Source: Akkermansiaceae bacterium
GTDB lineage: Bacteria > Verrucomicrobiota > Verrucomicrobiia > Verrucomicrobiales > Akkermansiaceae
Length of the DNA stretch: 64,000 nucleotides
Direction of reading: 5' to 3'
Assembly: GCA_025354565.1 (NCBI GenBank)
Contig: JANXMQ010000014.1
Location: forward strand, 1 to 64,000
Notes under the pieces: generated by a model
What the model saw: the letters and a program-made list of their open reading frames with translations, nothing else
Database searches by the model: none
Told to the model about the DNA's origin: nothing
Shown here: piece by piece, positions 1 through 64,000 of the stretch
Layout: each line of letters starts with the position of its first letter
How positions within the stretch are numbered: the stretch's first letter is position 1
Position numbers and translations under genes: made by a program

Positions 1-133
1 CCCGAAGGCTAACATTCCAAGAGGTCTAGAACCAGCCCGGCCAAATCGAAGCTCCCGATCTGGCAAGTACCTTCACGCCCAAATCCAGCCTTAAAAAATA
101 ATCAAAAAAACACCTTGTTTCGATCTGATACTA

Positions 134-166
134 CTGACCCCTGTTGCTGTTGGCTGACCCCTGTTG
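134..166. repeat. 13-bp direct repeat, 20-bp period
   Basis: CTGACCCCTGTTG occurs at 134-146 and again at 154-166. It lies just downstream of the kinase stop codon on the kinase transcript. No function is evident. Confidence 0.6.
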
Positions 167-203
167 AGGGGCGCGTGTGCTCCCCTTGGCTTGATTGCCC
201 CGC
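164..203 (+). repeat. partial copy of a dispersed palindromic repeat
   Basis: The stretch from GAGGGGCGCGTGTGCTCCCC to GCTTGATTGCCC matches the reverse complement of 13116-13160 (GAGGGCGCGTATGCTCCCC, a short gap, then CTTGATCGCCC). Two diverged copies 13 kb apart, both between genes, suggest a dispersed intergenic repeat family. The copy lies just past the 3' end of the kinase gene. Confidence 0.55.
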
Positions 204-212
204 GAATTTCCA

Positions 213-3059
213 TCACCAGTCCATTCCGCGTTCGCGCAATTCCTGGCGCAGTTCGGTCAAGTCCCAGCGCAGCACGGTGCCGAGTGCGGTGTGCATGACC
301 AGCTTGGTGCCGTCTGCGCTGAAGGCACACTGCACCTCGCCAAGCCAGCCCGCGTAGGCGGGGATGGTGAGTCGGGCGATTTCGGCAAAAGTATCTGCGC
401 GAAGCAGGCGGAGTGATTGATTGTCATGGCAGGCAAGTGTTTTTCCATCGGCACTCCAGATGGCACCGTGAAGATTGAGATCTGTTGGAAACGTCGGATC
501 AGGTGTCCAGTCTGCCGTGTGGTAGCGAACGGCGGAATTGCCCATTCGCAGCAACAGAGTTTTCTGATCATGGCTAAAACGGGGGGCGGTGACCATGGCG
601 GGAGTGGTGATGGTGCGGACGAGTTTGCCGTCTGGCAGCGACCAGATGTTCGCGCCGAGTTGGGTGTAGCTGGTGGTGACGAGCCAGCGGGCATCGGGAG
701 AGAATGCGGCACTGAGAACGTCTGCTTGGGCTAGTTTCATTTGTTGTCCTGTGGCTGGCCAACAGACCGTAAAGTAGCCGTCGTTGTTGTTGCTGAGAAC
801 CAGCATGGAGCCATCACTGCTAATGTCTTGGATGAGATTGCCAGCGCCGAACAATGGCTCGCTAGGCTGGCCAAAAGTCACTTTTCCCCGGTCATTACGC
901 GTCACACTGCGGCTGATGCAGCCATTGTCCCAGCCACTGAGCCAGAGTGTTTTGCCATCGGGAGAAAATTTCGTCACCACCCATTCCTTCCGGCCTTTGG
1001 GGAAAATGGCGGCGAGTTTTGATTGTCTAAAATCCCACACGCGGTTGACCCGTGCATCTGAGGTGGCGGCAAGTGTGCCATCCGGGCTAAGATCAAAAGT
1101 GATGAGATTTTCCGAGTGCGGCTCGTCCTGAGACGGCGCTAACAGGTGAAATCCGCGCGGCCAATCGAGTCGGAATTCCTGGGTTTCGGTGGCTCCGTCC
1201 GCGCGGGTGAAAAAGGCGCTACCATCCGCTGCCCACCATAGCTGCCCGACCTTTTCAGTGCTCAACTCTTGGTGTAAAATTTCCTCTCCGCGTGCGGCAT
1301 GCCAAAGATGGATCACGGCATCCGCCGCCGTGCTGCACAACTCCTGGCCATGCGGTCGGAAACGCACCACCACATGCCGATCCTCATGCCCGCTGAGCCG
1401 ATGGCATAGCCGGCCGACATCATCCCAGATGTAAATGAACCGATCCTCGCAGCCACTGGCAATCAGTTCTCCCGACCAGTCGATGCTGTGGATTGGCTCG
1501 GGGTGCGTGCAGGTGAAAAGTAGGCTGCCATCATGCACGGATCTCACTTCCAGCTCCGTGCCATGGGGGGCGACGATGGCGATGCGGTCGCCAGTTTCGT
1601 CCAGTTTTAGAAGCGAACCTGGCAGTTGGTCAGCGAGGCGGGCGATGATGCTGCCGCTGCTCCGATCCTTAACGACCACGGTGTCGCCATCCATTTGCGC
1701 AAGACGGATTCCATCCATACTGGCGGTTAGATCGGGCATCCTCGCGGCAGGATCTCCGGCACTGAGCACACGCCCGGTTGTGAGTTCCGGCAGTGCCAGG
1801 CAGGCGATGGTTTCATTGCGCAACTCCGGTGTTGGCCGGATGGTCCATGCATCGGCGAGCGCCTTCAGTGCCAGCGTCCGCGATCCGGCGGCGTGCTCGG
1901 TGCGCCATGAGCGGGCGCGTGCTAACAGCACATTGGCATGTTCTTGATCTGCCTCCCGCTTCGCAAACCGCAGTGACCCCAAAACCATGGCGACACTCAG
2001 CAGGGCCAGCGATGCGAGTAGAACTGCGGCTCCCGGTCTGCGTCTGCACCAACGCCATGCCTGACCCGTAAGGCCGATCGGACGGGCGATGATCGTCCTG
2101 CCATCAAGAAATCTCGCCAAATCCTCCGCCACCTCAGCCGCGGTGGCATAGCGGGCATCTGGAGATTTTCGCAAACATTTGAGACAGATCGTTTCCAAAT
2201 CGCGGGGCACCGTCGGATTCAGGCGCTGCGGTGGCAGCGGCTCGGCTTCGCGAAGTTGGATGAGAATCGCATCCAGCGTCGGTCCCTGAAACGGCGGGCG
2301 GGCAGTTAGAAGATGATAGAGTATGGCACCAAGACCATAGACATCGGTGCGCGCGTCTGAACTGCCACCAAATACTTGCTCCGGCGCGGCATAGCCCGGT
2401 GAGCCAAGCGTCTGGCCGGTCCGGGTGAGGGCCGTCGCGCCCGAGTTGGTGTCGCCATCCCTTTGCCGGGCGATGCCGAAGTCAGTGATGTGGGGACGGC
2501 CTTCGTGGTCGATGATGATGTTAGAGGGCTTCAAATCCCGGTGCAGCACCCGGTGCTCATGGGCGTGCCGCACGGCCCTCGCGATTTCTAATAAGCATAC
2601 GGCCGCTTCGGAAGCAGGCATCGGATGCTCCCGCGCCAACTCATCCAAATTCCTACCAGCGACATATTCCATGCTGAACCACGGCACGCCGTCCGCCTCG
2701 CCAATATCGTGGATTGCGACGATGCCTGGGTGTTGCAACCGCGCCGCGGCCTCGGCCTCGCGCTGGAAACGCAGACGCTCGATTTCACTCACAAACGCCG
2801 CCCGCAACAGCACTTTCACCGCCACCGTGCGGTTCAGGACCACCTGCCTTGCCCGGTAAACCACTCCCATTCCGCCGCGCCCGATTTCCTCGAACAATTC
2901 GCAGCCACCCAAAGAACTCCACGCCGCCGTCCCGTCGCCTGCGCTATCGATGGGCACTGTCAGCGTGATTTCTATCAAACACTTCGGGCAATGGCCGATC
3001 ACGCCACCCGGCGGCAGCGGTGTGGCACAAACGGCACAATGAACGGGAGTGACTGACAT
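213..3059 (-). CDS. membrane Ser/Thr protein kinase with WD40 repeats
   Basis: 948 aa. An N-terminal zinc-ribbon-like CxxC pair (about residues 8-27) precedes a Hanks-type kinase domain (about 54-320) with glycine loop GRGGMGVVYRA, VAVKVLL lysine, HRDLKPSN catalytic loop and DFG. One membrane helix follows (about 345-365), then a long WD40-like beta-propeller region up to the C-terminus. All key catalytic residues are present, so it should be active. Kinase inside and propeller outside is the usual arrangement in this family. It starts 30 bp downstream of the ECF sigma gene on the same strand. Such pairs are common in Planctomycetes and Verrucomicrobia, where the kinase is thought to act on or with the sigma factor. 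The ligand is unknown. Confidence 0.93.
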   Translation of the reverse strand: MSVTPVHCAVCATPLPPGGVIGHCPKCLIEITLTVPIDSAGDGTAAWSSLGGCELFEEIGRGGMGVVYRARQVVLNRTVAVKVLLRAAFVSEIERLRFQREAEAAARLQHPGIVAIHDIGEADGVPWFSMEYVAGRNLDELAREHPMPASEAAVCLLEIARAVRHAHEHRVLHRDLKPSNIIIDHEGRPHITDFGIARQRDGDTNSGATALTRTGQTLGSPGYAAPEQVFGGSSDARTDVYGLGAILYHLLTARPPFQGPTLDAILIQLREAEPLPPQRLNPTVPRDLETICLKCLRKSPDARYATAAEVAEDLARFLDGRTIIARPIGLTGQAWRWCRRRPGAAVLLASLALLSVAMVLGSLRFAKREADQEHANVLLARARSWRTEHAAGSRTLALKALADAWTIRPTPELRNETIACLALPELTTGRVLSAGDPAARMPDLTASMDGIRLAQMDGDTVVVKDRSSGSIIARLADQLPGSLLKLDETGDRIAIVAPHGTELEVRSVHDGSLLFTCTHPEPIHSIDWSGELIASGCEDRFIYIWDDVGRLCHRLSGHEDRHVVVRFRPHGQELCSTAADAVIHLWHAARGEEILHQELSTEKVGQLWWAADGSAFFTRADGATETQEFRLDWPRGFHLLAPSQDEPHSENLITFDLSPDGTLAATSDARVNRVWDFRQSKLAAIFPKGRKEWVVTKFSPDGKTLWLSGWDNGCISRSVTRNDRGKVTFGQPSEPLFGAGNLIQDISSDGSMLVLSNNNDGYFTVCWPATGQQMKLAQADVLSAAFSPDARWLVTTSYTQLGANIWSLPDGKLVRTITTPAMVTAPRFSHDQKTLLLRMGNSAVRYHTADWTPDPTFPTDLNLHGAIWSADGKTLACHDNQSLRLLRADTFAEIARLTIPAYAGWLGEVQCAFSADGTKLVMHTALGTVLRWDLTELRQELRERGMDW

Positions 3060-3089
3060 AGTGGGTTACTCGACAAACAAAGTCCGCGA

Positions 3090-3827
3090 TTACAACACCT
3101 CCGCCAAATGCCGCATTTCCTCATCCAACTGCAAGGGATCAAGCAGTCCCGCAGCGACCTCTTCCCGAACCATTGCCCGATATTGCTGGCGCAGCCGGAA
3201 CACCGCCACCGCCACCGTCCGCTCGGACAAACCAAGCATTTTACCACAAGCGGCGTATTCCCCCGTTGCGGCCTCGCGTGAGAGAAATGGACTGAGTTCG
3301 GTAAAATGCCGCCACTTGCCAGTGGCCTCACATTCCGCCCGCAGCCGCTGCAATGCACCATCCAGTACCGCCAGCGCCCAGCGCCGTTCGAAGATCCGGT
3401 CCGGCGATTCATCCGTTGCCGGCTCCGCTCCAAACCAAGCCTCCGCCTGCGCTAGGTCGAAGGACACCAGCTCATGTCTGCCGCCACGCTTCTGCGCCGT
3501 GTCGTACTTGTGCCGGGTGACCAAGTAGTTTTTTAAAACTGTTAGCAGCAGCGTGCTGAACCGCGCGTCCGCCCGCTCCACTCCGGCAAGCCAATCCTTT
3601 TCCAACAATTTCGCAAAAAATCCCTGCGTCAGATCACGCGCATCCTCTGCCTGGTTGCCCCGCCTGCGAGTGAAGGCATAGACCGGATACCAATAGGTGC
3701 GGCAAAAATGCTCCATCGCCTCATCCCGCTTGGGCCCATCACATCCCGCCTGCAGCACGATCGTCCACTGGGTCGTGCAGAACCGGGGCGATGCCTCAGG
3801 CCAGAGGTTGGAGGGAAAATTCGCCAT
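3090..3827 (-). CDS. ECF RNA polymerase sigma factor, kinase-associated type
   Basis: 245 aa. Region 2 (about residues 35-95) includes the stretches YWYPVYAFTRRRG and DLTQGFFAKLLE. Region 4 (about 150-225) includes the helix-turn-helix stretch LGLSERTVAVAVFRLRQQYR. It is longer than a classical ECF factor, as is typical of the sigma factors paired with Ser/Thr kinases in Planctomycetes and Verrucomicrobia. It is the first gene of a two-gene unit with the WD40 kinase downstream. No anti-sigma gene lies next to it, which fits control by the kinase. The regulon is unknown. Confidence 0.9.
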   Translation of the reverse strand: MANFPSNLWPEASPRFCTTQWTIVLQAGCDGPKRDEAMEHFCRTYWYPVYAFTRRRGNQAEDARDLTQGFFAKLLEKDWLAGVERADARFSTLLLTVLKNYLVTRHKYDTAQKRGGRHELVSFDLAQAEAWFGAEPATDESPDRIFERRWALAVLDGALQRLRAECEATGKWRHFTELSPFLSREAATGEYAACGKMLGLSERTVAVAVFRLRQQYRAMVREEVAAGLLDPLQLDEEMRHLAEVL

Positions 3828-4150
3828 TGCGTATTCATTTCTGCATGATTTGTGCCGATGGTGTCAAGACCGCAGCGAAGTCCATACGGCTCAGGCTAAC
3901 GACCGACGTGATGGACCCCTAACAAAGATTTTATCGCGACGAGGCGTGCAGGAAAAGACGCGTTTGAGGCCAAGGCATTGCTGATTCGCAGTCTCATTTC
4001 TGAACATGCCGCTCATGGTGGCTCAAGATTCCACAGCCATTGGAAAATTTCCGGTAATCGCGGCAAACGCATGGCGTGTACCAAAATGGTGGACTCTTCC
4101 CACGCGCCATCCATCGACTGCCGTAACAACGCATATCCCGCTCCAATTTC
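3828..4150. other. intergenic region between divergent genes
   Basis: 323 bp separating the minus-strand sigma gene from the plus-strand secreted-protein run. It must hold promoters for both. I see no clear hairpin, repeat or convincing -35/-10 pair and no gene. Confidence 0.4.
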
Positions 4151-5416
4151 ATGAAATCCTCATTTCTCACTCTCTTCTCACTCACCGTGAGCCTTCACGC
4201 CCAAGGCCCGCTCACGCCGTCCGGCCCGCCGGGGCCGACGATGAAATCTCTCCAGCAAATCTGGGACAAGATCGGCGGGCTGGAGACTCAGAATACAACC
4301 CTGCAGGCGACCGTCGCATCCCAGCAACAAACGCTCAATCAGCAGTCCTTGCTCATTGAAGCCATCGGAGCCGCCAATGGTTTGAGCTTTCCCTGGCAAA
4401 TCAGCACGATCCAATCTAATTTGCCGAGCGGTATCGATGCGCCATCACTGGCCTTTGCGCCGGATGGCACGCCCACGGTGGCCTTTCACGGAGGCAATCT
4501 TCATTTCGCCAAACTCGTCGGCACCCAATGGCAGATCACCGAGGTGGAGCCTGCTGGAGCGGTGGACGTGGGGGCGTTTTGCTCGCTCAAATATTCGCCC
4601 ACCACGGGCCAGCCTTCCATCGCTTACTATGACGCCACCAACGGCGACCTCAAGTATGCCGCCTACACCGGAACAACATGGGCGATCAGCATCGTCGAAA
4701 GTGTCGGGGATGTGGGCAAAGGATGCTGCTTGGCTTTTTCGCAGCAGGGTGTCCCGTCGATTGGCTACTTTGATCTCACGCGGAACGAAGTGCGTTGCGC
4801 GAGGTTCGAGGTAGGAAACTGGCAAGTGGGAACCGTCCATTGCGCGCCATCTGCAGCTTTGCCAAGCTATGGATACCAGAGTTTCGAAGCGGTCTCTATC
4901 TCCGTTGGCAGAGATGGCCGCGAAGGCATATTGTTTAATTATAATAGCGATATTCCGCAGCCAAACATTGCGGCAAGACAAATACTTTATTATGCCCAAC
5001 GAAGCGCAAGCGGCTGGCCTGTCACTCAGGTAGCCGACGACAATCCCATTGGTTTTCACGATTTGGCATTGCTCTATGACGAGAGTTACAATTCAAGGTG
5101 CAGCTACTTTTCCCAGGACGGGCAGGCGTTTTACAAAGACCCGTCCACTGCATCCGATGTGATTGCGCCCCGTTTCAATGTTTATGGTGTGCAAGCCGCG
5201 TTAGATGGTCTCGGTCGTCCGTCATTCGCAATCTGGGACGCAAATGGCGTGAGGTATTGTATCGCCACGGGGTCGCTAACTACGGTCAAGTCCACATCTG
5301 GCGGTCTCTATACAAACAGGCCCAAAATCGCCTTCGACTCCGCAGGTCGTGTCGGAGTGGCTTACGTCGATGGCAGCTCCCTCTATTTTGCCTCGCAGAA
5401 GGCTTTCCTACACTGA
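4151..5416 (+). CDS. secreted protein with coiled coil and propeller-like repeats
   Basis: 421 aa, not assigned to a named family. A signal peptide (about residues 1-17, ending SLHAQ) is followed by a Pro/Gly-rich module with the motif PTMKSLQQIWDKI, then a short coiled coil (about 36-70, QNTTLQATVASQQQTLNQQ). The body carries repeats of the type PSIAYYDATNGDLKYA, TPTVAFHG and GRVGVAYVD, which resemble blades of a beta-propeller. First of three consecutive secreted-protein genes. The module around PTMKSLQQI also opens the next protein. Probably extracellular or surface-attached; substrate unknown. Confidence 0.7.
   Translation: MKSSFLTLFSLTVSLHAQGPLTPSGPPGPTMKSLQQIWDKIGGLETQNTTLQATVASQQQTLNQQSLLIEAIGAANGLSFPWQISTIQSNLPSGIDAPSLAFAPDGTPTVAFHGGNLHFAKLVGTQWQITEVEPAGAVDVGAFCSLKYSPTTGQPSIAYYDATNGDLKYAAYTGTTWAISIVESVGDVGKGCCLAFSQQGVPSIGYFDLTRNEVRCARFEVGNWQVGTVHCAPSAALPSYGYQSFEAVSISVGRDGREGILFNYNSDIPQPNIAARQILYYAQRSASGWPVTQVADDNPIGFHDLALLYDESYNSRCSYFSQDGQAFYKDPSTASDVIAPRFNVYGVQAALDGLGRPSFAIWDANGVRYCIATGSLTTVKSTSGGLYTNRPKIAFDSAGRVGVAYVDGSSLYFASQKAFLH
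4198..4219 (+). repeat. 22-bp exact repeat, copy 1
   Basis: A 22-bp segment spanning the signal-peptide junction (encoding AQGPLTP) is identical to 5500-5521 in the next gene. It marks a shared N-terminal module in two otherwise different proteins. Confidence 0.75.
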
Positions 5417-5449
5417 GATCAGACACTCATCCATCCGCTCATTTCCATC

Positions 5450-6994
5450 ATGAAAACACCAATCCTCCTCGTCATCGCTGCCCTTACTGGCAGCACCCTC
5501 GCCCAAGGCCCGCTCACGCCGCCTCCGGGCGCTGATCCCAGCATCGGCCCGGTCAATGCGCACACCGCAGGCGGCACACCGCAGGCGACGATGAAGACGC
5601 TGCACCAGATCGAGCCGCGCACGGCGATCGCTGGCGGCACCAGCAGCGTGACCCTCAATCAAAGTGGTGCCTATTACCTCACGGGAAACATCACGGTGGC
5701 CAGCGGCGATGGCATCGTCATCGCCGCCAGCGGGGTGAATCTGGATTTGAATGGGTTCAACATCATGGCGACGGCGGCGGCGGGTTCTGGAATTTCATTC
5801 GGAGCCGTTAAAAACATCATCATTCGCAACGGCAATATCGGAGGAGGGTTTGCGGGCGGAGTTCGTTACGTTTCTCCGGGACCGTTCGCCCAGCGCCCCC
5901 TCAACGTGCGCGTGTCGGACCTGACCGTTAGCGACGTGACCGAAGTCGGAATCTCCATCTACAGCCGGGAGACCAACAGCCACATCGAACGCTGCATGGT
6001 CAGCGGCACCGGTGGAAACGTGGGCATCGTGGGCATCATCGGCACGGTCATCAAAGACTGTTCAGTGCAGGGCGCGGGAATCATTGGCCGCGTTGTCAAA
6101 GACTGCTCCGTGGCCACCGCCCCGGACGCGGGCCTCGTCGCCGATGTGGCTGAGAATTGCTATGCCTCCGCCACCGGCACCGCTATCATCGCGAAGTGCC
6201 TCGTGAACTCTTACGGCACGGGCGGCGGCAACAGCGATGTCATCTCCGCTGGCGTGGCGCAAAACGTCTGGGCCGAAGGCGGCGGTGGTTCAGGAGACGG
6301 GGTTCATGCAACTGTCGTTAGTAACTCGTATGGCAAGCGGGTGAATGATCTCAGTGGGGCAAGCACGGGTGACGGGATTGATGCAACAATCGTGCATGGG
6401 AGCTACGGAACCGGAGTCAGTGGTGCTGGGGTAAGGGGTGAGACATTGAACGCGGTTCGGGCCGTGAGCGACTCTGGTGCTGCGGCCGCGGGCTTGCTCG
6501 TGACTGCTTCAGTTGGAAGCAGCGTTGATGGATATGGAGTTAGTGGTCAGGTTATAAACGGCTGCCAGGGCGTATCTGTAGGCGGCATGGGTATCTTCGA
6601 TTCATTAAACTATAATGGAGTTATTAGCTATTCGATGGCGACTTCGGATACTAATACTGCGATGAAAGGAAATGGTGGAGTTATTGTCGGAAGTAATGGA
6701 ATCGCCGCGAACGGCGGTTATGGAATATACAATTCCTTGGGAACTGTGATAAGTTCACACGGTTTAGGGCCATTTGGGGGTATAGCAGCAAGGTTTGTTG
6801 CTCACACATACGGGAAGGGTACGTCTTCCTCATCTAACACATTCGGAATAGAAGCCGTCACTGTCACGGGAAGCACCGGTTTGACGAATGCGGATGAGCC
6901 AGGAATCTCCGCAGAATTCATCCACGGTTCCACGGGTTACGGTAACTCTTCAAAAACCACTTCTCCCTTCGCAGTTCGTTTCGATTCCAATTAG
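5450..6994 (+). CDS. secreted right-handed beta-helix protein
   Basis: 514 aa. Signal peptide (about residues 1-19), then a module with AQGPLTPPPG and TMKTLHQIEPRTAI (20-70), then many short Gly/Val/Ser-rich turns such as GVNLDLNGFNIMA and GISFGAVKNIIIRNGNIGG. This pattern is typical of parallel beta-helix (pectate-lyase-like, NosD-like) proteins. The later part (about 280-514) is AT-richer at the DNA level than the N-terminal part. It lies 33 bp after the preceding gene and 15 bp before the next, so probably one operon. No catalytic residues can be assigned, so an adhesin or structural role is as likely as polysaccharide cleavage. Confidence 0.7.
   Translation: MKTPILLVIAALTGSTLAQGPLTPPPGADPSIGPVNAHTAGGTPQATMKTLHQIEPRTAIAGGTSSVTLNQSGAYYLTGNITVASGDGIVIAASGVNLDLNGFNIMATAAAGSGISFGAVKNIIIRNGNIGGGFAGGVRYVSPGPFAQRPLNVRVSDLTVSDVTEVGISIYSRETNSHIERCMVSGTGGNVGIVGIIGTVIKDCSVQGAGIIGRVVKDCSVATAPDAGLVADVAENCYASATGTAIIAKCLVNSYGTGGGNSDVISAGVAQNVWAEGGGGSGDGVHATVVSNSYGKRVNDLSGASTGDGIDATIVHGSYGTGVSGAGVRGETLNAVRAVSDSGAAAAGLLVTASVGSSVDGYGVSGQVINGCQGVSVGGMGIFDSLNYNGVISYSMATSDTNTAMKGNGGVIVGSNGIAANGGYGIYNSLGTVISSHGLGPFGGIAARFVAHTYGKGTSSSSNTFGIEAVTVTGSTGLTNADEPGISAEFIHGSTGYGNSSKTTSPFAVRFDSN
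5500..5521 (+). repeat. 22-bp exact repeat, copy 2
   Basis: Identical to 4198-4219 in the preceding gene and in the equivalent reading position (signal-peptide end plus GPLTP). Confidence 0.75.
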
Positions 6995-7009
6995 CCTCTT
7001 ATTTCCGCC

Positions 7010-10000
7010 ATGAAAGCCTGCTTTTTTCTAATCCTCCTCGCCCTCGCCCTCCTCCTGCCCTCGCGTACGCAGGCCGCCACCTGGGTCGGTGGGACGGCCA
7101 ACTGGAACGTGGCGGGAAATTGGTCACCCAACGGGGTGCCTGATGTGAACACGGGGGTGGTCATCAACACCGGCACGCCCACGCTGGACGTGGAGGGTGT
7201 GGCGAATACATTACTGCTCCAGAATGCCGCCATCGCGGACAATGGCACGCCGCACTCGCTGACCTGCGGCGGGTTGTTCACGATGAACTCGGGCGCGTTC
7301 ATCGGGCGCAACAGCGTGGGAGCGCAGGTGACTGTAAATGCGAATGGCGGAGTGGCGTTTTCAGGCGGGCGCTTTTACAACAGTGTGTTGAACATCGCCA
7401 GTGGCACCATCTTTACCCAAAGCAACAACCTCGTGGAATTCTACAGCAATGGCACTGTGAACAACGCGGGCACCGTGCTGCTGAATGCCCTGAGTGGTTT
7501 CTACGGCAATGGCAGCGGTGCTCCCAACTATATTTTTAACAACTCAGGGATCATCACCAAGCAGACCAACACAGGACTCACCACCATCAGCTTCACTGTG
7601 AACAACACTGGCACCGTGAACGCCAAAACGGGCACCCTGCAGTTGCTGTATGGTGGCGCACACACCGGTGGCATCTTCAATGTGGTGAGCGGTGCGACGC
7701 TGCAATTCAACGGGGCGCACACGTTTGATTCCGCGTCGTCCATCCAAGGGCAAGGCAGCGTGAACTTCTCAACCTCTGGCACCGCGACTCTGGTGAACTA
7801 CAGTGTCGACACGGCCACCATCATTGGTGCAGGAACCACAACTTTCAATAATGGCGTCGGCAGCATCGGAACAGTGACATCGAATGGCGCGGGCACGGCC
7901 AATTTCAACGGCACGGCCAACCCTACCAGCGTGACGGTGAATGGCGGCGGCGTATTGAACTTTGCCAATAATATCAGCACCAGCACGCTGACGATTACCA
8001 ACGGCAGCTTGAGTAGCGCCACTGGTAAAACATTCAATGCAAGCGGGCTGTTTGACATCCAAGGTGGCACCCTCAAAGGCGGTGGTAATTTTAATGCCAA
8101 CGGCGGAATGTCCATCACTGGTGGTCCGATCCTTAATGGTGCAACCGTCAATAATCCGAATGGCTCCACCGCCACCCATGCCAGCAACACCAGCCTCTTG
8201 ATGCAAGGTAACACGAACACCTTCAACAACGCGGGCATCTACAACGTCACCTCTACTAATAACTCTAACATTAGCGGCAACGGCGGCACGAATGCGTTCA
8301 ACAACAGCGGCACCTTCAACCGCACCACCGGCACCAACAACTTCACCATTTCCGTCCCTTTCAACAACACGGGCATCGTCAATGTGAACTCCGCCAGTTT
8401 GGTGCAACTCTTCAGTGGTGGTACGCATGTGGGCGGCGCTTTCAACATCTCGGCAGCGGGTGCGACATTGCAGTTCAGCGGTGCCCATAGCTTCGACAGC
8501 AACACTTTCATCAGTGGTGCTGGCTCGGTGAACTACAGTCCGTCCAACACCATTACACTGCTGCACTCCAGCGTCGGGACCGCCACGATCATCGGTGGTG
8601 GTGTGGTGAATATGAATGACCCGAGTGGCACGCTCGCTGCCGTGACAGTGAGCGGCGGCACAGCCAACTTTAATGGTAATACAAGTCCGACAAGTGTCAC
8701 CTGCACGTCAGGCATTGCGAACTTTGCCAACCCTGTGACAACCAACGCAGTGTCCGTCACCAATGCGACCTTGAACTGCGCGAGTGGTAAATCGTTCGTC
8801 TGTAATGGCGTCCTCACCTTTGGCACCAGCGGCAGCACGCTATCCGGGGGCGGAGTTTTCACGGCCAATGCCGGTGTGAGCGCGGTTTCCGGGGCCACTA
8901 TCAACAATGCGGTGCTGAGTGTCCCCTCGGGGCAAACATTCACACAGGGCAGCACCGCGAACATCAACAACAACGCCACCATCAACAATGCAGGCACCTT
9001 TCTTGCGCAATCGTCATCCGGCCTCTCCCCGAACATCGGCACCAACACTTTTAACAACAGCGGCACGTTCACGCGAAATACCAGCGCCACGGCCATGGGT
9101 GTCAGCCTGCCCTTCAACAACACCGGCACGATGGATATACAGACGGGTTCCATCAACTTAGCAGGCGGCACGTTCACACAGACTGCTGGCTTACTCCGGC
9201 TCAATGGCGGCGCTATAACGGTTGGCACCGCACCGCTTGCGATCAATGGCGGCACGCTCGCTGGCACTGGCACCATCACGGGCAAGGTCAATATCACGGC
9301 GGGCATCGTTTCCCCGCAAGGCACGGGAGCTACGGCGACTGCGACCTTGGCGATCACCGATGACCTGACGTTTACTGTCGCCTCAAAGCTCAGGGTGGAT
9401 CTGGGCGGCACCACCGTGAGCACACAATATGATCGCGTCACTGAGGCGGGAACCGTGGCTTTTGCCCGCAATGGAATGCTCGAGGTGGGATTTGTAAATG
9501 GCTTCGAGCAGACCGTCGCGGCGGGGGATACGTTCACGATTCTAACATCGAATCAAAACACCACCGGCCAGTTCAGCAATGTCGTGAGTGGACGGATCAA
9601 TACGTTGGATTTTAAAGGCAGTTTTGCAGTGAACGCGGCCGGCTCGACCAGCGTGGTGCTCAGTAATTTCCAAGCTTACCCGGACATTGACGTCGAGCAG
9701 CCCACAGGCACGCCGCTAGCAGATGGCGCGAGCACGGTGGACTATGGCATTCGAACGGTTGCCACCGGCACCGCCCGCACATTCACCATCACCAACTCTG
9801 GTCGTGCCAATCTAACGGGTCTTGGCATCACGATCAGCGGCACAAACGCCAGCGAGTTCACGCTTACGACACCCGTTGCCGGTGCACCAAACGCGACGCT
9901 TTTGCCCGCTGGCACCACGACCTTCATCGTCACGTTCACACCCGCTGCCAGCGGCCCTCGCAGCGCTCAACTCCAGATCGCCAGCAACGATCCCAACGAG

Positions 10001-11638
10001 GCCCCCTTCGACATCGCGCTCATCGGCACCGGCAATTTACCACCCGTTCTGAATCTGCCGGTCTCTCCGGTCACCGTGGACCCTGCGGACACCACCGGCG
10101 CGGACGTAACCTTCAGCGTCACTGCGACCGATGTTGAAGATGACCCCGATCCTGCGGCTATCGCGACGCCCGCCAGTGGCAGCCACTTTGCGCTCGGCGA
10201 TACTGCGGTGAATGTCACCAGCACCGACAGCGGCGGAGCGCTTACCAGCGGCAGTTTCACCGTGCATGTGAATGGCGGCACTCCCCTCGTCACGACTCTC
10301 GCTCCCTCGCCGTTAGCCACCACCAGCGCGACCCTCAGAGCCACTGTGAACCCGAATTTTTTCGACACCACCGCGTGGTTCATCGCCGATGGGCAAATTC
10401 GTGGCACCACGCCCATCCCGGCAGGTCACGCCCCGGTGAATCTCACCTATAACCTAACAGGCCTGCTGCCCGGTAGTGCGCACACTTGCAGGGTGCAGGC
10501 GATCAATGGCGCGGGAGTGACGGTCGATGGTGCCTTGGTGACCTTCAACGCCGCAGGCGGTCCGCCCGTCGTCAGCACGCTCGCCCCCACCATGGTGACG
10601 CCCACCAAGGCCACTCTGCGCGCCACCGTGAATCCGAACCAAGTTGCCACCACGGTTACCTTCTACGTCGGCGGCATCGTGGTCGGCACGGTCAACGTCC
10701 CAGCCGGGGCCGATCCGCAGACCGTGACCTTGAACTATACCGGCGGCATCATCCCCGGCCAAGCCGTCACTTATACCACCACCGCCACCAACACATCGAA
10801 CCAGAATGGCAGCGGATCTAACGTGAGCTTCAATTTCCTCGCCTCGGATTCGACCTTTGGCAATTCTAATAATTATATCTTCTCCGCCAACGCGGGCTGG
10901 ATCCTTGCCAAGCCTGCCACCAACTACGGCTTCCGCACCGGTGACAACGTGTGCAGCGGATTCCTCTACGCGGCAAACCTCGGCTGGATCCATGCCGGCA
11001 ACGGCGAGCCATCCAACGGGTATGCCTACACCAATACCGGTGGCGAATACGGTGTGAATCTCACCCCCGGCGGCGGTCTGCGCGGCTATGCCTGGGGCCA
11101 AAACATCGGCTGGATTTGCTTTGAATCCACCGGCGATCCCCACGTCGTCTTGACCACCGGTGCGCTCGCTGGCTACGCATGGAGTGGCAACCTCGGCTGG
11201 ATCAACCTTGGCACTGCCATCACCACCCAGCTTGCCATTTTCGATACAGATGCCGACGGCATTTCTGATTCATGGGAAATGAGCCGCGCTGGCAACCTCG
11301 CCACCTTGGGAGCCAACCACGATGCGGATGGCGACGGCATCACCGACCTCGCCGAATACACCGCGGACACCAATCCGCTCGATCCCACGGACAACTTACA
11401 CATCGTGGACTTCAGCCAAACCGGCAGCGGCCTCGCAGCCCATCTTCAGTTCACCTCCACTGCCACCCGGCTCTATCAAGTGAAACAAAGCGAAACTCTG
11501 GAAACCAACACCTGGCAGGATGCTGGGCTATCATCCTTTGTCGGCAGCGCCGTGACCACCACCGTCAATTTCGCCGGAGTCCCAGCGGACAAGCGCTTCT
11601 ATCGGGTGGAAGTCCGCCGACCACTTGTGGGGCCTTGA
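7010..11638 (+). CDS. giant secreted beta-strand-repeat adhesin-like protein
   Basis: 1542 aa. Signal peptide (1-22, ending TQA) followed by ATWVGGTANWNVAGNWSPNGVP, a common start of autotransporter-like passenger proteins in this phylum. Residues about 215-720 hold two copies of a roughly 255-aa unit marked by GGxFNxxxxGATLQFxGAHxFDS and TATIIG. Then come a choice-of-anchor D/ASPM-Hydin-like domain (about 885-1005), an HYR-like domain, two FN3-like domains with LRATVNPN, four N-x-GWI repeats (about 1285-1405), a thrombospondin type-3-like calcium segment (DTDADGISDSWE and DADGDGITD) and a C-terminal domain ending FYRVEVRRP. There is no outer-membrane barrel or PEP-CTERM tail, so the anchoring route is unclear. 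Likely a surface or matrix protein. Confidence 0.8.
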   Translation: MKACFFLILLALALLLPSRTQAATWVGGTANWNVAGNWSPNGVPDVNTGVVINTGTPTLDVEGVANTLLLQNAAIADNGTPHSLTCGGLFTMNSGAFIGRNSVGAQVTVNANGGVAFSGGRFYNSVLNIASGTIFTQSNNLVEFYSNGTVNNAGTVLLNALSGFYGNGSGAPNYIFNNSGIITKQTNTGLTTISFTVNNTGTVNAKTGTLQLLYGGAHTGGIFNVVSGATLQFNGAHTFDSASSIQGQGSVNFSTSGTATLVNYSVDTATIIGAGTTTFNNGVGSIGTVTSNGAGTANFNGTANPTSVTVNGGGVLNFANNISTSTLTITNGSLSSATGKTFNASGLFDIQGGTLKGGGNFNANGGMSITGGPILNGATVNNPNGSTATHASNTSLLMQGNTNTFNNAGIYNVTSTNNSNISGNGGTNAFNNSGTFNRTTGTNNFTISVPFNNTGIVNVNSASLVQLFSGGTHVGGAFNISAAGATLQFSGAHSFDSNTFISGAGSVNYSPSNTITLLHSSVGTATIIGGGVVNMNDPSGTLAAVTVSGGTANFNGNTSPTSVTCTSGIANFANPVTTNAVSVTNATLNCASGKSFVCNGVLTFGTSGSTLSGGGVFTANAGVSAVSGATINNAVLSVPSGQTFTQGSTANINNNATINNAGTFLAQSSSGLSPNIGTNTFNNSGTFTRNTSATAMGVSLPFNNTGTMDIQTGSINLAGGTFTQTAGLLRLNGGAITVGTAPLAINGGTLAGTGTITGKVNITAGIVSPQGTGATATATLAITDDLTFTVASKLRVDLGGTTVSTQYDRVTEAGTVAFARNGMLEVGFVNGFEQTVAAGDTFTILTSNQNTTGQFSNVVSGRINTLDFKGSFAVNAAGSTSVVLSNFQAYPDIDVEQPTGTPLADGASTVDYGIRTVATGTARTFTITNSGRANLTGLGITISGTNASEFTLTTPVAGAPNATLLPAGTTTFIVTFTPAASGPRSAQLQIASNDPNEAPFDIALIGTGNLPPVLNLPVSPVTVDPADTTGADVTFSVTATDVEDDPDPAAIATPASGSHFALGDTAVNVTSTDSGGALTSGSFTVHVNGGTPLVTTLAPSPLATTSATLRATVNPNFFDTTAWFIADGQIRGTTPIPAGHAPVNLTYNLTGLLPGSAHTCRVQAINGAGVTVDGALVTFNAAGGPPVVSTLAPTMVTPTKATLRATVNPNQVATTVTFYVGGIVVGTVNVPAGADPQTVTLNYTGGIIPGQAVTYTTTATNTSNQNGSGSNVSFNFLASDSTFGNSNNYIFSANAGWILAKPATNYGFRTGDNVCSGFLYAANLGWIHAGNGEPSNGYAYTNTGGEYGVNLTPGGGLRGYAWGQNIGWICFESTGDPHVVLTTGALAGYAWSGNLGWINLGTAITTQLAIFDTDADGISDSWEMSRAGNLATLGANHDADGDGITDLAEYTADTNPLDPTDNLHIVDFSQTGSGLAAHLQFTSTATRLYQVKQSETLETNTWQDAGLSSFVGSAVTTTVNFAGVPADKRFYRVEVRRPLVGP

Positions 11639-11698
11639 AATTCAATTAACAAAATCGGATCGGTGGTGAGCGCGAGCGGTCGGGCGTGCATGGGAAAA

Positions 11699-12292
11699 TT
11701 ATTTTGCTCCCGCGTTCAGCCCTTGAGTGATGCGCTGCAACTGCGCGCGATGAATCCCCATGTGTCCGCCCGCCAGCGCGTGCCAGGCAAATGCGTCCAT
11801 CGGCCCGAACCACGGATGGATATGTCGCAATTTTGTCTTCAGATTCGGCGCGGCATTCACGGCAGCCAGCAACGCATCGCAGGAAGCTTCGTATTCGGCC
11901 ACCACCGCAGCCGTCGCGTCGGGGCTTGGTTTCACCGTGGCGGTGCTGACCACGCTCGTCGGCTGAATGTCGTTTGCCAACTCGCTGATCACGCCTGCCA
12001 TCGCCGTGTTGGTGATTCGCAGATGGTCAAGCGTCATCCAGACCGACCAGTTGCGGCTGCTGTCCTCCAAGCCCGGCAGACGTTTGATGAGAATCCGCCG
12101 TGCGCCCAAATCCGCCTCGCAACCCCGATACAAACCACGGATCAACTCACGCTCGCGCTTGAAACTGGCGTTGAAAGATTCACGGCTGCCAGTCCACAGC
12201 CGCAGGCGTGACAGCACGCGGGCCATGATGTTTTCCATCTTGGGTAATCCCGCGCCGGGCGGCGCGAGCCGGGGTTCGTTTTGGTGGATCAT
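11699..12292 (-). CDS. DinB/YfiT-fold protein
   Basis: 197 aa; an alternative start at 12238 gives 179 aa and fits the core domain better. Histidines placed as in the DinB metal-binding four-helix fold are visible in WMTLDHLRITN and in the C-terminal WHALAGGHMGIHRAQLQRI. Family members are small metal-binding enzymes, often thiol-dependent transferases, but no substrate can be inferred. It is divergent from the HxlR gene and the intergenic space holds two palindromic operator-like sites, so it is the likely regulated target. Confidence 0.75.
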   Translation of the reverse strand: MIHQNEPRLAPPGAGLPKMENIMARVLSRLRLWTGSRESFNASFKRERELIRGLYRGCEADLGARRILIKRLPGLEDSSRNWSVWMTLDHLRITNTAMAGVISELANDIQPTSVVSTATVKPSPDATAAVVAEYEASCDALLAAVNAAPNLKTKLRHIHPWFGPMDAFAWHALAGGHMGIHRAQLQRITQGLNAGAK

Positions 12293-12310
12293 GGCGGAGA
12301 CTCTGTCACA

Positions 12311-12353
12311 ATACTTGCATCACGCAAGTAAGATGCTTGTGGATTGCAAGTAA
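12311..12353. promoter_or_regulatory. tandem palindromic operator, probably for HxlR
   Basis: Two 21-bp sites lie side by side. Site 1 (12311-12331) contains TACTTGC-N5-GCAAGTA, a perfect 7-bp inverted repeat. Site 2 (12333-12353) is an imperfect version, TGCTTGT-N5-GCAAGTA, starting 22 bp later, that is, two helical turns. The array ends at the base before the first possible hxlR ATG (12354). HxlR proteins bind such sites as dimers, so autorepression plus control of the divergent DinB gene is the simplest reading. Confidence 0.75.
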
Positions 12354-12374
12354 ATGGTATGGCAGCGTCAGCGC

Positions 12375-12746
12375 ATGGCAAAAACTACTTCCAAACCGAG
12401 CGCCGCCACCCGCCGTTCGCCTTGCCCGGTCGCCTGTTCGCTCGACATCGTTGGCGACCGCTGGACCCTGCTCGTCATCCGCGACCTGGTATTTGGCCGC
12501 ACTCGCTTCAAAGATTTCAGCGCCTCGCCCGAAGGCATCCCCACGAATGTCTTGAGCGAACGCCTTGCCCGCCTGCTGCGTCACCAGATCGTCGGACAAA
12601 TCCCCGCCCACGACGGCACGAAACGCTCCGCCTACCAGCTCACGGAAAAAGGTCAGGCGCTCCGCCCGCTTCTCGAAGCGATGTGCGACTGGGGCTTGAA
12701 ATGGGAACCGGACACGCAAGCATTGATGACCTCAGAGCCAGAGTGA
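12375..12746 (+). CDS. HxlR-family winged-helix transcriptional regulator
   Basis: 123 aa from the ATG at 12375; 12354 is a possible earlier ATG that abuts the operator. The HxlR hallmarks are present: CPVACSLDIVGDRWTLLVIRDL with its conserved cysteine, FKDFSASPEGIPTNVLSERL as the helix-turn-helix, and KRSAYQLTEKGQALRPLLEAM as the wing. Family members respond to reactive electrophiles, oxidants or small ligands, and the N-terminal Cys is often the sensor. Divergent from the DinB gene with tandem palindromes between them. Confidence 0.9.
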   Translation: MAKTTSKPSAATRRSPCPVACSLDIVGDRWTLLVIRDLVFGRTRFKDFSASPEGIPTNVLSERLARLLRHQIVGQIPAHDGTKRSAYQLTEKGQALRPLLEAMCDWGLKWEPDTQALMTSEPE

Positions 12747-13303
12747 AGCTCGCTTCTTTTGTCTCGGGCAACCACCTGCCAATGGCCTGTTCGTCTGTCA
12801 TGCTAAAACGACAGCCCCCTGAGGTGGATCTTGTATGGCATTTGCTCCATCTGGAATGGCACTTTGACTGTCTGGAATTTGCTTTGGCGGACGAGGGTGC
12901 GCACTTCCTGCGTCAAGGCGGAAGAAATAAGTCCGATGCTTCTTTGTTCCTTTGGCAGGAATCTCATCATCTTCCCGATTTCTTCCGATTGTCATGAGTG
13001 AGGGCCATGATAGAGGGATAGGCATTGGTCATGTTGGATCTGCAAAACCCCTATCTATCCACTGAGATTGTGGATTCGCTCTCAGCGCGGCAAGAACGCT
13101 CAGGTGGAGTCGTCTCCCAGGGCGATCAAGCTAGGGAAAAAGGGGAGCATACGCGCCCTCGCGTGTCGAATGAGACGCCCTCGTCTCATTCTGGGTGATT
13201 TTCCTTTGAGGTTTGGAACGCATTTCGATTGAGATAAAAGATAGATCCAATGACTGGGAACACAGGTTTTCGACGAGGGCGTCAAAGACAACACGCGAGG
13301 CGC
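12747..13303. other. 557-bp gene-free region with palindromic repeats
   Basis: No convincing gene lies between hxlR and the intron. The first half (to about 13080) is featureless apart from a short CTGTC/GACAG stem near 12797. The second half carries the inverted palindromic element described separately. The 75-aa antisense frame at 12798-13025 has no recognisable sequence. Confidence 0.5.
13116..13191 (-). repeat. palindromic repeat element, copy A
   Basis: It contains two hairpins. One is ACGCG-CCCT-CGCGT (13151-13164). The other has perfect 10-bp arms, GAATGAGACG and CGTCTCATTC, around a CCCT loop (13168-13191). Its flank (13116-13160) matches the repeat at 164-203 in reverse complement. 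Both hairpins recur inverted at 13272-13307. This looks like a REP-type dispersed element. Confidence 0.65.
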
Positions 13304-13307
13304 GTGT
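13272..13307 (+). repeat. palindromic repeat element, copy B
   Basis: GACGAGGGCGTC (13272-13283) and ACACGCG-AGG-CGCGTGT (13291-13307) are the inverted counterparts of the copy A hairpins. Twelve bases match exactly, then comes a 7-base variable spacer, then the second hairpin with one base missing. Copies A and B flank 80-90 bp. The group II intron appears to begin within or just after the last arm. Confidence 0.65.
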
Positions 13308-13795
13308 AAATACATGAAATCAACCAGTGAAAGTCTGAGTCATCCCGAGACGAGTTACGGGAAAGCAGCCGGAGGTAACTGCGTCGTCGTGAGACGGGGT
13401 GGAGAGCAGCCCGAGGCGGACCTGCGGTCCCAAATACAAGTGAACCCGTTTCGGTTTACAACAACGGCGAGCCTTCGAGCAATTGGCGAAGCCTGTTGCA
13501 TGAGTGACAACCGTTTCCTCCCACATCCCTCGTACACGGGGGAGAAGCGGGTTGTTGTGGATGGTTGGGGTGAGAACGCAGGGAAGGTATCATGTGGAAA
13601 CATTGAATGGGAGCGCAGCGGACATAGAGTTCCCGGAGGGGAGCCCCGCGAGGGGTGAGCGATAGCGAATCAAAGCTGTCCGGGCAGGAATCCGCGCAAG
13701 CGGAGCCGGGCAGAAGTCAGAGCCGAAATAAGAGCGATGAAGCGGGGTAATGCCTGTGGAGCAAAGGACGGCAGGAAAGTGGAAAGGCAAAAACC

Positions 13796-15209
13796 ATGAA
13801 TCGCGAAGAACCATCCGTGCCAGTTTCCCAGCCTGACAGGGTGGGGGATAAACAAACGGAAGAGGATCTGTGGCAACGGCACAAGGCCGAACGCGGAGTA
13901 TGGACCAAGCCGATGCTTGCGGCCCTCGCAAGAGGGTTGAAAGGAAACAAGTGGTTCAGCCTGATCGACAAGGTCAGCACAGAAAGAACCCTTCAACTGG
14001 CATGGGAAAAGGTGCGAAGAAACGCTGGGGCCTGTGGCGTGGACGGCATCACGATAGGGCACTTTGAGCAAGACAGCCAAAGTCGGCTACTCGCCGTGAA
14101 TGAGTATCTCAACAAGGGCACCTATCAACCCAAGCCGGTCAAACGGGTGTGGATCGAAAAACCGGGCAGTGCGGAAAATCGGCCGTTGGGCATCCCGACG
14201 GTCACCGACCGCGTGGTGCAGGCAGCGGTGAGAATGGTGATAGAACCCATTTTCGAAAACCGCTACGCTAAACACAGCTACGGGTTCCGCCCCGGACGCG
14301 GTTGCAAGGACGCGCTGCGGCGTGTGGAAGAACTGCTAACAGCAGGGAGGCCGCACGTCGTGGAAGTGGACATCAAGGGCTACTTCGATGCGATTCCCCA
14401 TGATCGGCTCATGGCACTGGTGCGCGAGCACATCGACCACTGGCGATCAGAAGATCGATGGACGGGTTCTGGGGCTGATCGAGGGGTTCCTCAAACAAGG
14501 CGTAATGGAAGACGCCCAATCAGCCAAAGCAATGGAAGAACTGCCCGAAGGTGATCCGCAAGGCACACCGCAAGGCGGAGTTATAAGTCCATTGTTAGCT
14601 AACATCTACTTAAATCCGTTGGACTGGATGATGGCGGAGTTAGGATTTGAAATGGTGCGATATGCCGACGACATGGTCGTCGTATGTCGCAGTCAGGAAG
14701 AAGCCGAAGCTGCGCTGGAAAAGCTCCGTGAATGGATGGTGGGATCAGGACTCACATTGCACCCAGACAAAACCCGCACGGTGGACATGAACCAAGCAGA
14801 CAGTCATTTCGACTTCCTCGGCTATCGGTTCCAAAGAAGCCGCCGGGGAAAGATGATGCGATTGGTTCGACCCAAAAGCGTGCGCAAGTTACGCGAAACC
14901 ATCAAACCCCGGACGCGTCGGAACAATGGCAAGAGCATGGAAGCGATTGTGGCAGGCCTGAACCGGACATTGCCCGGTTGGTTCGGCTATTTCAAACACG
15001 TCAAAGCCAGCGAACTGAGTGGGATCGACGGGTGGATCCGCATGAGACTGCGCTCCATCCTGAGAAAGCGACGCGGCCTCGAAGGCCGTGGTCGTGGAAA
15101 TGATCACCAGCGCTGGCCCAACCGCTACTTCGAGAAGCTCGGGCTCTTTTGCCTGCTGGACGCCCGGGAAACAGAAATCGCGAGCCTCCGTAATGGAGCA
15201 AACCACTGA
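13796..15209 (+). pseudogene. ltrA: group II intron reverse transcriptase/maturase, frameshifted
   Basis: The first frame starts at 13796 and carries RT motifs (GVDGITI, RPLGIPTVTDRVVQ, YGFRPGRGCKDALRRVEELL, VEVDIKGYFDAIPHDRLM). The second frame continues with IDGRVLGLIEGFLKQG, the palm motif PQGGVISPLLANIYLN, the catalytic YADDMVVVC and the maturase domain GLNRTLPGWFGYFKHV. They join only through a frameshift between about 14431 and 14449, equivalent to a net gain of one base (for example +1 or +7). A repeated CACTGG near the junction (GGCACTGG, then ACCACTGG) could have caused a small insertion. The frame ends 5 nt before domain V. No endonuclease domain. Probably inactive unless recoded or a sequencing error. 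Confidence 0.88.
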
Positions 15210-15214
15210 CTGGA

Positions 15215-15247
15215 GAGCCGGATGCGGGAGATCCGCCCGTCCGGTTC
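15215..15247 (+). ncRNA. group II intron domain V
   Basis: A 33-nt hairpin with paired arms GAGCCGGATGCGG and CCGCCCGTCCGGTTC, the most conserved catalytic part of a group II intron. It lies right after the reverse transcriptase stop codon, as expected. Confidence 0.85.
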
Positions 15248-15467
15248 GGAGGGGGGAGCGGGGCGAAAGCCCCGTTCCTACCTCTATCATTCCATGTAGC
15301 CGCTTTGCGTAGAACCGGCTGCTGTCAGGTTACACGCCGCCCAAAGCCCACTTACAACAGGATCATCCATATTCACAAATCCTAATGCGCGGCAGTATAG
15401 CACCAGAATCCCTCGCGGAAATGAGGGTTCGCAATTTTCTCCGCGTCTGATTTTCTTGCTCGCAGCC

Positions 15468-15827
15468 ATGGCCACCTTCACCGCAAACGCCGACTATGAG
15501 GAAAAGGACAGCGATCCGATCAAACTGACCGCCGGAGATGAAGTCACCACCGGCGTCGCCGACCACGCCTGGCCCGGCTGGGTCTGGGCGACCGACAACG
15601 ACGACAACGACGACAACGACGGCAACGACGGCTACGTCCCGGAGGAAATCCTCGAGCCGCTCGGCGAAGGCCGCTTCGCCGCCCAGGAAGACTACGATCC
15701 CACCGTCCTCACCATCAAGCGCGGGGACCGGATCGAGTCCCTCCGCCGGATCCACGGCTGGCACTGGTGCCGGAACGAGCGCGGCGAGGAAGGCTGGGTC
15801 GGCGGGTACCTACTGAAGCCGGTTTGA
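15468..15827 (+). CDS. small protein with two bacterial SH3-like domains
   Basis: 119 aa from the ATG at 15468, which begins the first domain (MATFTANADYE); 15456 is an alternative. Domain 1 has ADYE, KLTAGDEV and WPGWVWATD, then GYVPEEILEPL. Domain 2 has EDYDPTVLTIKRGDRIESL, GWHWCRNERGEEGWVGGYLL. It has no signal peptide, so it is probably cytoplasmic. The n-Src-like loop of domain 1 is stretched by an Asn/Asp run encoded by a 9-bp repeat. Binding partner unknown. It sits about 180 bp past the intron, with an unremarkable spacer between. Confidence 0.75.
   Translation: MATFTANADYEEKDSDPIKLTAGDEVTTGVADHAWPGWVWATDNDDNDDNDGNDGYVPEEILEPLGEGRFAAQEDYDPTVLTIKRGDRIESLRRIHGWHWCRNERGEEGWVGGYLLKPV
15594..15629 (+). 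repeat. 9-bp tandem repeat in coding sequence
   Basis: Four units: GACAACGAC three times (15594-15620), then GGCAACGAC (15621-15629). They encode an Asp/Asn-rich insertion in the loop of the first SH3-like domain. The copy number could vary without a frameshift. Confidence 0.85.
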
Positions 15828-16150
15828 AAAAGCGTAGGGGCGATCACCGGTCCCGAGCCATCCCGGCAAACGCGGCGGCGATCAAATCAAGTGACATTTT
15901 CAACGGTTTTGGGAGGTATTAGCGCTTTCGGCGGTGCCCCTGCTTTGGGTGATATACTTGGGATAACCTTCGCGATCTTCAGTCGCGTGGAGCGGCAGCT
16001 TTGAGGCGCGACATTGGCATTGGTTCTGGTCATCGCGTTGAACACCCAACCGACTTCATTCTCCCTCTCATCCGCCGGCCATCCCCACAGACGAGTGAAA
16101 ATCTGTTCCCGTTGGAAACAGCGAGGAAGCTTGAAAAACGGCGGAAACCC
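15828..16150. other. intergenic region, possible gene remnant
   Basis: 323 bp between two converging genes. On the plus strand a frame ending at the TGA near 16005 reads TFSTVLGGISAFGGAPALGD and then ILGITFAIFSRVERQL, which looks like the hydrophobic C-terminal end of a protein. It has no plausible full gene upstream (a GTG near 15890 is the only start). I cannot say whether it is a remnant or chance. Confidence 0.3.
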
Positions 16151-17065
16151 TTATTTGGTAGTGGCACCGCGCCGACGGCGGGTCACAAGGGTGAGGACAC
16201 CAATGGCGGTGAGGCCCATGCTACTGGGCTCGGGAACAGTGAATCCGTTGCCGGTCATTTCGGAGCCCGAGACAAATTGGATGTGACCACCCGCGTTGAT
16301 CAACTCCCCATTCAGAACGAGGTTGGAAAATTGGAAGTTTCCTCCGTTCACCGCGAGGAAGGTGCCGACCGATGCGTTCCCGCCGGAGGTCTGGAAGACC
16401 GTGCTGGTGCCCGTGAGGTTCCAAAGAACATTGGAGGCGGGGATTCCTCCGGTCAGGGACATCACCCTGTTGCTGTTCACCGCACCACTGACGTTGAAGA
16501 CAAAATAGTCGTTGGCACTGCCGCTGATCGTGAGGTTTGCGTTCTTGAGGTTGCCAAGGTCGATGACATTGAGGCCGCCGTTGCCGGTGAGGGTGGTGTC
16601 GGAGTTGATTAGGGCGAAGTTCTGGGTGGCGGTCAGGCCGGACGCATAAGCGGAAACGCTCTTCGCCGAGTTGAGCGCGCTCAGCGTCAGGGCGGTGGAA
16701 ACCAGCTGTGTCGGTGGCGGGGTGTTGAGTCCCGAGCCGTCGGTGGATCCGGTGTTGTCATAATACAGGACACCGCCATTGGTGAGACCTCCGTTGTTGC
16801 CTCCGGATGTCGTGAGTGTCGCGTTCTGTCCGATGAGGACGGATCCGGCGATCGGGCCGCTGTTGATGGTCGCCGAACCGCCAGCACCCAAGCTGACAAA
16901 GGCGTAGTCATTGGCGACGCCGAGATCCAAACCGGCCAGGTTTTGGGCCTTGGCGGAGAGCCCGATGGCAAGCGAGAAGGCAAGTAAGCCTGCTGCTTTG
17001 AGAGTGCATCCATTCGACGCGGATACGGTACGTGCGTGGCTCACGCTAAGTGTGCTGGTATTCAT
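16151..17065 (-). CDS. PEP-CTERM exported protein, choice-of-anchor A-like
   Basis: 304 aa. Signal peptide (about 1-40, ending LSAKAQ), a body rich in beta-strand turns (GGSATINSGPIAGSVLIGQN, NLTISGSANDYFVFNVSG, MSLTGGIPASNVLWNLTG) resembling choice-of-anchor A or ice-binding-like domains, and a C-terminal sorting tail: VPEPSS, a hydrophobic helix (MGLTAIGVLTLV) and basic RRRR. PEP-CTERM proteins are processed by exosortase and usually end up in extracellular polymer or at the surface. The exosortase is not in this window. Monocistronic; its upstream region is AT-rich. Confidence 0.82.
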   Translation of the reverse strand: MNTSTLSVSHARTVSASNGCTLKAAGLLAFSLAIGLSAKAQNLAGLDLGVANDYAFVSLGAGGSATINSGPIAGSVLIGQNATLTTSGGNNGGLTNGGVLYYDNTGSTDGSGLNTPPPTQLVSTALTLSALNSAKSVSAYASGLTATQNFALINSDTTLTGNGGLNVIDLGNLKNANLTISGSANDYFVFNVSGAVNSNRVMSLTGGIPASNVLWNLTGTSTVFQTSGGNASVGTFLAVNGGNFQFSNLVLNGELINAGGHIQFVSGSEMTGNGFTVPEPSSMGLTAIGVLTLVTRRRRGATTK

Positions 17066-17389
17066 GGGGGGTGGGGAATTAGGGGGAGTTAGAATTCGGG
17101 GGAGAAGTTGTAGAGAGTTAGCTTTAGCTCACGGACAAGAGGCCCGTCAATGGATTTTAAACTACATATTTTCTAAATATAAGGAGCAACCAAAATGTAA
17201 ATAAACACCTAAATATAAGGCTTTGCTTACGAAGTCCTTTGACACCCGCATTATGTCTCAAAACCGGACACTTGATAGTACGTGATCACGCGGGGTCAAA
17301 GATAATCGACCAATGAACGGGGTCGGGCCTAGATTTTTCAAATTTGAATAGGGGCGGATGTCCTATTTTAACCGCGCGCTATTTTCATG
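17066..17389. other. AT-rich upstream region of the PEP-CTERM gene
   Basis: Contains the PEP-CTERM gene's presumed promoter. CTAAATATAAGG is repeated exactly at 17173-17184 and 17209-17220 (36-bp period). The region is clearly AT-richer than its surroundings. No gene seen. Confidence 0.45.
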
Positions 17390-17429
17390 AAAACCCCGAG
17401 CTGGACGCCAGGACAGGGCCAGCTCGGGG
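17390..17429 (-). terminator. rho-independent terminator of the 55-aa gene
   Basis: Read on the minus strand: CCCCGAGCTGG, a 14-nt loop, CCAGCTCGGGG, then TTTT. The 11-bp stem is perfect (17394-17404 with 17419-17429). It starts 17 nt after the stop codon of the small gene. Confidence 0.88.
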
Positions 17430-17445
17430 TGGATGGACTTGGGGG

Positions 17446-17613
17446 TTAGCGGATGAGGGCGTAGCGGAACCAGGTGGCGTCCTCGAACTGGGATAAAGCG
17501 TCGGCAGGGGTGAGGCCGAGTGGAGTGGCGTAGCTGGGGATGGTGTCGCGGAAGCGCTCGAAAAGGGCGGCTTTTGCTTCGTTGGTTTTTGGGATGTAGT
17601 CTGTGTTTGACAT
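17446..17613 (-). CDS. 55-aa small protein, head-domain paralogue
   Basis: Starts MSNTDYIPKTNEAKAALFER and contains LGLTPADAL, ending FRYALIR. This resembles the opening of longer proteins of this phylum and Bacteroidetes that begin MS-x-DYIP and carry LGLTPAD, but here the protein stops after that segment. It has its own strong terminator 17 nt downstream, which argues for a transcribed gene rather than debris. No signal peptide. Function unknown. Confidence 0.65.
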   Translation of the reverse strand: MSNTDYIPKTNEAKAALFERFRDTIPSYATPLGLTPADALSQFEDATWFRYALIR

Positions 17614-17655
17614 GGTATGTTGATTTTCAGTGGTTTAGGGAGATTTTAGGGAGGG

Positions 17656-17823
17656 CCGGAACGACTCAGGCTTAGGCTTGGAAGACGCAGGCTTAGGCTT
17701 GGAAGACTCAGGCTCGCGCTTGGAACGCGCAGGCTTAGGCTTGGAAGACGCAGGCCCGGGCTTGGAAGACTCAGGCTCGCGCTTGGAACGCTCAGGCCCG
17801 AGCTTGGAAAGCTCAGGCCCGGG
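17656..17823. repeat. 21-bp minisatellite, 8 units
   Basis: Eight tandem 21-bp units of the type CTTGGAAGACGCAGGCTTAG plus G, starting at 17656 (degenerate), 17677, 17698, 17719, 17740, 17761, 17782 and 17803, with a broken ninth unit after 17823. The variable positions cluster in the centre of each unit. On the minus strand it stays open as a 7-aa repeat (SLSLPSx), but that frame has no other protein-like sequence. It lies directly upstream of the 55-aa gene. Confidence 0.9.
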
Positions 17824-17885
17824 CGTGGAGTCAGGTGGGTCATGAGAGGGGCGGGCGCGGTCATGTAGGTGGAGAAGTGGCGCAA

Positions 17886-18196
17886 CTCTTGATTCGGACT
17901 ACATTCGCTGCGTCACGGCAAGGAGGGGCGGGGTGCAAATTCGGAACAAGATTCTGTATTTTTTGATCGTTGAGAGTTCCGTAGAAACCGGATGCTGGAT
18001 GGGGGGGATTGCCGTCCTATACGGGAATTCCGGGCAAATCCACCGGGTGACGCCAGGGCGTTTCCAACAGGAGACGTGGGGGCTGCGTGAGGAGTGAGGA
18101 CTGCTGAATCCGAAATAATCCAGAAGCTAGGGTGAAGCGGCCCCCATCTCTAGCCTTGCATCTTCCGCGCCGAATCCCAAACATTGCGGCTCAACC
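17886..18196. other. 311-bp region upstream of accA
   Basis: Presumed accA promoter and leader. No gene, clear hairpin or named motif seen. The accA start (18197) has only a weak ribosome binding site. Confidence 0.4.
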
Positions 18197-19153
18197 ATGC
18201 AGCTCCTCGAATTTGAAAAACCTGCCGCCGAGCTTGAACGGGAATTGGAAAAACTCCGCACCAAGTCCGCCTCCCAGAATTGCGACTTGTCGGCGGAAAT
18301 TGCCATCATGGAGAGCAAACTTGCCGAAACGCGGGCGGCGATTTATAGAAACCTTACCCCATGGCAGCGCGTTCAGATCGCTCGCCATACAAAACGCCCG
18401 TTCATGCTCGACTACGTCTCCTTGGCTTTCACGGATTTCTGCGAACTCCACGGGGATCGGCACATCGGCGACGACGCCTCCATGCCCGGTGGGTTCGCCC
18501 GCATTGATGGCCAGCGGGTGATTGTGATCGGCCACCAGAAAGGCCGAGATACCAAGGAAAACCTCAAGCGCAACTTCGGCAGCGCCCATCCGGAAGGCTA
18601 CCGCAAGGCGATGCGTCTGATGAAGACGGCTGAAAAATTCGGCCTGCCCGTCATCACCATGATCGACACGCCCGGCGCGTTTCCCGGCATCGGCGCGGAG
18701 GAGCGGAACATCGCCGAGGCCATCGCCTACAATCTCCGGGAAATGATGCTGCTCAAGGTGCCGGTCATCGCCATCGTGCTCGGCGAGGGCGGCTCGGGCG
18801 GGGCGCTCGGCATCGGCGTGGCCGACCGGGTGATTATGCTGGAAAACGCTTACTACTCGGTCATCAGCCCGGAAGGCTGCGCGGCGATTTTGTGGAAACA
18901 CCGCAAGCACGCGCCCGAGGCGGCGGAGGCGATGAAGCTGGTCGCCCCGGATCTCATGAAACTCGGCCTCATCGACGACGTGATCCCCGAGCCCACGGGC
19001 GGCGCGCATCACGATCACCAAGCCTCGGCGGATGCCTTCAAGGAAAAGGTGCTCGCCCACATCGCGGAATTATCCGCGCTCACCACGGCGGACCTGCTAG
19101 AAAATCGCTATCAGAAATTCCGCCGCTTCGGCGAGTGGCAGGGGAAGGCATAA
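18197..19153 (+). CDS. accA: acetyl-CoA carboxylase carboxyltransferase subunit alpha
   Basis: 318 aa, the usual length. The N-terminal helix LEFEKPAAELERELEKL is followed by the crotonase-fold domain with TPWQRVQIARHTKRP, DYV, ELHGDRHIGDD, HQKGRDTKENLKRNFG, MIDTPGAFPGIGAEER and the oxyanion/CoA-binding GEGGSGGALGIG (about residues 195-206). With AccD it transfers the carboxyl group from carboxybiotin to acetyl-CoA, the committed step of fatty acid synthesis, in the cytoplasm. accD is not nearby. It appears to be transcribed alone or with the oxidoreductase 34 bp downstream. Confidence 0.97.
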   Translation: MQLLEFEKPAAELERELEKLRTKSASQNCDLSAEIAIMESKLAETRAAIYRNLTPWQRVQIARHTKRPFMLDYVSLAFTDFCELHGDRHIGDDASMPGGFARIDGQRVIVIGHQKGRDTKENLKRNFGSAHPEGYRKAMRLMKTAEKFGLPVITMIDTPGAFPGIGAEERNIAEAIAYNLREMMLLKVPVIAIVLGEGGSGGALGIGVADRVIMLENAYYSVISPEGCAAILWKHRKHAPEAAEAMKLVAPDLMKLGLIDDVIPEPTGGAHHDHQASADAFKEKVLAHIAELSALTTADLLENRYQKFRRFGEWQGKA

Positions 19154-19187
19154 GCACGGATTCAATCTTTCAAATACAAATACATAA

Positions 19188-20270
19188 ATGGCTACAAAAG
19201 TTGGAGTGATCGGGGCGGGTGGGATGTTACAATACCACGCCGCAGGGTTTCGTCAGGCAGGTGCGGAAATCGTCGCCGTCGCGGACCCTGCGCCGGGTGC
19301 CGCCGCCAAAGCTGCGGCGAGGTGGGACATTGCGAAAGCCTGCGAATCGGTCGAAGCCATGCTCGCGGATTGCCCGGAGCTTGACGCCGTGAGCATCATC
19401 GTTCCGAACAAATTTCATGCCCCGCTCGCGCTCCAATGCCTCAAGGCGGGCAAGCACGTTTTCTGTGAGAAACCGCCCGCGCTCAAGGCCTCCGAGGTCG
19501 CGGAAATGATCGCCGCCGCCGATGCCGCTGGCAAAAAACTGATGTTCAATTTCAACAACCGCGCCCGACCCGAGGCGCAGGCGATGAAGGCCTACATCGA
19601 CACCGGCGTCACCGGCACCATCAACTCGGCCCAAGCGAAATGGATCCGCCGCACCGGCATCCCCGGCTTCGGTGGCTGGTTCACGACCAAGGAGTTGTCT
19701 GGCGGTGGCCCGGTCATCGACCTGCTCCACATGATCGACCTCGCATTGTATTTCATGGGCTACCCCGAGCCGGCGCATGTGCTGGCTAACACCTTCGACA
19801 CCTTCATCACCGACAAAAATTTCAAAGGCCCGTGGGGCATTCCCGACCGCGCCGATGGCACGAACAACGTCGAGGCCGCCGCCCATGGCTTCGTGACTTT
19901 CAAAACCGGCCAAGTTCTAACACTCCAAGTTTCGTGGGCGGAAATGGTCAAGCGCGAGGAAGTCTCCGTGGTCTTCCAAGGCAGCGGCGCAGGCGGCAAG
20001 GTCGAACGTCTTTTTGGCCGCGATGGACTGGATGAGACCGCCATCGACACCTGCGAACTCTACGTCCAGGAAAACGGCAACAGCGTCAACCGCAGCATCG
20101 TCGTTCCCGCCTGCGAGGACATGGGCCGCAGCAATTCAGCCCGCAATTTCATCGAAGCCATCGAGGGCATCGCCGCGCCGCTCAACACGCCGACCGAAGC
20201 CCTACGCCTCATGCAAATCATCGACGCCATCTATCAATCCGCCACCACCGGCAAACCTGTATCAATCTAA
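19188..20270 (+). CDS. Gfo/Idh/MocA family oxidoreductase
   Basis: 360 aa. N-terminal Rossmann fold with GVIGAGGM, then the family EKPPA motif (about residues 92-96) holding the catalytic-lysine position. The C-terminal dimerisation domain has GGGPVIDLLHMIDLALYFMGYPEP, where the conserved D and H sit. Likely NAD(P)-dependent sugar or polyol dehydrogenation; the substrate cannot be read from sequence. It is followed by a second member of the same family. Confidence 0.9.
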   Translation: MATKVGVIGAGGMLQYHAAGFRQAGAEIVAVADPAPGAAAKAAARWDIAKACESVEAMLADCPELDAVSIIVPNKFHAPLALQCLKAGKHVFCEKPPALKASEVAEMIAAADAAGKKLMFNFNNRARPEAQAMKAYIDTGVTGTINSAQAKWIRRTGIPGFGGWFTTKELSGGGPVIDLLHMIDLALYFMGYPEPAHVLANTFDTFITDKNFKGPWGIPDRADGTNNVEAAAHGFVTFKTGQVLTLQVSWAEMVKREEVSVVFQGSGAGGKVERLFGRDGLDETAIDTCELYVQENGNSVNRSIVVPACEDMGRSNSARNFIEAIEGIAAPLNTPTEALRLMQIIDAIYQSATTGKPVSI

Positions 20271-20275
20271 CTCAA

Positions 20276-20330
20276 GGAGTGTGGGCATCTTGCCCACAAG
20301 TTTGCCATGTGGGCAGGATGCCCACACTCC
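20276..20330. repeat. 23-bp inverted repeat between oxidoreductase genes
   Basis: Left arm 20276-20298 (GGAGTGTGGGCATC, then TTGCCCACA) and right arm 20308-20330 pair at 22 of 23 positions around a 9-nt loop. It is a composite of two smaller TGTGGGCA/TGCCCACA palindromes, a type that recurs between genes in related phyla. It could act as a transcription attenuator or protect mRNA. Confidence 0.85.
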
Positions 20331-20386
20331 ATGAACCTTTTCTCTCTTCTCAACTCCAAACTCTTAGCTCTAACCTCACTCTTCCT

Positions 20387-21550
20387 ATGAATCGCAAACT
20401 CCGCATGGGCATGGTCGGCGGCGGACGCGGTGCCTTCATCGGCGCCGTTCACCGCATGGCCGCAAATCTGGATGGAAAAATCGAACTCGTCGCCGGGTGT
20501 TTTTCCTCCGATCCTGAAAAATCCAAACTCTCGGGCGAGGACTTTTTCCTCGATCCAGCCCGCGTCTATTCCTCCTACGCGCAAATGGCCACCGCCGAAG
20601 CCGCGCTACCGCCGGGCGAGCGCATCGACTTCGTGACCATCGTCGCCCGCAACGATCTCCACTATCCAGTCGCCAAGGCATTTCTAGCAGCCGGCATCCA
20701 CATCATCTGTGAAAAACCGCTGGCTTTCTCTCTAGCAGAAGCCAAGGAGTTGAAGAAACTCGTCGATGCGTCCGGCCTGGTGTTCGCCCTCACTCACAAC
20801 TACACGGGCTATCCGATGGTCAAGGAAGCCCGCGCGATGGTGAAAGCCGGCAAGCTGGGACGCATCCTCAAGATCGTCGCGGAATACCCGCAGGGCTACG
20901 CGATCACCGCGCTCAAGGATCAGGCCGATGGCGCGATTTCTAACTGGCGGATGGACCCCGGCGTCGCGGGCGTTTCTAACTGCATTGGCGACATCGGTTC
21001 CCACGCGGAAAACCTCGTCCGCTACATCACTGGACTGGAGTTGGAGGAAATCGCCGCCGATCTCAACACCTTCATCCCCGGTCGTCCGTTAGACGATGAC
21101 GGCAGCATGTTGGTCCGCTACGAAGGCGGCGCGCGCGGCCTGCTTTTCGCCTCACAAATTTCCACTGGCGACGAAAACAACCTGAACGTCCGGATCTACG
21201 GCACCGAAGCGTCGATCGAGTGGCATCAGGAACACCCGAACGAGTTGATCGTGAAATTCGCCGAAGCCCCGCGCCAAGTCTGGCGGCGCGGCAACAGCTA
21301 CAACGGACCGGAAGCCGCGAAGACCACGCGCCTCCCCTTCGGTCACCCGGAAGCCTTCATCGAGGCCTTCGCCAATGTCTATCTGGCAGCGGCGGAAGCG
21401 ATTTCCGACTATCTAGCAGGCACCTATCCGCGCGCTGAAGGTTACGATTTTCCAACAGTCGCCGACGGCGTGGAAGGCATGGCCTTCATCGAAGCCGCCG
21501 TTGCCTCGTCCAAGGAAAACGCCGCCTGGAAGCCCGTGCATGACGCGTGA
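20387..21550 (+). CDS. Gfo/Idh/MocA family oxidoreductase
   Basis: 387 aa from the ATG at 20387. An earlier in-frame start would translate through the inverted repeat and is rejected. Rossmann motif GMVGGGRGAFIGAVHR, the IICEKPLAF motif (about residues 105-112) and the C-terminal GVSNCIGDIGSHAENLVRYITGLE with the catalytic D and H. It is longer than the preceding paralogue and the two are not similar beyond family motifs. Probably a sugar-modifying dehydrogenase. The two genes may work on the same carbohydrate. Confidence 0.9.
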   Translation: MNRKLRMGMVGGGRGAFIGAVHRMAANLDGKIELVAGCFSSDPEKSKLSGEDFFLDPARVYSSYAQMATAEAALPPGERIDFVTIVARNDLHYPVAKAFLAAGIHIICEKPLAFSLAEAKELKKLVDASGLVFALTHNYTGYPMVKEARAMVKAGKLGRILKIVAEYPQGYAITALKDQADGAISNWRMDPGVAGVSNCIGDIGSHAENLVRYITGLELEEIAADLNTFIPGRPLDDDGSMLVRYEGGARGLLFASQISTGDENNLNVRIYGTEASIEWHQEHPNELIVKFAEAPRQVWRRGNSYNGPEAAKTTRLPFGHPEAFIEAFANVYLAAAEAISDYLAGTYPRAEGYDFPTVADGVEGMAFIEAAVASSKENAAWKPVHDA

Positions 21551-21707
21551 GGAGGTAAACCTGCTGGTTTGGAAGTCAGACTGACTGCGCGGGCACGTTC
21601 TTGTTCGCGAATCTGCTTGATGCGGATCTCCACGGATTTTCTCAGTCGCTGATATGGCAGGCCTGGGCGGGTGGTTCAAAAAATTTTCCAAGGAAATGAA
21701 TGTTCGC

Positions 21708-21725
21708 GAGTCATTCTTATGACTC
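21708..21725. promoter_or_regulatory. perfect palindrome upstream of the toroid protein gene
   Basis: GAGTCAT-TCTT-ATGACTC, 7-bp perfect arms, ending 22 bp before the ATG at 21748. Possible operator or mRNA hairpin. Confidence 0.5.
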
Positions 21726-21747
21726 CCGGCCTCAAACCTCATTTCCT

Positions 21748-23295
21748 ATGAAAACCTACACCGATCCAACCATCCATCCCTCAGCACCCGAACCTCGCCC
21801 AAGTTACTGGCAGAAGTTCGGTGCGGGTTCGCTCACCATCTCGGTGATTCTACACGTCATCCTGCTGATAGTAGGACTCATCTATGTTTTTCAAATCATT
21901 CCCTCGCCGGAGAAAAAACCCGATGAATGGGCTACCAGAGGCAGTTCCGGCAGCAGCGGGTCTGAGGCGAACACCACCAGAAAACGAACCCAGATGAGCC
22001 GCGCCAACTTGCCACGGATCGCGGCTCTGGAGAAAGAGTCCACGATTGTCCTGCCGGAACCTCAGGTATCGACCAGTATGCCAGTGATGACTTCTTTGAA
22101 TGATGGCGGCTCGCTGGGTGGACCTGGAAGTCTTACTACCGGCAATGGTTCGTTAGGAAGGGACAAAATCGGACCTGGCCCAAGCGTGATCGGAGCAAAC
22201 TCAAACAAGTCATTTATTTTTCTCCCTGAGATCATACGTAAGCGTTGCTCCAAGCAAGATCGCCTCGCTCGCCTCAAGCAAAACGGCGGAACCGAAGCCT
22301 GCGAAGATACGGTGCTCAACGGACTCCGTTGGCTCAAGGCAAACCAAAATCCCGACGGCTCGTGGGGCAAGGATACGCCCGCTGCCATGACCGGCCTCGC
22401 GCTGCTGGCTTACTTTGGGCATTGTGAAACACCATCGTCCGAGGAGTTTGGTGAATCCTGCGGGCGCGGCATTGTTTGGTTAGTAAGTCTCGGCATGAAG
22501 AATGATGGTAAAATGTCCGGAAATTTCACCGCGAACCATTGGAGTTACGAACATGCGATTGCCACCTACGCCCTCGGAGAAGCCACCACGTTTTGCAAGA
22601 ATAGCGTAAACGAAGTCCCCTACCTAACGGAAGTTACTCAGAAAGCGGGGCAATACATCATCGATCACCAAAATAAAAATGGCGGCTGGGCCTATGCTTA
22701 CGCCACGGAAGGTGGTCACACCGATCTTTCCGTCGCCGGTTGGCAGATTCAAGCTCTCAGGGCATGTGATCACTCAGGCCTCCCATTCAAAGGCATGAAC
22801 TCCTGCATCAACAAGGCGCTCGACTACGTGAATGGCCGCCAAAGTCCCGAAGGCGGATTCGGTTACGTCGGCCCTGGCAAACCGCCATCGGGATACTACA
22901 CACTAACAGGCGTCGGAATGCTCTGCAATCAGATGTGGAATAAGGGCAACCGTCCCGAAGTCCGCAAGGGCGCGAGTTATGTCCTGGAGAATACAAAGTT
23001 CGATTACAACACCGAGTTCTGCGACCTCTACGGCCACTACTACGAGTCCCAAGCCATGATGCAACGCGGCGGCAACGACTGGAAACAATACAACGAATTG
23101 TTCCGCGATCAGATCCTCCAGAATCAGGACGCCGACGGATCATGGAAAACTCCCGGCGGCGGGAAAAAGGCACGAGCTGCTGGCGGGACGTGGCAAGGGG
23201 ATAAACTCTACCGCACCTGTCTCTGCACGCTGATGATGGAGGTCTATTACCGCTTCCTCGGCTCCGGCGGCGATGTATTGCGCCCAGGTATTTGA
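21748..23295 (+). CDS. membrane-anchored terpene-cyclase-fold protein
   Basis: 515 aa from the ATG at 21748. One N-terminal helix (about residues 22-45, LTISVILHVILLIVGLIYV) is followed by a low-complexity Gly/Ser linker (to about 150). The rest is an alpha/alpha-toroid domain with QW-like repeats: NPDGSWGKD (about 199), NKNGGWAYAY, SPEGGFGYVG and DADGSWKTP. This is the prenyltransferase/squalene-cyclase fold, but the DxDD catalytic motif of squalene-hopene cyclase is not visible. Many planctomycete and verrucomicrobial proteins of this type are of unknown, probably non-enzymatic, function. Exposed outside the membrane, judging by topology. Confidence 0.78.
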   Translation: MKTYTDPTIHPSAPEPRPSYWQKFGAGSLTISVILHVILLIVGLIYVFQIIPSPEKKPDEWATRGSSGSSGSEANTTRKRTQMSRANLPRIAALEKESTIVLPEPQVSTSMPVMTSLNDGGSLGGPGSLTTGNGSLGRDKIGPGPSVIGANSNKSFIFLPEIIRKRCSKQDRLARLKQNGGTEACEDTVLNGLRWLKANQNPDGSWGKDTPAAMTGLALLAYFGHCETPSSEEFGESCGRGIVWLVSLGMKNDGKMSGNFTANHWSYEHAIATYALGEATTFCKNSVNEVPYLTEVTQKAGQYIIDHQNKNGGWAYAYATEGGHTDLSVAGWQIQALRACDHSGLPFKGMNSCINKALDYVNGRQSPEGGFGYVGPGKPPSGYYTLTGVGMLCNQMWNKGNRPEVRKGASYVLENTKFDYNTEFCDLYGHYYESQAMMQRGGNDWKQYNELFRDQILQNQDADGSWKTPGGGKKARAAGGTWQGDKLYRTCLCTLMMEVYYRFLGSGGDVLRPGI

Positions 23296-23308
23296 ATTTT
23301 ACACGCCA

Positions 23309-23773
23309 CTAGTCCTCGGGGGAAATTCGTGATTTCGGACACCTCAAAAACCAAACCATCGCAGCGATCCAGCCGATCAAAGCACCGGAATATCCCGCCA
23401 AATGGATGGCCGCGACGCGGTTGAAGGCGGTCTGGTCGATGACGCGGATGGATTCGAGCGATTCCCTCCAGTCGGGGCGATCCTCCAGCAAGGACGGGCC
23501 GATGAAATAGGCGAAGATTCCCAGCAGCACGACAAAACCAACGATGGCTGCCATTGCCCGCAAGACTGCTCTCACGGGAAATTTGAATTTCGACAGAGCG
23601 ATGCGGGCGAGAAACCAAGCGGCAATCAAGCCAACCCACCACGTCGCGAGAAATCCGATTTCCGCAACGAAGACGCGAGGAGGGAATCCGAAATTCGCGC
23701 TGTGGAATTGCGCGAATTTCATCCGGGTGAAATACTCTGGCGAAATTGTATAGGTGATTTGGTCGTGGATCAT
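23309..23773 (-). CDS. conserved membrane protein, 5' end uncertain
   Basis: 154 aa from the ATG at 23773, with two or three membrane helices (WWVGLIAAWFLARIAL, LRAMAAIVGFVVLLGIFAYFI, LAGYSGALIGWIAAMVWFL). The motif MIHDQITYTISPEYFTRMKF at the start is characteristic of a conserved family of unknown function. The same frame upstream continues as GKAGLLALIGALIAGCFG, an obvious membrane helix, without any ATG, GTG or TTG before the in-frame TGA near 23900. Either an unusual start codon or a lost start is involved. Confidence 0.65.
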   Translation of the reverse strand: MIHDQITYTISPEYFTRMKFAQFHSANFGFPPRVFVAEIGFLATWWVGLIAAWFLARIALSKFKFPVRAVLRAMAAIVGFVVLLGIFAYFIGPSLLEDRPDWRESLESIRVIDQTAFNRVAAIHLAGYSGALIGWIAAMVWFLRCPKSRISPED

Positions 23774-24008
23774 TCCGAAACAACCCGCGATCAGCGCGCC
23801 AATTAGAGCCAGCAGCCCGGCCTTGCCCAGTTCTACGGCGGAGATTTCAGGAACCAGCAGTGAGTGGAGTTTTTTGATGCACTGAAGGTGATTGCTCCAT
23901 CAGCTATGTCAAACCTGATGCTTGGGCGCATAACGGGCGGGCGAACCGCACCTGATCTGCGGATTTGCCCCCTTGCGCGGCGCCGCTTGCAGTGCGAGGT
24001 GACGCGGG

Positions 24009-24632
24009 ATGACACTTTCTATTCTCACTCACCCGCTCGCCACCTTTCTTGCAGGCTTGATGGTTTCGTTGGCCGCAATACTGCTGGTATTGGCCTCTTG
24101 CGCGGCCCCCAATGACTCGGCGCGGGACGTCGCGGCGTATCGAAATCGTCTGGAAAAAACGGCGGCAAGCGACCTGCGACCCGGTAGTCCGGGGGAAACC
24201 GAGGCGCTGGCTCGCTTCCAATCCTTTCTCCAAGAAATCGGCGACGTTAAAAAGGTCCATGCCAATACCTCCAAGGTCTATGCGGCAGATGCCTATCTAG
24301 ACGACACGCTGGCGGTGCATCACGGAGCGGCAGAAATCGAAGCGTATTTCACCAAAACTAGCGAGACGATGACGGAATACAAGGTGACGATTGACGACGT
24401 GGCTCGCTCAGGAAATGATTATTATGTTCGCTGGACAATGATAGTTGCCGCGCCGGCCTTGAGCGGGGGAAAACCCGTCCACTCTATTGGCATCAGCCAG
24501 ATTCGCTTGAATCGTGAAGGGAAAGTTGCCTTTCATCAAGATTTCTGGGACGCTGGTAAAAATTTCTACGCGCATCTGCCGGTCGTCGGTGGTGCCGTGG
24601 GATTCGTTCACAAACGCCTAGCTTCTAACTGA
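24009..24632 (+). CDS. NTF2/SnoaL-like lipoprotein
   Basis: 207 aa. N-terminal signal with lipobox-like LVLASC (Cys about residue 31), then a SnoaL/NTF2-like domain: VYAADAYLDDTLAVHHGAAEIEAYF, YYVRWTMIV and VAFHQDFWDAGKNFYAHLP. NTF2-like genes commonly accompany CFA synthase, DUF1365 and FAD-oxidoreductase genes in bacterial membrane-lipid stress clusters. It opens the lipid operon, 13 bp before the desaturase. Likely periplasmic or outer-membrane attached. A role in delivering or binding a lipid is inference. Confidence 0.8.
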   Translation: MTLSILTHPLATFLAGLMVSLAAILLVLASCAAPNDSARDVAAYRNRLEKTAASDLRPGSPGETEALARFQSFLQEIGDVKKVHANTSKVYAADAYLDDTLAVHHGAAEIEAYFTKTSETMTEYKVTIDDVARSGNDYYVRWTMIVAAPALSGGKPVHSIGISQIRLNREGKVAFHQDFWDAGKNFYAHLPVVGGAVGFVHKRLASN

Positions 24633-24645
24633 GAGGTACAATTCG

Positions 24646-25647
24646 ATGAAAAACGATGATAATAATTCAGATCAGAAAGTAGCAAGTGCATGGAGTGCTG
24701 GTATTCTGGCATTTTGTCAATGGCTCGATTCCGATTACCGCCGCGAAGGTCTGCCCGATCCCGCGACTTTGCCTGAAAGAGTCGATTGGCAGCGGACCTT
24801 GCCATTCATTTTCCTGCATCTCGGCTGTTTGGCGGTGTTTTGGGTGGGTTTCAGTCCGGCGGCACTGGTTGCGGCGGTGCTGTTATATGGAATCAGAATG
24901 TTTGCGATCACCGGATTTTATCATCGGTTCTTTTCCCATAAGACCTTCAAAACCTCGCGGACTGCGCAGTTCCTGTTCGCGGTTCTGGGTAACAGTTCCA
25001 TGCAGCGCGGTCCGTTGTGGTGGGCGGCGACCCATCGCCATCATCACAAGCACGCGGATCATGAGGAGGATATTCATTCGCCAGTGATCAGTGGTTTCTT
25101 GTGGTCACATATTGGCTGGCTGACCTCGATGAAAAATTTCCCGACGGCTTACAAGAGTATCCCGGATTTGGCGAAATATCCAGAGTTGGTTTTCTTGAAT
25201 CGCTATGACCAGACAGTGCCGTTTGTGTATGGTTTACTCATGTTGGGAATCGGCTGGATCTTGGAAACATTTTTCCCCGCGCTCGGTGTGACGCTCGGCC
25301 AATTCTTTGTTTGGACCTTCTTCATCAGCACCACAGTTTTGCTTCACGGGACATTGTTTATCAACTCTCTGGCGCATGTCTGGGGCAGCCGTCGTTATGC
25401 AACGGACGATGACAGCCGGAACAGTTGGTTGCTGACATTTATTACTCTGGGTGAGGGTTGGCATAACAATCACCACCGCTACCCGCATTCCGTCAGGCAG
25501 GGGTTTCGTTGGTGGGAGCTTGATTTGACGTACTACGGTTTGAGATTCCTCTCATGGACGGGATTGATCTGGGATCTGCGTCCGGTTCCTAAGGCGGTGC
25601 TCGAAGAGGTGCTAACAGTGGACGCGTCCCAACAACGCAGCGCATGA
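24646..25647 (+). CDS. acyl-CoA delta-9-type fatty acid desaturase
   Basis: 333 aa integral membrane di-iron desaturase. All three histidine clusters are present: HRFFSHKTF (about residue 92), HRHHHKHAD (about 128) and HNNHHRYPH (about 272), within four hydrophobic segments. It inserts a cis double bond into a saturated acyl chain using O2, and so could supply the unsaturated substrate for the two methyltransferases in the operon. A GAGAGG ribosome binding site precedes the start. Its stop overlaps the next start (ATGA). Confidence 0.92.
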   Translation: MKNDDNNSDQKVASAWSAGILAFCQWLDSDYRREGLPDPATLPERVDWQRTLPFIFLHLGCLAVFWVGFSPAALVAAVLLYGIRMFAITGFYHRFFSHKTFKTSRTAQFLFAVLGNSSMQRGPLWWAATHRHHHKHADHEEDIHSPVISGFLWSHIGWLTSMKNFPTAYKSIPDLAKYPELVFLNRYDQTVPFVYGLLMLGIGWILETFFPALGVTLGQFFVWTFFISTTVLLHGTLFINSLAHVWGSRRYATDDDSRNSWLLTFITLGEGWHNNHHRYPHSVRQGFRWWELDLTYYGLRFLSWTGLIWDLRPVPKAVLEEVLTVDASQQRSA

Positions 25648-26912
25648 GCCGACAACACATCGCAATCGTTGGAACCGGAATCTCAGGCTTGGCCTGTGCC
25701 TGGTTTCTGAGCAGGAAATACGATGTTACATTGTTTGAAAAGGATGATCGGATTGGTGGCCACTCACATACCGTGATGGTCGATGAGGGAGTTGAGAAAA
25801 TCCCCGTGGATACCGGATTCATGGTCTATAATGAGGTAACCTACCCCTTGCTCACACGCCTGTTTCGCGAACTCGGAGTAACAACCAAACCCACTTCCAT
25901 GTCGTTCAGTGTGCAACATGTGGGCGATGGTTTGGAGTTCAACGGCGGCAGCGTGAATCTGCTATTTGGTCAGCGCCGGAATCTGGTGAATTTCCGCTTT
26001 TGGCGGATGCTTGGCCAAATCGCCCGTTTCAACCGGGAAACTCAGGCGGAACTTGCCAATCCACAGTATGAAAACCTTTCCCTGCGCGAGTATGTGAAAG
26101 CCCGTGCTTATGGTGGTGATTTTCTCAATTGGTATCTATCACCGATGGCTGCCGCAGTTTGGTCCAGTCCGCCGGAACGGATCGAAGAATTTCCCGCCAG
26201 AACCTTGATGCGGTTTTGGCATAACCACGGGTTTCTCGGATTGGATACCCAGCATCCATGGCGCACGGTTTCGGGTGGCTCGCGCACTTATGTCAGCAAG
26301 CTAACTGAACCATTCGTGCGGAATATCGAACAGGGCTGCGGCGTGCGGAATGTTGCCAGAACTCCAGATGGCGCATTGCTCATGCTGAATGACGGAAGCT
26401 GCCGGGAATATGACAAGGTGCTGATCGCCGCCCATAGCGATCAGGCCCTATCAATGCTTGCGGACCCGACCGCTTTGGAATCCGAACTACTCGGGAAATT
26501 CAATTATCAGAAAAATGAGGTCGTACTGCATACCGACTCCAGCTTCATGCCGAAGACCCGCCGTTGCTGGGCGTCTTGGAATTATCGGATCGACGAAGCG
26601 CAACGCCACTCGACCCACTATTGGATGAACGAGTTGCAGGGAGTATCGGATCGCGAGCAATACTTTGTTTCAGTCAATCCATCATCGCAACCCGCAGACA
26701 AATCCATCAAACGTCGCATGATCTATGAACATCCGCTCTTTGATCTGGCGGCAGTGGCCGCGCAGAATGATTTGCCTCGCTTGCATGTCGCTGGAAATGA
26801 AACGGGCCGGTATTTCTGCGGAGCGTGGCAGCGTTATGGTTTTCATGAAGACGGCCTGTGGTCAGCGGTAAATGTTTGTAATGAAATACTAGGAAGTGAT
26901 CCATGGTCATGA
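25644..26912 (+). CDS. FAD-dependent amine-oxidase-type oxidoreductase
   Basis: 422 aa. Rossmann dinucleotide motif IAIVGTGISGLACAWFLSRKYDVTLFEK (about residues 6-33) followed by the RIGGHSHTV flavin contact, and C-terminal HVAGNETGRYFCGAWQRYGFHEDGLWSA, a typical FAD end motif. This family sits next to DUF1365 and CFA synthase in many Proteobacteria. A related flavoprotein is involved in furan fatty acid formation in Rhodobacter, as I recall. Here it probably oxidises a membrane acyl chain. It overlaps both neighbours by a few bases. Confidence 0.88.
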   Translation: MSRQHIAIVGTGISGLACAWFLSRKYDVTLFEKDDRIGGHSHTVMVDEGVEKIPVDTGFMVYNEVTYPLLTRLFRELGVTTKPTSMSFSVQHVGDGLEFNGGSVNLLFGQRRNLVNFRFWRMLGQIARFNRETQAELANPQYENLSLREYVKARAYGGDFLNWYLSPMAAAVWSSPPERIEEFPARTLMRFWHNHGFLGLDTQHPWRTVSGGSRTYVSKLTEPFVRNIEQGCGVRNVARTPDGALLMLNDGSCREYDKVLIAAHSDQALSMLADPTALESELLGKFNYQKNEVVLHTDSSFMPKTRRCWASWNYRIDEAQRHSTHYWMNELQGVSDREQYFVSVNPSSQPADKSIKRRMIYEHPLFDLAAVAAQNDLPRLHVAGNETGRYFCGAWQRYGFHEDGLWSAVNVCNEILGSDPWS

Positions 26913-27703
26913 ACTCGCTCTATGAATGCTCGGTCGCCCATTGCCGATTGAAACCCAAGCGTCACGCGTTCAACTATCGGGTTTTCATGTTTTGTGTCGA
27001 TCTCGATGAATTGCCGGATCTGGATCGCCGGATTTGCGGTTTCAGCCACAACCGGGTTAACTTGTTTTCGATCGATGATCGCGATCATGTCGCTTTGGGG
27101 CATCCCGGAGGAATCCGTGGCAATCTGCTGGCTTGGCTCGCGGAGCAGGGAATGGCTTGTCCCAACGATGCACGGGTAAGGTTGGTCACATTTCCCAAAG
27201 TCCTGGGTTATGGCTTCAATCCGGTATCGTTTTACTACATCGAGTCGAACTCCGGCGATCCACTTGCCGCTGTGGCGGAAGTGGTGAATACCTACCGGGA
27301 AATGAAACTTTTCGCTTTGACCTATATGGGTGACGATGGGTTATGGCATCGGCGGGTGGCGAAGAATTTTTATGTCTCGCCATTTTCCGATCCTGGCTTG
27401 GAGTTCGATTTCAAACTCGGCCTTCCAGATGAAAACTGGCGGGTGAACATTGATGATTATGCGCATGACGAGCGAGTCCTGTTGAGTGCCGTGCGTGGCG
27501 AGCGGCGCGATCTGACATCGGCTAGGTTATTTGTATATGCCTTCAAATATCCGCTGCTATCGCTCAAAATCATTGGCCTGATCCACTGGCACGCGTTACT
27601 CTTGTGGCTGCGTCGAGTGCCATACTTCCGTAAATCTTCAAGACCGGAAGCGCAGCTTGATGTGATGCGTCCCCATTCCACTCCCAAGAAAAATATATCA
27701 TGA
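26903..27703 (+). CDS. DUF1365 family protein
   Basis: 266 aa. Family features: LYECSVAHCRLKPKRHAFNYRVFMF at the start, LGYGFNPVSFYYIE, VAEVVNTYREM and HRRVAKNFYVSPF. The start at 26903 is chosen for the AGGA about 7 nt upstream and overlaps the FAD gene by 10 nt. Biochemical function is not established. DUF1365 travels almost always with CFA-synthase-like methyltransferases and the FAD oxidoreductase, which suggests a lipid-modifying or scaffold role. Confidence 0.92.
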   Translation: MVMNSLYECSVAHCRLKPKRHAFNYRVFMFCVDLDELPDLDRRICGFSHNRVNLFSIDDRDHVALGHPGGIRGNLLAWLAEQGMACPNDARVRLVTFPKVLGYGFNPVSFYYIESNSGDPLAAVAEVVNTYREMKLFALTYMGDDGLWHRRVAKNFYVSPFSDPGLEFDFKLGLPDENWRVNIDDYAHDERVLLSAVRGERRDLTSARLFVYAFKYPLLSLKIIGLIHWHALLLWLRRVPYFRKSSRPEAQLDVMRPHSTPKKNIS

Positions 27704-29001
27704 ACACTTCGATGCAACTCAATGACGAGCGGGTGCCGCTGGTGACAACTTGCCATGCGACCGAAGGCTTTGCCGAGCGAATGGTGATCCGCTTGCTCGA
27801 GAAAATGCCAAAAGGCGGGATGCGGATGGAATATGCGGATGGCCGGGTTCGGCACTTTGGCGAACCCGGAGCAAGCGTCACCGCGCGGGTGATTCTGCGG
27901 GATGACGCCGGCTTTTTCAAACGCTGTGCCTATTATGGTAATATCGGCATGGGCGAGGCTTATACCGATGGCTTATGGAATACCAATGACATCGCAGCGG
28001 TCATTTCATGGTTTATTGATAACATGAACGCACTTCAGGGATCAGATACCTCCTCGGGTGATCTGCCGGGCGTGAACCTGTTGAAACTCGTCAACTGGTT
28101 CCGTCACCTGCGTCGTGAAAATACTGTGGATATAAGCCGCCGGAACATCGCTGAACATTATGATCTAGGTAATGAATTTTACAGTCTTTGGTTGGACCCC
28201 AGCATGACATACTCCAGCGCAAGGTTTGAAAATTCAGACGAATCTCTTGAAACCGCCCAGCAAGGAAAATACGCGGCCATGTGCCGCAAACTGAAACTTA
28301 AAGCTTCCGATCAGGTGTTGGAAATCGGATGCGGCTGGGGAGGTTTCGCGATCCATGCGGCAAAAAATTATGGCTGCCGGGTGACTGGAGTGACGATTTC
28401 CGAGGCTCAAGCGGCGTACGTGCGGAAACGCATTGCCGATGAAGGTCTGACAGAGTTGATCGAGATCCGCATCCAGGACTACCGCCATATCTCCGGCAGT
28501 TTTGATAAAATTGTTTCGATAGAGATGCTGGAAGCGGTGGGCGACAAGTATCATAAATCGTTTTTTGCGAAATGCGCGGAAGTACTATCACCTGAAGGCT
28601 TGCTCGGGGTCCAAATGATCACCGTGCCGGATTGCCGTTACCGCAGTTTGAAGCAGGGTGTGGATTGGATTCAGCGGCATATATTTCCCGGTTCGCTATT
28701 GCTCAGTGTGGGCAGGATCAACGAGGTGTTGTTAAAGACGGGCAATCTATTCATGCACGATCTGGAGGATATGGGCGCGGACTACGCGCGAACGCTTTCA
28801 ATCTGGAATGACAATTTCAACGCAGCCCGCAACCAAGTCATGGCATTGGGCTTTGACGAATCATTTATTCGGACTTGGAATTACTATCTAAAATACTGTG
28901 AGGCTGGATTCGCATCCCGAAACATTTCTGTAGTCCAAGTAGTTTATACCCGGCCTAACAATCCTGTCCTGCATCATCGTCACGAGGAGGGCAGGGGGTG
29001 A
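27700..29001 (+). CDS. cyclopropane-fatty-acyl-phospholipid synthase family methyltransferase
   Basis: 433 aa. The N-terminal domain (about 1-130) binds lipid in this family (GNIGMGEAYTDGLWNTNDIAAVISWF). The SAM domain follows: RRNIAEHYDLGNEFYSLWLDPSMTYS, VLEIGCGWGGFAIHAA (about residues 206-221), VSIEMLEAVG and the C-terminal RTWNYYLKYCEAGFASRNISVVQVV. It adds a methylene or methyl group to a double bond of membrane phospholipid acyl chains. Start and stop both overlap neighbouring genes (ATGA type). Whether the product is a cyclopropane, a methyl branch or a furan precursor is open. Confidence 0.93.
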   Translation: MNTSMQLNDERVPLVTTCHATEGFAERMVIRLLEKMPKGGMRMEYADGRVRHFGEPGASVTARVILRDDAGFFKRCAYYGNIGMGEAYTDGLWNTNDIAAVISWFIDNMNALQGSDTSSGDLPGVNLLKLVNWFRHLRRENTVDISRRNIAEHYDLGNEFYSLWLDPSMTYSSARFENSDESLETAQQGKYAAMCRKLKLKASDQVLEIGCGWGGFAIHAAKNYGCRVTGVTISEAQAAYVRKRIADEGLTELIEIRIQDYRHISGSFDKIVSIEMLEAVGDKYHKSFFAKCAEVLSPEGLLGVQMITVPDCRYRSLKQGVDWIQRHIFPGSLLLSVGRINEVLLKTGNLFMHDLEDMGADYARTLSIWNDNFNAARNQVMALGFDESFIRTWNYYLKYCEAGFASRNISVVQVVYTRPNNPVLHHRHEEGRG

Positions 29002-29519
29002 TGCAGGATGCCGGAGAAACCGCAGAGCCGGTTAATGAAAGCTGGTGGCGGCGATGGTTAGTGAACCCGGTAGTGGCCCAGTTGACGGGTGGAACCTCAC
29101 CGTCGCGGATAGCTTGGACCATCGCGCTCGGGATGGTATTGGGTGTATTTCCGATCATGGGTACAACGACATTTCTTTGTTTCGTCGTGGGCTGGATGTT
29201 CGGCTTGAATCAACCGATTTTGCACGCATTCAAGGCGATGGTTTATCCGCTGCATTTGGCGTTGATTCTGGTATTCATTCGTTTGGGCGAGCGTATCTAT
29301 GGCGTGCCGTTGATTTCGCTAACCATCCCGGAGCTTGTGGAAAAATTCAAAGCCGACCCAGTGCTATTTTTCAGTGATTTCGGGATGGCGGCTTGGCATG
29401 GCGTGAGTGCTTGGTTGTTGATCGCGCCGGTTGCGGTGCTCCTGCTAAAAATGGCGATCATGCCATTGCTGCTGCGTCTTGCGGCTTCTTTATCCAAGTT
29501 GAAGGAGGTCGGGGCATGA
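28998..29519 (+). CDS. DUF2062 membrane protein
   Basis: 173 aa. The DUF2062 hallmark GGTSPSRIAWTIALGMVLGVFPIMGTTTFLCF is followed by hydrophobic segments (QPILHAFKAMVYPLHLALILVF; WLLIAPVAVLLLKMAIMPLLL). DUF2062 proteins are membrane proteins of unknown function, sometimes fused to glycosyltransferases. An embedded, translationally coupled position in a CFA operon is not something I recall from the Proteobacterial versions. Overlaps both neighbours. Confidence 0.88.
   Translation: MMQDAGETAEPVNESWWRRWLVNPVVAQLTGGTSPSRIAWTIALGMVLGVFPIMGTTTFLCFVVGWMFGLNQPILHAFKAMVYPLHLALILVFIRLGERIYGVPLISLTIPELVEKFKADPVLFFSDFGMAAWHGVSAWLLIAPVAVLLLKMAIMPLLLRLAASLSKLKEVGA
29502..29508 (+). promoter_or_regulatory. 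strong Shine-Dalgarno site fixing the DUF1295 start
   Basis: AAGGAGG lies 7 nt before the ATG at 29516, inside the end of the DUF2062 gene. It selects 29516 over the upstream in-frame starts. Confidence 0.85.
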
Positions 29520-30310
29520 ATCTCTGGCTCGTTTTTGCGTTGGGTATCGGCCTGATGGCTGTCGTCTTTTTTCTCGCATGGTGGTGGGCGGTGAGAATAA
29601 ATAACTATTCATTAGTGGATGCGGTATGGGCATTTGGCATCGGCTTAACTGGGGGCAGTTGGTTATTTTTAGGTGGAAATGGCAGTTTGAAGCACTGGGG
29701 GGCCGCTGCTTTACTTGGAACATGGAGCTTGCGGCTTACTTGGCACTTGCATCGGCGGATACGGCGGGCGCATCCCGAGGAAGATGCTAGATATGTCAAG
29801 CTCCGCGAGGTTTGGGTGGGCAGGGAGAAATCAGCGTTTTTTGGTTTTTTTCAAGCGCAGGCTGTCTCTGTCGTCTTGCTGTCATTGCCGTTCTTATTCA
29901 TCGCTGGAGACCCAGACGTTCGCTTGTCGTTTTGGGAATTCATTGGCGTGATCGTCTCCCTCACCGGAATCCTAGGTGAGGGCTTGGCAGATTCGCAAAT
30001 GTCTCGCTTCAAGTCGGGAAATCGCGATTCAAAAGCAGTTTGCCAAATTGGATTATGGCATTACTCGAGGCATCCCAATTACTTTTTTGAAGCAGTTATC
30101 TGGATTGGCTTTTACCTTTATGCCTGTGGTTCGGAGTGGGGCTGGGCGACCATACATGCACCAGCCATCATTGTGTTCCTGCTGTTGCGGGTCACGGGTA
30201 TTCCACCCACAGAAGCTGCGGCATTGCGCCGCAAGGGCGAGGCATACCGGATTTATCAACAAACAACCAGTCCATTTATTCCCTGGCCACCTAAGCCATT
30301 CAATCCATAA
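29516..30310 (+). CDS. DUF1295 (steroid 5-alpha-reductase-like) membrane protein
   Basis: 264 aa with six or seven hydrophobic segments and the conserved C-terminal block LWHYSRHPNYFFEAVIWIGFYLYA, ending KGEAYRIYQQTTSPFIPWPPK. This C-terminal NADPH-binding region is shared with isoprenylcysteine methyltransferases and 5-alpha reductases. DUF1295 genes regularly occur with CFA synthase, DUF1365 and FAD oxidoreductase genes. It probably reduces or modifies an unsaturated lipid intermediate. Overlaps the DUF2062 stop by 4 nt. Confidence 0.9.
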   Translation: MNLWLVFALGIGLMAVVFFLAWWWAVRINNYSLVDAVWAFGIGLTGGSWLFLGGNGSLKHWGAAALLGTWSLRLTWHLHRRIRRAHPEEDARYVKLREVWVGREKSAFFGFFQAQAVSVVLLSLPFLFIAGDPDVRLSFWEFIGVIVSLTGILGEGLADSQMSRFKSGNRDSKAVCQIGLWHYSRHPNYFFEAVIWIGFYLYACGSEWGWATIHAPAIIVFLLLRVTGIPPTEAAALRRKGEAYRIYQQTTSPFIPWPPKPFNP

Positions 30311-30321
30311 TCCACCCAATC

Positions 30322-31362
30322 ATGATCCATACCAACGACTTACTCGCTAAGGGCATCATTCCGGATGCCTTGATCCGCATGGGAATCCGTCATCGTCTGG
30401 CGGGTACATTAGCTGAGTTTGAAAAACTGAACTGTGAACAGCGGCAGCGAAAATTGATGAAGCACGTCCGCGAACTGCGGGCCAGCCCGGTTGCGATCGC
30501 GACTGACGCGGCGAATGAGCAGCATTATGAGCTGCCAACGCGTTTTTTTGAGAGAGTTCTGGGTAAGCATTTGAAATACAGCTCGGGTTATTGGGATGAA
30601 GGAGTAACTGATATCGATGATTCCGAGGCACGGATGCTTGGAATCACCTGCGTAAGGGCGGGATTAGAAGACGGCCAGCAGATTCTTGAGTTAGGTTGCG
30701 GCTGGGGTTCGCTGACGCTCTGGATGGCGGCCCATTATCCCAATTCGCAAATCACGGCGGTCTCAAATTCAAGAACCCAGAAGATCCATATCGAGAAACA
30801 ACTATCGGCCCGCGGCCTCGCCAATGTCGAGGTGCGGACGGTGAACATGATCGGATATGAAGGTGAGGGCGATGCGCTGTTCGACCGCGTGGTCTCGGTG
30901 GAAATGTTTGAACACATGAAAAACTACGAGCTGCTTATGCAGCGGATTTCGCATTGGCTGAAGCCCGGCGGCGCATTGTTCGTCCATATTTTCACCCATC
31001 GCGAGTATGCTTATCACTATGAGGCCGAGGGCGAGGATGATTGGATGGCGCGTTACTTTTTCACGGGTGGCCAGATGCCATCGGATGATTTATTACTTTA
31101 TTTTCAGAATGACCTCAGAATTGAAGGCCATTGGCAGGTGAGTGGCAGTCATTACCAAAAGACCTCCGAAGCGTGGTTGTCCCGGATGGATGAGGCTCGC
31201 GATGAACTTTTTCCACTGATTGGTGAAACTTATGGTACCGATCAACAAACTCGCTGGTGGGTATATTGGCGGGTCTTTTTCATGGCCTGTGCGGAGTTAT
31301 GGGGATACCGCAATGGTGAGGAATGGGTGGTTTCCCATTACCGGTTTCGCAAGCCTGAGTGA
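30322..31362 (+). CDS. second CFA-synthase-like SAM methyltransferase
   Basis: 346 aa. SAM motif LELGCGWGSLTLWMAAHYPNSQITAVSNS (about residues 122-150) preceded by QHYELPTRFFERVLGKHLKYSSGYW, then VSVEMFEHMKNYE and LFVHIFTHREYAYHY. It differs from the 27700 enzyme, lacking most of the N-terminal lipid-binding domain. It resembles the soluble small-molecule branch of the family (coclaurine N-methyltransferase-like). Last gene of the operon; its stop lies only 6 bp from the convergent rpoN stop. Confidence 0.88.
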   Translation: MIHTNDLLAKGIIPDALIRMGIRHRLAGTLAEFEKLNCEQRQRKLMKHVRELRASPVAIATDAANEQHYELPTRFFERVLGKHLKYSSGYWDEGVTDIDDSEARMLGITCVRAGLEDGQQILELGCGWGSLTLWMAAHYPNSQITAVSNSRTQKIHIEKQLSARGLANVEVRTVNMIGYEGEGDALFDRVVSVEMFEHMKNYELLMQRISHWLKPGGALFVHIFTHREYAYHYEAEGEDDWMARYFFTGGQMPSDDLLLYFQNDLRIEGHWQVSGSHYQKTSEAWLSRMDEARDELFPLIGETYGTDQQTRWWVYWRVFFMACAELWGYRNGEEWVVSHYRFRKPE

Positions 31363-31368
31363 TACACG

Positions 31369-32763
31369 CTAGAACGTCTTCCGCAAATGTGAGGGCAGGA
31401 TGTTCAATTGTTCGCGGTATTTCGCGACCGTGCGGCGGGCCACGGTGATGCCTTGCTTGTCGAGGGCTTTCATTAGGACCTCGTCTGACAGCGGTTTGGC
31501 GGGATTTTCTGCGGCGACAAGCTGTTGGAGCGCTTCCCGGACTCCGGCGTTGGAAACCTCGGTGCCGTCGCTGGTCTGATAGCCGGTGGCGAAAAACGCT
31601 CGCATTTCCATTAGGCCATGCGGTGTTAGGACATATTTCGAGGCAACGGCGCGTGAGATGGTGGTGGCGTGAAGACTCAGTTCGTCTGCGATGTCGTTCA
31701 TGGTAAGCGGACGCAGGTGGCGGGGGCCTTTGGTAAGGAACAGCGGTTGATGCTCGATGAGCTTGTGGGCAATGGCGAGGATGGTTTCCTGACGAAGGGA
31801 GATCGCGTGGATGAGACTGCGTCCGTCGCGGATTTGATCGCGGAGAAATTGGCGGGCCTTCGCGTCCGTGCCATTTTTGCCGATCATGTCTTTATAGAAA
31901 TCGTTAATTCGTAAATTGGGCAGGTGTTCGCCGGTTAAGCGGGCATACCATCGGCCGTCGTCGTCGCGTTCGATGACAACATCGGGAAGTATGTAGGGAT
32001 TGCCGGTCGGATCGTATTCGCCGCCTGGGTTAGGTGTTAGGCGACCAATCCGTGAGGCTGCTTCTGCGACACGCTCAACGGTGGTGCCTAGGGCGCGGGC
32101 GATCTGTGGGTGCCGCTTGCGGGCTAGGTCTTCGAGGTGGTCACGAACGATCTTGTATTCGATGGTGTCCTTGCCGCTGCTGCGTTCTAGCTGGAGCAGC
32201 AACGATTCGGGAATCCCTGATGCACCGATGCCAGCGGGGTCGAAGGACTGGACGAGTTTCAGTGCCTCTTTGAGATGTTTGGGGCGCAGGCCTAGACGCA
32301 TTCCGAGCGAGTCGAGTGGCAGATCAAGAAATCCGCGTTCATCAAGATTGCCTAAAATCGCTTGGGCGGCTTCGCGGATTTCAGGCTCGACCATCGACTG
32401 GTCAAGCTGATGTTGGATGTGCTGTTGGAGTGTTTCGGGCGCGACGATAGAGTCGTAAATGCGTTGGCGGCGCTCCTCATCTTCGCTGGTCCAGGGCGAG
32501 CTTTTACCCTCAATGATTGTCCGGTCACGCCAATCGTCGTCGGTTTGATTTAAGTATTCCAGCGAGTCTTCGGGATCGGGATCTACATCGTCGAGGGAAA
32601 TGTTTTCAGTAAGATCTTCGAGCACCGGATTGGTTTCGAGCGCTTGCTGGACGAGCTGAGTAAGCTCAAGTGTGCTGGCTTGAAGAATCTCCAAACTCTT
32701 GCGCATTTGGGGCGCTAGAGTCTGCTGCTGGGACAGCGATTGATGGAGGGATACATTAGCCAT
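31369..32763 (-). CDS. rpoN: RNA polymerase sigma-54 factor
   Basis: 464 aa from the ATG at 32763; an upstream TTG at 32772 lies inside a hairpin and is rejected. The N-terminal glutamine-rich activator region (LHQSLSQQQTLAPQMRKSLEILQ) is followed by an acidic linker, the core-binding domain (about 120-300) and the DNA-binding part with HATTISRAVASKYVLTPHG (helix-turn-helix). The RpoN box ARRTVAKYREQLNI is near the C-terminus. It recognises -24/-12 promoters and needs an AAA+ activator, none of which is in this window. A consensus -24/-12 element lies upstream, suggesting autoregulation. Confidence 0.96.
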   Translation of the reverse strand: MANVSLHQSLSQQQTLAPQMRKSLEILQASTLELTQLVQQALETNPVLEDLTENISLDDVDPDPEDSLEYLNQTDDDWRDRTIIEGKSSPWTSEDEERRQRIYDSIVAPETLQQHIQHQLDQSMVEPEIREAAQAILGNLDERGFLDLPLDSLGMRLGLRPKHLKEALKLVQSFDPAGIGASGIPESLLLQLERSSGKDTIEYKIVRDHLEDLARKRHPQIARALGTTVERVAEAASRIGRLTPNPGGEYDPTGNPYILPDVVIERDDDGRWYARLTGEHLPNLRINDFYKDMIGKNGTDAKARQFLRDQIRDGRSLIHAISLRQETILAIAHKLIEHQPLFLTKGPRHLRPLTMNDIADELSLHATTISRAVASKYVLTPHGLMEMRAFFATGYQTSDGTEVSNAGVREALQQLVAAENPAKPLSDEVLMKALDKQGITVARRTVAKYREQLNILPSHLRKTF

Positions 32764-32764
32764 T

Positions 32765-32785
32765 ATCGGCAATCTCGTTGCCGAT
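32765..32785 (-). promoter_or_regulatory. hairpin abutting the rpoN start codon
   Basis: ATCGGCAA-N5-TTGCCGAT, a perfect 8-bp inverted repeat ending 2 nt before the ATG at 32763. It occupies the place of the ribosome binding site, where no AGGAGG-like sequence is seen, so it could limit rpoN translation. Confidence 0.6.
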
Positions 32786-32817
32786 GCGATGCTAGAGCTT
32801 CCAGTTCATGAGGTGAA

Positions 32818-32832
32818 GCAAAATTTGTGCCA
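32818..32832 (-). promoter_or_regulatory. consensus sigma-54 promoter before rpoN
   Basis: Minus strand 32832 to 32818 reads TGGCAC-AAATT-TTGC. It matches the -24/-12 consensus TGGCAC-N5-TTGC at every fixed position, with GG and GC separated by exactly 10 nt. The predicted start of transcription is near 32806, about 40 nt before the rpoN ATG. Confidence 0.85.
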
Positions 32833-32865
32833 TTTTAAAAACATTGTCACTTGAATTTGGCGAAA

Positions 32866-32985
32866 TGCAGTTCAGGCAAGACAAATGGCGTCATGAAACA
32901 TACGATTTTAGTGCCGTGCATTAGCGAGACGCCTCCGTAACGGTCTGGCGCGAGACGCGCCAACCACTTGTTTGCCTGAACTCTG
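32866..32985. repeat. 120-bp element with inverted ends between rpoN and lexA
   Basis: The ends carry GTTCAGGCA (32870-32878) and TGCCTGAAC (32973-32981) within longer imperfect arms (GCAG..TTCAGGCAA against TTGCCTGAA..CTGC). Inside, GGCGCG-AGA-CGCGCC (32947-32961) forms a perfect hairpin. A second pair, TGCCTGAAC at 33044-33052 and GTTCAGGCA at 33071-33079, overlaps the lexA stop. Could be a REP/MITE-like element or a folded leader RNA. Confidence 0.55.
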
Positions 32986-33072
32986 CTTCCATTCTTCATG
33001 CGCGGCAGTGTGTTTGTGGGCAACGATCCGATTGTGCGGTGCATGCCTGAACCGGAAAACGGCCTTGAGAGT

Positions 33073-33687
33073 TCAGGCAGCTTGGCGCAACAACGCGATG
33101 AGCACGCCTTGGATGATGAGTTCCTGGGCTGGGATCAAATCCGGGAAATCTGAGTTTTCCGCTCGGAGGAAGGGTTTGCCCTTTTCCACAAGGTAGCGTT
33201 TCAAGGTAGTTTCCCCATCGATGAGTGCGGCCACGATGTCGCCTTTGCGGGGTTCACGGAATTCGAGAATCACCGTATCGCCGCTGCAAATGTGGGCATC
33301 GATCATGGAATCGCCACGGACCTTGAGAGCGAAGGTACGGGCGTGGCGGGGGATACCGAGTGCGCTGATGTCGATGGAAATGCAGCCCTCGCGTTCCTGT
33401 TCCACATTCTGGGTCATTCCGGCGGCGATGTTGCCATATACGGGGATGTCGATGATTTCGCCCCGGTCGAGTTCATCCGGGAAAATGACAGCCCGCGCCT
33501 TTCCCGGGAGGCGCTGGATCACGCCCTTGCGTTCGAGGGCTCGTAAATGGCTGATTGCGGCGGTCTGGCTGGCAAACCCGAAGGCGTGTTGGATTTCACG
33601 AGTCGAGGGCATGATGCCCGTCTGGCGTTGGGATTTGCGGAGGTAGTCTAAAATTTCCTGTTGGCGGTGAGTGAGTTCTAAGTGCAT
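33073..33687 (-). CDS. lexA: LexA repressor of the SOS response
   Basis: 204 aa from the ATG at 33687. An upstream TTG (33756) would put the operator inside the gene and is rejected. The N-terminal winged helix is LTHRQQEILDYLRKSQRQTGIMPSTREI. The autocleavage site is Ala-Gly in GNIAAGM. The catalytic Ser is in RGDSMIDAH and the Lys in ETTLKRYL, so RecA-stimulated self-cleavage should work. A perfect TGTTC-N4-GAACA operator lies 15 bp before the start, indicating autorepression. Confidence 0.97.
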   Translation of the reverse strand: MHLELTHRQQEILDYLRKSQRQTGIMPSTREIQHAFGFASQTAAISHLRALERKGVIQRLPGKARAVIFPDELDRGEIIDIPVYGNIAAGMTQNVEQEREGCISIDISALGIPRHARTFALKVRGDSMIDAHICSGDTVILEFREPRKGDIVAALIDGETTLKRYLVEKGKPFLRAENSDFPDLIPAQELIIQGVLIALLRQAA

Positions 33688-33701
33688 CGTTTTATGAACA
33701 G

Positions 33702-33715
33702 TGTTCCTTAGAACA
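33702..33715. promoter_or_regulatory. SOS box (LexA operator)
   Basis: TGTTC-CTTA-GAACA, perfect dyad, 15 bp upstream of the lexA ATG. It fits the TGTTC-N4-GAACA motif I recall as described for Verrucomicrobia, and differs from the E. coli and B. subtilis types. Confidence 0.88.
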
Positions 33716-33836
33716 AACTCTAGACTTGCAGGCGGTGCAAGCAAAAATTTTCCCAAAAGTGAACATCAGCGGAAAGCGGCTAAATGCTAGGTCCGGCATT
33801 GCGGTGCTGGCAATTTCTCAAGCAGGCGTTTAGGCA

Positions 33837-35072
33837 ATGCGCGTGCAAGACGAGCGGGAGAGTGGGGATAGGCCAAAGGCGGTTTTCATGTGGCTGTGGA
33901 TTGTGTTTTTCTTACAAGGGATGACGCCGGGCTTCTGGATGCCGGCGTTGACGAATATCCTGATAGCCAGGGGTCTTGAGGGCTGGGTGGCGGTGGCTTT
34001 CGTGGTACCTCCCTTGGCGGCGATGTTTTCGCCGTTGATCGGTGGTGCGATGGCGGATCAGCGGATCGCGGCAAATCGGCTTTATGCGTGGTCGTCCTTA
34101 CTAGGCGCAGTGGTGTTGTTCGCGGCGTTCGCGGCGTTGGATGCGGCATGGAATCCGTGGTGGTTTGTCGGGCTGCTGGGAGTTTACTCGCTATTTTCCG
34201 CGCCGGCTTGGGGCTTTTTGACGACGATGACGCTGACGAATCTGCCGAACGGCGAACGATGCTTTCCACTGGTGAGAATGGGGGCGACTTTGGGCTGGAT
34301 GGCGGCTGGGTGGGCGACAAGTTACGTTCTCCACGCCGATACCAGTCCGCTAGCCGGTTATGCATCGGCGGGGGTTCGGTTGTTAGGCGGCGGACTCGCG
34401 TTCATGTTGCCGCACACACCGCCCCTCGGCCAGGGGAGCACATGGCAAAGCCGGATCGGTTTGGATGCCTTTACGTTGTTGAAGCAACGCGATCATTGCG
34501 TGTTTTTCGTTGTGACGGCGTTGTTTTCCATTCCGCTTACCGCGTTTTACATGTATGCGCCGGAGTTGCTCAAGGTGCTGGGTGACCGGCATTCCACGGC
34601 GACGATGACGATCGCCCAAGTGACGGAAGTGGTGGGGATGTTGCTGGTAGGGACGGTGATGCTGCGTTTCCGTATAAAGACAGTTTTACTGTGGGCCTTG
34701 GGCTTGTCCGTCGTGCGCTTTGGGATGAGCGCGTATGCTGGTGCTAGCGGCTCGATCCATTGGCACATCGCCGGGATCGTCCTGCACGGGGTGTGTTATA
34801 CGTTCTATTTCATCACCGCACAGGTGTTCTTAGACCGACGGGTGGAACCGGGGCTCAGGGGGCAGGCGCAGGGCTTGTTGATTCTGGTTTCAAGCGGACT
34901 CGGGCCCTTGGTTGGGGCCTTACTCTGTGGCTGGCTCCGGAACCATCTAGTGACGGCCGACGGGCAAGGCTGGATGGTGTTTTGGGCAATTCTGGCCGCA
35001 ATGATCGCGGGATGCTGTGGGCTGTTAGCGGTATTCTATCAAGGAACCGCTGGCAGAAACGCACGGGTCTAA
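33837..35072 (+). CDS. MFS transporter, nucleoside:H+ symporter-like
   Basis: 411 aa with about 12 hydrophobic segments. N-terminal VFMWLWIVFFLQGMTPGFWMPALTNIL and the following short helices resemble the nucleoside/H+ symporter branch of the major facilitator superfamily. A loop DQRIAANRLYAW sits where the MFS A-like motif falls. Substrate not assignable beyond that. Its stop codon overlaps the stop of the convergent gene (35069-35072). Confidence 0.85.
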   Translation: MRVQDERESGDRPKAVFMWLWIVFFLQGMTPGFWMPALTNILIARGLEGWVAVAFVVPPLAAMFSPLIGGAMADQRIAANRLYAWSSLLGAVVLFAAFAALDAAWNPWWFVGLLGVYSLFSAPAWGFLTTMTLTNLPNGERCFPLVRMGATLGWMAAGWATSYVLHADTSPLAGYASAGVRLLGGGLAFMLPHTPPLGQGSTWQSRIGLDAFTLLKQRDHCVFFVVTALFSIPLTAFYMYAPELLKVLGDRHSTATMTIAQVTEVVGMLLVGTVMLRFRIKTVLLWALGLSVVRFGMSAYAGASGSIHWHIAGIVLHGVCYTFYFITAQVFLDRRVEPGLRGQAQGLLILVSSGLGPLVGALLCGWLRNHLVTADGQGWMVFWAILAAMIAGCCGLLAVFYQGTAGRNARV

Positions 35073-35620
35073 CGGGCATAAAGTCCGCAGGCGGCTACGA
35101 CCGCGCAGGGTCCGCCAGTCATACCAACGGGAGGGATGACCAACTCCACCTTGGTGCCTTGCACCTTGAGGCAGGCGTGGCCAGCAGCAGCTTCCAGTCC
35201 TTGCTGATAGAACGGCGCGGTCGGCAGTGGCTCACGCTGGATCATCACGGTTTCCGCGAAATCCGAGAGATGGGATTCAAACACAAAGCCCGGGATTTCC
35301 ACCCGTGCCGTTGCCATATCTGCGGAAATTTCGATCACCACGCTACCTAGAATTGCTGGAGCACCTTCGAACGGAGTGCCTGCGAAGATATGTTTGGCGA
35401 AATACGCACCCACGGTCGCATCGCTGCTGACGAAGCCGAAGACCAACGGTGCCGAAGTCGAATCGGGTTGCCAGAAAATCATCCCACTCGGTGCCGAGCC
35501 GACCGGCGTGTGGACCATCCGCGCCACATGGACGATCACATTTGGCATCGCCAACTCTGCGCTCGTTTTCGCGATCAGATCCACGCCACCTTCCCAAGCC
35601 ATCCAGTGATTCATTGCCAT
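35069..35620 (-). CDS. conserved protein of unknown function
   Basis: 183 aa; a second ATG at 35614 (MNHWMAWEGG) is the more likely start. No signal peptide or membrane helix. Visible segments include VARMVHTPVGSAPSGMIFWQPDS, FAKHIFAGTPFEGAPAILGSVVIEI and KVELVIPPVGMTGGPCAVVAACGLYAR. I do not recognise a named domain. It is 30 bp downstream of pdxA on the same strand, so probably cotranscribed with it. Convergent with the MFS gene, with overlapping stops. Confidence 0.65.
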   Translation of the reverse strand: MAMNHWMAWEGGVDLIAKTSAELAMPNVIVHVARMVHTPVGSAPSGMIFWQPDSTSAPLVFGFVSSDATVGAYFAKHIFAGTPFEGAPAILGSVVIEISADMATARVEIPGFVFESHLSDFAETVMIQREPLPTAPFYQQGLEAAAGHACLKVQGTKVELVIPPVGMTGGPCAVVAACGLYAR

Positions 35621-35650
35621 GAAGGGAAGCTAGAATCCATCCCGTCTGCG

Positions 35651-36505
35651 TCAAGCGAGTTCGCAGGCGAGGCGGATGGCGGCGAGCATGGACGATGGGT
35701 CTGCTAGATTTTTCCCGGCGATGGAAAATGCCGTGCCATGATCTGGGCTGGTGCGTGGCTTTGGCAGGCCGAGTGTCACGTTCACCGCCGTGTCGAAGTC
35801 TAGCAGCTTCAGCGGGATCAGCCCTTGGTCATGGTACATCGCCAGCACCGCGTCATAGCTCCCCAGTGCCGCTTCCCGGAACACCGCGTCCGGCACGGCG
35901 GGGCCGGTGAAAACTCCCACACCTGTTTTGTTCAATCGGTCAATCGCGGGCTGGATTATGCGGATTTCCTCATCGCCGAAGGACCCGTTTTCGCCCGCAT
36001 GAGGGTTCAGCCCGGCCACTGCGATCCGCGGCCATCCGATCCTGCGCCGCTGCAGAAATGCCGCTGTCAGTAGGCCGATGCGGACAATCTTTTCCACACT
36101 CAAAAGCCTCGCCACCTGCGCCAGCGGTTCGTGGATCGTCGCCAGTCCCACGCTGAGCGTTGCGCCGGTTAGAAGCATTCCATAATCCGCCACTCCGAAG
36201 GCATTCGCGAAAAATTCCGTCTGACCGGGAAATGGAAAACCCAGTGCTTGCAGGCCCGCTTTGGCGACCGGCCCAGTCACCACGGCGTCCGCCGTGCCGG
36301 ACTTCAACTGCCGCGCCGCCTCCTCCAAGGCGGCGAGCGCGGCGGCGGCGGAGCGGGCGTCCGGCTGGCCCGGCGTCCCCGCTGTCCGGTCGCCCAGCAC
36401 TTCGATTTCAAATCCACTGGGATTTTCTAGCAACTCCAGTGCCCGGTCGATGACTTCCGGCCCGACTCCCGCCGGATCTCCCAGAGTGATGACAATGCGT
36501 GGCAT
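35651..36505 (-). CDS. pdxA: 4-hydroxythreonine-4-phosphate dehydrogenase
   Basis: 284 aa, shorter than the usual 320-330. Opens with ITLGDPAGVGPEV and has VVTGPVAKAGLQALGFPFPGQTEFFA, the metal ligand region AGLNPHAGENGSFGDEE and YHDQGLIPLKLLDFDTAVNVTLGLPKPRTSPDHGTAF. All conserved His/Asp metal sites are visible; the missing length lies before residue 60 (after GFEIEVLGD). It oxidises 4-phosphohydroxy-L-threonine in the DXP-dependent pyridoxal phosphate pathway. Confidence 0.94.
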   Translation of the reverse strand: MPRIVITLGDPAGVGPEVIDRALELLENPSGFEIEVLGDRTAGTPGQPDARSAAAALAALEEAARQLKSGTADAVVTGPVAKAGLQALGFPFPGQTEFFANAFGVADYGMLLTGATLSVGLATIHEPLAQVARLLSVEKIVRIGLLTAAFLQRRRIGWPRIAVAGLNPHAGENGSFGDEEIRIIQPAIDRLNKTGVGVFTGPAVPDAVFREAALGSYDAVLAMYHDQGLIPLKLLDFDTAVNVTLGLPKPRTSPDHGTAFSIAGKNLADPSSMLAAIRLACELA

Positions 36506-36533
36506 GGTTCTCGGTTAGAAGGATGATAGATAA

Positions 36534-37814
36534 TCAGTCGCAGGTGATGGGTGGCCCGGACAGTGCTTCCAATCTCCGCAGCAATGGCGGATGCGAGTAG
36601 TCGAGCCAGACCCGCAGCGGGGCGGGGGTGGGGTGGGAGAGGTGGTCGGCGGTCATTTTTTTCAACGCCTCACCGAGTGCCGCGCCATCGCCGGTGGCTT
36701 GGGCGGCGTAGGCGTCTGCCTCGAACTCATGCTTGCGCGACCATGCGTTGGCGAAGACGCCGAGGACTTTACTAACAGGTTCTAGCAGGATGCTGAACAG
36801 CACGAGGCCGACGTGGGGCGAAATTTGCTTCACTCCAAAGGCATCGAACAGGAGTCGGGCGAATTTCCCCTCGGGATCGGTGGCTAGGCCGAGCAGGAAG
36901 AAGATGACTGCGGTCTGGAGGATGCCGACGGCGAGGCGCTGTTTGATGTGGCCGCAGCGGAAGTGGCCGATCTCGTGGGCGAGGACGCCGAGCAATTCTG
37001 GCTGGGTGCTTTTCTCGACGAGGGTATCGAAGAGGGCGATTTTTTTCCGTTTTCCGAGGCCGGTGAAGAAGGCGTTTGCCTTGGTCGAGCGCTTGGAGCC
37101 ATCCATCACGAACACGCCGGTTAGAGGAAATCCGCATTTCACGCCGAGCGCTTCGATTTCCCGTTTCAACTCGCCGTCTGGCATCGGCGTGAATTTATTA
37201 AACAGCGGCATGATGAGTGAGGGCGCGAGATAGGTTAGAATGAGTTGGAAGGCCGTCACCACCGCCCAGGCCCAAAGCCAGGCGTGGGCGACGTTGCCGA
37301 AAATCCAGAGCACGGCGGCGGCAATTGGCAGGCCGATGACAACGGCTAACAGCAGCCCCTTGAGCCGATCCATGATGAAGGTGGCGGGTGTGGCGCGATT
37401 GAAGCCGAATTTTTGCTCAATAACGAAGGTGTGATAGACCGAAAACGGCAGGGAAATCACGCTCTGGCCGAGAACTAACAGCGCGAGGAAAATGAGCCCG
37501 GCCCCCACGTCGGAGGCCGTGAATGAGCGTGCGAGATCGTCCAGCCAAGCGAAGCCGCCGATGGCCCAGAAGACCAGCAGCACCACGAGCGAAACGGTGG
37601 ATTGAAGGATGTTGAAACGGGCATTCACGCGCAGGTAGTCGCGGGCTTGGTCGAGTTTCGTTTCGTCCATGAGATACGCCAGCGCTTGCGGGACTGCGGT
37701 CGGGAAGGCTTTGAGGTTCAGCAAAGTGGCGGCGAATTCGAGCTTCCAAAGCACGAAAACGCCCACCAAGATTATCACCGACATGAAATTCCAATCGCTC
37801 ATCGCGTCCATCAT
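36534..37814 (-). CDS. M48 family peptidase, Ste24/CAAX protease 1-like
   Basis: About 426 aa from the ATG at 37814 (37802 is an alternative). Membrane segments on both sides of the active site and the zinc motif HEIGHFRCGHIKQRL, with the third ligand region SRKHEFEADAYAAQATG. This domain order matches the Ste24 type rather than HtpX. In bacteria these enzymes act in envelope protein quality control. Its 5' end meets the start of the divergent lipoprotein gene head-on with no room for separate promoters. Confidence 0.9.
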   Translation of the reverse strand: MMDAMSDWNFMSVIILVGVFVLWKLEFAATLLNLKAFPTAVPQALAYLMDETKLDQARDYLRVNARFNILQSTVSLVVLLVFWAIGGFAWLDDLARSFTASDVGAGLIFLALLVLGQSVISLPFSVYHTFVIEQKFGFNRATPATFIMDRLKGLLLAVVIGLPIAAAVLWIFGNVAHAWLWAWAVVTAFQLILTYLAPSLIMPLFNKFTPMPDGELKREIEALGVKCGFPLTGVFVMDGSKRSTKANAFFTGLGKRKKIALFDTLVEKSTQPELLGVLAHEIGHFRCGHIKQRLAVGILQTAVIFFLLGLATDPEGKFARLLFDAFGVKQISPHVGLVLFSILLEPVSKVLGVFANAWSRKHEFEADAYAAQATGDGAALGEALKKMTADHLSHPTPAPLRVWLDYSHPPLLRRLEALSGPPITCD

Positions 37815-38454
37815 GCACGGCTCCCGGCCTGCGACAAGCACCGCGCTGGCAATTGCTTTTCTCGTTTCTCTGAACAGTTGCGTCAGCCTGACAGCGAAGA
37901 AAAACACCTACGGCGCAGCCGCCTCCTCGCCCGGCGTACACGTCAACGGCGCGAACATCCGCATGCAGGTGAAACCGGAAGGCACGGAAAATGGCAGCTA
38001 CACGCTGAGCGCGATGGTTGTTTCCGCCTCGGTGGCGACCTTCGATGGGCCGTTCCGCTGGCGGCTTGAGGCGACGGGGGAGGCTGGTAAACAGGAGTCA
38101 CTCGTCGTCCATCGCATCCGCACGCGCACGACGAAAACCAAGCGCGACGAGTGGTATCCTGCGGCCCATTTGGGACAACGTGTGGTGTTCAAACCCATCA
38201 CGGACAGCACCACCGCCACCCACGCGGCCTACCCCGTGCCAGGCTTGCTGCTGGTTAAGCCGCACACCGACGGCGCGCTGGAGGTTTTCGTGGATCTGAC
38301 CGTCACAACCAAGGGCCACGGCGAGCGAAAGCTAGTTTGTTTCCGCATGGACCCCTCACAAAAGCGCCAGGATGAGTTCATCTTCCTGCCCACAGAGATC
38401 GTAAAAAGCATCGGTAAATCGACCGCAGATTGGGATGAATCCGGTTGGGATTGA
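37783..38454 (+). CDS. probable lipoprotein of unknown function
   Basis: 223 aa from the ATG at 37783; 37813 is an alternative ATG that gives a compact signal peptide. The hydrophobic segment STALAIAFLVSLNSC ends in a lipobox-like Cys. The mature part is rich in beta strands (YTLSAMVVSASVATFDGPFRWRLEA) with no recognised domain. It overlaps the 5' end of the Ste24-like gene on the other strand. The downstream PBP2 gene is 44 bp away. Confidence 0.65.
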   Translation: MKFQSLIASIMHGSRPATSTALAIAFLVSLNSCVSLTAKKNTYGAAASSPGVHVNGANIRMQVKPEGTENGSYTLSAMVVSASVATFDGPFRWRLEATGEAGKQESLVVHRIRTRTTKTKRDEWYPAAHLGQRVVFKPITDSTTATHAAYPVPGLLLVKPHTDGALEVFVDLTVTTKGHGERKLVCFRMDPSQKRQDEFIFLPTEIVKSIGKSTADWDESGWD

Positions 38455-38498
38455 GCGTTGCCTTAGCCCTGAATCCGGCTTAGTTTCCAAAAACCTTC

Positions 38499-40625
38499 AT
38501 GCCGAGCAACCTGTTTCTCCGCCGCCTTTCGCTGTTCTCGTGTTTCGCGACATTGCCCGTTTGCGCTCAGGACTTGCGTGCGCCGGTCATCGCCTCTAAC
38601 ACGATACCTGCCGCCACACCCGCCCCCCGCGGAGCTACCGACGGGGCAATCTTTACGCGCAAGGACGCGCGAACGATCACCTTGAAAATCCCCGCCCCCC
38701 GCGGCCAGATCGTGGACCGTGACGGTGCGTCACTTGCCCAGAACCGGGTGGCCTATCAGGTGGCCCTGCAGTTCCGGCAGTTTGAGAATGACGACCGTGA
38801 TTTTGTCATCAACTGGGCCCACACTCGTCTCGATTCGCTGCAGGCTCTCGTTAAAAGCCAGATCCCGAAAACGGACGATGAAATTTACGACCACTATAAA
38901 AACCGACGTTGGTTGCCACTGTTAGTTAGCGGCCAGCTTGGTGAGAAGGAAGCCCATGGGATCGAGTCTAAGCTCACGTCCGGCCTCGTCCTGCAACCGA
39001 TCTACCGGCGGATCTATCCGAACGGAGAACTCGCCTCACACATCATCGGTTATGCAGGCAGTGTCGGGAAATTGCCAACCGGCCCAATCAATCCGAACGA
39101 ACCGCTGTGGGAGGAAACCGAGGGTCGTTCTGGCTTGGAAAAAATCTTCAACACCCAGCTCACCGGCGAACCGGGCATGAAGCGCCTGCTGTTTGACGAG
39201 AGCGGCAACAAGCTTCTGGAAGAGCAGGTCAAGCGCCCGCGTGCTGGGGGCACGGTCGTCACCACGCTCAATCTATCGTGGCAGAAACTCGCCGAAAAAA
39301 CGCTGCACGACGGCTGCCGACGTGGGGCTTTCGTGGTGGTGGATGTCGTGACCGGCGAGGTGTTAGTGATGGCATCCCGCCCGTCCTTCGATCTGAACAA
39401 CTTCATCCCCGGCATCAATGAAAAGGATTTCCAAGCACTCGAAGCGGACCCGGCGCAACCGCTGTTCGGCCGGGCTTTCCAGTCGGCCTATCCGCCTGCA
39501 TCCTCGTTCAAGCCTATTGTCGCCCTCGCCGCGCTGAACAATGGCACGGTCACCGCCGAGACGGATATTTACTGCCCGGCTTCGATTGAAATCGGCAAGG
39601 CGGTTTTCAACAACTGGACGAAAATCCCCGAGGGCTCGATCAATGTGAAACGCGCCCTCGCCCGTTCTTGCAACACCTGGTTCTATCAGGTCGGCATCAA
39701 GGTTGGGCCGTCCGCCTTCCTCAATCTCGCCCGCCGCCTCGGCTTCGGCGAGCGCACCGGACTGCCGCTGATCGGTGAAAGCCCCGGTCTCGTCCCTAGC
39801 GACGAGTGGATGTTGAAAAACGAAAAACGCAAGATTCTCGATGGCGACACGGCGAATCTATCCATCGGTCAGGGCAGTCTGTTAGCCTCGCCATTGCAAG
39901 TCGCGCAGGCGATGGCCGGCATCGCGAACGGCGGTGCATTACCCAAACTCCAGCTCATTCGCCAAGTCCAAGACACTCGCGGTCGCGTCGTCCAAGCGGC
40001 CATTCCCGAACGGAAAAATTGGCTAGGGGTCGATCCCAAGGCGGTGGATATCGTCCACGACGGGATGCACGATGTCGTGGATTCCGCAGGCGGCACCGGT
40101 CACGCCGGAGCGTTGAGTTACACCTCGCTCTGTGGCAAGACTGGCACGGCGCAATGGGGGCCTCCCGCGAAAAACCAGCGCCTCGCTTGGTTCGCCGGCT
40201 ACCTTCCGCATGACAATCCGCGCTACTCCTTCGCCGTCCTCTACGAAGGCCGCCCTGGCGAAACCGTCTCCGGTGGACATATGGCAGCGCCGATGGTCCG
40301 GCAGTTTTTTGAGGGCATCAAAGACGATATCAAAGACGAGATTGTACCGCCGAAGAAGGCTCTCGTGGTGGTCGATGAATCGGCCCCGAAAGATGAGGGT
40401 GACAAGGAGCCAATTTCCAAAGATCCCGACAACGACAAGCCCCCAGTCGCCAAGCCCGTCGAAGGTGCGCTAAAAGCGCTGCCTGTCGAGCCATTGAAAA
40501 CCGGCGACGGAAATATCGATGATCTAACCGGTGAAGCCCCGGCCCCACCCGAAAAACCCCGCGCCATCCGCGCCATCCCGGTCAAAGATGACGAGGTGAT
40601 CCAGGACGGCGTGGAGGAACCGTAG
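38499..40625 (+). CDS. mrdA: penicillin-binding protein 2 (peptidoglycan transpeptidase)
   Basis: 708 aa. N-terminal pedestal domain with APRGQIVDRDGASLAQNR, RRIYPNGELASHIIGYAG and GRSGLEKIFNTQL, then the transpeptidase domain. SxxK lies in PPASSFKPI, SxN is SCN in ARSCNTWFYQ, and KTG is in CGKTGTAQ. The N-terminus (RRLSLFSCFATLPVCAQ) looks like a cleavable signal peptide rather than the usual anchor helix. The C-terminal 100 residues are a Pro/Asp/Lys-rich tail not usual in PBP2. No rodA or mreCD genes are adjacent. Confidence 0.92.
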   Translation: MPSNLFLRRLSLFSCFATLPVCAQDLRAPVIASNTIPAATPAPRGATDGAIFTRKDARTITLKIPAPRGQIVDRDGASLAQNRVAYQVALQFRQFENDDRDFVINWAHTRLDSLQALVKSQIPKTDDEIYDHYKNRRWLPLLVSGQLGEKEAHGIESKLTSGLVLQPIYRRIYPNGELASHIIGYAGSVGKLPTGPINPNEPLWEETEGRSGLEKIFNTQLTGEPGMKRLLFDESGNKLLEEQVKRPRAGGTVVTTLNLSWQKLAEKTLHDGCRRGAFVVVDVVTGEVLVMASRPSFDLNNFIPGINEKDFQALEADPAQPLFGRAFQSAYPPASSFKPIVALAALNNGTVTAETDIYCPASIEIGKAVFNNWTKIPEGSINVKRALARSCNTWFYQVGIKVGPSAFLNLARRLGFGERTGLPLIGESPGLVPSDEWMLKNEKRKILDGDTANLSIGQGSLLASPLQVAQAMAGIANGGALPKLQLIRQVQDTRGRVVQAAIPERKNWLGVDPKAVDIVHDGMHDVVDSAGGTGHAGALSYTSLCGKTGTAQWGPPAKNQRLAWFAGYLPHDNPRYSFAVLYEGRPGETVSGGHMAAPMVRQFFEGIKDDIKDEIVPPKKALVVVDESAPKDEGDKEPISKDPDNDKPPVAKPVEGALKALPVEPLKTGDGNIDDLTGEAPAPPEKPRAIRAIPVKDDEVIQDGVEEP

Positions 40626-40726
40626 CGGGATCACCGGTCGCCGCGAGAGACCGATGCAAGACCGCGAAATTAATTTCTACACACACACTTTTGCTCAGCG
40701 AGCTTCCGCACACATTAACATCCGCC

Positions 40727-41260
40727 ATGGAAGAAATAATCGTCAAGTTCCTATTGCTAGCACTCATGAGTATGCCCTTCGCGGCGCTATTGAGTGACAT
40801 GGTGGGTAGAACAGACGAGCTAATGTCACGGGTTGTAGTCGGAGTGACAATCATTTTGACACTCGGTATTGTATTCGGCGGATATCAGGAACGCCCAAAT
40901 TTTGCGAAGCTCGTGTTTTTCGCGTTTTGCGCATGGCCGGTTTCTCTCCTCATCGCCAAAGTAGTGAGGCCATCCCTATCTTGGTGTTCGATTTGGGTCT
41001 CGGTTGCAATCATGAGTTGGTTTTTAGTAAATCTCATGATCGGGTTGACCGACGGCAATCCGCTGCGCGGCGTATTCGGTTTTTTTCTAGGGTGGATCTA
41101 CATGCCAGTGCCTTTTGCCATTTTAAGCGGGATCTTTGTGGGTATCCAACTGCTCGTGAGGAGAATCCGAAGGACTAACAAGTTGGCGCAGACCCACGGT
41201 GATAAGCCTTCAAACGAATTCGGCTCTCCGCGTGCTGCGGCTGGCTTTAAACATTGCTGA
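40727..41260 (+). CDS. small integral membrane protein
   Basis: 177 aa from the ATG at 40727. Five or six hydrophobic helices (FLLLALMSMPFAALLS, VVVGVTIILTLGIVFGG, LVFFAFCAWPVSLLIAKVV, IWVSVAIMSWFLVNLMIGL, FFLGWIYMPVPFAILSGIF) and a charged tail. No family recognised. The next gene starts 8 bp downstream, so they may be cotranscribed. Codon use is more AT-rich than in the neighbouring housekeeping genes. Confidence 0.65.
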   Translation: MEEIIVKFLLLALMSMPFAALLSDMVGRTDELMSRVVVGVTIILTLGIVFGGYQERPNFAKLVFFAFCAWPVSLLIAKVVRPSLSWCSIWVSVAIMSWFLVNLMIGLTDGNPLRGVFGFFLGWIYMPVPFAILSGIFVGIQLLVRRIRRTNKLAQTHGDKPSNEFGSPRAAAGFKHC

Positions 41261-41268
41261 ACAAAAAC

Positions 41269-41640
41269 ATGAAAACCATACTACTCACCCTGTCTCTAAC
41301 CTTCTTCCTGTGCCATGTCCTTCGTGCCGAAGATTCAGCTCAAGCAGAAAAGATATTTAAGAAGCTGCTCACCGCTCAAGCCGCGAAAGACTATGACGGT
41401 TTTGTGGCGGACGGAACCAATCTGCTTAAAGCCGCTCTTACCAAAACCCAATTTGAAGCTTCATCCGAGATTATGAATGCCAGATTTAAAGGAGGATATG
41501 AGTCCACTTTTCTGGGTGATCTGAATATGAAAGGGAATCAAGTTTATCTCTTCCGCCTCCATTTCAAAGACGGTGGGGACGATATGCTGGGAACACTAAG
41601 TCTGAAGGAAGGGAAAGTCAGTGGGATTTACTTCAAATAA
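41269..41640 (+). CDS. small secreted protein, unknown
   Basis: 123 aa from the ATG at 41269 with a clear signal peptide (MKTILLTLSLTFFLCHVLRAED). The mature part contains FKKLLTAQAAKDYDGFVADGTNLLKAAL and VYLFRLHFKDGGDDMLGTLSLKEGKVSG, which look like an NTF2-like or DUF-type cone fold, but no firm assignment is possible. AT-rich like its upstream neighbour. Confidence 0.6.
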   Translation: MKTILLTLSLTFFLCHVLRAEDSAQAEKIFKKLLTAQAAKDYDGFVADGTNLLKAALTKTQFEASSEIMNARFKGGYESTFLGDLNMKGNQVYLFRLHFKDGGDDMLGTLSLKEGKVSGIYFK

Positions 41641-41691
41641 GGATAACGCAAAGGACTTCTGGCAAAGAGTTTACATCGAATCCAGCCCCCC

Positions 41692-42594
41692 TTAGCTCCG
41701 GGGCTTCGCTGGGGTGAGCGTGAATTCAAGCGGCTCTACATCCCGCACCAATTTCACCCGCACCGGCCGGCCGGGTGTTAGGTAAAAAAATGCGTTCGCC
41801 GCATCCGCATATTCCGTGATTTGCCGCGAGCCGATGCTGACGAGTACGTCATTCGCTCGGATGCCAGCGGCGGCGGCGGGAGAGTCGGGCAAGACCCGGA
41901 TAATCTGAGGCGTCTGGGATTCCGCCCGCAGCGCGAGGCCCAGCCAGCCGCGGCTCAAGGGGCCGCCGTTGGCAAGATCCTGCCACACCCGGTGGACGGC
42001 TTCGGCGGGAATGGCGTAGCCGGTGGTGCCGCTGCCCGCGCTTTGAAAAACGATGCCAACCACCCGCCCGGCGGCATCCACCAGCGGCGTGCCGGGCGGT
42101 GGCACTGCGAGGCTGAAATTCACCCGCAACAGAGCGAGCGGTAAAATTTTACCCCCGACTTGCTTGACCCAGCCGGTCGTGCGGCATTTGACCGGGCCTG
42201 CGGCTTCGAGCGATTGCAAGGTGGCATTCGCACTGGCCCCGACTTCTAACACCCATTCCAGCGCTTTAGGCATCACCTCGCCATCGACCTTGATGAAGGC
42301 CAGTCGCGAGACGGGATCATTGCCGATCAACTTGACCGGGAGCGGACGGCTGCCGAGCAAGAGTTTCGGATTTTGGGCATCTGCCCCGGCGGCGACCACC
42401 ACCACCATCATTGCATCACCGCTCATGGCGACGGCAGTGGATTCACCGACCTGGCCATTGGCCGCGGCGGGGAAATTCACCTGCCAGCGCGGCGCGACGA
42501 CCACCGGTTGGGCCAGGCTCGCGGAAATGCAAAGACCTGCCAAACCAATCATTCTTGCCGACCACTGTCGGCGCGGGCATTCCAGAACCAGCAT
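41692..42594 (-). CDS. degenerate HtrA-like PDZ protein
   Basis: 300 aa. Signal-like N-terminus (ARMIGLAGLCISASLAQ), a trypsin-like beta-barrel region (about 35-190) and a C-terminal PDZ domain (about 200-295: RGWLGLALRA, VLPDSPAAAAGIRANDVLVSIGSRQI). Where HtrA has the nucleophile GNSGGP, this protein reads VPPPGTPLVDAAGRVVGIV, so the catalytic Ser is gone. No His in the expected AHV context is seen either. Likely a non-catalytic sensor or chaperone. It is the third gene after a sigma factor and a probable anti-sigma factor. Confidence 0.8.
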   Translation of the reverse strand: MLVLECPRRQWSARMIGLAGLCISASLAQPVVVAPRWQVNFPAAANGQVGESTAVAMSGDAMMVVVVAAGADAQNPKLLLGSRPLPVKLIGNDPVSRLAFIKVDGEVMPKALEWVLEVGASANATLQSLEAAGPVKCRTTGWVKQVGGKILPLALLRVNFSLAVPPPGTPLVDAAGRVVGIVFQSAGSGTTGYAIPAEAVHRVWQDLANGGPLSRGWLGLALRAESQTPQIIRVLPDSPAAAAGIRANDVLVSIGSRQITEYADAANAFFYLTPGRPVRVKLVRDVEPLEFTLTPAKPRS

Positions 42595-42610
42595 TGCGGG
42601 ATGGCTGGAA

Positions 42611-43006
42611 TTAGAAAACCTGCTCGCCGACGTTTCCTTGAGTCGAGGGACTCAGGTCCAATTGGTTGAGTTGTTCAACCGTGGGTGGGGTAGGGGCAGG
42701 AACCAGCTCGTATTTAACGGGCGAGGATGGTGTATTTTCTAACTTCGCAGTATGTGGCGTGAGCAACAAGGCGGCGGCAACCGAGGCGTAGGCGAGGCCC
42801 GCGCCGTAGGCCCACTTGGAGGGGCCGACATCGGAGAACCAAGCGGATACGCGACCGAACCAATTCGTCACCAACGACTTTTTCACGGCCTGCTCGCGCT
42901 GGGCTTGATGAAATTCGCATAGGAAATCCTGCCAGTAACCCTCTTCAGGACGCTCATCGCGCTTGAGGGCAAGTAGGTTTCCGATTTGTTCGATCGTTGG
43001 TTTCAC
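42611..43006 (-). CDS. probable membrane anti-sigma factor
   Basis: 131 aa. A soluble N-terminal part (LLALKRDERPEEGYWQDFLCEFHQAQREQAV), one membrane helix (about 70-85, WAYGAGLAYASVAAALLL) and a short outer tail. This topology, and a position 54 bp downstream of an ECF sigma gene, are those of anti-sigma factors, though no classical zinc-binding motif is visible. With the PDZ protein encoded next it could form a RseA/DegS-like signalling set. Inference from context. Confidence 0.6.
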   Translation of the reverse strand: MKPTIEQIGNLLALKRDERPEEGYWQDFLCEFHQAQREQAVKKSLVTNWFGRVSAWFSDVGPSKWAYGAGLAYASVAAALLLTPHTAKLENTPSSPVKYELVPAPTPPTVEQLNQLDLSPSTQGNVGEQVF

Positions 43007-43060
43007 TGCGGTTGATATTTAGGATTTACAAAATAATCGCCCCCAGCGCAAGAAATTTTT

Positions 43061-43660
43061 TTAAAATCTTTCTTCCCAACTGTCTTGCAAGGCCGACTGA
43101 AGTTGAAGATGCGCATAATGGAGCCGTGAACGAATGGTACCTTCGGAGGTGTTGAGCACCTTGGCAATTTCCCCATGGGACATGCCTTGGATGTCAAACA
43201 TCGTCACGACCATTCTGTGTGGGTCAGACAACTTTCGCATCGCTTCGTTCAATTTAATCTGCAACTCGTTGAGATTCGTTTGTCGTTCCGGGTTCGCTTC
43301 GTGGGTGTTGTCTATCAGTGCCGGATCCTGCTGAACCGGTGAGTCCAAATCATTGAGGCTCAGGCTAGTGCGGCGTTTTTTCTTCTTGAGGAAATTGAGT
43401 GTCAAGTTGACCGCGATTTGATAGATCCAAGTGTAAAACGAGGAGTTCCCGCGAAATTTTCCGAGTGATTGATAGGAGCGGGCGAAAATTTCCTGCAACA
43501 AATCATGGGTGTCCTCCTTGTGCGAGGTCATGTGATAGACGAGGCCGTAAAGCTTGTCGCCATATTTGAGGATCAGGGCATCAAAAGCACGCGTCTCGCC
43601 CTGTTGGGCACGCGTGACTAGGTCCTGGTCAGGGTCGGGGGGACGTGGCTGACGAAACAT
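43061..43660 (-). CDS. ECF sigma factor, RpoE type
   Basis: 199 aa from the ATG at 43660 (a longer start at 43711 is possible). Region 2 has FDALILKYGDKLYGLVYHMTSHKEDTHDLLQEIFARSYQSL; region 4 has DPHRMVVTMFDIQGMSHGEIAKVLNTSEGTIRSRLHYA. This is the classical RpoE/SigW-like class, unlike the kinase-linked sigma at 3.1-3.8 kb. First of a three-gene unit with the probable anti-sigma and PDZ protein, and divergent from moxR. Confidence 0.93.
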   Translation of the reverse strand: MFRQPRPPDPDQDLVTRAQQGETRAFDALILKYGDKLYGLVYHMTSHKEDTHDLLQEIFARSYQSLGKFRGNSSFYTWIYQIAVNLTLNFLKKKKRRTSLSLNDLDSPVQQDPALIDNTHEANPERQTNLNELQIKLNEAMRKLSDPHRMVVTMFDIQGMSHGEIAKVLNTSEGTIRSRLHYAHLQLQSALQDSWEERF

Positions 43661-43823
43661 TAAAATGGGTGTGGTGAGCAGCGGAATCAGCTTACACGGA
43701 CGCCGGACCATGTAAAGAGGTGTGAACGGAACTCACGATTTCCCGGCATCTGGCGGGCGGAAAAATTGAAAATTTCCCGTGACTTGTAAGCTGGCCCGAA
43801 TGGCCGGGGTATCATGCTGGCAC

Positions 43824-44831
43824 ATGAGTGACAGTGACCAAGAAGCCGTGGAAAAACTCCACGCGGTGTATGGCCAGATGAAGGTAGAACTCGGCCGAGT
43901 GATCGTCGGGCAGGATCAGGTGGTCGAGCAGACGCTGATGGCGATTTTCTGCCGTGGCCATGCCCTGCTGGTCGGGGTTCCGGGGCTGGCGAAAACGCTG
44001 CTGATTTCCACTCTGGCCCGCACCTTGGAACTCAGTTTCAAGCGCATCCAGTTCACGCCGGACCTGATGCCCGCCGACATCACCGGCACCGATGTCCTCG
44101 AAGTGAACCCGGAAACCGGCCACCGGGGCTTCCGTTTCGTCCCCGGCCCGATCTTCGCAAATCTGGTTCTCGCCGATGAAATCAACCGCACCCCGCCGAA
44201 GACCCAGGCAGCGCTGTTAGAAGCGATGCAGGAGCACCACGTCACCGTCGGCGAGCATACGCTGGACCTGCCCAAGCCGTTCTTTGTGCTGGCCACACAA
44301 AACCCGATAGAACAGGAAGGCACCTACCCGTTGCCCGAGGCCCAGCTCGACCGCTTTCTTTTCAACATCATCGTTGATTATCCATCAGCCACTGAGGAGC
44401 GGGAAATCATCCGCCGGGTGACCAGTCCGTCGGACACGCAGGTGACGCCCTTGCTCAATGCCGAGGAAATCTTAAAAATCCAAGCCATCGTCAAACGCGT
44501 TCCGGTCGGCGATCACGTCATCGACTTCGCCGCCAACCTCGCCCGCGCGACCCGCCCGAAAGATGTTTCCGCGCCGGATTTCGTGAAGGAAATGGTCGCG
44601 TGGGGAGCTGGCCCGCGTGCCGGGATCAGCCTCATCACCGCCGCCAAGGCCCACGCGGTCATGCGCGGCCGCTATCATGCGACCACCACCGATGTTGCTG
44701 CCGTCGCCGCGCCGGTCCTGCGCCATCGCGTTTTAACCACCTTCAATGCCGAAGCCGCCGGCATCACCAGCGACGATGTCATCCAGCGCTTGATTAAACT
44801 GTTAGCCCCCAAGGTGGAGATCGTGCTCTGA
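43824..44831 (+). CDS. moxR: MoxR-family AAA+ ATPase
   Basis: 335 aa from the ATG at 43824. Walker A GVPGLAKT (about residues 51-58), Walker B LVLADEINR, sensor region FFVLATQNPIEQEGTYPLPEAQLDRF, and the C-terminal lid with KDVSAPDFVKEMVAWGAGPRAG. MoxR ATPases act as chaperones for VWA-domain proteins, which are encoded directly downstream here. First gene of the moxR-DUF58-BatA unit. Confidence 0.95.
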   Translation: MSDSDQEAVEKLHAVYGQMKVELGRVIVGQDQVVEQTLMAIFCRGHALLVGVPGLAKTLLISTLARTLELSFKRIQFTPDLMPADITGTDVLEVNPETGHRGFRFVPGPIFANLVLADEINRTPPKTQAALLEAMQEHHVTVGEHTLDLPKPFFVLATQNPIEQEGTYPLPEAQLDRFLFNIIVDYPSATEEREIIRRVTSPSDTQVTPLLNAEEILKIQAIVKRVPVGDHVIDFAANLARATRPKDVSAPDFVKEMVAWGAGPRAGISLITAAKAHAVMRGRYHATTTDVAAVAAPVLRHRVLTTFNAEAAGITSDDVIQRLIKLLAPKVEIVL

Positions 44832-44849
44832 GTACTGGAGCACACAAAG

Positions 44850-44939
44850 TTGATGGTTGAGAGTTGATGGTTGATAGCGAAGAAAAACTCCTGCACTGCC
44901 TCTTTCTCTTACTATCAACTCTCAACTCTCAACCATCAA
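44850..44939. repeat. 28-bp inverted repeat between moxR and the DUF58 gene
   Basis: Left arm 44850-44877 and right arm 44912-44939 pair at 26 of 28 positions around a 34-nt loop. Both arms are built from TTGATGGTTGAGAGTTGA-type heptad-like units (CTCTCAACCATCAA). It lies in the intercistronic gap and could tune expression of the downstream gene relative to moxR. Confidence 0.8.
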
Positions 44940-44975
44940 CTCCCTCTGAGCGATTCCCTCAAGCTTCCCGACTGC

Positions 44976-45875
44976 ATGCGCCTCCTACCCGAGGAGACCA
45001 TGGGCATCATGCGCCGTCTGGAATGGTATGCCCGCCGCCGCATGACCGGCACTCTATCAGGCCGCCACACTTCGCCAGACAAGGGGTTTTCCGTCGAGTT
45101 CGCGGAGCATCGGGAATACTCGCCGGGGGATGATCCGAAAAATCTCGACTGGCGCGTCATGGCGAAAAGTGACCGTCAGGTGATCCGCCAATACATCGAG
45201 GAAACCAATCTGCGGGCGATGATCGCCGTCGATGTTTCCGGCTCCATGCAATACACCGGCACCCACGCCGCCAGTTCTAACGGCCAGCCGCTTTCCAAAC
45301 TCGAATACGCGAAACACCTCGCCGCCGCCCTCGCCTATCTGTTCGTGAAACAGGGCGATGCCGCTGGCCTGGTCACCTTCGATAAAACCACCCGCGGCTT
45401 CATCCGCGCAGGCAGCCGTCCCAGCCAGGTCCGGCGGATTTTGGAAGAACTCCATCAGACCCAAGCCGGCGCAGATACGGATGTCGGAAACGTGCTTCAC
45501 CACGTCGCCGAGCGCATCCCGAAACGCGGCCTCGTCGTGCTCATCAGCGATCTTTTCGACGACCCGGAAAAAATCGTGGAGGCCCTGCATCACTTCGATT
45601 TCCGCCAGCACGAGCTCGTCGTCTTCCACCTGTTAGCCGAGGAGGAGCTGACGTTTCCGTTCAAGAGTTTCCAGCGGTTCAAGGACCTCGAAGGCATCGA
45701 AGCCATGCTGCGGATTGACCCACAAGCCGTGCGTGCCGCCTATCTCGAAAAGCTCCGTGCCTTCGTCAAACGCATCGACTCCGCCTGCGGGAAAATGCGT
45801 GCCGACTACGTGCCGGTGAATACCAAAATACCATTGCGGGACACTCTCCTGCGCTATCTGGGAGGGCGGAAATAG
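44976..45875 (+). CDS. DUF58 protein with VWA domain
   Basis: 299 aa from the ATG at 44976; the open frame extends upstream to 44871 through the inverted repeat, which is unlikely to be coded. Hallmarks: RRLEWYARRRMTGTLSGRHTSP, FAEHREYSPGDDPKNLDWRV and the VWA metal site AVDVSGSMQY. Partner of MoxR in a conserved ATPase-VWA system involved in envelope stress tolerance. The next gene follows after 1 bp. Confidence 0.92.
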   Translation: MRLLPEETMGIMRRLEWYARRRMTGTLSGRHTSPDKGFSVEFAEHREYSPGDDPKNLDWRVMAKSDRQVIRQYIEETNLRAMIAVDVSGSMQYTGTHAASSNGQPLSKLEYAKHLAAALAYLFVKQGDAAGLVTFDKTTRGFIRAGSRPSQVRRILEELHQTQAGADTDVGNVLHHVAERIPKRGLVVLISDLFDDPEKIVEALHHFDFRQHELVVFHLLAEEELTFPFKSFQRFKDLEGIEAMLRIDPQAVRAAYLEKLRAFVKRIDSACGKMRADYVPVNTKIPLRDTLLRYLGGRK

Positions 45876-45876
45876 A

Positions 45877-48702
45877 ATGCTCTTCCTCAATCCATGGCTG
45901 CTAGCAGGCCTGCTCGGGGCTTCGATCCCGATCATCATTCACCTCGTCCGTCAGCAAGCGGCCAAACCGGTCGAGTGGGGGGCCATGCGTTTCTTGTTCG
46001 ACACGATTTCCGTGCGCCGCCGCAAGATGGAATGGGAGGATCTGTTACTGATGGCAGCGCGGTGTTTGCTGCTCGCGCTGTTAGCCCTGGCGCTCGCCCG
46101 CCCGTTCATTCCGCCGGACTCTAACATCCCATGGCTTTTCGTTCTGCCAGCGGGGTTGTTAGGCGTCGCGTTGTTCGGCGGCTCGTTTGTGTTAGGTGGT
46201 ATAAAAACCCGCTGGATCACGCGCGGCATCGCCCTCGCTCTGCTTCTCGGCGCAGCGGGATTGGTGATGATGGAGAAATTTTTAAACTTGAAACGCTTCG
46301 AGGCCAGCGGTCGCCGGGACGTGGCGCTTGTCATTGATGCCTCTGCGTCGATGGAGCTCAGCCGCGACGGGAAAACCAATTTCCAACACGCCATCGACGA
46401 GGCCCGGCAGCTCGTCAAGGACGCCCCCGGCGGCACCGCTTTCACCGTCATTCTCGGCGGCCCCGCGCCCGAGGCCAAGACCGCCGCGCCGCTCAATCAC
46501 CGGGCGGATGTGCTCGGGGTCCTCGATAAGTTAGAGTCCGTCGGCGGCACTTTCCGCGCGCACGACGCACTTGGAATGGCAACCATCGGCCTCGCCCAAG
46601 GCACCAACGCGTCCAAGGAAATCGTCGTCTTCACCGACTCGCAGCGCTCTGGCTGGCGCTTTGAAAATCCCGCCGCATGGGACGGTCTTGAGAGCGCGTG
46701 GAAGGCCATGTCCGCGAAGCCGAAACTGCTGCTGCGGGACTTCGGCTCGCCTGACAATTACCGCAATCTCGCCATCTCCGCCCTCGAACTTTCACGTCCG
46801 CTCGTCGGCACGGATCGCGAACTGGTGATGCGCGTGACCGTGGAAAACACCGGCACTCAGGCCCTTACGCCCGGCCCGGTGGTGATGGAAATCGAAGGCA
46901 AAAAAATCGGCGAGTCCCCGGTCGGCTTGCTCGTTCCGGGGCAACAGGCAAGCGTCGAGTTCCGCCACCATTTCACCCGTCCCGGCCCCCGCGTCATCGC
47001 CGCGCGGATCGACTCCAAGGACGATCTAACAAGCGACAACCATCTCGAACGCGTGGTCATGGTCCGGGGCAATCTGCCGGTCCTGTTAGTCGATGGCAAT
47101 TCCGCCGGTTCGTTCTTCGAGCGCGCCGCCGGCTATTCTGCCCTCGCCCTCGCGCCCTCGTCCGCGCTGATCGGTGGCAAACCTGCAGGCGAGCGATTTC
47201 TGATGGACCCGCACGTCGTCTCCGCCCCGGCGCTGCGGGAGGAGGATCTCGACGGCGCGGCGGTGATCGTACTGGCGGATGTGCCTCGGCTGCCGGAAAA
47301 AATCGCAACGAAACTGGCAGGCCGCATCGCGGAGGGCGCGGGACTGTTAGTGATCGCCGGGCCACGCGCCGAGGCCGCATTTTACAACGCTTGGGAGGGT
47401 GTCGATGGTGACCTGTTGCCCCTGCCGCTCGGCACGGAAGCCACCGATGTCGCGGGGATTTCGCCAGCGGCGTCCACCTTCGTTCACGAGTCGCTGCATC
47501 TGTTCGCAAAGAACGGGGACTTGGAGGGTGCGCGGGTGAAACGCTGGCGGAAAACCGGAAATCCCGTGGCCGGTGGCGTGCAGGCGGCGGCATTTTCTAA
47601 CGGCGATGCCTTCCTCGCGACTCGCAACTACGGCAACGGTCGTACCATTCTCTCCACCTGCGCCTTCGATGCCCGTTCGGGAAATTTGCCCGCCCGCCGC
47701 AGCTTCGTCCCGCTTGTCCACGAACTGGTCACCTGGCTCGCCAGCGGTGGGGTGGAATTGAATGTCGATTCCGCATGGAGCCCGGCCTTCGCCCTGGATT
47801 CAAGCAACGGCGGCCTTTCTGCGAAATATTTCCACACAAAGGACCGCAAGGAAAAGCCGCTGTTAGAGCGGGTTGACCCAGCCATCGATTTCATTTGGAC
47901 CAACGACAAGCCCGCGCCCAAAGTCCCGCGCGATGGGTTTTCTGTGCGCTGGCTTGGCAGTCTGGTCGCACCGGTGAGTGGGGAGTATTTGCTGGAAGCC
48001 GAGGTGGACGATCGGGTGTTTGTTAAAATCGGCAATGGCAACTCGATGCAGGCGCAGACCGGCTCGCCCGCGCTCGGTCGCGTCACCTTGGAAGCCGGGA
48101 AACCTCAGCCGCTGGAGGTCAACTACGAGCAGGATGGCGGGGAGGCTTTCGTGCGCCTGTTCTGGACGCCGCCCGGCGAGAAACGGCAGATCATTCCGTC
48201 GTCGGCGCTTATCCCCGTTAGAGCGACGGATGAGGTCGGCATGAAAACAGTGGACCCGCGCGGTTTGGTAAGGCAGGCATGGATTCGCGCGGGCCGCCGG
48301 GGCCGGGAATTGGCGATCGACGGCCCGGCCCTGCCCGGAGTCTATCAAGTCTCAACCGGCAACTCGTTGGATGGAATCATCCCCGGCATTGAAAACGGCA
48401 CGCTGCCCTTGGCCGTCAACCGCGACGTGGGGGAGAGCCGCTTCGAGCGCATGACGGCGGACGATCTCGCGCTGGTCCGTCATCGCATCGACCTGCTGCA
48501 ACCGCATTCCGTGGCGGACATCATCGGCGTCATGCGGGGCCGGGGTTTCGGGCGGGAAATCTGGCGTCTGCTGGCGGTGGCGGCGTTCATTTTATTGTTA
48601 TTGGAAAGCCTCCTCGCCCGCTGGGTCTCACGCTCACGCCGGACCGCAGAGGACGTGCGGGTCGAGTTCGGTGAAGCCACAGTCTGGCGTGCCGGTCGCT
48701 GA
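45877..48702 (+). CDS. BatA-like VWA membrane protein with PA14 domain
   Basis: 941 aa. N-terminal BatA signature LFLNPWLLAGLLGASIPIIIHLVRQQ with two further helices, a VWA domain from about residue 147 (LVIDASASMELS, an intact DxSxS metal site), and a glutamine-amidotransferase-like segment (LVIAGPRAEAAFYNAWEG). A PA14-like domain follows (about 645-790: GLSAKYFHTKDRKEKPLLERV, SGEYLLEAEVDDRVFVKIG, RLFWTPPGEKRQIIPSSAL), then a C-terminal membrane helix. PA14 domains usually bind carbohydrate. A PA14 domain in a BatA-type protein is uncommon in my experience and suggests sensing of wall or matrix glycans. Confidence 0.88.
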   Translation: MLFLNPWLLAGLLGASIPIIIHLVRQQAAKPVEWGAMRFLFDTISVRRRKMEWEDLLLMAARCLLLALLALALARPFIPPDSNIPWLFVLPAGLLGVALFGGSFVLGGIKTRWITRGIALALLLGAAGLVMMEKFLNLKRFEASGRRDVALVIDASASMELSRDGKTNFQHAIDEARQLVKDAPGGTAFTVILGGPAPEAKTAAPLNHRADVLGVLDKLESVGGTFRAHDALGMATIGLAQGTNASKEIVVFTDSQRSGWRFENPAAWDGLESAWKAMSAKPKLLLRDFGSPDNYRNLAISALELSRPLVGTDRELVMRVTVENTGTQALTPGPVVMEIEGKKIGESPVGLLVPGQQASVEFRHHFTRPGPRVIAARIDSKDDLTSDNHLERVVMVRGNLPVLLVDGNSAGSFFERAAGYSALALAPSSALIGGKPAGERFLMDPHVVSAPALREEDLDGAAVIVLADVPRLPEKIATKLAGRIAEGAGLLVIAGPRAEAAFYNAWEGVDGDLLPLPLGTEATDVAGISPAASTFVHESLHLFAKNGDLEGARVKRWRKTGNPVAGGVQAAAFSNGDAFLATRNYGNGRTILSTCAFDARSGNLPARRSFVPLVHELVTWLASGGVELNVDSAWSPAFALDSSNGGLSAKYFHTKDRKEKPLLERVDPAIDFIWTNDKPAPKVPRDGFSVRWLGSLVAPVSGEYLLEAEVDDRVFVKIGNGNSMQAQTGSPALGRVTLEAGKPQPLEVNYEQDGGEAFVRLFWTPPGEKRQIIPSSALIPVRATDEVGMKTVDPRGLVRQAWIRAGRRGRELAIDGPALPGVYQVSTGNSLDGIIPGIENGTLPLAVNRDVGESRFERMTADDLALVRHRIDLLQPHSVADIIGVMRGRGFGREIWRLLAVAAFILLLLESLLARWVSRSRRTAEDVRVEFGEATVWRAGR

Positions 48703-48790
48703 AATCCATTCTCCCGCCGGTGCTTTTCCCAAACATTTTGAAACATCCACCAGTCATCAGTGGGTAGTGTTTTTTTCAAAACCCAAGGTC

Positions 48791-49786
48791 ATGCACATTG
48801 TTATTAAGCAACCATGGTTGTCGCTGCTCATCGGGCTGGTGATAATGGCCTCAAGCGCGGCGGTGATTCTAACCGGCAACACCGGCTCGCACGACCCCTC
48901 GCGGATGGTGCTTTGCAATGGTAAATACTATATCTGTTCGACCGGCGGCGGTATGAAGGTTTCTACTGATCGGTTGCATTGGGAAAATAGCACGAACCCA
49001 TTTGAAAAAGGCCTGCCGGATTGGGTGAAGTCGCTTATCCCCACCGCTCGCGGCATCTGGGCACCGGATATAATATTCTGGAATGGTTCCTATCATCTCT
49101 ACTACTCAGTTTCTAACAAGGATAGCAGCCAGACCTGCATCGGCTTGACCACCAGTCCCACCCTCGATCCCACCGCGCCGGGTTTCGGCTGGACGGACCG
49201 CGGGATGATCGTCAGCAGCGTGCTCGCCGACAAGCGGGGCAGCATCGACGCCGCGCCATTTCTGGATGCCGACGGCAAACTGTGGCTATGTTATGGTTCC
49301 GGCTATCGCTACGGTGCGGAAGATCCTGAGATATTCGTCATCAAACTCGATCAGAAAACCGGCCTGAGCGACACGGCGGATACGAAATTCTATCCCGTCG
49401 CCAAAGGCCACATCGAAGCTTCTTATATTCATTATCGAAATGGCTTTTACTATCTATTCTGGAACAGCGGCGGTTGTTGCAATGGAGCGAGCAGTACTTA
49501 TAAAATCCATATCGCGCGGTCGAAGTCGGCAACCGGTCCTTATGTCGATAAAAACGGCAAGGAAAATGCCAGCAACGCCCTCATGCAGACGGATAAGGCT
49601 GCCGGGATTTTCGGCCCTGGTCATGCTGGAATCTTGAGTGAGAAGGGAACTGATTATTTCACCTTCCACTATTACCCCGCCACCGGCCGTTCGGTGATCG
49701 GCCTGCGGACCCTTGCTTGGGATGCCGATGGCTGGCCGCATATCGCTGATGATGTGGACTCAGCCAAACCTGCGGTTCTTAAATAA
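48791..49786 (+). CDS. GH43 family arabinanase
   Basis: 331 aa from the ATG at 48791, with an N-terminal anchor or signal helix (LSLLIGLVIMASSAAVILTG). A five-bladed propeller with the GH43 residues in place: Asp base in GSHDPSRMV, RGIWAPDIIFWNGSYHLYYSVS, Asp in SIDAAPFLDADGKLWLCYGS, and acid Glu in GHIEASYIHYRNGFYYLFW. Best match in style is endo-1,5-alpha-L-arabinanase. Exported. Adjacent to a tandem esterase gene, 17 bp upstream of it, so probably co-expressed for plant polysaccharide breakdown. Confidence 0.9.
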   Translation: MHIVIKQPWLSLLIGLVIMASSAAVILTGNTGSHDPSRMVLCNGKYYICSTGGGMKVSTDRLHWENSTNPFEKGLPDWVKSLIPTARGIWAPDIIFWNGSYHLYYSVSNKDSSQTCIGLTTSPTLDPTAPGFGWTDRGMIVSSVLADKRGSIDAAPFLDADGKLWLCYGSGYRYGAEDPEIFVIKLDQKTGLSDTADTKFYPVAKGHIEASYIHYRNGFYYLFWNSGGCCNGASSTYKIHIARSKSATGPYVDKNGKENASNALMQTDKAAGIFGPGHAGILSEKGTDYFTFHYYPATGRSVIGLRTLAWDADGWPHIADDVDSAKPAVLK

Positions 49787-49800
49787 CCTATCAATCATAA

Positions 49801-51852
<2,052 letters not shown>

Positions 51853-51963
51853 GTGCGAAAACCGAATTTAAAGCTATGAAGTTATTCCCTCGTGCCGGTG
51901 AATGGGTCCAGGTATCCACATTAACAAATTATTGTTGGTGGAGGGTCTGGCCGCAATTTACCG

Positions 51964-52917
51964 TTAGGGCTTTGGATTCGGCTCAGCGGGCTTCGCATCC
52001 GCAGGCTTCTTCGCGGCTGGCTTCGGTTCGGTAAACGGCGGATTCGTCATCGCCTCAGGGGCAGCGGTCTTGAGATTCGGCGGGATTTCCGCATCGACAT
52101 CGCGGGTCGCCCAGCGGATCGCGCCGGTGAGGATGTTTTGGAACGCTGGGTTGGTCCAGATGTCATCGCGGTGGCCCATCGCCGTGTAAAAGACCCGGCC
52201 CTTGCCTTCCGCGCGCGCCCAGGTGGTCGGGTAGGCGGGGCGCTGATAGGGGCCGCCCTTCATCGCTGGCGCGTCGATTACGGTTAGCACGTGGATGTCC
52301 GAGGAAAAATCCTTGAGCGAATACCATTCCTCGTTGAACGAGAAACTTTCGCCCACATCCGAAAAGCCCGGAAACGCCTTGTCGATGACCTTGTTCGTTG
52401 CCACCTGCTGGGCGCCGTGGATGATGAACTCGCCGCCTAGGAAGCGGACGTAGGGATCGGCATCCTTGCCGTGATTCGTATAGCGATCCGGGCCTTTTTT
52501 CGACTCGTTCGCGGTGTGAAAGGTATCGCTGGCGGAATGCAGGCCGATAAAGCCCTTGCCACTTTTCACATAGTCGAACAAGGCTTGCTTGCCTGCGGGT
52601 GACATTGGCGGTTGGGCATCGGTACCCGAGGTAGTCAGGTCGCCAGTGGTGTAGAAAATCACCGCATCAAAGCCCGCGAGGTAATCTTTGGAAAATTTCG
52701 AGCCATCTTTGGAAAACTCGAATTCCCACGGGTGCTTGGTGCCAAGCTCGATGAAAATCTTTTCCGCGACGCTCGGTTTTCCGCTCTTCCATGAAATCAC
52801 GCTGTGTTCAAAGCCGCTAGACTTGGTGAAAAACAACAGCTTGTGGGACGGCTCCGCAAGTAATGGGCTGAATAACCCGAGACCCAAGGACAACAGCAAT
52901 GTAGGGGTTTTAAACAT
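51964..52917 (-). CDS. secreted ThuA-like protein
   Basis: 317 aa. Signal peptide (about 1-21), then the ThuA fold: KLLFFTKSSGFEHSVISW, GFDAVIFYTTGDLTTS, KGFIGLHSASDTFH, GKGRVFYTAMGHRDDIWTNPAFQNILTGAIRWATRD. The tail is rich in Lys, Pro and Ala (KPAAKKPADAKPAEPNPKP). ThuA-like proteins have a class-I glutamine-amidotransferase-like fold of unclear activity and are very abundant in this phylum. Downstream of tilS on the same strand but 83 bp away. Confidence 0.87.
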   Translation of the reverse strand: MFKTPTLLLSLGLGLFSPLLAEPSHKLLFFTKSSGFEHSVISWKSGKPSVAEKIFIELGTKHPWEFEFSKDGSKFSKDYLAGFDAVIFYTTGDLTTSGTDAQPPMSPAGKQALFDYVKSGKGFIGLHSASDTFHTANESKKGPDRYTNHGKDADPYVRFLGGEFIIHGAQQVATNKVIDKAFPGFSDVGESFSFNEEWYSLKDFSSDIHVLTVIDAPAMKGGPYQRPAYPTTWARAEGKGRVFYTAMGHRDDIWTNPAFQNILTGAIRWATRDVDAEIPPNLKTAAPEAMTNPPFTEPKPAAKKPADAKPAEPNPKP

Positions 52918-53000
52918 GACGGTAGCCTAGGCACCGGCGGACTGGAGGCCAAGCAATAATTCCACAGCGCCCGGAGTCACTTAATTGCTGGAGCTGGGAA

Positions 53001-54077
53001 TCACTCTAACTCAATCCACAAGCGTCCCGCGCGGCGGCGGAATTTGCCCCCGCCGGGGAGATTGATCACCGCCGGAAGAGTCACATCCAGCAGGCCGGTG
53101 CAGCGCACGATCAGATCCCGATCCAAGGCACCAATCCCGTGATCGGTTAAAAACTTCCGCACCACGAGCCGTTGCATGACCGGTGGCAGTAATCTGAGCG
53201 CGCCGAGATGCAAGCGTCCTTGTGGATCGTGTACCTTCGTTTGCTCCAGTGCCCAAGTTTCCAAGTGGGCGAGCGCTTCCGCATCGTCCGCGCCGCGCGT
53301 GAAGGCCGACACCGCATCGCGTCCGGAAATTTCTCCTAACAATGGCAGTGCCTCATGCCGCAACCGATTCCGAATGGCGATGGGTTCCGCATTGCTCGCG
53401 TCCTCCCGCCAGCGCTTTTTGTTAGCAAGTAACCAGTCGCGCAATTCCACCCGCCGCACCCCTAACAAGGGGCGATGAATTTCCATTTTCACGCCGGACT
53501 CCGTGATGATCTGATGTTCGGGGCGCATCCCTTTCATGCCGTATGAGCCGCGCAGCAGGTTCCACAAAACCGTCTCCGCTTGGTCATCCGCGTGATGGGC
53601 TAACAGGAGCCGCGGGCATTTATATTTAGTCACGCAGTTGGCGAAAAACTCATGCCGTGCAGTGCGGGCTGTCGTTTCCATCGACCCGCCGCTTTCGGCC
53701 ATCCGCTTCGCCACATCCATGCGGCCGATTTCACACTCCAGCCCGTGACGCTGCGCCAGTCGTTTGACAAATTTCGCATCTGCAGCGGATTCCTGCCCGC
53801 GCAGGCCGTGATCCAGATGGCAGACGATTGGATTTAAAAATCCTGCCTCTATCAGCAAATGCAACAATGCCACTGAATCCGCACCGCCGGAAACGCCGAC
53901 CAGCCAGCGCTTGCGGCGTGATGCGGCGGCGAACCAGGGTGCTTTTCGCAAGATCGTCACCCGGCCATTCTGAGCGCGAATCGGTTCCGCTTGCCAGCCA
54001 TATTCCGGCGGTTGATCGGCGGTGAGTTGGTCGTAGTTTCCGGCCTGGAGCCAGAGTCTTGCGACGAGTTCATTCAT
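53001..54077 (-). CDS. tilS: tRNA(Ile)-lysidine synthetase
   Basis: 358 aa from the ATG at 54077, which overlaps the upstream stop (ATGAATGA). N-type ATP pyrophosphatase loop VGVSGGADSVALLHLL (about residues 58-73), HLDHGLRGQESAADA, HHADDQAETVLWNLLRGS and DASNAEPIAIRNRLRHEALPLL. It converts C34 of tRNA(Ile)(CAU) to lysidine and is normally essential. The first 50 residues are unusual: residues 7-21 (RLWLQAGNYDQLTAD) are encoded by a 43-bp segment identical to one in the BatE-like gene. The native start may have been lower, for example a GTG near residue 40. Confidence 0.93.
   Translation of the reverse strand: MNELVARLWLQAGNYDQLTADQPPEYGWQAEPIRAQNGRVTILRKAPWFAAASRRKRWLVGVSGGADSVALLHLLIEAGFLNPIVCHLDHGLRGQESAADAKFVKRLAQRHGLECEIGRMDVAKRMAESGGSMETTARTARHEFFANCVTKYKCPRLLLAHHADDQAETVLWNLLRGSYGMKGMRPEHQIITESGVKMEIHRPLLGVRRVELRDWLLANKKRWREDASNAEPIAIRNRLRHEALPLLGEISGRDAVSAFTRGADDAEALAHLETWALEQTKVHDPQGRLHLGALRLLPPVMQRLVVRKFLTDHGIGALDRDLIVRCTGLLDVTLPAVINLPGGGKFRRRAGRLWIELE
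54016..54058 (-). repeat. 43-bp exact duplication, copy in tilS
   Basis: Identical over 43 bp to 60607-60649 and in the same reading frame on the same strand. It ends 19 bp inside the tilS start codon. Confidence 0.9.
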
Positions 54078-57030
54078 CGAAAACGAAAACCTCTCCCCAA
54101 GTAGTCGGCTGCACGCCAGCATATCCCTTGGTCATGAGATTGACCCTCTTCATCACACCGTCCGTCGCTGGCAGCGGAATCGTGAAATATTCACTCCATG
54201 GCGCATCCGGGTTGCCACCCCAATTCCAGCTCCCGGTTGTCACCAGTGATGGCCTCGTCGGTTCCGCTCCGGGCTCGTCTGGCAAATCCGGGTATGGCGG
54301 CTCCGTGCCATGGCTGCCTTCTGTCACCCAGACCGCGTGCGCTGCCCGCTGCGCCACTACCCCATCGTAGGCATCCCTCAGAGCCTTCCAATCCGTCCAT
54401 TCTTTCGGGAAAAAACCAATGTCCCATTGCACCTCGAACACCGTTCGCAGCACCGGGATTTGGGGTTCCGCCCCTATCGAACCGCCCGCCAACCACGCCG
54501 CGTGGAGGGCTGTAGCTACCGCGTGCGCCGCCGTATATTCTCCGTAGTTTGGAGTGTTCGGGATACCCACGCGGAATCGCGCCTTTAGCGCCTGAATTTC
54601 AGCTCCGTCTCCCGGCGCTGGTGAGGTCGCACTGGTGGAACTGAAACAGTAGCTGCCTAGCGTGCCGCCAGATCCTTCCAGTGTGGTCGGGAAATCCAAC
54701 GCTCCCATTATTACTGCCCGCGCGGCAGACTGCCAATCCGCGAGGCTCGTCCCTTCGTCGTAGTGATCGTCTGGCCCTGTCGTGGTAACGACTCCATCTG
54801 TGATAAAAAGCGGGCCAGCATTCACTACCACCTGCTTCGTCGTGATCGGAAAGCCGTCAACGGGCACCAGCGTGCCATTCACCAGCGTCCACAGCGTGAC
54901 CACATTGTCTGTGGTCACGCGATATGAGCAGGGCGGATAGACAGAGGGTGGATCGTCGGGATTCGCATCACCCGACGCGTTAGAAATCGTCTTCGTGGTG
55001 GTGCTAATTGTCTTGGTCTCGAAGGTGGCGGGGTCGGTGTCGAGGTCGTAATCCAATGTGTTGGCCGAGCTGTATTCCCCCACGCATCCGCAGATCGCCT
55101 TCCCGATAGGCGTGAACGAGTGAGAGCCGCCTGGCTCGGATACTTCGCCCTGATAATTGATGTCGTATTCCACGCCCGTGGTGATGGACCCACTGCTCGA
55201 TCCAGTGACACGGGCGCTATCGCTGATGTAAGCATCCCCATCTCCCACCTTAGAGGTCACTGTCCATTTCTTCCGATAAATTTTCCAGGTTTCATCGGCT
55301 GGATTAGAAAAACCGTAGCTACCCAATGACGCGAACACGCTTTGGCAATCTATCCTCGGCTCCGGGTTCGTCGGAGTTTCATAATAGAAGTGAATGGCAG
55401 CTACGGCGTGGCCAGCTTCAATAGGATCAGCCTCGCTGCCATTTTCGTTTAAGCCAATGGCCCCTTTATAAACCAGCATGCATTCGGAATCTACGGACAA
55501 TGGCTCAAAACTTGCGTTGATCGTTTCACCGTCTTCGAGGATCCTTGAATTATTCCACGAGCCATTATCAACTACTAAAGTACTTACCTCAGACCGGGTT
55601 TCGTTGGAATCATGCGTATCATAATAAAGTTTAAACACTCCTCCTTTGATCGCGCTGCCTGACCTATTGGTAATCACAAGCTTCTCCTTGCCTGTCTCCT
55701 CGTCCCACTCAATGCTGACTTCGAGCTTCCCGCGGAAGAAGTAATCCAGAAGACCGGCGGTGTATTGGATTGCCTTGGGCAATACGGTTTTATGGTATTG
55801 CGCCAGCACGTCTGGGGCATTAATTGACACATTTGGTGGTCCAGAGTTTTCATTACCTCCATCAATTCTAGTATCAAATACTGTCGAGTAATTAAGAAGA
55901 GAATGCTTTTCCACCGTAACTCCTGACCGCTCCTTCTTTAAAAAGACACTTGCACGAAGTTTTCCTGACTTTGGATTTTGTTTGGAAAGATCTGTCCATG
56001 TGACAGCTTTCAAAAAAAAACCTGGATTTAAGGGAGAAAAGGTCTTGAAATTAGTATCCGTTAAGGCGGGATGAGAGAAATTTTGGTTCCCGCCAGTCAC
56101 CTCTTCATAGGAAGCGTCTTCTCCCAAAAAATTGCCGTTAACAAACTCCGCAAGACCGAGTATGGCACCAGAAGCGGCTGCATTCTCGCTGGTGTCTGCA
56201 TCCAAAGCAGCCGGGTTCCCGTTATAAATTCCCCGATCCCAAAAATCCTTTATCCTGACAAAGCGAGCCGCACGCCAGTCCAAGGCCTTAACGCCTGCAA
56301 GCTCTGCCCATGTCCTTATACGTGTGATATTATCGGCACCATAATTCTCAATCCATCTGAATTTATCTATCAAGTGGGCATCATTGCGCACGTGATCCGG
56401 CTGAGATAGATCTTGCAATAGATGGCTCACTTTCCCTAGTGCATAAAATGTGTGGGCAAGGTGCGATTCACGGTGTTGTTTGACCGGTAATGTCAAAGCG
56501 CGAAAATACAAAAGACGGGCTTCATTCCAGCATTCCAAATTCGCTCCGGGTGGTGACTTGTTTGTTATCGGAGGCGGTATAAAATTATCGCCTGTTGTGG
56601 CCCATTGGAAGGAATCGCGTCCACCTACCTCAATTGGATCTGTAAGAGCATGTTTGCCGTCAACCGGAATAGGATTATAAAAATGAGCCAAGCATCGGTT
56701 GTTTGGGTCATCCTCATCGATCGCCCCTGCAATGAGCCATTTTTTTAGTGTCCATGGTCGATCAGTCCACTTATCAAACGCCGTTATGATCATGTCCTTT
56801 TTCGATAATGAGTCAGCTCCACCAGCCATTGCAGAAAAATCTGGAGTATCCGAAGGATCAATAGAAAGGTCTCTAAAAAATGTATTATCGGCTTCTTGGC
56901 TCCAAGCGTCATACGCTCTATCCGTCAGCATTGGATGAATGGTAAGGTTATCGTGAGCGTGCAGGCGGGGCAATAAAACGATTATTCCCGCCAACAACAG
57001 TCGAAGTTTTAAGTCTTTCATGGTCATCAT
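54070..57030 (-). CDS. large secreted zinc-dependent phospholipase C-like protein
   Basis: 986 aa; the ATG at 57030 overlaps the upstream stop. Signal peptide (about 1-25, ending LHAHD). An alpha-helical domain (about 26-300) holds SHLLQDLSQPDHVRND near residue 201, with H/D/H spaced 4 and 6 apart exactly as the zinc ligands of Bacillus cereus phospholipase C (118/122/128). It also has AHFYNPIP and a later acidic residue in FRWIENYG. The remaining 650 residues are beta-rich, unassigned. Probably cleaves phospholipid or a related phosphodiester outside the cell; activity is inference. Its stop codon overlaps the tilS start. Confidence 0.68.
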   Translation of the reverse strand: MMTMKDLKLRLLLAGIIVLLPRLHAHDNLTIHPMLTDRAYDAWSQEADNTFFRDLSIDPSDTPDFSAMAGGADSLSKKDMIITAFDKWTDRPWTLKKWLIAGAIDEDDPNNRCLAHFYNPIPVDGKHALTDPIEVGGRDSFQWATTGDNFIPPPITNKSPPGANLECWNEARLLYFRALTLPVKQHRESHLAHTFYALGKVSHLLQDLSQPDHVRNDAHLIDKFRWIENYGADNITRIRTWAELAGVKALDWRAARFVRIKDFWDRGIYNGNPAALDADTSENAAASGAILGLAEFVNGNFLGEDASYEEVTGGNQNFSHPALTDTNFKTFSPLNPGFFLKAVTWTDLSKQNPKSGKLRASVFLKKERSGVTVEKHSLLNYSTVFDTRIDGGNENSGPPNVSINAPDVLAQYHKTVLPKAIQYTAGLLDYFFRGKLEVSIEWDEETGKEKLVITNRSGSAIKGGVFKLYYDTHDSNETRSEVSTLVVDNGSWNNSRILEDGETINASFEPLSVDSECMLVYKGAIGLNENGSEADPIEAGHAVAAIHFYYETPTNPEPRIDCQSVFASLGSYGFSNPADETWKIYRKKWTVTSKVGDGDAYISDSARVTGSSSGSITTGVEYDINYQGEVSEPGGSHSFTPIGKAICGCVGEYSSANTLDYDLDTDPATFETKTISTTTKTISNASGDANPDDPPSVYPPCSYRVTTDNVVTLWTLVNGTLVPVDGFPITTKQVVVNAGPLFITDGVVTTTGPDDHYDEGTSLADWQSAARAVIMGALDFPTTLEGSGGTLGSYCFSSTSATSPAPGDGAEIQALKARFRVGIPNTPNYGEYTAAHAVATALHAAWLAGGSIGAEPQIPVLRTVFEVQWDIGFFPKEWTDWKALRDAYDGVVAQRAAHAVWVTEGSHGTEPPYPDLPDEPGAEPTRPSLVTTGSWNWGGNPDAPWSEYFTIPLPATDGVMKRVNLMTKGYAGVQPTTWGEVFVFDE

Positions 57031-57716
57031 AGTTTAGGAAGAGGAAGGGTAATATCTTTGAATTTTAAGCCGTCACTACGACTTTTATCGATATTGAGAT
57101 AATGAACGCGAAAGATCCATCCGGTTTTGAGATATTCCAATGGAACCACCTGTTCGCCATATCTCTCCAAAAAAAGAGCCCGTTCCTGGGAAACAAGGCT
57201 CGAAAGTTCCGCATTCAACTTCGCCCCTCCATTGGTATTCCCTATCAATTCGGAATATGAACTAATAAGACTGGTGAGGGCAGAATGCCAAATCACAGGG
57301 TCATCAATTCCGCTTTTTAGATAAATCTTTTTGTTCCACTCATCGAAATATACCGGCATGGCTGGAACAGGTTGCCCCTCATGCCAACGCTCTCCCAGAC
57401 CAATGTCCCCACTTTTCAAGTTAGCTGAATAAATACAGCTATAACCCCTGATCAACCCATCCGGGGTGTCGTCATCAAGATTGATGAGGATCATTCCTGT
57501 GGCATTGCTAAAGCGGTGATTGATAGCAGCCCTGCCAGAATTGGCCAAACTATAACGGCATATAATTAGCACGCCTTCAACTGGCTTACCCTTTCTATCG
57601 TAGCAGTACCAAGTGTCGTCTTTGGTCTGTTTGCAGCCACTAGCCGCAATGAGCAGAACGGGCGTCAGCAGTTTGAGGGCACATCGAATCCAAGGTTTAT
57701 GTAGGGAGGTAATCAT
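57027..57716 (-). CDS. lipoprotein of unknown function
   Basis: 229 aa from the ATG at 57716 (the frame extends to 57755 but would overlap the upstream gene). Lipobox LIAASGC at about residues 21-27. The mature part has WYCYDRKGKPVEGVLIICRYS, a beginning seen in carboxypeptidase-like or CNA-B-like beta domains. It is translationally coupled to the phospholipase-like gene (ATG overlaps stop). Could be its periplasmic partner or inhibitor. AT-rich compared with tilS. Confidence 0.6.
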   Translation of the reverse strand: MITSLHKPWIRCALKLLTPVLLIAASGCKQTKDDTWYCYDRKGKPVEGVLIICRYSLANSGRAAINHRFSNATGMILINLDDDTPDGLIRGYSCIYSANLKSGDIGLGERWHEGQPVPAMPVYFDEWNKKIYLKSGIDDPVIWHSALTSLISSYSELIGNTNGGAKLNAELSSLVSQERALFLERYGEQVVPLEYLKTGWIFRVHYLNIDKSRSDGLKFKDITLPLPKL

Positions 57717-57733
57717 TGAATGGTGGGTCAATA

Positions 57734-59626
57734 CTAAAATGAGAAAATTTTCCATGCACCGTCTTCTCGAATAAAGCTAGCCAAGAAGGTGATCACCCCT
57801 TCGGGGGTGGTGATATCGCCGGCATAGGTGGCAACATCATCATACAGGGCTATTTGCTGGAGTTGACCAAAATCATTTAGCATGGTCGGGGCGAGTTCCG
57901 GTCCAAGCTTGATCATCATCGCCTTGAGACCATCGCGGTGGGATTCGCTCAGACACTCACCGGCCGCCTCAAAATCGCCTGCGGCCACACAGTTTTTGAG
58001 TTTGCTCCACGCGGCCAGCGGGCTGTCTGCTCCACCTGTGACCAGCACGCGCAGGCGCTGGGCGATAGGGACCGAGGGACCAGTTTTATTCTTTCCGGCT
58101 TCCAAGTTGGTGGTTGCTCCATGAAACATACCATGAACAAAAATGTTGCCAAATGAATCTTCGATATGACCAGTGGCAGAATCGCTTGAGACCCCGCCCA
58201 ACGCTTTAGACCAAATAGGTTGGCCTGTCGCTCCGTTGAATTGAACGAGGTATCCATCGTCAGATCCTGCGCTATTGATGTTCATTGTTCCCAATGTGGT
58301 TATCGCACTATTAAATCGTCCTGACGCCGTGACATTCCCCGTGCTGCCGATTGTTACAGATGAAATTTGATCGAAGCCTGAACTGCCTATTTGCTTCGCC
58401 CATAAGACGCCCCCAGCGGAGGAAAACAGAATGACCGCTGAGTCATATGATCCCACGCTTGAAAGGTTTGTTGCCCCTTGTGATGTAACGGAGCCGTCAA
58501 AGGTTGCCCCAGCGGCGACGGACCCATCGCCAGCAATTGCGACTGCTCGAATGAAGTCCACGCTGTTACCTCCAAAGGTCCTGGCCCACTGAACATCTCC
58601 AGTTGAGTTATAGACTGCGACGTAACCATCTGACTGATTTGAAGTGATTTCCTTTCCTGCCCCAAAAAAGTTGGTGACTCCGGAATATCGGCCAGCCGAT
58701 GCAACTTGTCCTGCGGCATTTGCCGCCACTGCGAATGCTTCACAATCGTTTGTAGAAGAGAGGATTTGCTTTGCCCAGATCACCGAGCCATCTGGTGAGC
58801 ATTTAGCAACGAATCCTCCCATCCCTGGCTCCCCACAATATAGATAGGCACTACCGATTGTTGCCGACCCACGGAAATATCCCACTGCATACAAGAAGTT
58901 ACCGACTCCGATCATTTTGTTGATCGTGATGCTCCCTGATGTATTGATTCCACTAATCGGAGTGGCGTTGCTCGGCGTGTCACTATATCCCAGATTGGCA
59001 AGTGTGCTTCTGAGATATTGGACGTTGGATGCATTCAGGGTGTTTCCGCTGCCGAAGTCTGCCCCATTTTCAAACAAAACTTTTGACGAGAAAATCGCAG
59101 CACCATTCGCATCCGCCTTCAAAGCTGGATTTGAATTTCCGCCAAAATAGATTCCGCTGGTGCTGCCAGCAGGCAAAGTGATCTTCCCGGAGTTCGGAGC
59201 CAGTATGATTCCTGCGGTTACGCCGTCAGTCTTGTAGAGAGTGAGACTATTGTCGGCGTCTATCTGCATCTTATTTTTTGCGGAAGCTGACGGGGATGTC
59301 ACGATGGCATCGCGCCAAAGAAAAACGCCATGTGCCTCCGTGATGTCGAAGGCGGTGGTCTTAGAGCCCAGCCAGTTGATGCTGGTTTCCGCGTTTGGCC
59401 CCATGTCGATTCCATCATTGAATTTGCCCCAGCCCGTAGCTGTAATGTTTCCGCTGGCAGTAATGCTTCCACCGGTGGTGAGATCGCCGGTGGCGGTCGA
59501 GTTCGTGGTGAACAGGTCGTTCGTCCCCAAGGTCACCGTGGCTTGCAGTGGCATGACAGTGAGGCAGACTGCAAACGCCATCATAAAGATGGCAGCGAAG
59601 GGATCGGGGCGTGATGTGGAATTCAT
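57734..59626 (-). CDS. secreted beta-propeller protein with NTF2-like C-terminus
   Basis: 630 aa from the ATG at 59626. Signal peptide (about 1-33), an N-terminal region like phage-tail or trimeric-adhesin-type stalk (NITATGWGKFNDGIDMGPNAETSINW, GTNDLFTTNS), then SBBP-like propeller repeats (GGFVAKCSPDGSVIWAKQI, GYVAVYNSTGDVQWARTFGG, AVILFSSAGGVLWAKQIGSSG). A C-terminal NTF2-like segment ends VITFLASFIREDGAWKIFSF. First gene of the four-gene run ending in tilS, 17 bp before the lipoprotein. Confidence 0.7.
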   Translation of the reverse strand: MNSTSRPDPFAAIFMMAFAVCLTVMPLQATVTLGTNDLFTTNSTATGDLTTGGSITASGNITATGWGKFNDGIDMGPNAETSINWLGSKTTAFDITEAHGVFLWRDAIVTSPSASAKNKMQIDADNSLTLYKTDGVTAGIILAPNSGKITLPAGSTSGIYFGGNSNPALKADANGAAIFSSKVLFENGADFGSGNTLNASNVQYLRSTLANLGYSDTPSNATPISGINTSGSITINKMIGVGNFLYAVGYFRGSATIGSAYLYCGEPGMGGFVAKCSPDGSVIWAKQILSSTNDCEAFAVAANAAGQVASAGRYSGVTNFFGAGKEITSNQSDGYVAVYNSTGDVQWARTFGGNSVDFIRAVAIAGDGSVAAGATFDGSVTSQGATNLSSVGSYDSAVILFSSAGGVLWAKQIGSSGFDQISSVTIGSTGNVTASGRFNSAITTLGTMNINSAGSDDGYLVQFNGATGQPIWSKALGGVSSDSATGHIEDSFGNIFVHGMFHGATTNLEAGKNKTGPSVPIAQRLRVLVTGGADSPLAAWSKLKNCVAAGDFEAAGECLSESHRDGLKAMMIKLGPELAPTMLNDFGQLQQIALYDDVATYAGDITTPEGVITFLASFIREDGAWKIFSF

Positions 59627-59653
59627 GGCGATTGAATGAGTTGACTTGGACAA

Positions 59654-59963
59654 GATGCTTGTGAAATTCAGCAGGCGTAGAGTTGTGCGACGGTCATGAC
59701 GAAATTAGAATTCCCATCTAAATCATCATGCAATAACCCACTTAACTATCGGGAAATTCAGTCGCCTGCTAGCAAAAAACTAATGTGTTTACGATAAAAT
59801 GCCGCCACATGTGATTACATTTGAATCCGTAAACGCAACTATAGATCAAATGCCGCGGCTTCAGTGCTCTTTACCAAGTACCGAAGATCGGGACAATAAG
59901 GTCCCGACTCCTTCCCTGAGACGGCTTCTAGTTATGTTCCGGAGGAGGCATACAACAACAACC
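59654..59963. other. AT-rich promoter region with a hairpin
   Basis: 310 bp upstream of the propeller gene and downstream of the BatD-BatE gene. It carries the hairpin TCGGGAC-N6-GTCCCGA (59888-59907) near the BatD end. No run of T follows on the minus strand, so it is a poor terminator. No gene seen. Confidence 0.45.
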
Positions 59964-62369
59964 TCACGCTGATTTCCCATCCGCCTTGGGTTTGCGGAAA
60001 TCGGGTGGGGTGGGGGTGGTGTCGGGGATGACTTTTTCGATGGACTCGATGGGGACCCAGCCGCGGGTTTTGGTGGCGAAGGAGACGTAGGCCCAGCGGC
60101 CTGAGACGCGGATGATTTCGCAGAGCGAGCCGGGCGGCGCGTCGATGACTTCCGGGGCGGTGCGGGCGGCGTCGGTGTGGAGGGCGATTTTTTCGCTGAT
60201 GATGACGGCTTGTCTGATCACGGGTGCGAACTCGGCATCGTTCGGAAAATAGCGCCAGCCAAGGACGCCGGCGGAGATGAGGATGGGGCCGATGACGAGT
60301 GCGCCGACGGCGGCGATTCGTAGGCGAGCCTCGGGCCGGGTGGCGGGGAAAACGAGCAGAGCGAGGCCGCAGAGCCAGAGGCCGCTCCAACCGATCGACT
60401 GCCAGACGGGCAGCGGTAGCTTGGCCAGGGCGTATTGGTATTCCGGGCGTTGGACGCTGATGGAGCCGTATTTTCGTTCGATGAAACGGAGGTTCTGGCG
60501 GGCTTCCGGGTGGGCGGAATTGCGGACGAGGGCGCGGCGATAGTAGAGCGCGGCGTGGCCGGGGGAACCGGAACGATAGCAGGCGTTGCCGATGTCGTAG
60601 AGCGTGTCGGCGGTGAGTTGGTCGTAGTTTCCGGCCTGGAGCCAGAGTCGGATGGCATCGTCGTATTTCGCGGCTTCGTAGGCTTCGGGGGCGGAGGTGG
60701 CGACATCGGCAGCGCGGGCTGGAGGGGCGTGGCCGAGGGTGACGAGGAAAATCAGAGTGACGGCGGTCTTGCGGAGGAGCTTGAGAATTTCGACACGGCG
60801 TTTCGGATCGAGCGCGATCTTGGAATTTCCGGCACGGAAGCAAAGGGCGTCGCGCTCAGCCAGCACGGCTTGGGTTTCCGGGGTAGGACAGCCGCCTAAC
60901 CAACGCTCGATGAAACTTCCGCTGGCTTTGAGAAATTCCTCGTCATCGGCGGTGCGGATTGCATTGAGCTGTGCAAGACGGGCGGCGAGGATCGGATCTT
61001 TCCTGAGCGCTGGTCCATGGCGCAGCCAGAAGGCTTTGGCGATGAGGCCGAGTGCGAGCAGGATGGCGATGACATGACCGAGCCAAAGCGGCGGGCCGGA
61101 CGCGGCTGGCATGGTGAGGCGGGCCGGGCGAAGGATGGCGAGAATGTCAGTCATGCGTTCTAACGGGACCGGTGGCGCGAGGCCGGTGGATTCGGGTTTC
61201 AGTGAGGTGTTAGGATGCATGATCAAGGCGATCGGCGCGGTGGTGACCGTCTTGTAGGTCTCATCCTTGGGGTCGAAATAGACGAGGCGGAAGGCGGGGA
61301 TTTCCGTTTTGATGGACAAGGGGCGGAGCGACTGGTGGAAGACGATGTTGCCGGCAAGCTGGCGGCGCTCATCGCCACGTTCGTTGCTAGTGGTGCCGTA
61401 GATTTTCCAACCGTTGGCATCGGCGAGTTTCGGCGGGTGAAGGGTGTCGAGATTGCCACTGCCGCTGATGACGAGATCCACGGTGACTGGGTCGCCTTCC
61501 TGAATCTCGGTGACGGCGGTGACAGCGCTGAGCTTGAAACTACCGACGGCGTTTTCAAATCCTTCAGGCGCGCCGGGAGGGAGGGGCAGGGCTTCAATTT
61601 CCAGCTTGGGAACATCCAGATAGACCTCCGGATTCACCTGGCGGGGGAAGGGATCCATGATCACCTCGCGGGTGGTGAGTCGGACCTTCGCGGGGCCGAT
61701 GGCGACCTTGCCGGTGCGGGTCGCCGTGATGGTGCTGGGGTAGGAAACGGAGAAACAAGGCGTGCCTAACAAGTTTACGATACCGCGCATCGGCGAGGGT
61801 TGGAACCGCCACGCGGTGATGCCGTCGCGCTCGAAGTCGGGGATGCCCCAGTCCTCGACGGTCAGTTGCTGGGGGACGAAGATTTTGATCTCGGTGGGGA
61901 TGGTTTGGTTTTCATAAACCTTGCCACCCAGGGTGCGGAAGAAACTGGCGTAGCGAACCGTTTTTTCGCCGTTTCGGACCTCGGACCATTTGAGATCGTC
62001 GGGATTGAAAATCACGAAGTCGATCGGCTCGGTTACCGTTTTCAGCCCATCCACCATCACGGAGATCGGTGGGATGGTGTGGCTGCCGATGGCGTAACCG
62101 GAGATGAGATATTCGAAGACATATTCCACCCGACTGACAGTGAGTCTGCGTGTTAGCGGACCACGGCCGGAGGGGCGGATGTCGATGTCTTTGAGGTCGG
62201 AAATTTCCGGGATTTCATCGGGCCTGCCGCCGCTCACGGAGATTTCTAGCAGGGCTTGTTCGCCACGGGCGAGGAAGCATGAAGAGAGTCGGCTGGAGGT
62301 CTGGCCGTGGCCGAGTGCGGCGAGCGCAAGCCAGACGAGAACGACGGTGGAATGTTGCCAAATGTTCAT
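59964..62369 (-). CDS. BatD-BatE fusion with TPR and SH3 domains
   Basis: 801 aa. Residues 1-23 form a signal peptide. BatD domains (to about 420) include the class-typical GSFKLSAVTAVTEIQEGDPVTVDLVISGSGNLD. A membrane helix follows (about 427-447), then around 530-548 a second signal-peptide-like stretch (LLRKTAVTLIFLVTLGHAPPARA) that probably marks the former BatE start. TPRs (about 560-630, KYDDAIRLWLQAGNYDQLTADTLYDIGNACYRSG), two helices and a C-terminal SH3-like domain (GSLCEIIRVSGRWAYVSF) complete it. Part of the aerotolerance operon; 3 bp downstream of the BatB-BatC gene. Confidence 0.85.
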   Translation of the reverse strand: MNIWQHSTVVLVWLALAALGHGQTSSRLSSCFLARGEQALLEISVSGGRPDEIPEISDLKDIDIRPSGRGPLTRRLTVSRVEYVFEYLISGYAIGSHTIPPISVMVDGLKTVTEPIDFVIFNPDDLKWSEVRNGEKTVRYASFFRTLGGKVYENQTIPTEIKIFVPQQLTVEDWGIPDFERDGITAWRFQPSPMRGIVNLLGTPCFSVSYPSTITATRTGKVAIGPAKVRLTTREVIMDPFPRQVNPEVYLDVPKLEIEALPLPPGAPEGFENAVGSFKLSAVTAVTEIQEGDPVTVDLVISGSGNLDTLHPPKLADANGWKIYGTTSNERGDERRQLAGNIVFHQSLRPLSIKTEIPAFRLVYFDPKDETYKTVTTAPIALIMHPNTSLKPESTGLAPPVPLERMTDILAILRPARLTMPAASGPPLWLGHVIAILLALGLIAKAFWLRHGPALRKDPILAARLAQLNAIRTADDEEFLKASGSFIERWLGGCPTPETQAVLAERDALCFRAGNSKIALDPKRRVEILKLLRKTAVTLIFLVTLGHAPPARAADVATSAPEAYEAAKYDDAIRLWLQAGNYDQLTADTLYDIGNACYRSGSPGHAALYYRRALVRNSAHPEARQNLRFIERKYGSISVQRPEYQYALAKLPLPVWQSIGWSGLWLCGLALLVFPATRPEARLRIAAVGALVIGPILISAGVLGWRYFPNDAEFAPVIRQAVIISEKIALHTDAARTAPEVIDAPPGSLCEIIRVSGRWAYVSFATKTRGWVPIESIEKVIPDTTPTPPDFRKPKADGKSA
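60607..60649 (-). repeat. 43-bp exact duplication, copy in BatE-like TPR
   Basis: Identical to 54016-54058 in tilS, same strand and frame, encoding LWLQAGNYDQLTAD. Here it fits naturally between two TPR helices, so this is the likelier source. Confidence 0.9.
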
Positions 62370-62372
62370 AGA

Positions 62373-64000
62373 TTACCAATCTTTCTCCGCATCCCGGAAC
62401 TCGCGGCGGCCACGGGAGATGGGGCCTTTTTCCAGATCCGCGTTGTCCTTGAGGATGCGTTTGGCGCGGTCGGACGGGGACTCGTTGGGATTTTCCCCAT
62501 CCTTGTCGCGTGCGGGATTTTTGGGGGTCTTCTTCGGGCCGTTTTTGCCGTCTTCGGGTTTGTCGCCCTGGTCGCCTTTACCGTCCTTGGGATCCTTTTT
62601 GCCCTCGCCCTTGTCGCCGGGTTTTTTCGGCCCCTGCTGGCCATCCTCGCCTTCTTTTGGTTCGGCCTTGCCATCGCCCTGCTGCGGCTTGCCATCGCCG
62701 GGCGCGGCTTGGGGCATGGCTTGTTCGGTGTCCTTTTGCTCCTCGTCGAGCAGTTCTGCCAATCGATCGAGGTAGGTCATGATCAGTTCGCGGTTCTTGG
62801 TGGCCGTCGAGTCGCTTGGGGATTGGGCCAGCACCGAGTCATAGTGTCTAACGGCATCCGCCCAATTGGTGATGATTGCTTCAAACTGGACGATGCCAGC
62901 CGTGTCGCCGTCGTCTGGAGCCTCGGCGGTGCGGAGTTTTGCGAGGGCTTCCTTGACGATGGTGTCGAAGCGGTTGAGGTCCGGGACCGTTGCGGGATCG
63001 GCGGGGTAGGCGTCCCCAGAGAGACCTTTCCAACCGAGCTGGAACAAAGAGTTTCCCAAGCCGAGATGGCTGTTCGAGCGGACCTGGGAATCGCTCGAAA
63101 GCAGGGACTGGCTGTAGGCGCTGCGGGCGCTGCGGAAATCTCCGGCACGGTAAGCAGCGGTGGCCTCGCCGAGTCGGTAGCGGGCCTGGGTTTCAGGAAG
63201 ATTCGCATTCCCGGCGAGCGAGTGATAAGCATCGCGGGCCTCCTCGTTGCGGTGTGCGGTCAGTGCGGCCTTGGCGGTGGTGGCCTCACCCGCACGGGTG
63301 TTAGGAATTGTTAGGAAGGCACCTGCTAGAAAAATCGTCGTCCGTAAGCCCTGCCAGCGGGTGCCTGCGATGATCGAAACGAAGAGGAAGAGGATCGCCG
63401 GAAACATCAGCCACTGATAGAACTCGATGGTCACTTTGCGTTCTCGGCCATCCATTTCAAAGGCATCCAGATCCTTCACTACCGACTTCACCAAGGCTGG
63501 GATATCCAGCCCCGAGCCAGCCAAGGCGAAGCGTCCTTTGGTGTCGTCCGCCAGCTTGCGGAGTGTGGTGGATTGCAAGCGGCTGATGATCGTGTGGCCC
63601 TTGCGGTCCACCATTGGTTCGTTCGGGAAATCCGCTTTAGGGACGTAGCCACCATCTTCCGTGCCGACCCCGACGGCGATGACGTACACCCCGGCCTGCT
63701 CCGCTGCCGCAATCGCTGCGTTGAGCGCGCCACGGTGTTGGTCGTCGTCGTGGACCTCCTCGCCATCGCTGAGAATGACGAGGGCGTTATTTTTCTGGCC
63801 GGTTTTTTTCAAGGTATCGGTCGCGAGTTGGACGGCGGCGGGGAGGTCCGAGCCACCACGCGGGGCCCAGGTTTCGTCGATCTGTTCAACGGTATCATGG
63901 ACCGCAGTGTGGTCGATGGTGAGCGGGGCATAGACATACGGACTGCCGGCGAAACCGATTAGGCCGATGCGCTCGTTGGGCATGGCTTCTAGCAGTTCGT
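62373..64000 (-). CDS. BatB-BatC fusion, 5' end beyond the window
   Basis: Partial; the frame is still open at 64000 (ELLEAMPNERIGLIGFAG). VWA C-terminal half with PRGGSDLPAAVQLATDTL and NNALVILSDGEEVHDDD, a membrane helix (LMFPAILFLFVSIIAG), then a signal-like stretch (LRTTIFLAGAFLTIPNTRAG) that may be the old BatC start. TPRs (RYRLGEATAAYRAGDFRSARSAY) and a long Lys/Gly/Pro/Asp-rich tail follow, ending SRGRREFRDAEKDW, a typical BatC end. Upstream gene of BatD-BatE in the second Bat locus. Confidence 0.88.
   Translation of the reverse strand, partial: ELLEAMPNERIGLIGFAGSPYVYAPLTIDHTAVHDTVEQIDETWAPRGGSDLPAAVQLATDTLKKTGQKNNALVILSDGEEVHDDDQHRGALNAAIAAAEQAGVYVIAVGVGTEDGGYVPKADFPNEPMVDRKGHTIISRLQSTTLRKLADDTKGRFALAGSGLDIPALVKSVVKDLDAFEMDGRERKVTIEFYQWLMFPAILFLFVSIIAGTRWQGLRTTIFLAGAFLTIPNTRAGEATTAKAALTAHRNEEARDAYHSLAGNANLPETQARYRLGEATAAYRAGDFRSARSAYSQSLLSSDSQVRSNSHLGLGNSLFQLGWKGLSGDAYPADPATVPDLNRFDTIVKEALAKLRTAEAPDDGDTAGIVQFEAIITNWADAVRHYDSVLAQSPSDSTATKNRELIMTYLDRLAELLDEEQKDTEQAMPQAAPGDGKPQQGDGKAEPKEGEDGQQGPKKPGDKGEGKKDPKDGKGDQGDKPEDGKNGPKKTPKNPARDKDGENPNESPSDRAKRILKDNADLEKGPISRGRREFRDAEKDW

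Follow-up and report, generated by a model that had tools for sequence, protein, structure and literature searches.

Organisation of the locus

The window analysed here is a stretch of 64,000 nucleotides of an Akkermansiaceae genome. All the features described in this section lie on its minus strand. The tilS gene, coding for the tRNA(Ile)-lysidine synthase, occupies positions 53001-53960, with a GTG start codon at 53960-53958. Its product matches the Pfam families ATP_bind_3 and TilS as well as TIGR02432 (165 bits), comprises a PP-loop ATPase domain with the SGGxDS motif, and scores above the cut-off with the TilS N-terminal model. Upstream of tilS, three accessory ORFs separate it from the bat genes. 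The first one (54070-57030) encodes an orphan protein of 986 aa, for which no family could be found in Pfam, NCBIfam or PHROGs and no match or orthologue in 39 relatives; blast yielded no alignment between this protein and its only partial match (contig C255). The predicted product starts with a hydrophobic, signal-like stretch. The second ORF (57027-57755, 242 aa) is also an orphan with no match in the 39 relatives. The third one (57734-59653, 639 aa) resembles SBBP-repeat beta-propellers: it is detected by the NF047494 model at 34.5 bits, under the curated cut-off, and its matches in relatives are only partial, of repeat type and paralogue-like. The GC content is 0.43-0.52 across most of positions 55250-59750, compared with about 0.59 on either side. 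Finally, the last gene of the moxR-bat operon (59964-62369) encodes a BatD-BatE fusion. BatD and the BatE/TPR part are thus united in a single gene of 801 aa, and this fusion is kept across the genus.

Two segments of this region, at positions 54016-54058 and 60607-60649, are identical over 43 bp (100% identity). Both are on the minus strand, in direct orientation and in the same reading phase, with about 6.6 kb between them, and each of them, read in its local frame, encodes the peptide LWLQAGNYDQLTAD. The first copy is located in the 109-bp gap separating the stop codon of the 986-aa ORF from the start of tilS, 11 bp after the former and 55 nt before the latter. The second copy lies inside the BatE/TPR part of the fusion, from about residue 575. 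The original prediction of an exact in-frame duplication on the same strand was accurate as to coordinates, length, identity and phase. The in-frame placement of the copy upstream of tilS nevertheless carries little weight, with odds of one in three, because many relatives also show long open frames upstream of tilS.

Copy number of the 43-mer

The whole assembly, a draft of metagenome type comprising 5,125,412 bp (5.13 Mb) in 257 contigs, was searched for the 43-mer. Only two copies were found, even when up to 3 mismatches were tolerated, and the reversed pattern used as a control gave no match. An exact pair of such length is expected by chance about 1e-12 times. Within the window, this pair is the sole exact repeat of 43 bp shared between loci. 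Beyond the exact 43 bp, the two loci have no sequence in common, and their flanks are dissimilar on both sides. The original prediction had itself raised the possibility of a repeat present in many copies, and the genome-wide count speaks against it. A dispersed repeat family (REP, MITE or IS fragment) was likewise ruled out on the basis of the two genomic copies. We also looked for the exact 43-mer in IMG/VR, where it is absent, and a viral origin was set aside.

Direction of the duplication

We compared both copies with their counterparts in relatives. The batE segment is encoded in all 22 aligned BatD-BatE orthologues of the same genus, as KLWLxAGxYxxLSADTLYNIGNA with normal variation (for instance KLWLQAGPYEQLSADTLYNIGNA), and the NCBIfam BatC TPR model covers residues 562-635 of the fusion. 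The segment therefore does fit a TPR, as initially proposed. At the DNA level, batE aligns end to end with same-genus relatives with no break across the 43-mer, the gene being intact on either side of it. On the tilS side, an alignment query of the contigs retrieved 80 named loci. The 43-mer is absent upstream of tilS in the relatives examined, the closest of which are about 68% identical in TilS; the possibility that tilS of relatives carries the same segment was thereby checked and not borne out. Since orthologues carry the batE segment and the tilS flanks of relatives do not, the comparison designates batE as the original copy and the tilS side as the recipient of a derived one. Altogether, the 100% identity, the two copies and the batE source support the proposal of a recent, non-chance ectopic duplication from a single source.

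The perfect identity, with no third-position change, could also be expected from a short regulatory element held identical by selection. Against this, the genome has only two copies, the tilS flank of relatives lacks the segment, and its sequence within batE varies freely from species to species, so that we regard this explanation as extremely improbable.

The tilS start codon

The original prediction placed the derived copy within tilS, as a foreign-looking N-terminal insertion giving a chimeric N-terminus to an essential enzyme. This proposal relied on an in-frame ATG at positions 54075-54077, which would lengthen TilS by 39 residues that include the batE-derived peptide. This ATG was described as overlapping the upstream stop codon. 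In fact, it shares no bases with the TGA at 54072-54070, as can be seen in the string ATGAATGA.

Of 29 tilS genes of the same genus, 23 have a start codon (GTG in most cases) located exactly 23 codons ahead of the SGGxDS P-loop, and in 8 of those relatives an in-frame stop upstream bars any earlier start. The GTG at 53960-53958 of the window occupies this conserved position. Because this conserved start lies downstream of the 43-mer, the derived copy is probably located in the upstream gap and not in TilS. The ATG at 54077 is probably wrong as a start, and neither the insertion nor the chimeric N-terminus finds support.

A translated extension starting at this ATG and coupled to the upstream ORF was still considered. 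No stop codon interrupts the frame between 54077 and tilS, a purine-rich GGGGAGAGG is found about 12 nt upstream of the ATG, and the GTG at 53960 has no obvious Shine-Dalgarno motif. This absence says little, as the GTG of many relatives likewise has no clear Shine-Dalgarno motif, and comparable open frames upstream of tilS are common in many relatives. Moreover, nothing in the solved TilS structures corresponds to the extension; their alignment begins only at the strand that leads to the P-loop (chain residues 14-22). Lastly, roughly the last 15 nt before the GTG (GCTCAGAATGGCCGG), within the 55-bp flank separating the copy from the start (53961-54015), resemble the noncoding flank of the closest relatives (L187, where the corresponding nucleotides are GCTCAGGATGGGCGG, L156, L157 and L159), although this signal is weak and restricted to close relatives. 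Across the genus, conservation of the tilS 5' flank did not stand out (mean z of 0.77, versus 0.43 and 0.87 for control segments) and was clear only in L187 and L156. Given the start position common to the 23 relatives, we judge a chimeric TilS unlikely. The more specific reading, in which a 14-residue batE-derived segment within the translated 39-residue leader, coupled to the orphan ORF, would give rise to a lineage-specific TilS isoform, appears slightly less likely still. The apparent chimera more likely reflects the choice of a too early start codon, that of the longest open frame. The derived copy would then be untranslated, or at most part of a dispensable leader, and most likely has no function.

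Two further observations were made in the vicinity of the tilS start. At three loci of relatives (L163, L164 and L165), a palindrome-like sequence, TTGGCAG-TG-CTGCCAA, is found just upstream of tilS, and its half-site CTGCCAAG is kept in other relatives; it is a possible operator or promoter element. We also searched the whole genome with positions 53940-54120 for additional templated patches. Only one extra match of note was obtained, between the tilS start region (53940-53966) and an unrelated gene in contig C147 (8765-8791), with 25 of 27 bases identical. With an E-value of 4e-4 for the genome, this match is probably due to chance.

A lineage-specific junction

The gene neighbourhood of tilS was then compared with that of relatives. 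Orthologous batDE was found within 10 kb of tilS in no relative examined, and the flanks covered at about 70 tilS loci of relatives contained neither orthologous batDE nor any of the accessory ORFs. One tilS locus (L161) does contain a bat paralogue, which is 25% identical. In G004, a relative available as a single contig, tilS and batDE are separated by about 2.7 Mb in contig coordinates. As both the set of accessory ORFs and the proximity of tilS to bat are lineage-specific, tilS together with a short part of its own 5' flank has come to lie, in this lineage, beside accessory DNA located downstream of the bat operon. The derived 43-mer sits exactly at the seam between the tilS flank and the accessory DNA.

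Other genes of the region also differ in order. In the relative G009, a ThuA-like gene that is 79% identical to window positions 51964-52917 is located just before moxR (L240, from 2659 onward), while hisS-aspS adjoin tilS (L039, 5645-10383). The window shows the opposite arrangement, with ThuA adjoining tilS and hisS-aspS adjoining moxR. This swapped gene order indicates that the neighbourhood has been reshuffled.

A junction found in no relative examined, in a draft of 257 contigs, calls for caution, as chimeric reads or a false join could have produced the tilS-side copy. We examined this from the assembly contigs alone. The overlaps between contig ends reach exactly 141 bp, a hallmark of a de Bruijn graph with k=141, which implies that each copy with its unique flanks fits within one word and should be spanned by single reads. 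A repeat of 43 bp would make the graph branch only if k were no larger than 43, and unique sequence borders the copy on either side. Besides, even a false join would require two genuine junctions around this 43-mer. A misjoin induced by the repeat is thus unlikely, and an assembly or library artefact in general seems improbable to us.

The two direct repeats enclose about 6.5 kb, including the lineage-specific, lower-GC ORFs, an arrangement that could evoke the target-site duplication or att sites of an integrated element. Yet the right copy lies inside batE and is separated from the accessory DNA by about 640 bp of normal, conserved batE; beyond the left copy there is no displaced 3' end of batE, and no integrase or transposase was detected among the enclosed ORFs with Pfam, NCBIfam and PHROGs. 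We consider this explanation very improbable.

Proposed origin of the derived copy

We favour with reasonable confidence a recent templated insertion, i.e. a patch left by template switching or break repair at a rearrangement breakpoint, as the origin of the 43-mer next to tilS. Three properties of the locus are consistent with it: the inserted piece is an exact copy of a locus which is itself intact, the insertion is found at a novel junction absent from relatives, and the flanks are dissimilar on both sides, which excludes homologous recombination or gene conversion. The original prediction mentioned template switching or ectopic gene conversion as examples of mechanisms. As a class of mechanism, template switching or a non-reciprocal copying step across 6.6 kb still fits best, but gene conversion is a misnomer, since batE has no homology to either flank and no sequence was converted.

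In the proposed sequence of events, the accessory segment would come first, and a replication fork or a break under repair would subsequently switch template back to batE, about 6.6 kb away. There, 43 nt would be copied once in direct orientation, before a second switch onto the tilS flank. Equivalent routes would be a tandem duplication with a subsequent deletion, or a break repaired with a DNA patch. The enzymatic route, the order of the steps and a history consisting of a single event are what we infer from the present arrangement. We inspected the edges of the copy by eye for microhomology and found nothing convincing. The decay of a longer duplication was also envisaged and rejected, only the exact 43 bp being common to both loci; just a very recent, trimmed version of it would fit.

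Complex junctions at which template switching has inserted sequence from nearby are known from E. coli and from human copy-number variants (PMC3161906, PMC2621351). The present case resembles these long-distance template switch or MMBIR junctions in that nearby sequence, lacking extended homology with the flanks around it, is found at a novel junction, the source being local (6.6 kb) and in direct orientation. It differs from them in that only the final product is seen, in a wild genome, with no amplification. A second comparison can be made with the human templated sequence insertion polymorphisms (TSIPs) of class 2, which are patch-like insertions (PMC5110952). The latter share with the 43-mer the short copied patch, the lack of a target-site duplication and the consistency with break repair. 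By contrast, the 43-mer is bacterial, its source is nearby and not distant, and it is present in a single assembly rather than being a known polymorphism.

The copy is a real but ordinary scar of copying or repair, which probably leaves the TilS enzyme unaltered. Template switching and break repair leave small fossils in the form of short exact duplications at rearrangement junctions, and this copy is a clean and datable one from an uncultured Akkermansiaceae genome. It also calls for caution in gene calling, as the longest-ORF start of tilS would yield a false chimeric protein. What is known of TilS or BatE is unchanged by this finding.

Similar duplications in the genome and in relatives

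Repeat baselines were established from 729 kb sampled from this genome and from 1.08 Mb of relatives' loci. In the 729-kb sample, just two exact repeats longer than 40 bp were found that were interior, isolated and present in two copies, namely the 43-bp pair and one 48-bp pair overlapping a tRNA. The latter is a direct repeat with copies 17.3 kb apart on contig C10 (locus L098, 2295-2342 and 19639-19686), one of which overlaps a tRNA-Lys gene (19644-19717, minus strand) in its 3' part; the pair looks like att sites bordering an integrated element.

In the relatives' 1.08 Mb, we found several exact duplications of 46-128 bp that are isolated and local and whose flanks are dissimilar, roughly three or four per Mb. 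Examples are a 46-bp pair (L200, 7348 and 9042, 1.7 kb apart), a 128-bp pair (L204, 14212 and 15034) and a 78-bp pair (L190, 19532 and 19688). Like the 43-mer pair, they are exact and local and have dissimilar flanks, and they possibly result from the same kind of event. Their copies are 0.2-1.7 kb apart, whereas those of the 43-mer are separated by 6.6 kb and involve a lineage-specific junction. The duplication of the 43-mer thus belongs to a known type of event, and one that is not very rare.

Two repeats of other types were observed elsewhere in the window. Positions 17646-17834 contain seven overlapping copies of a degenerate repeat with a period of 21 bp, an in-frame length. Positions 44848-44941 form a near-perfect inverted repeat of 30 nt with a 34-nt loop, made of AGTTGATGGTTGA-type units.
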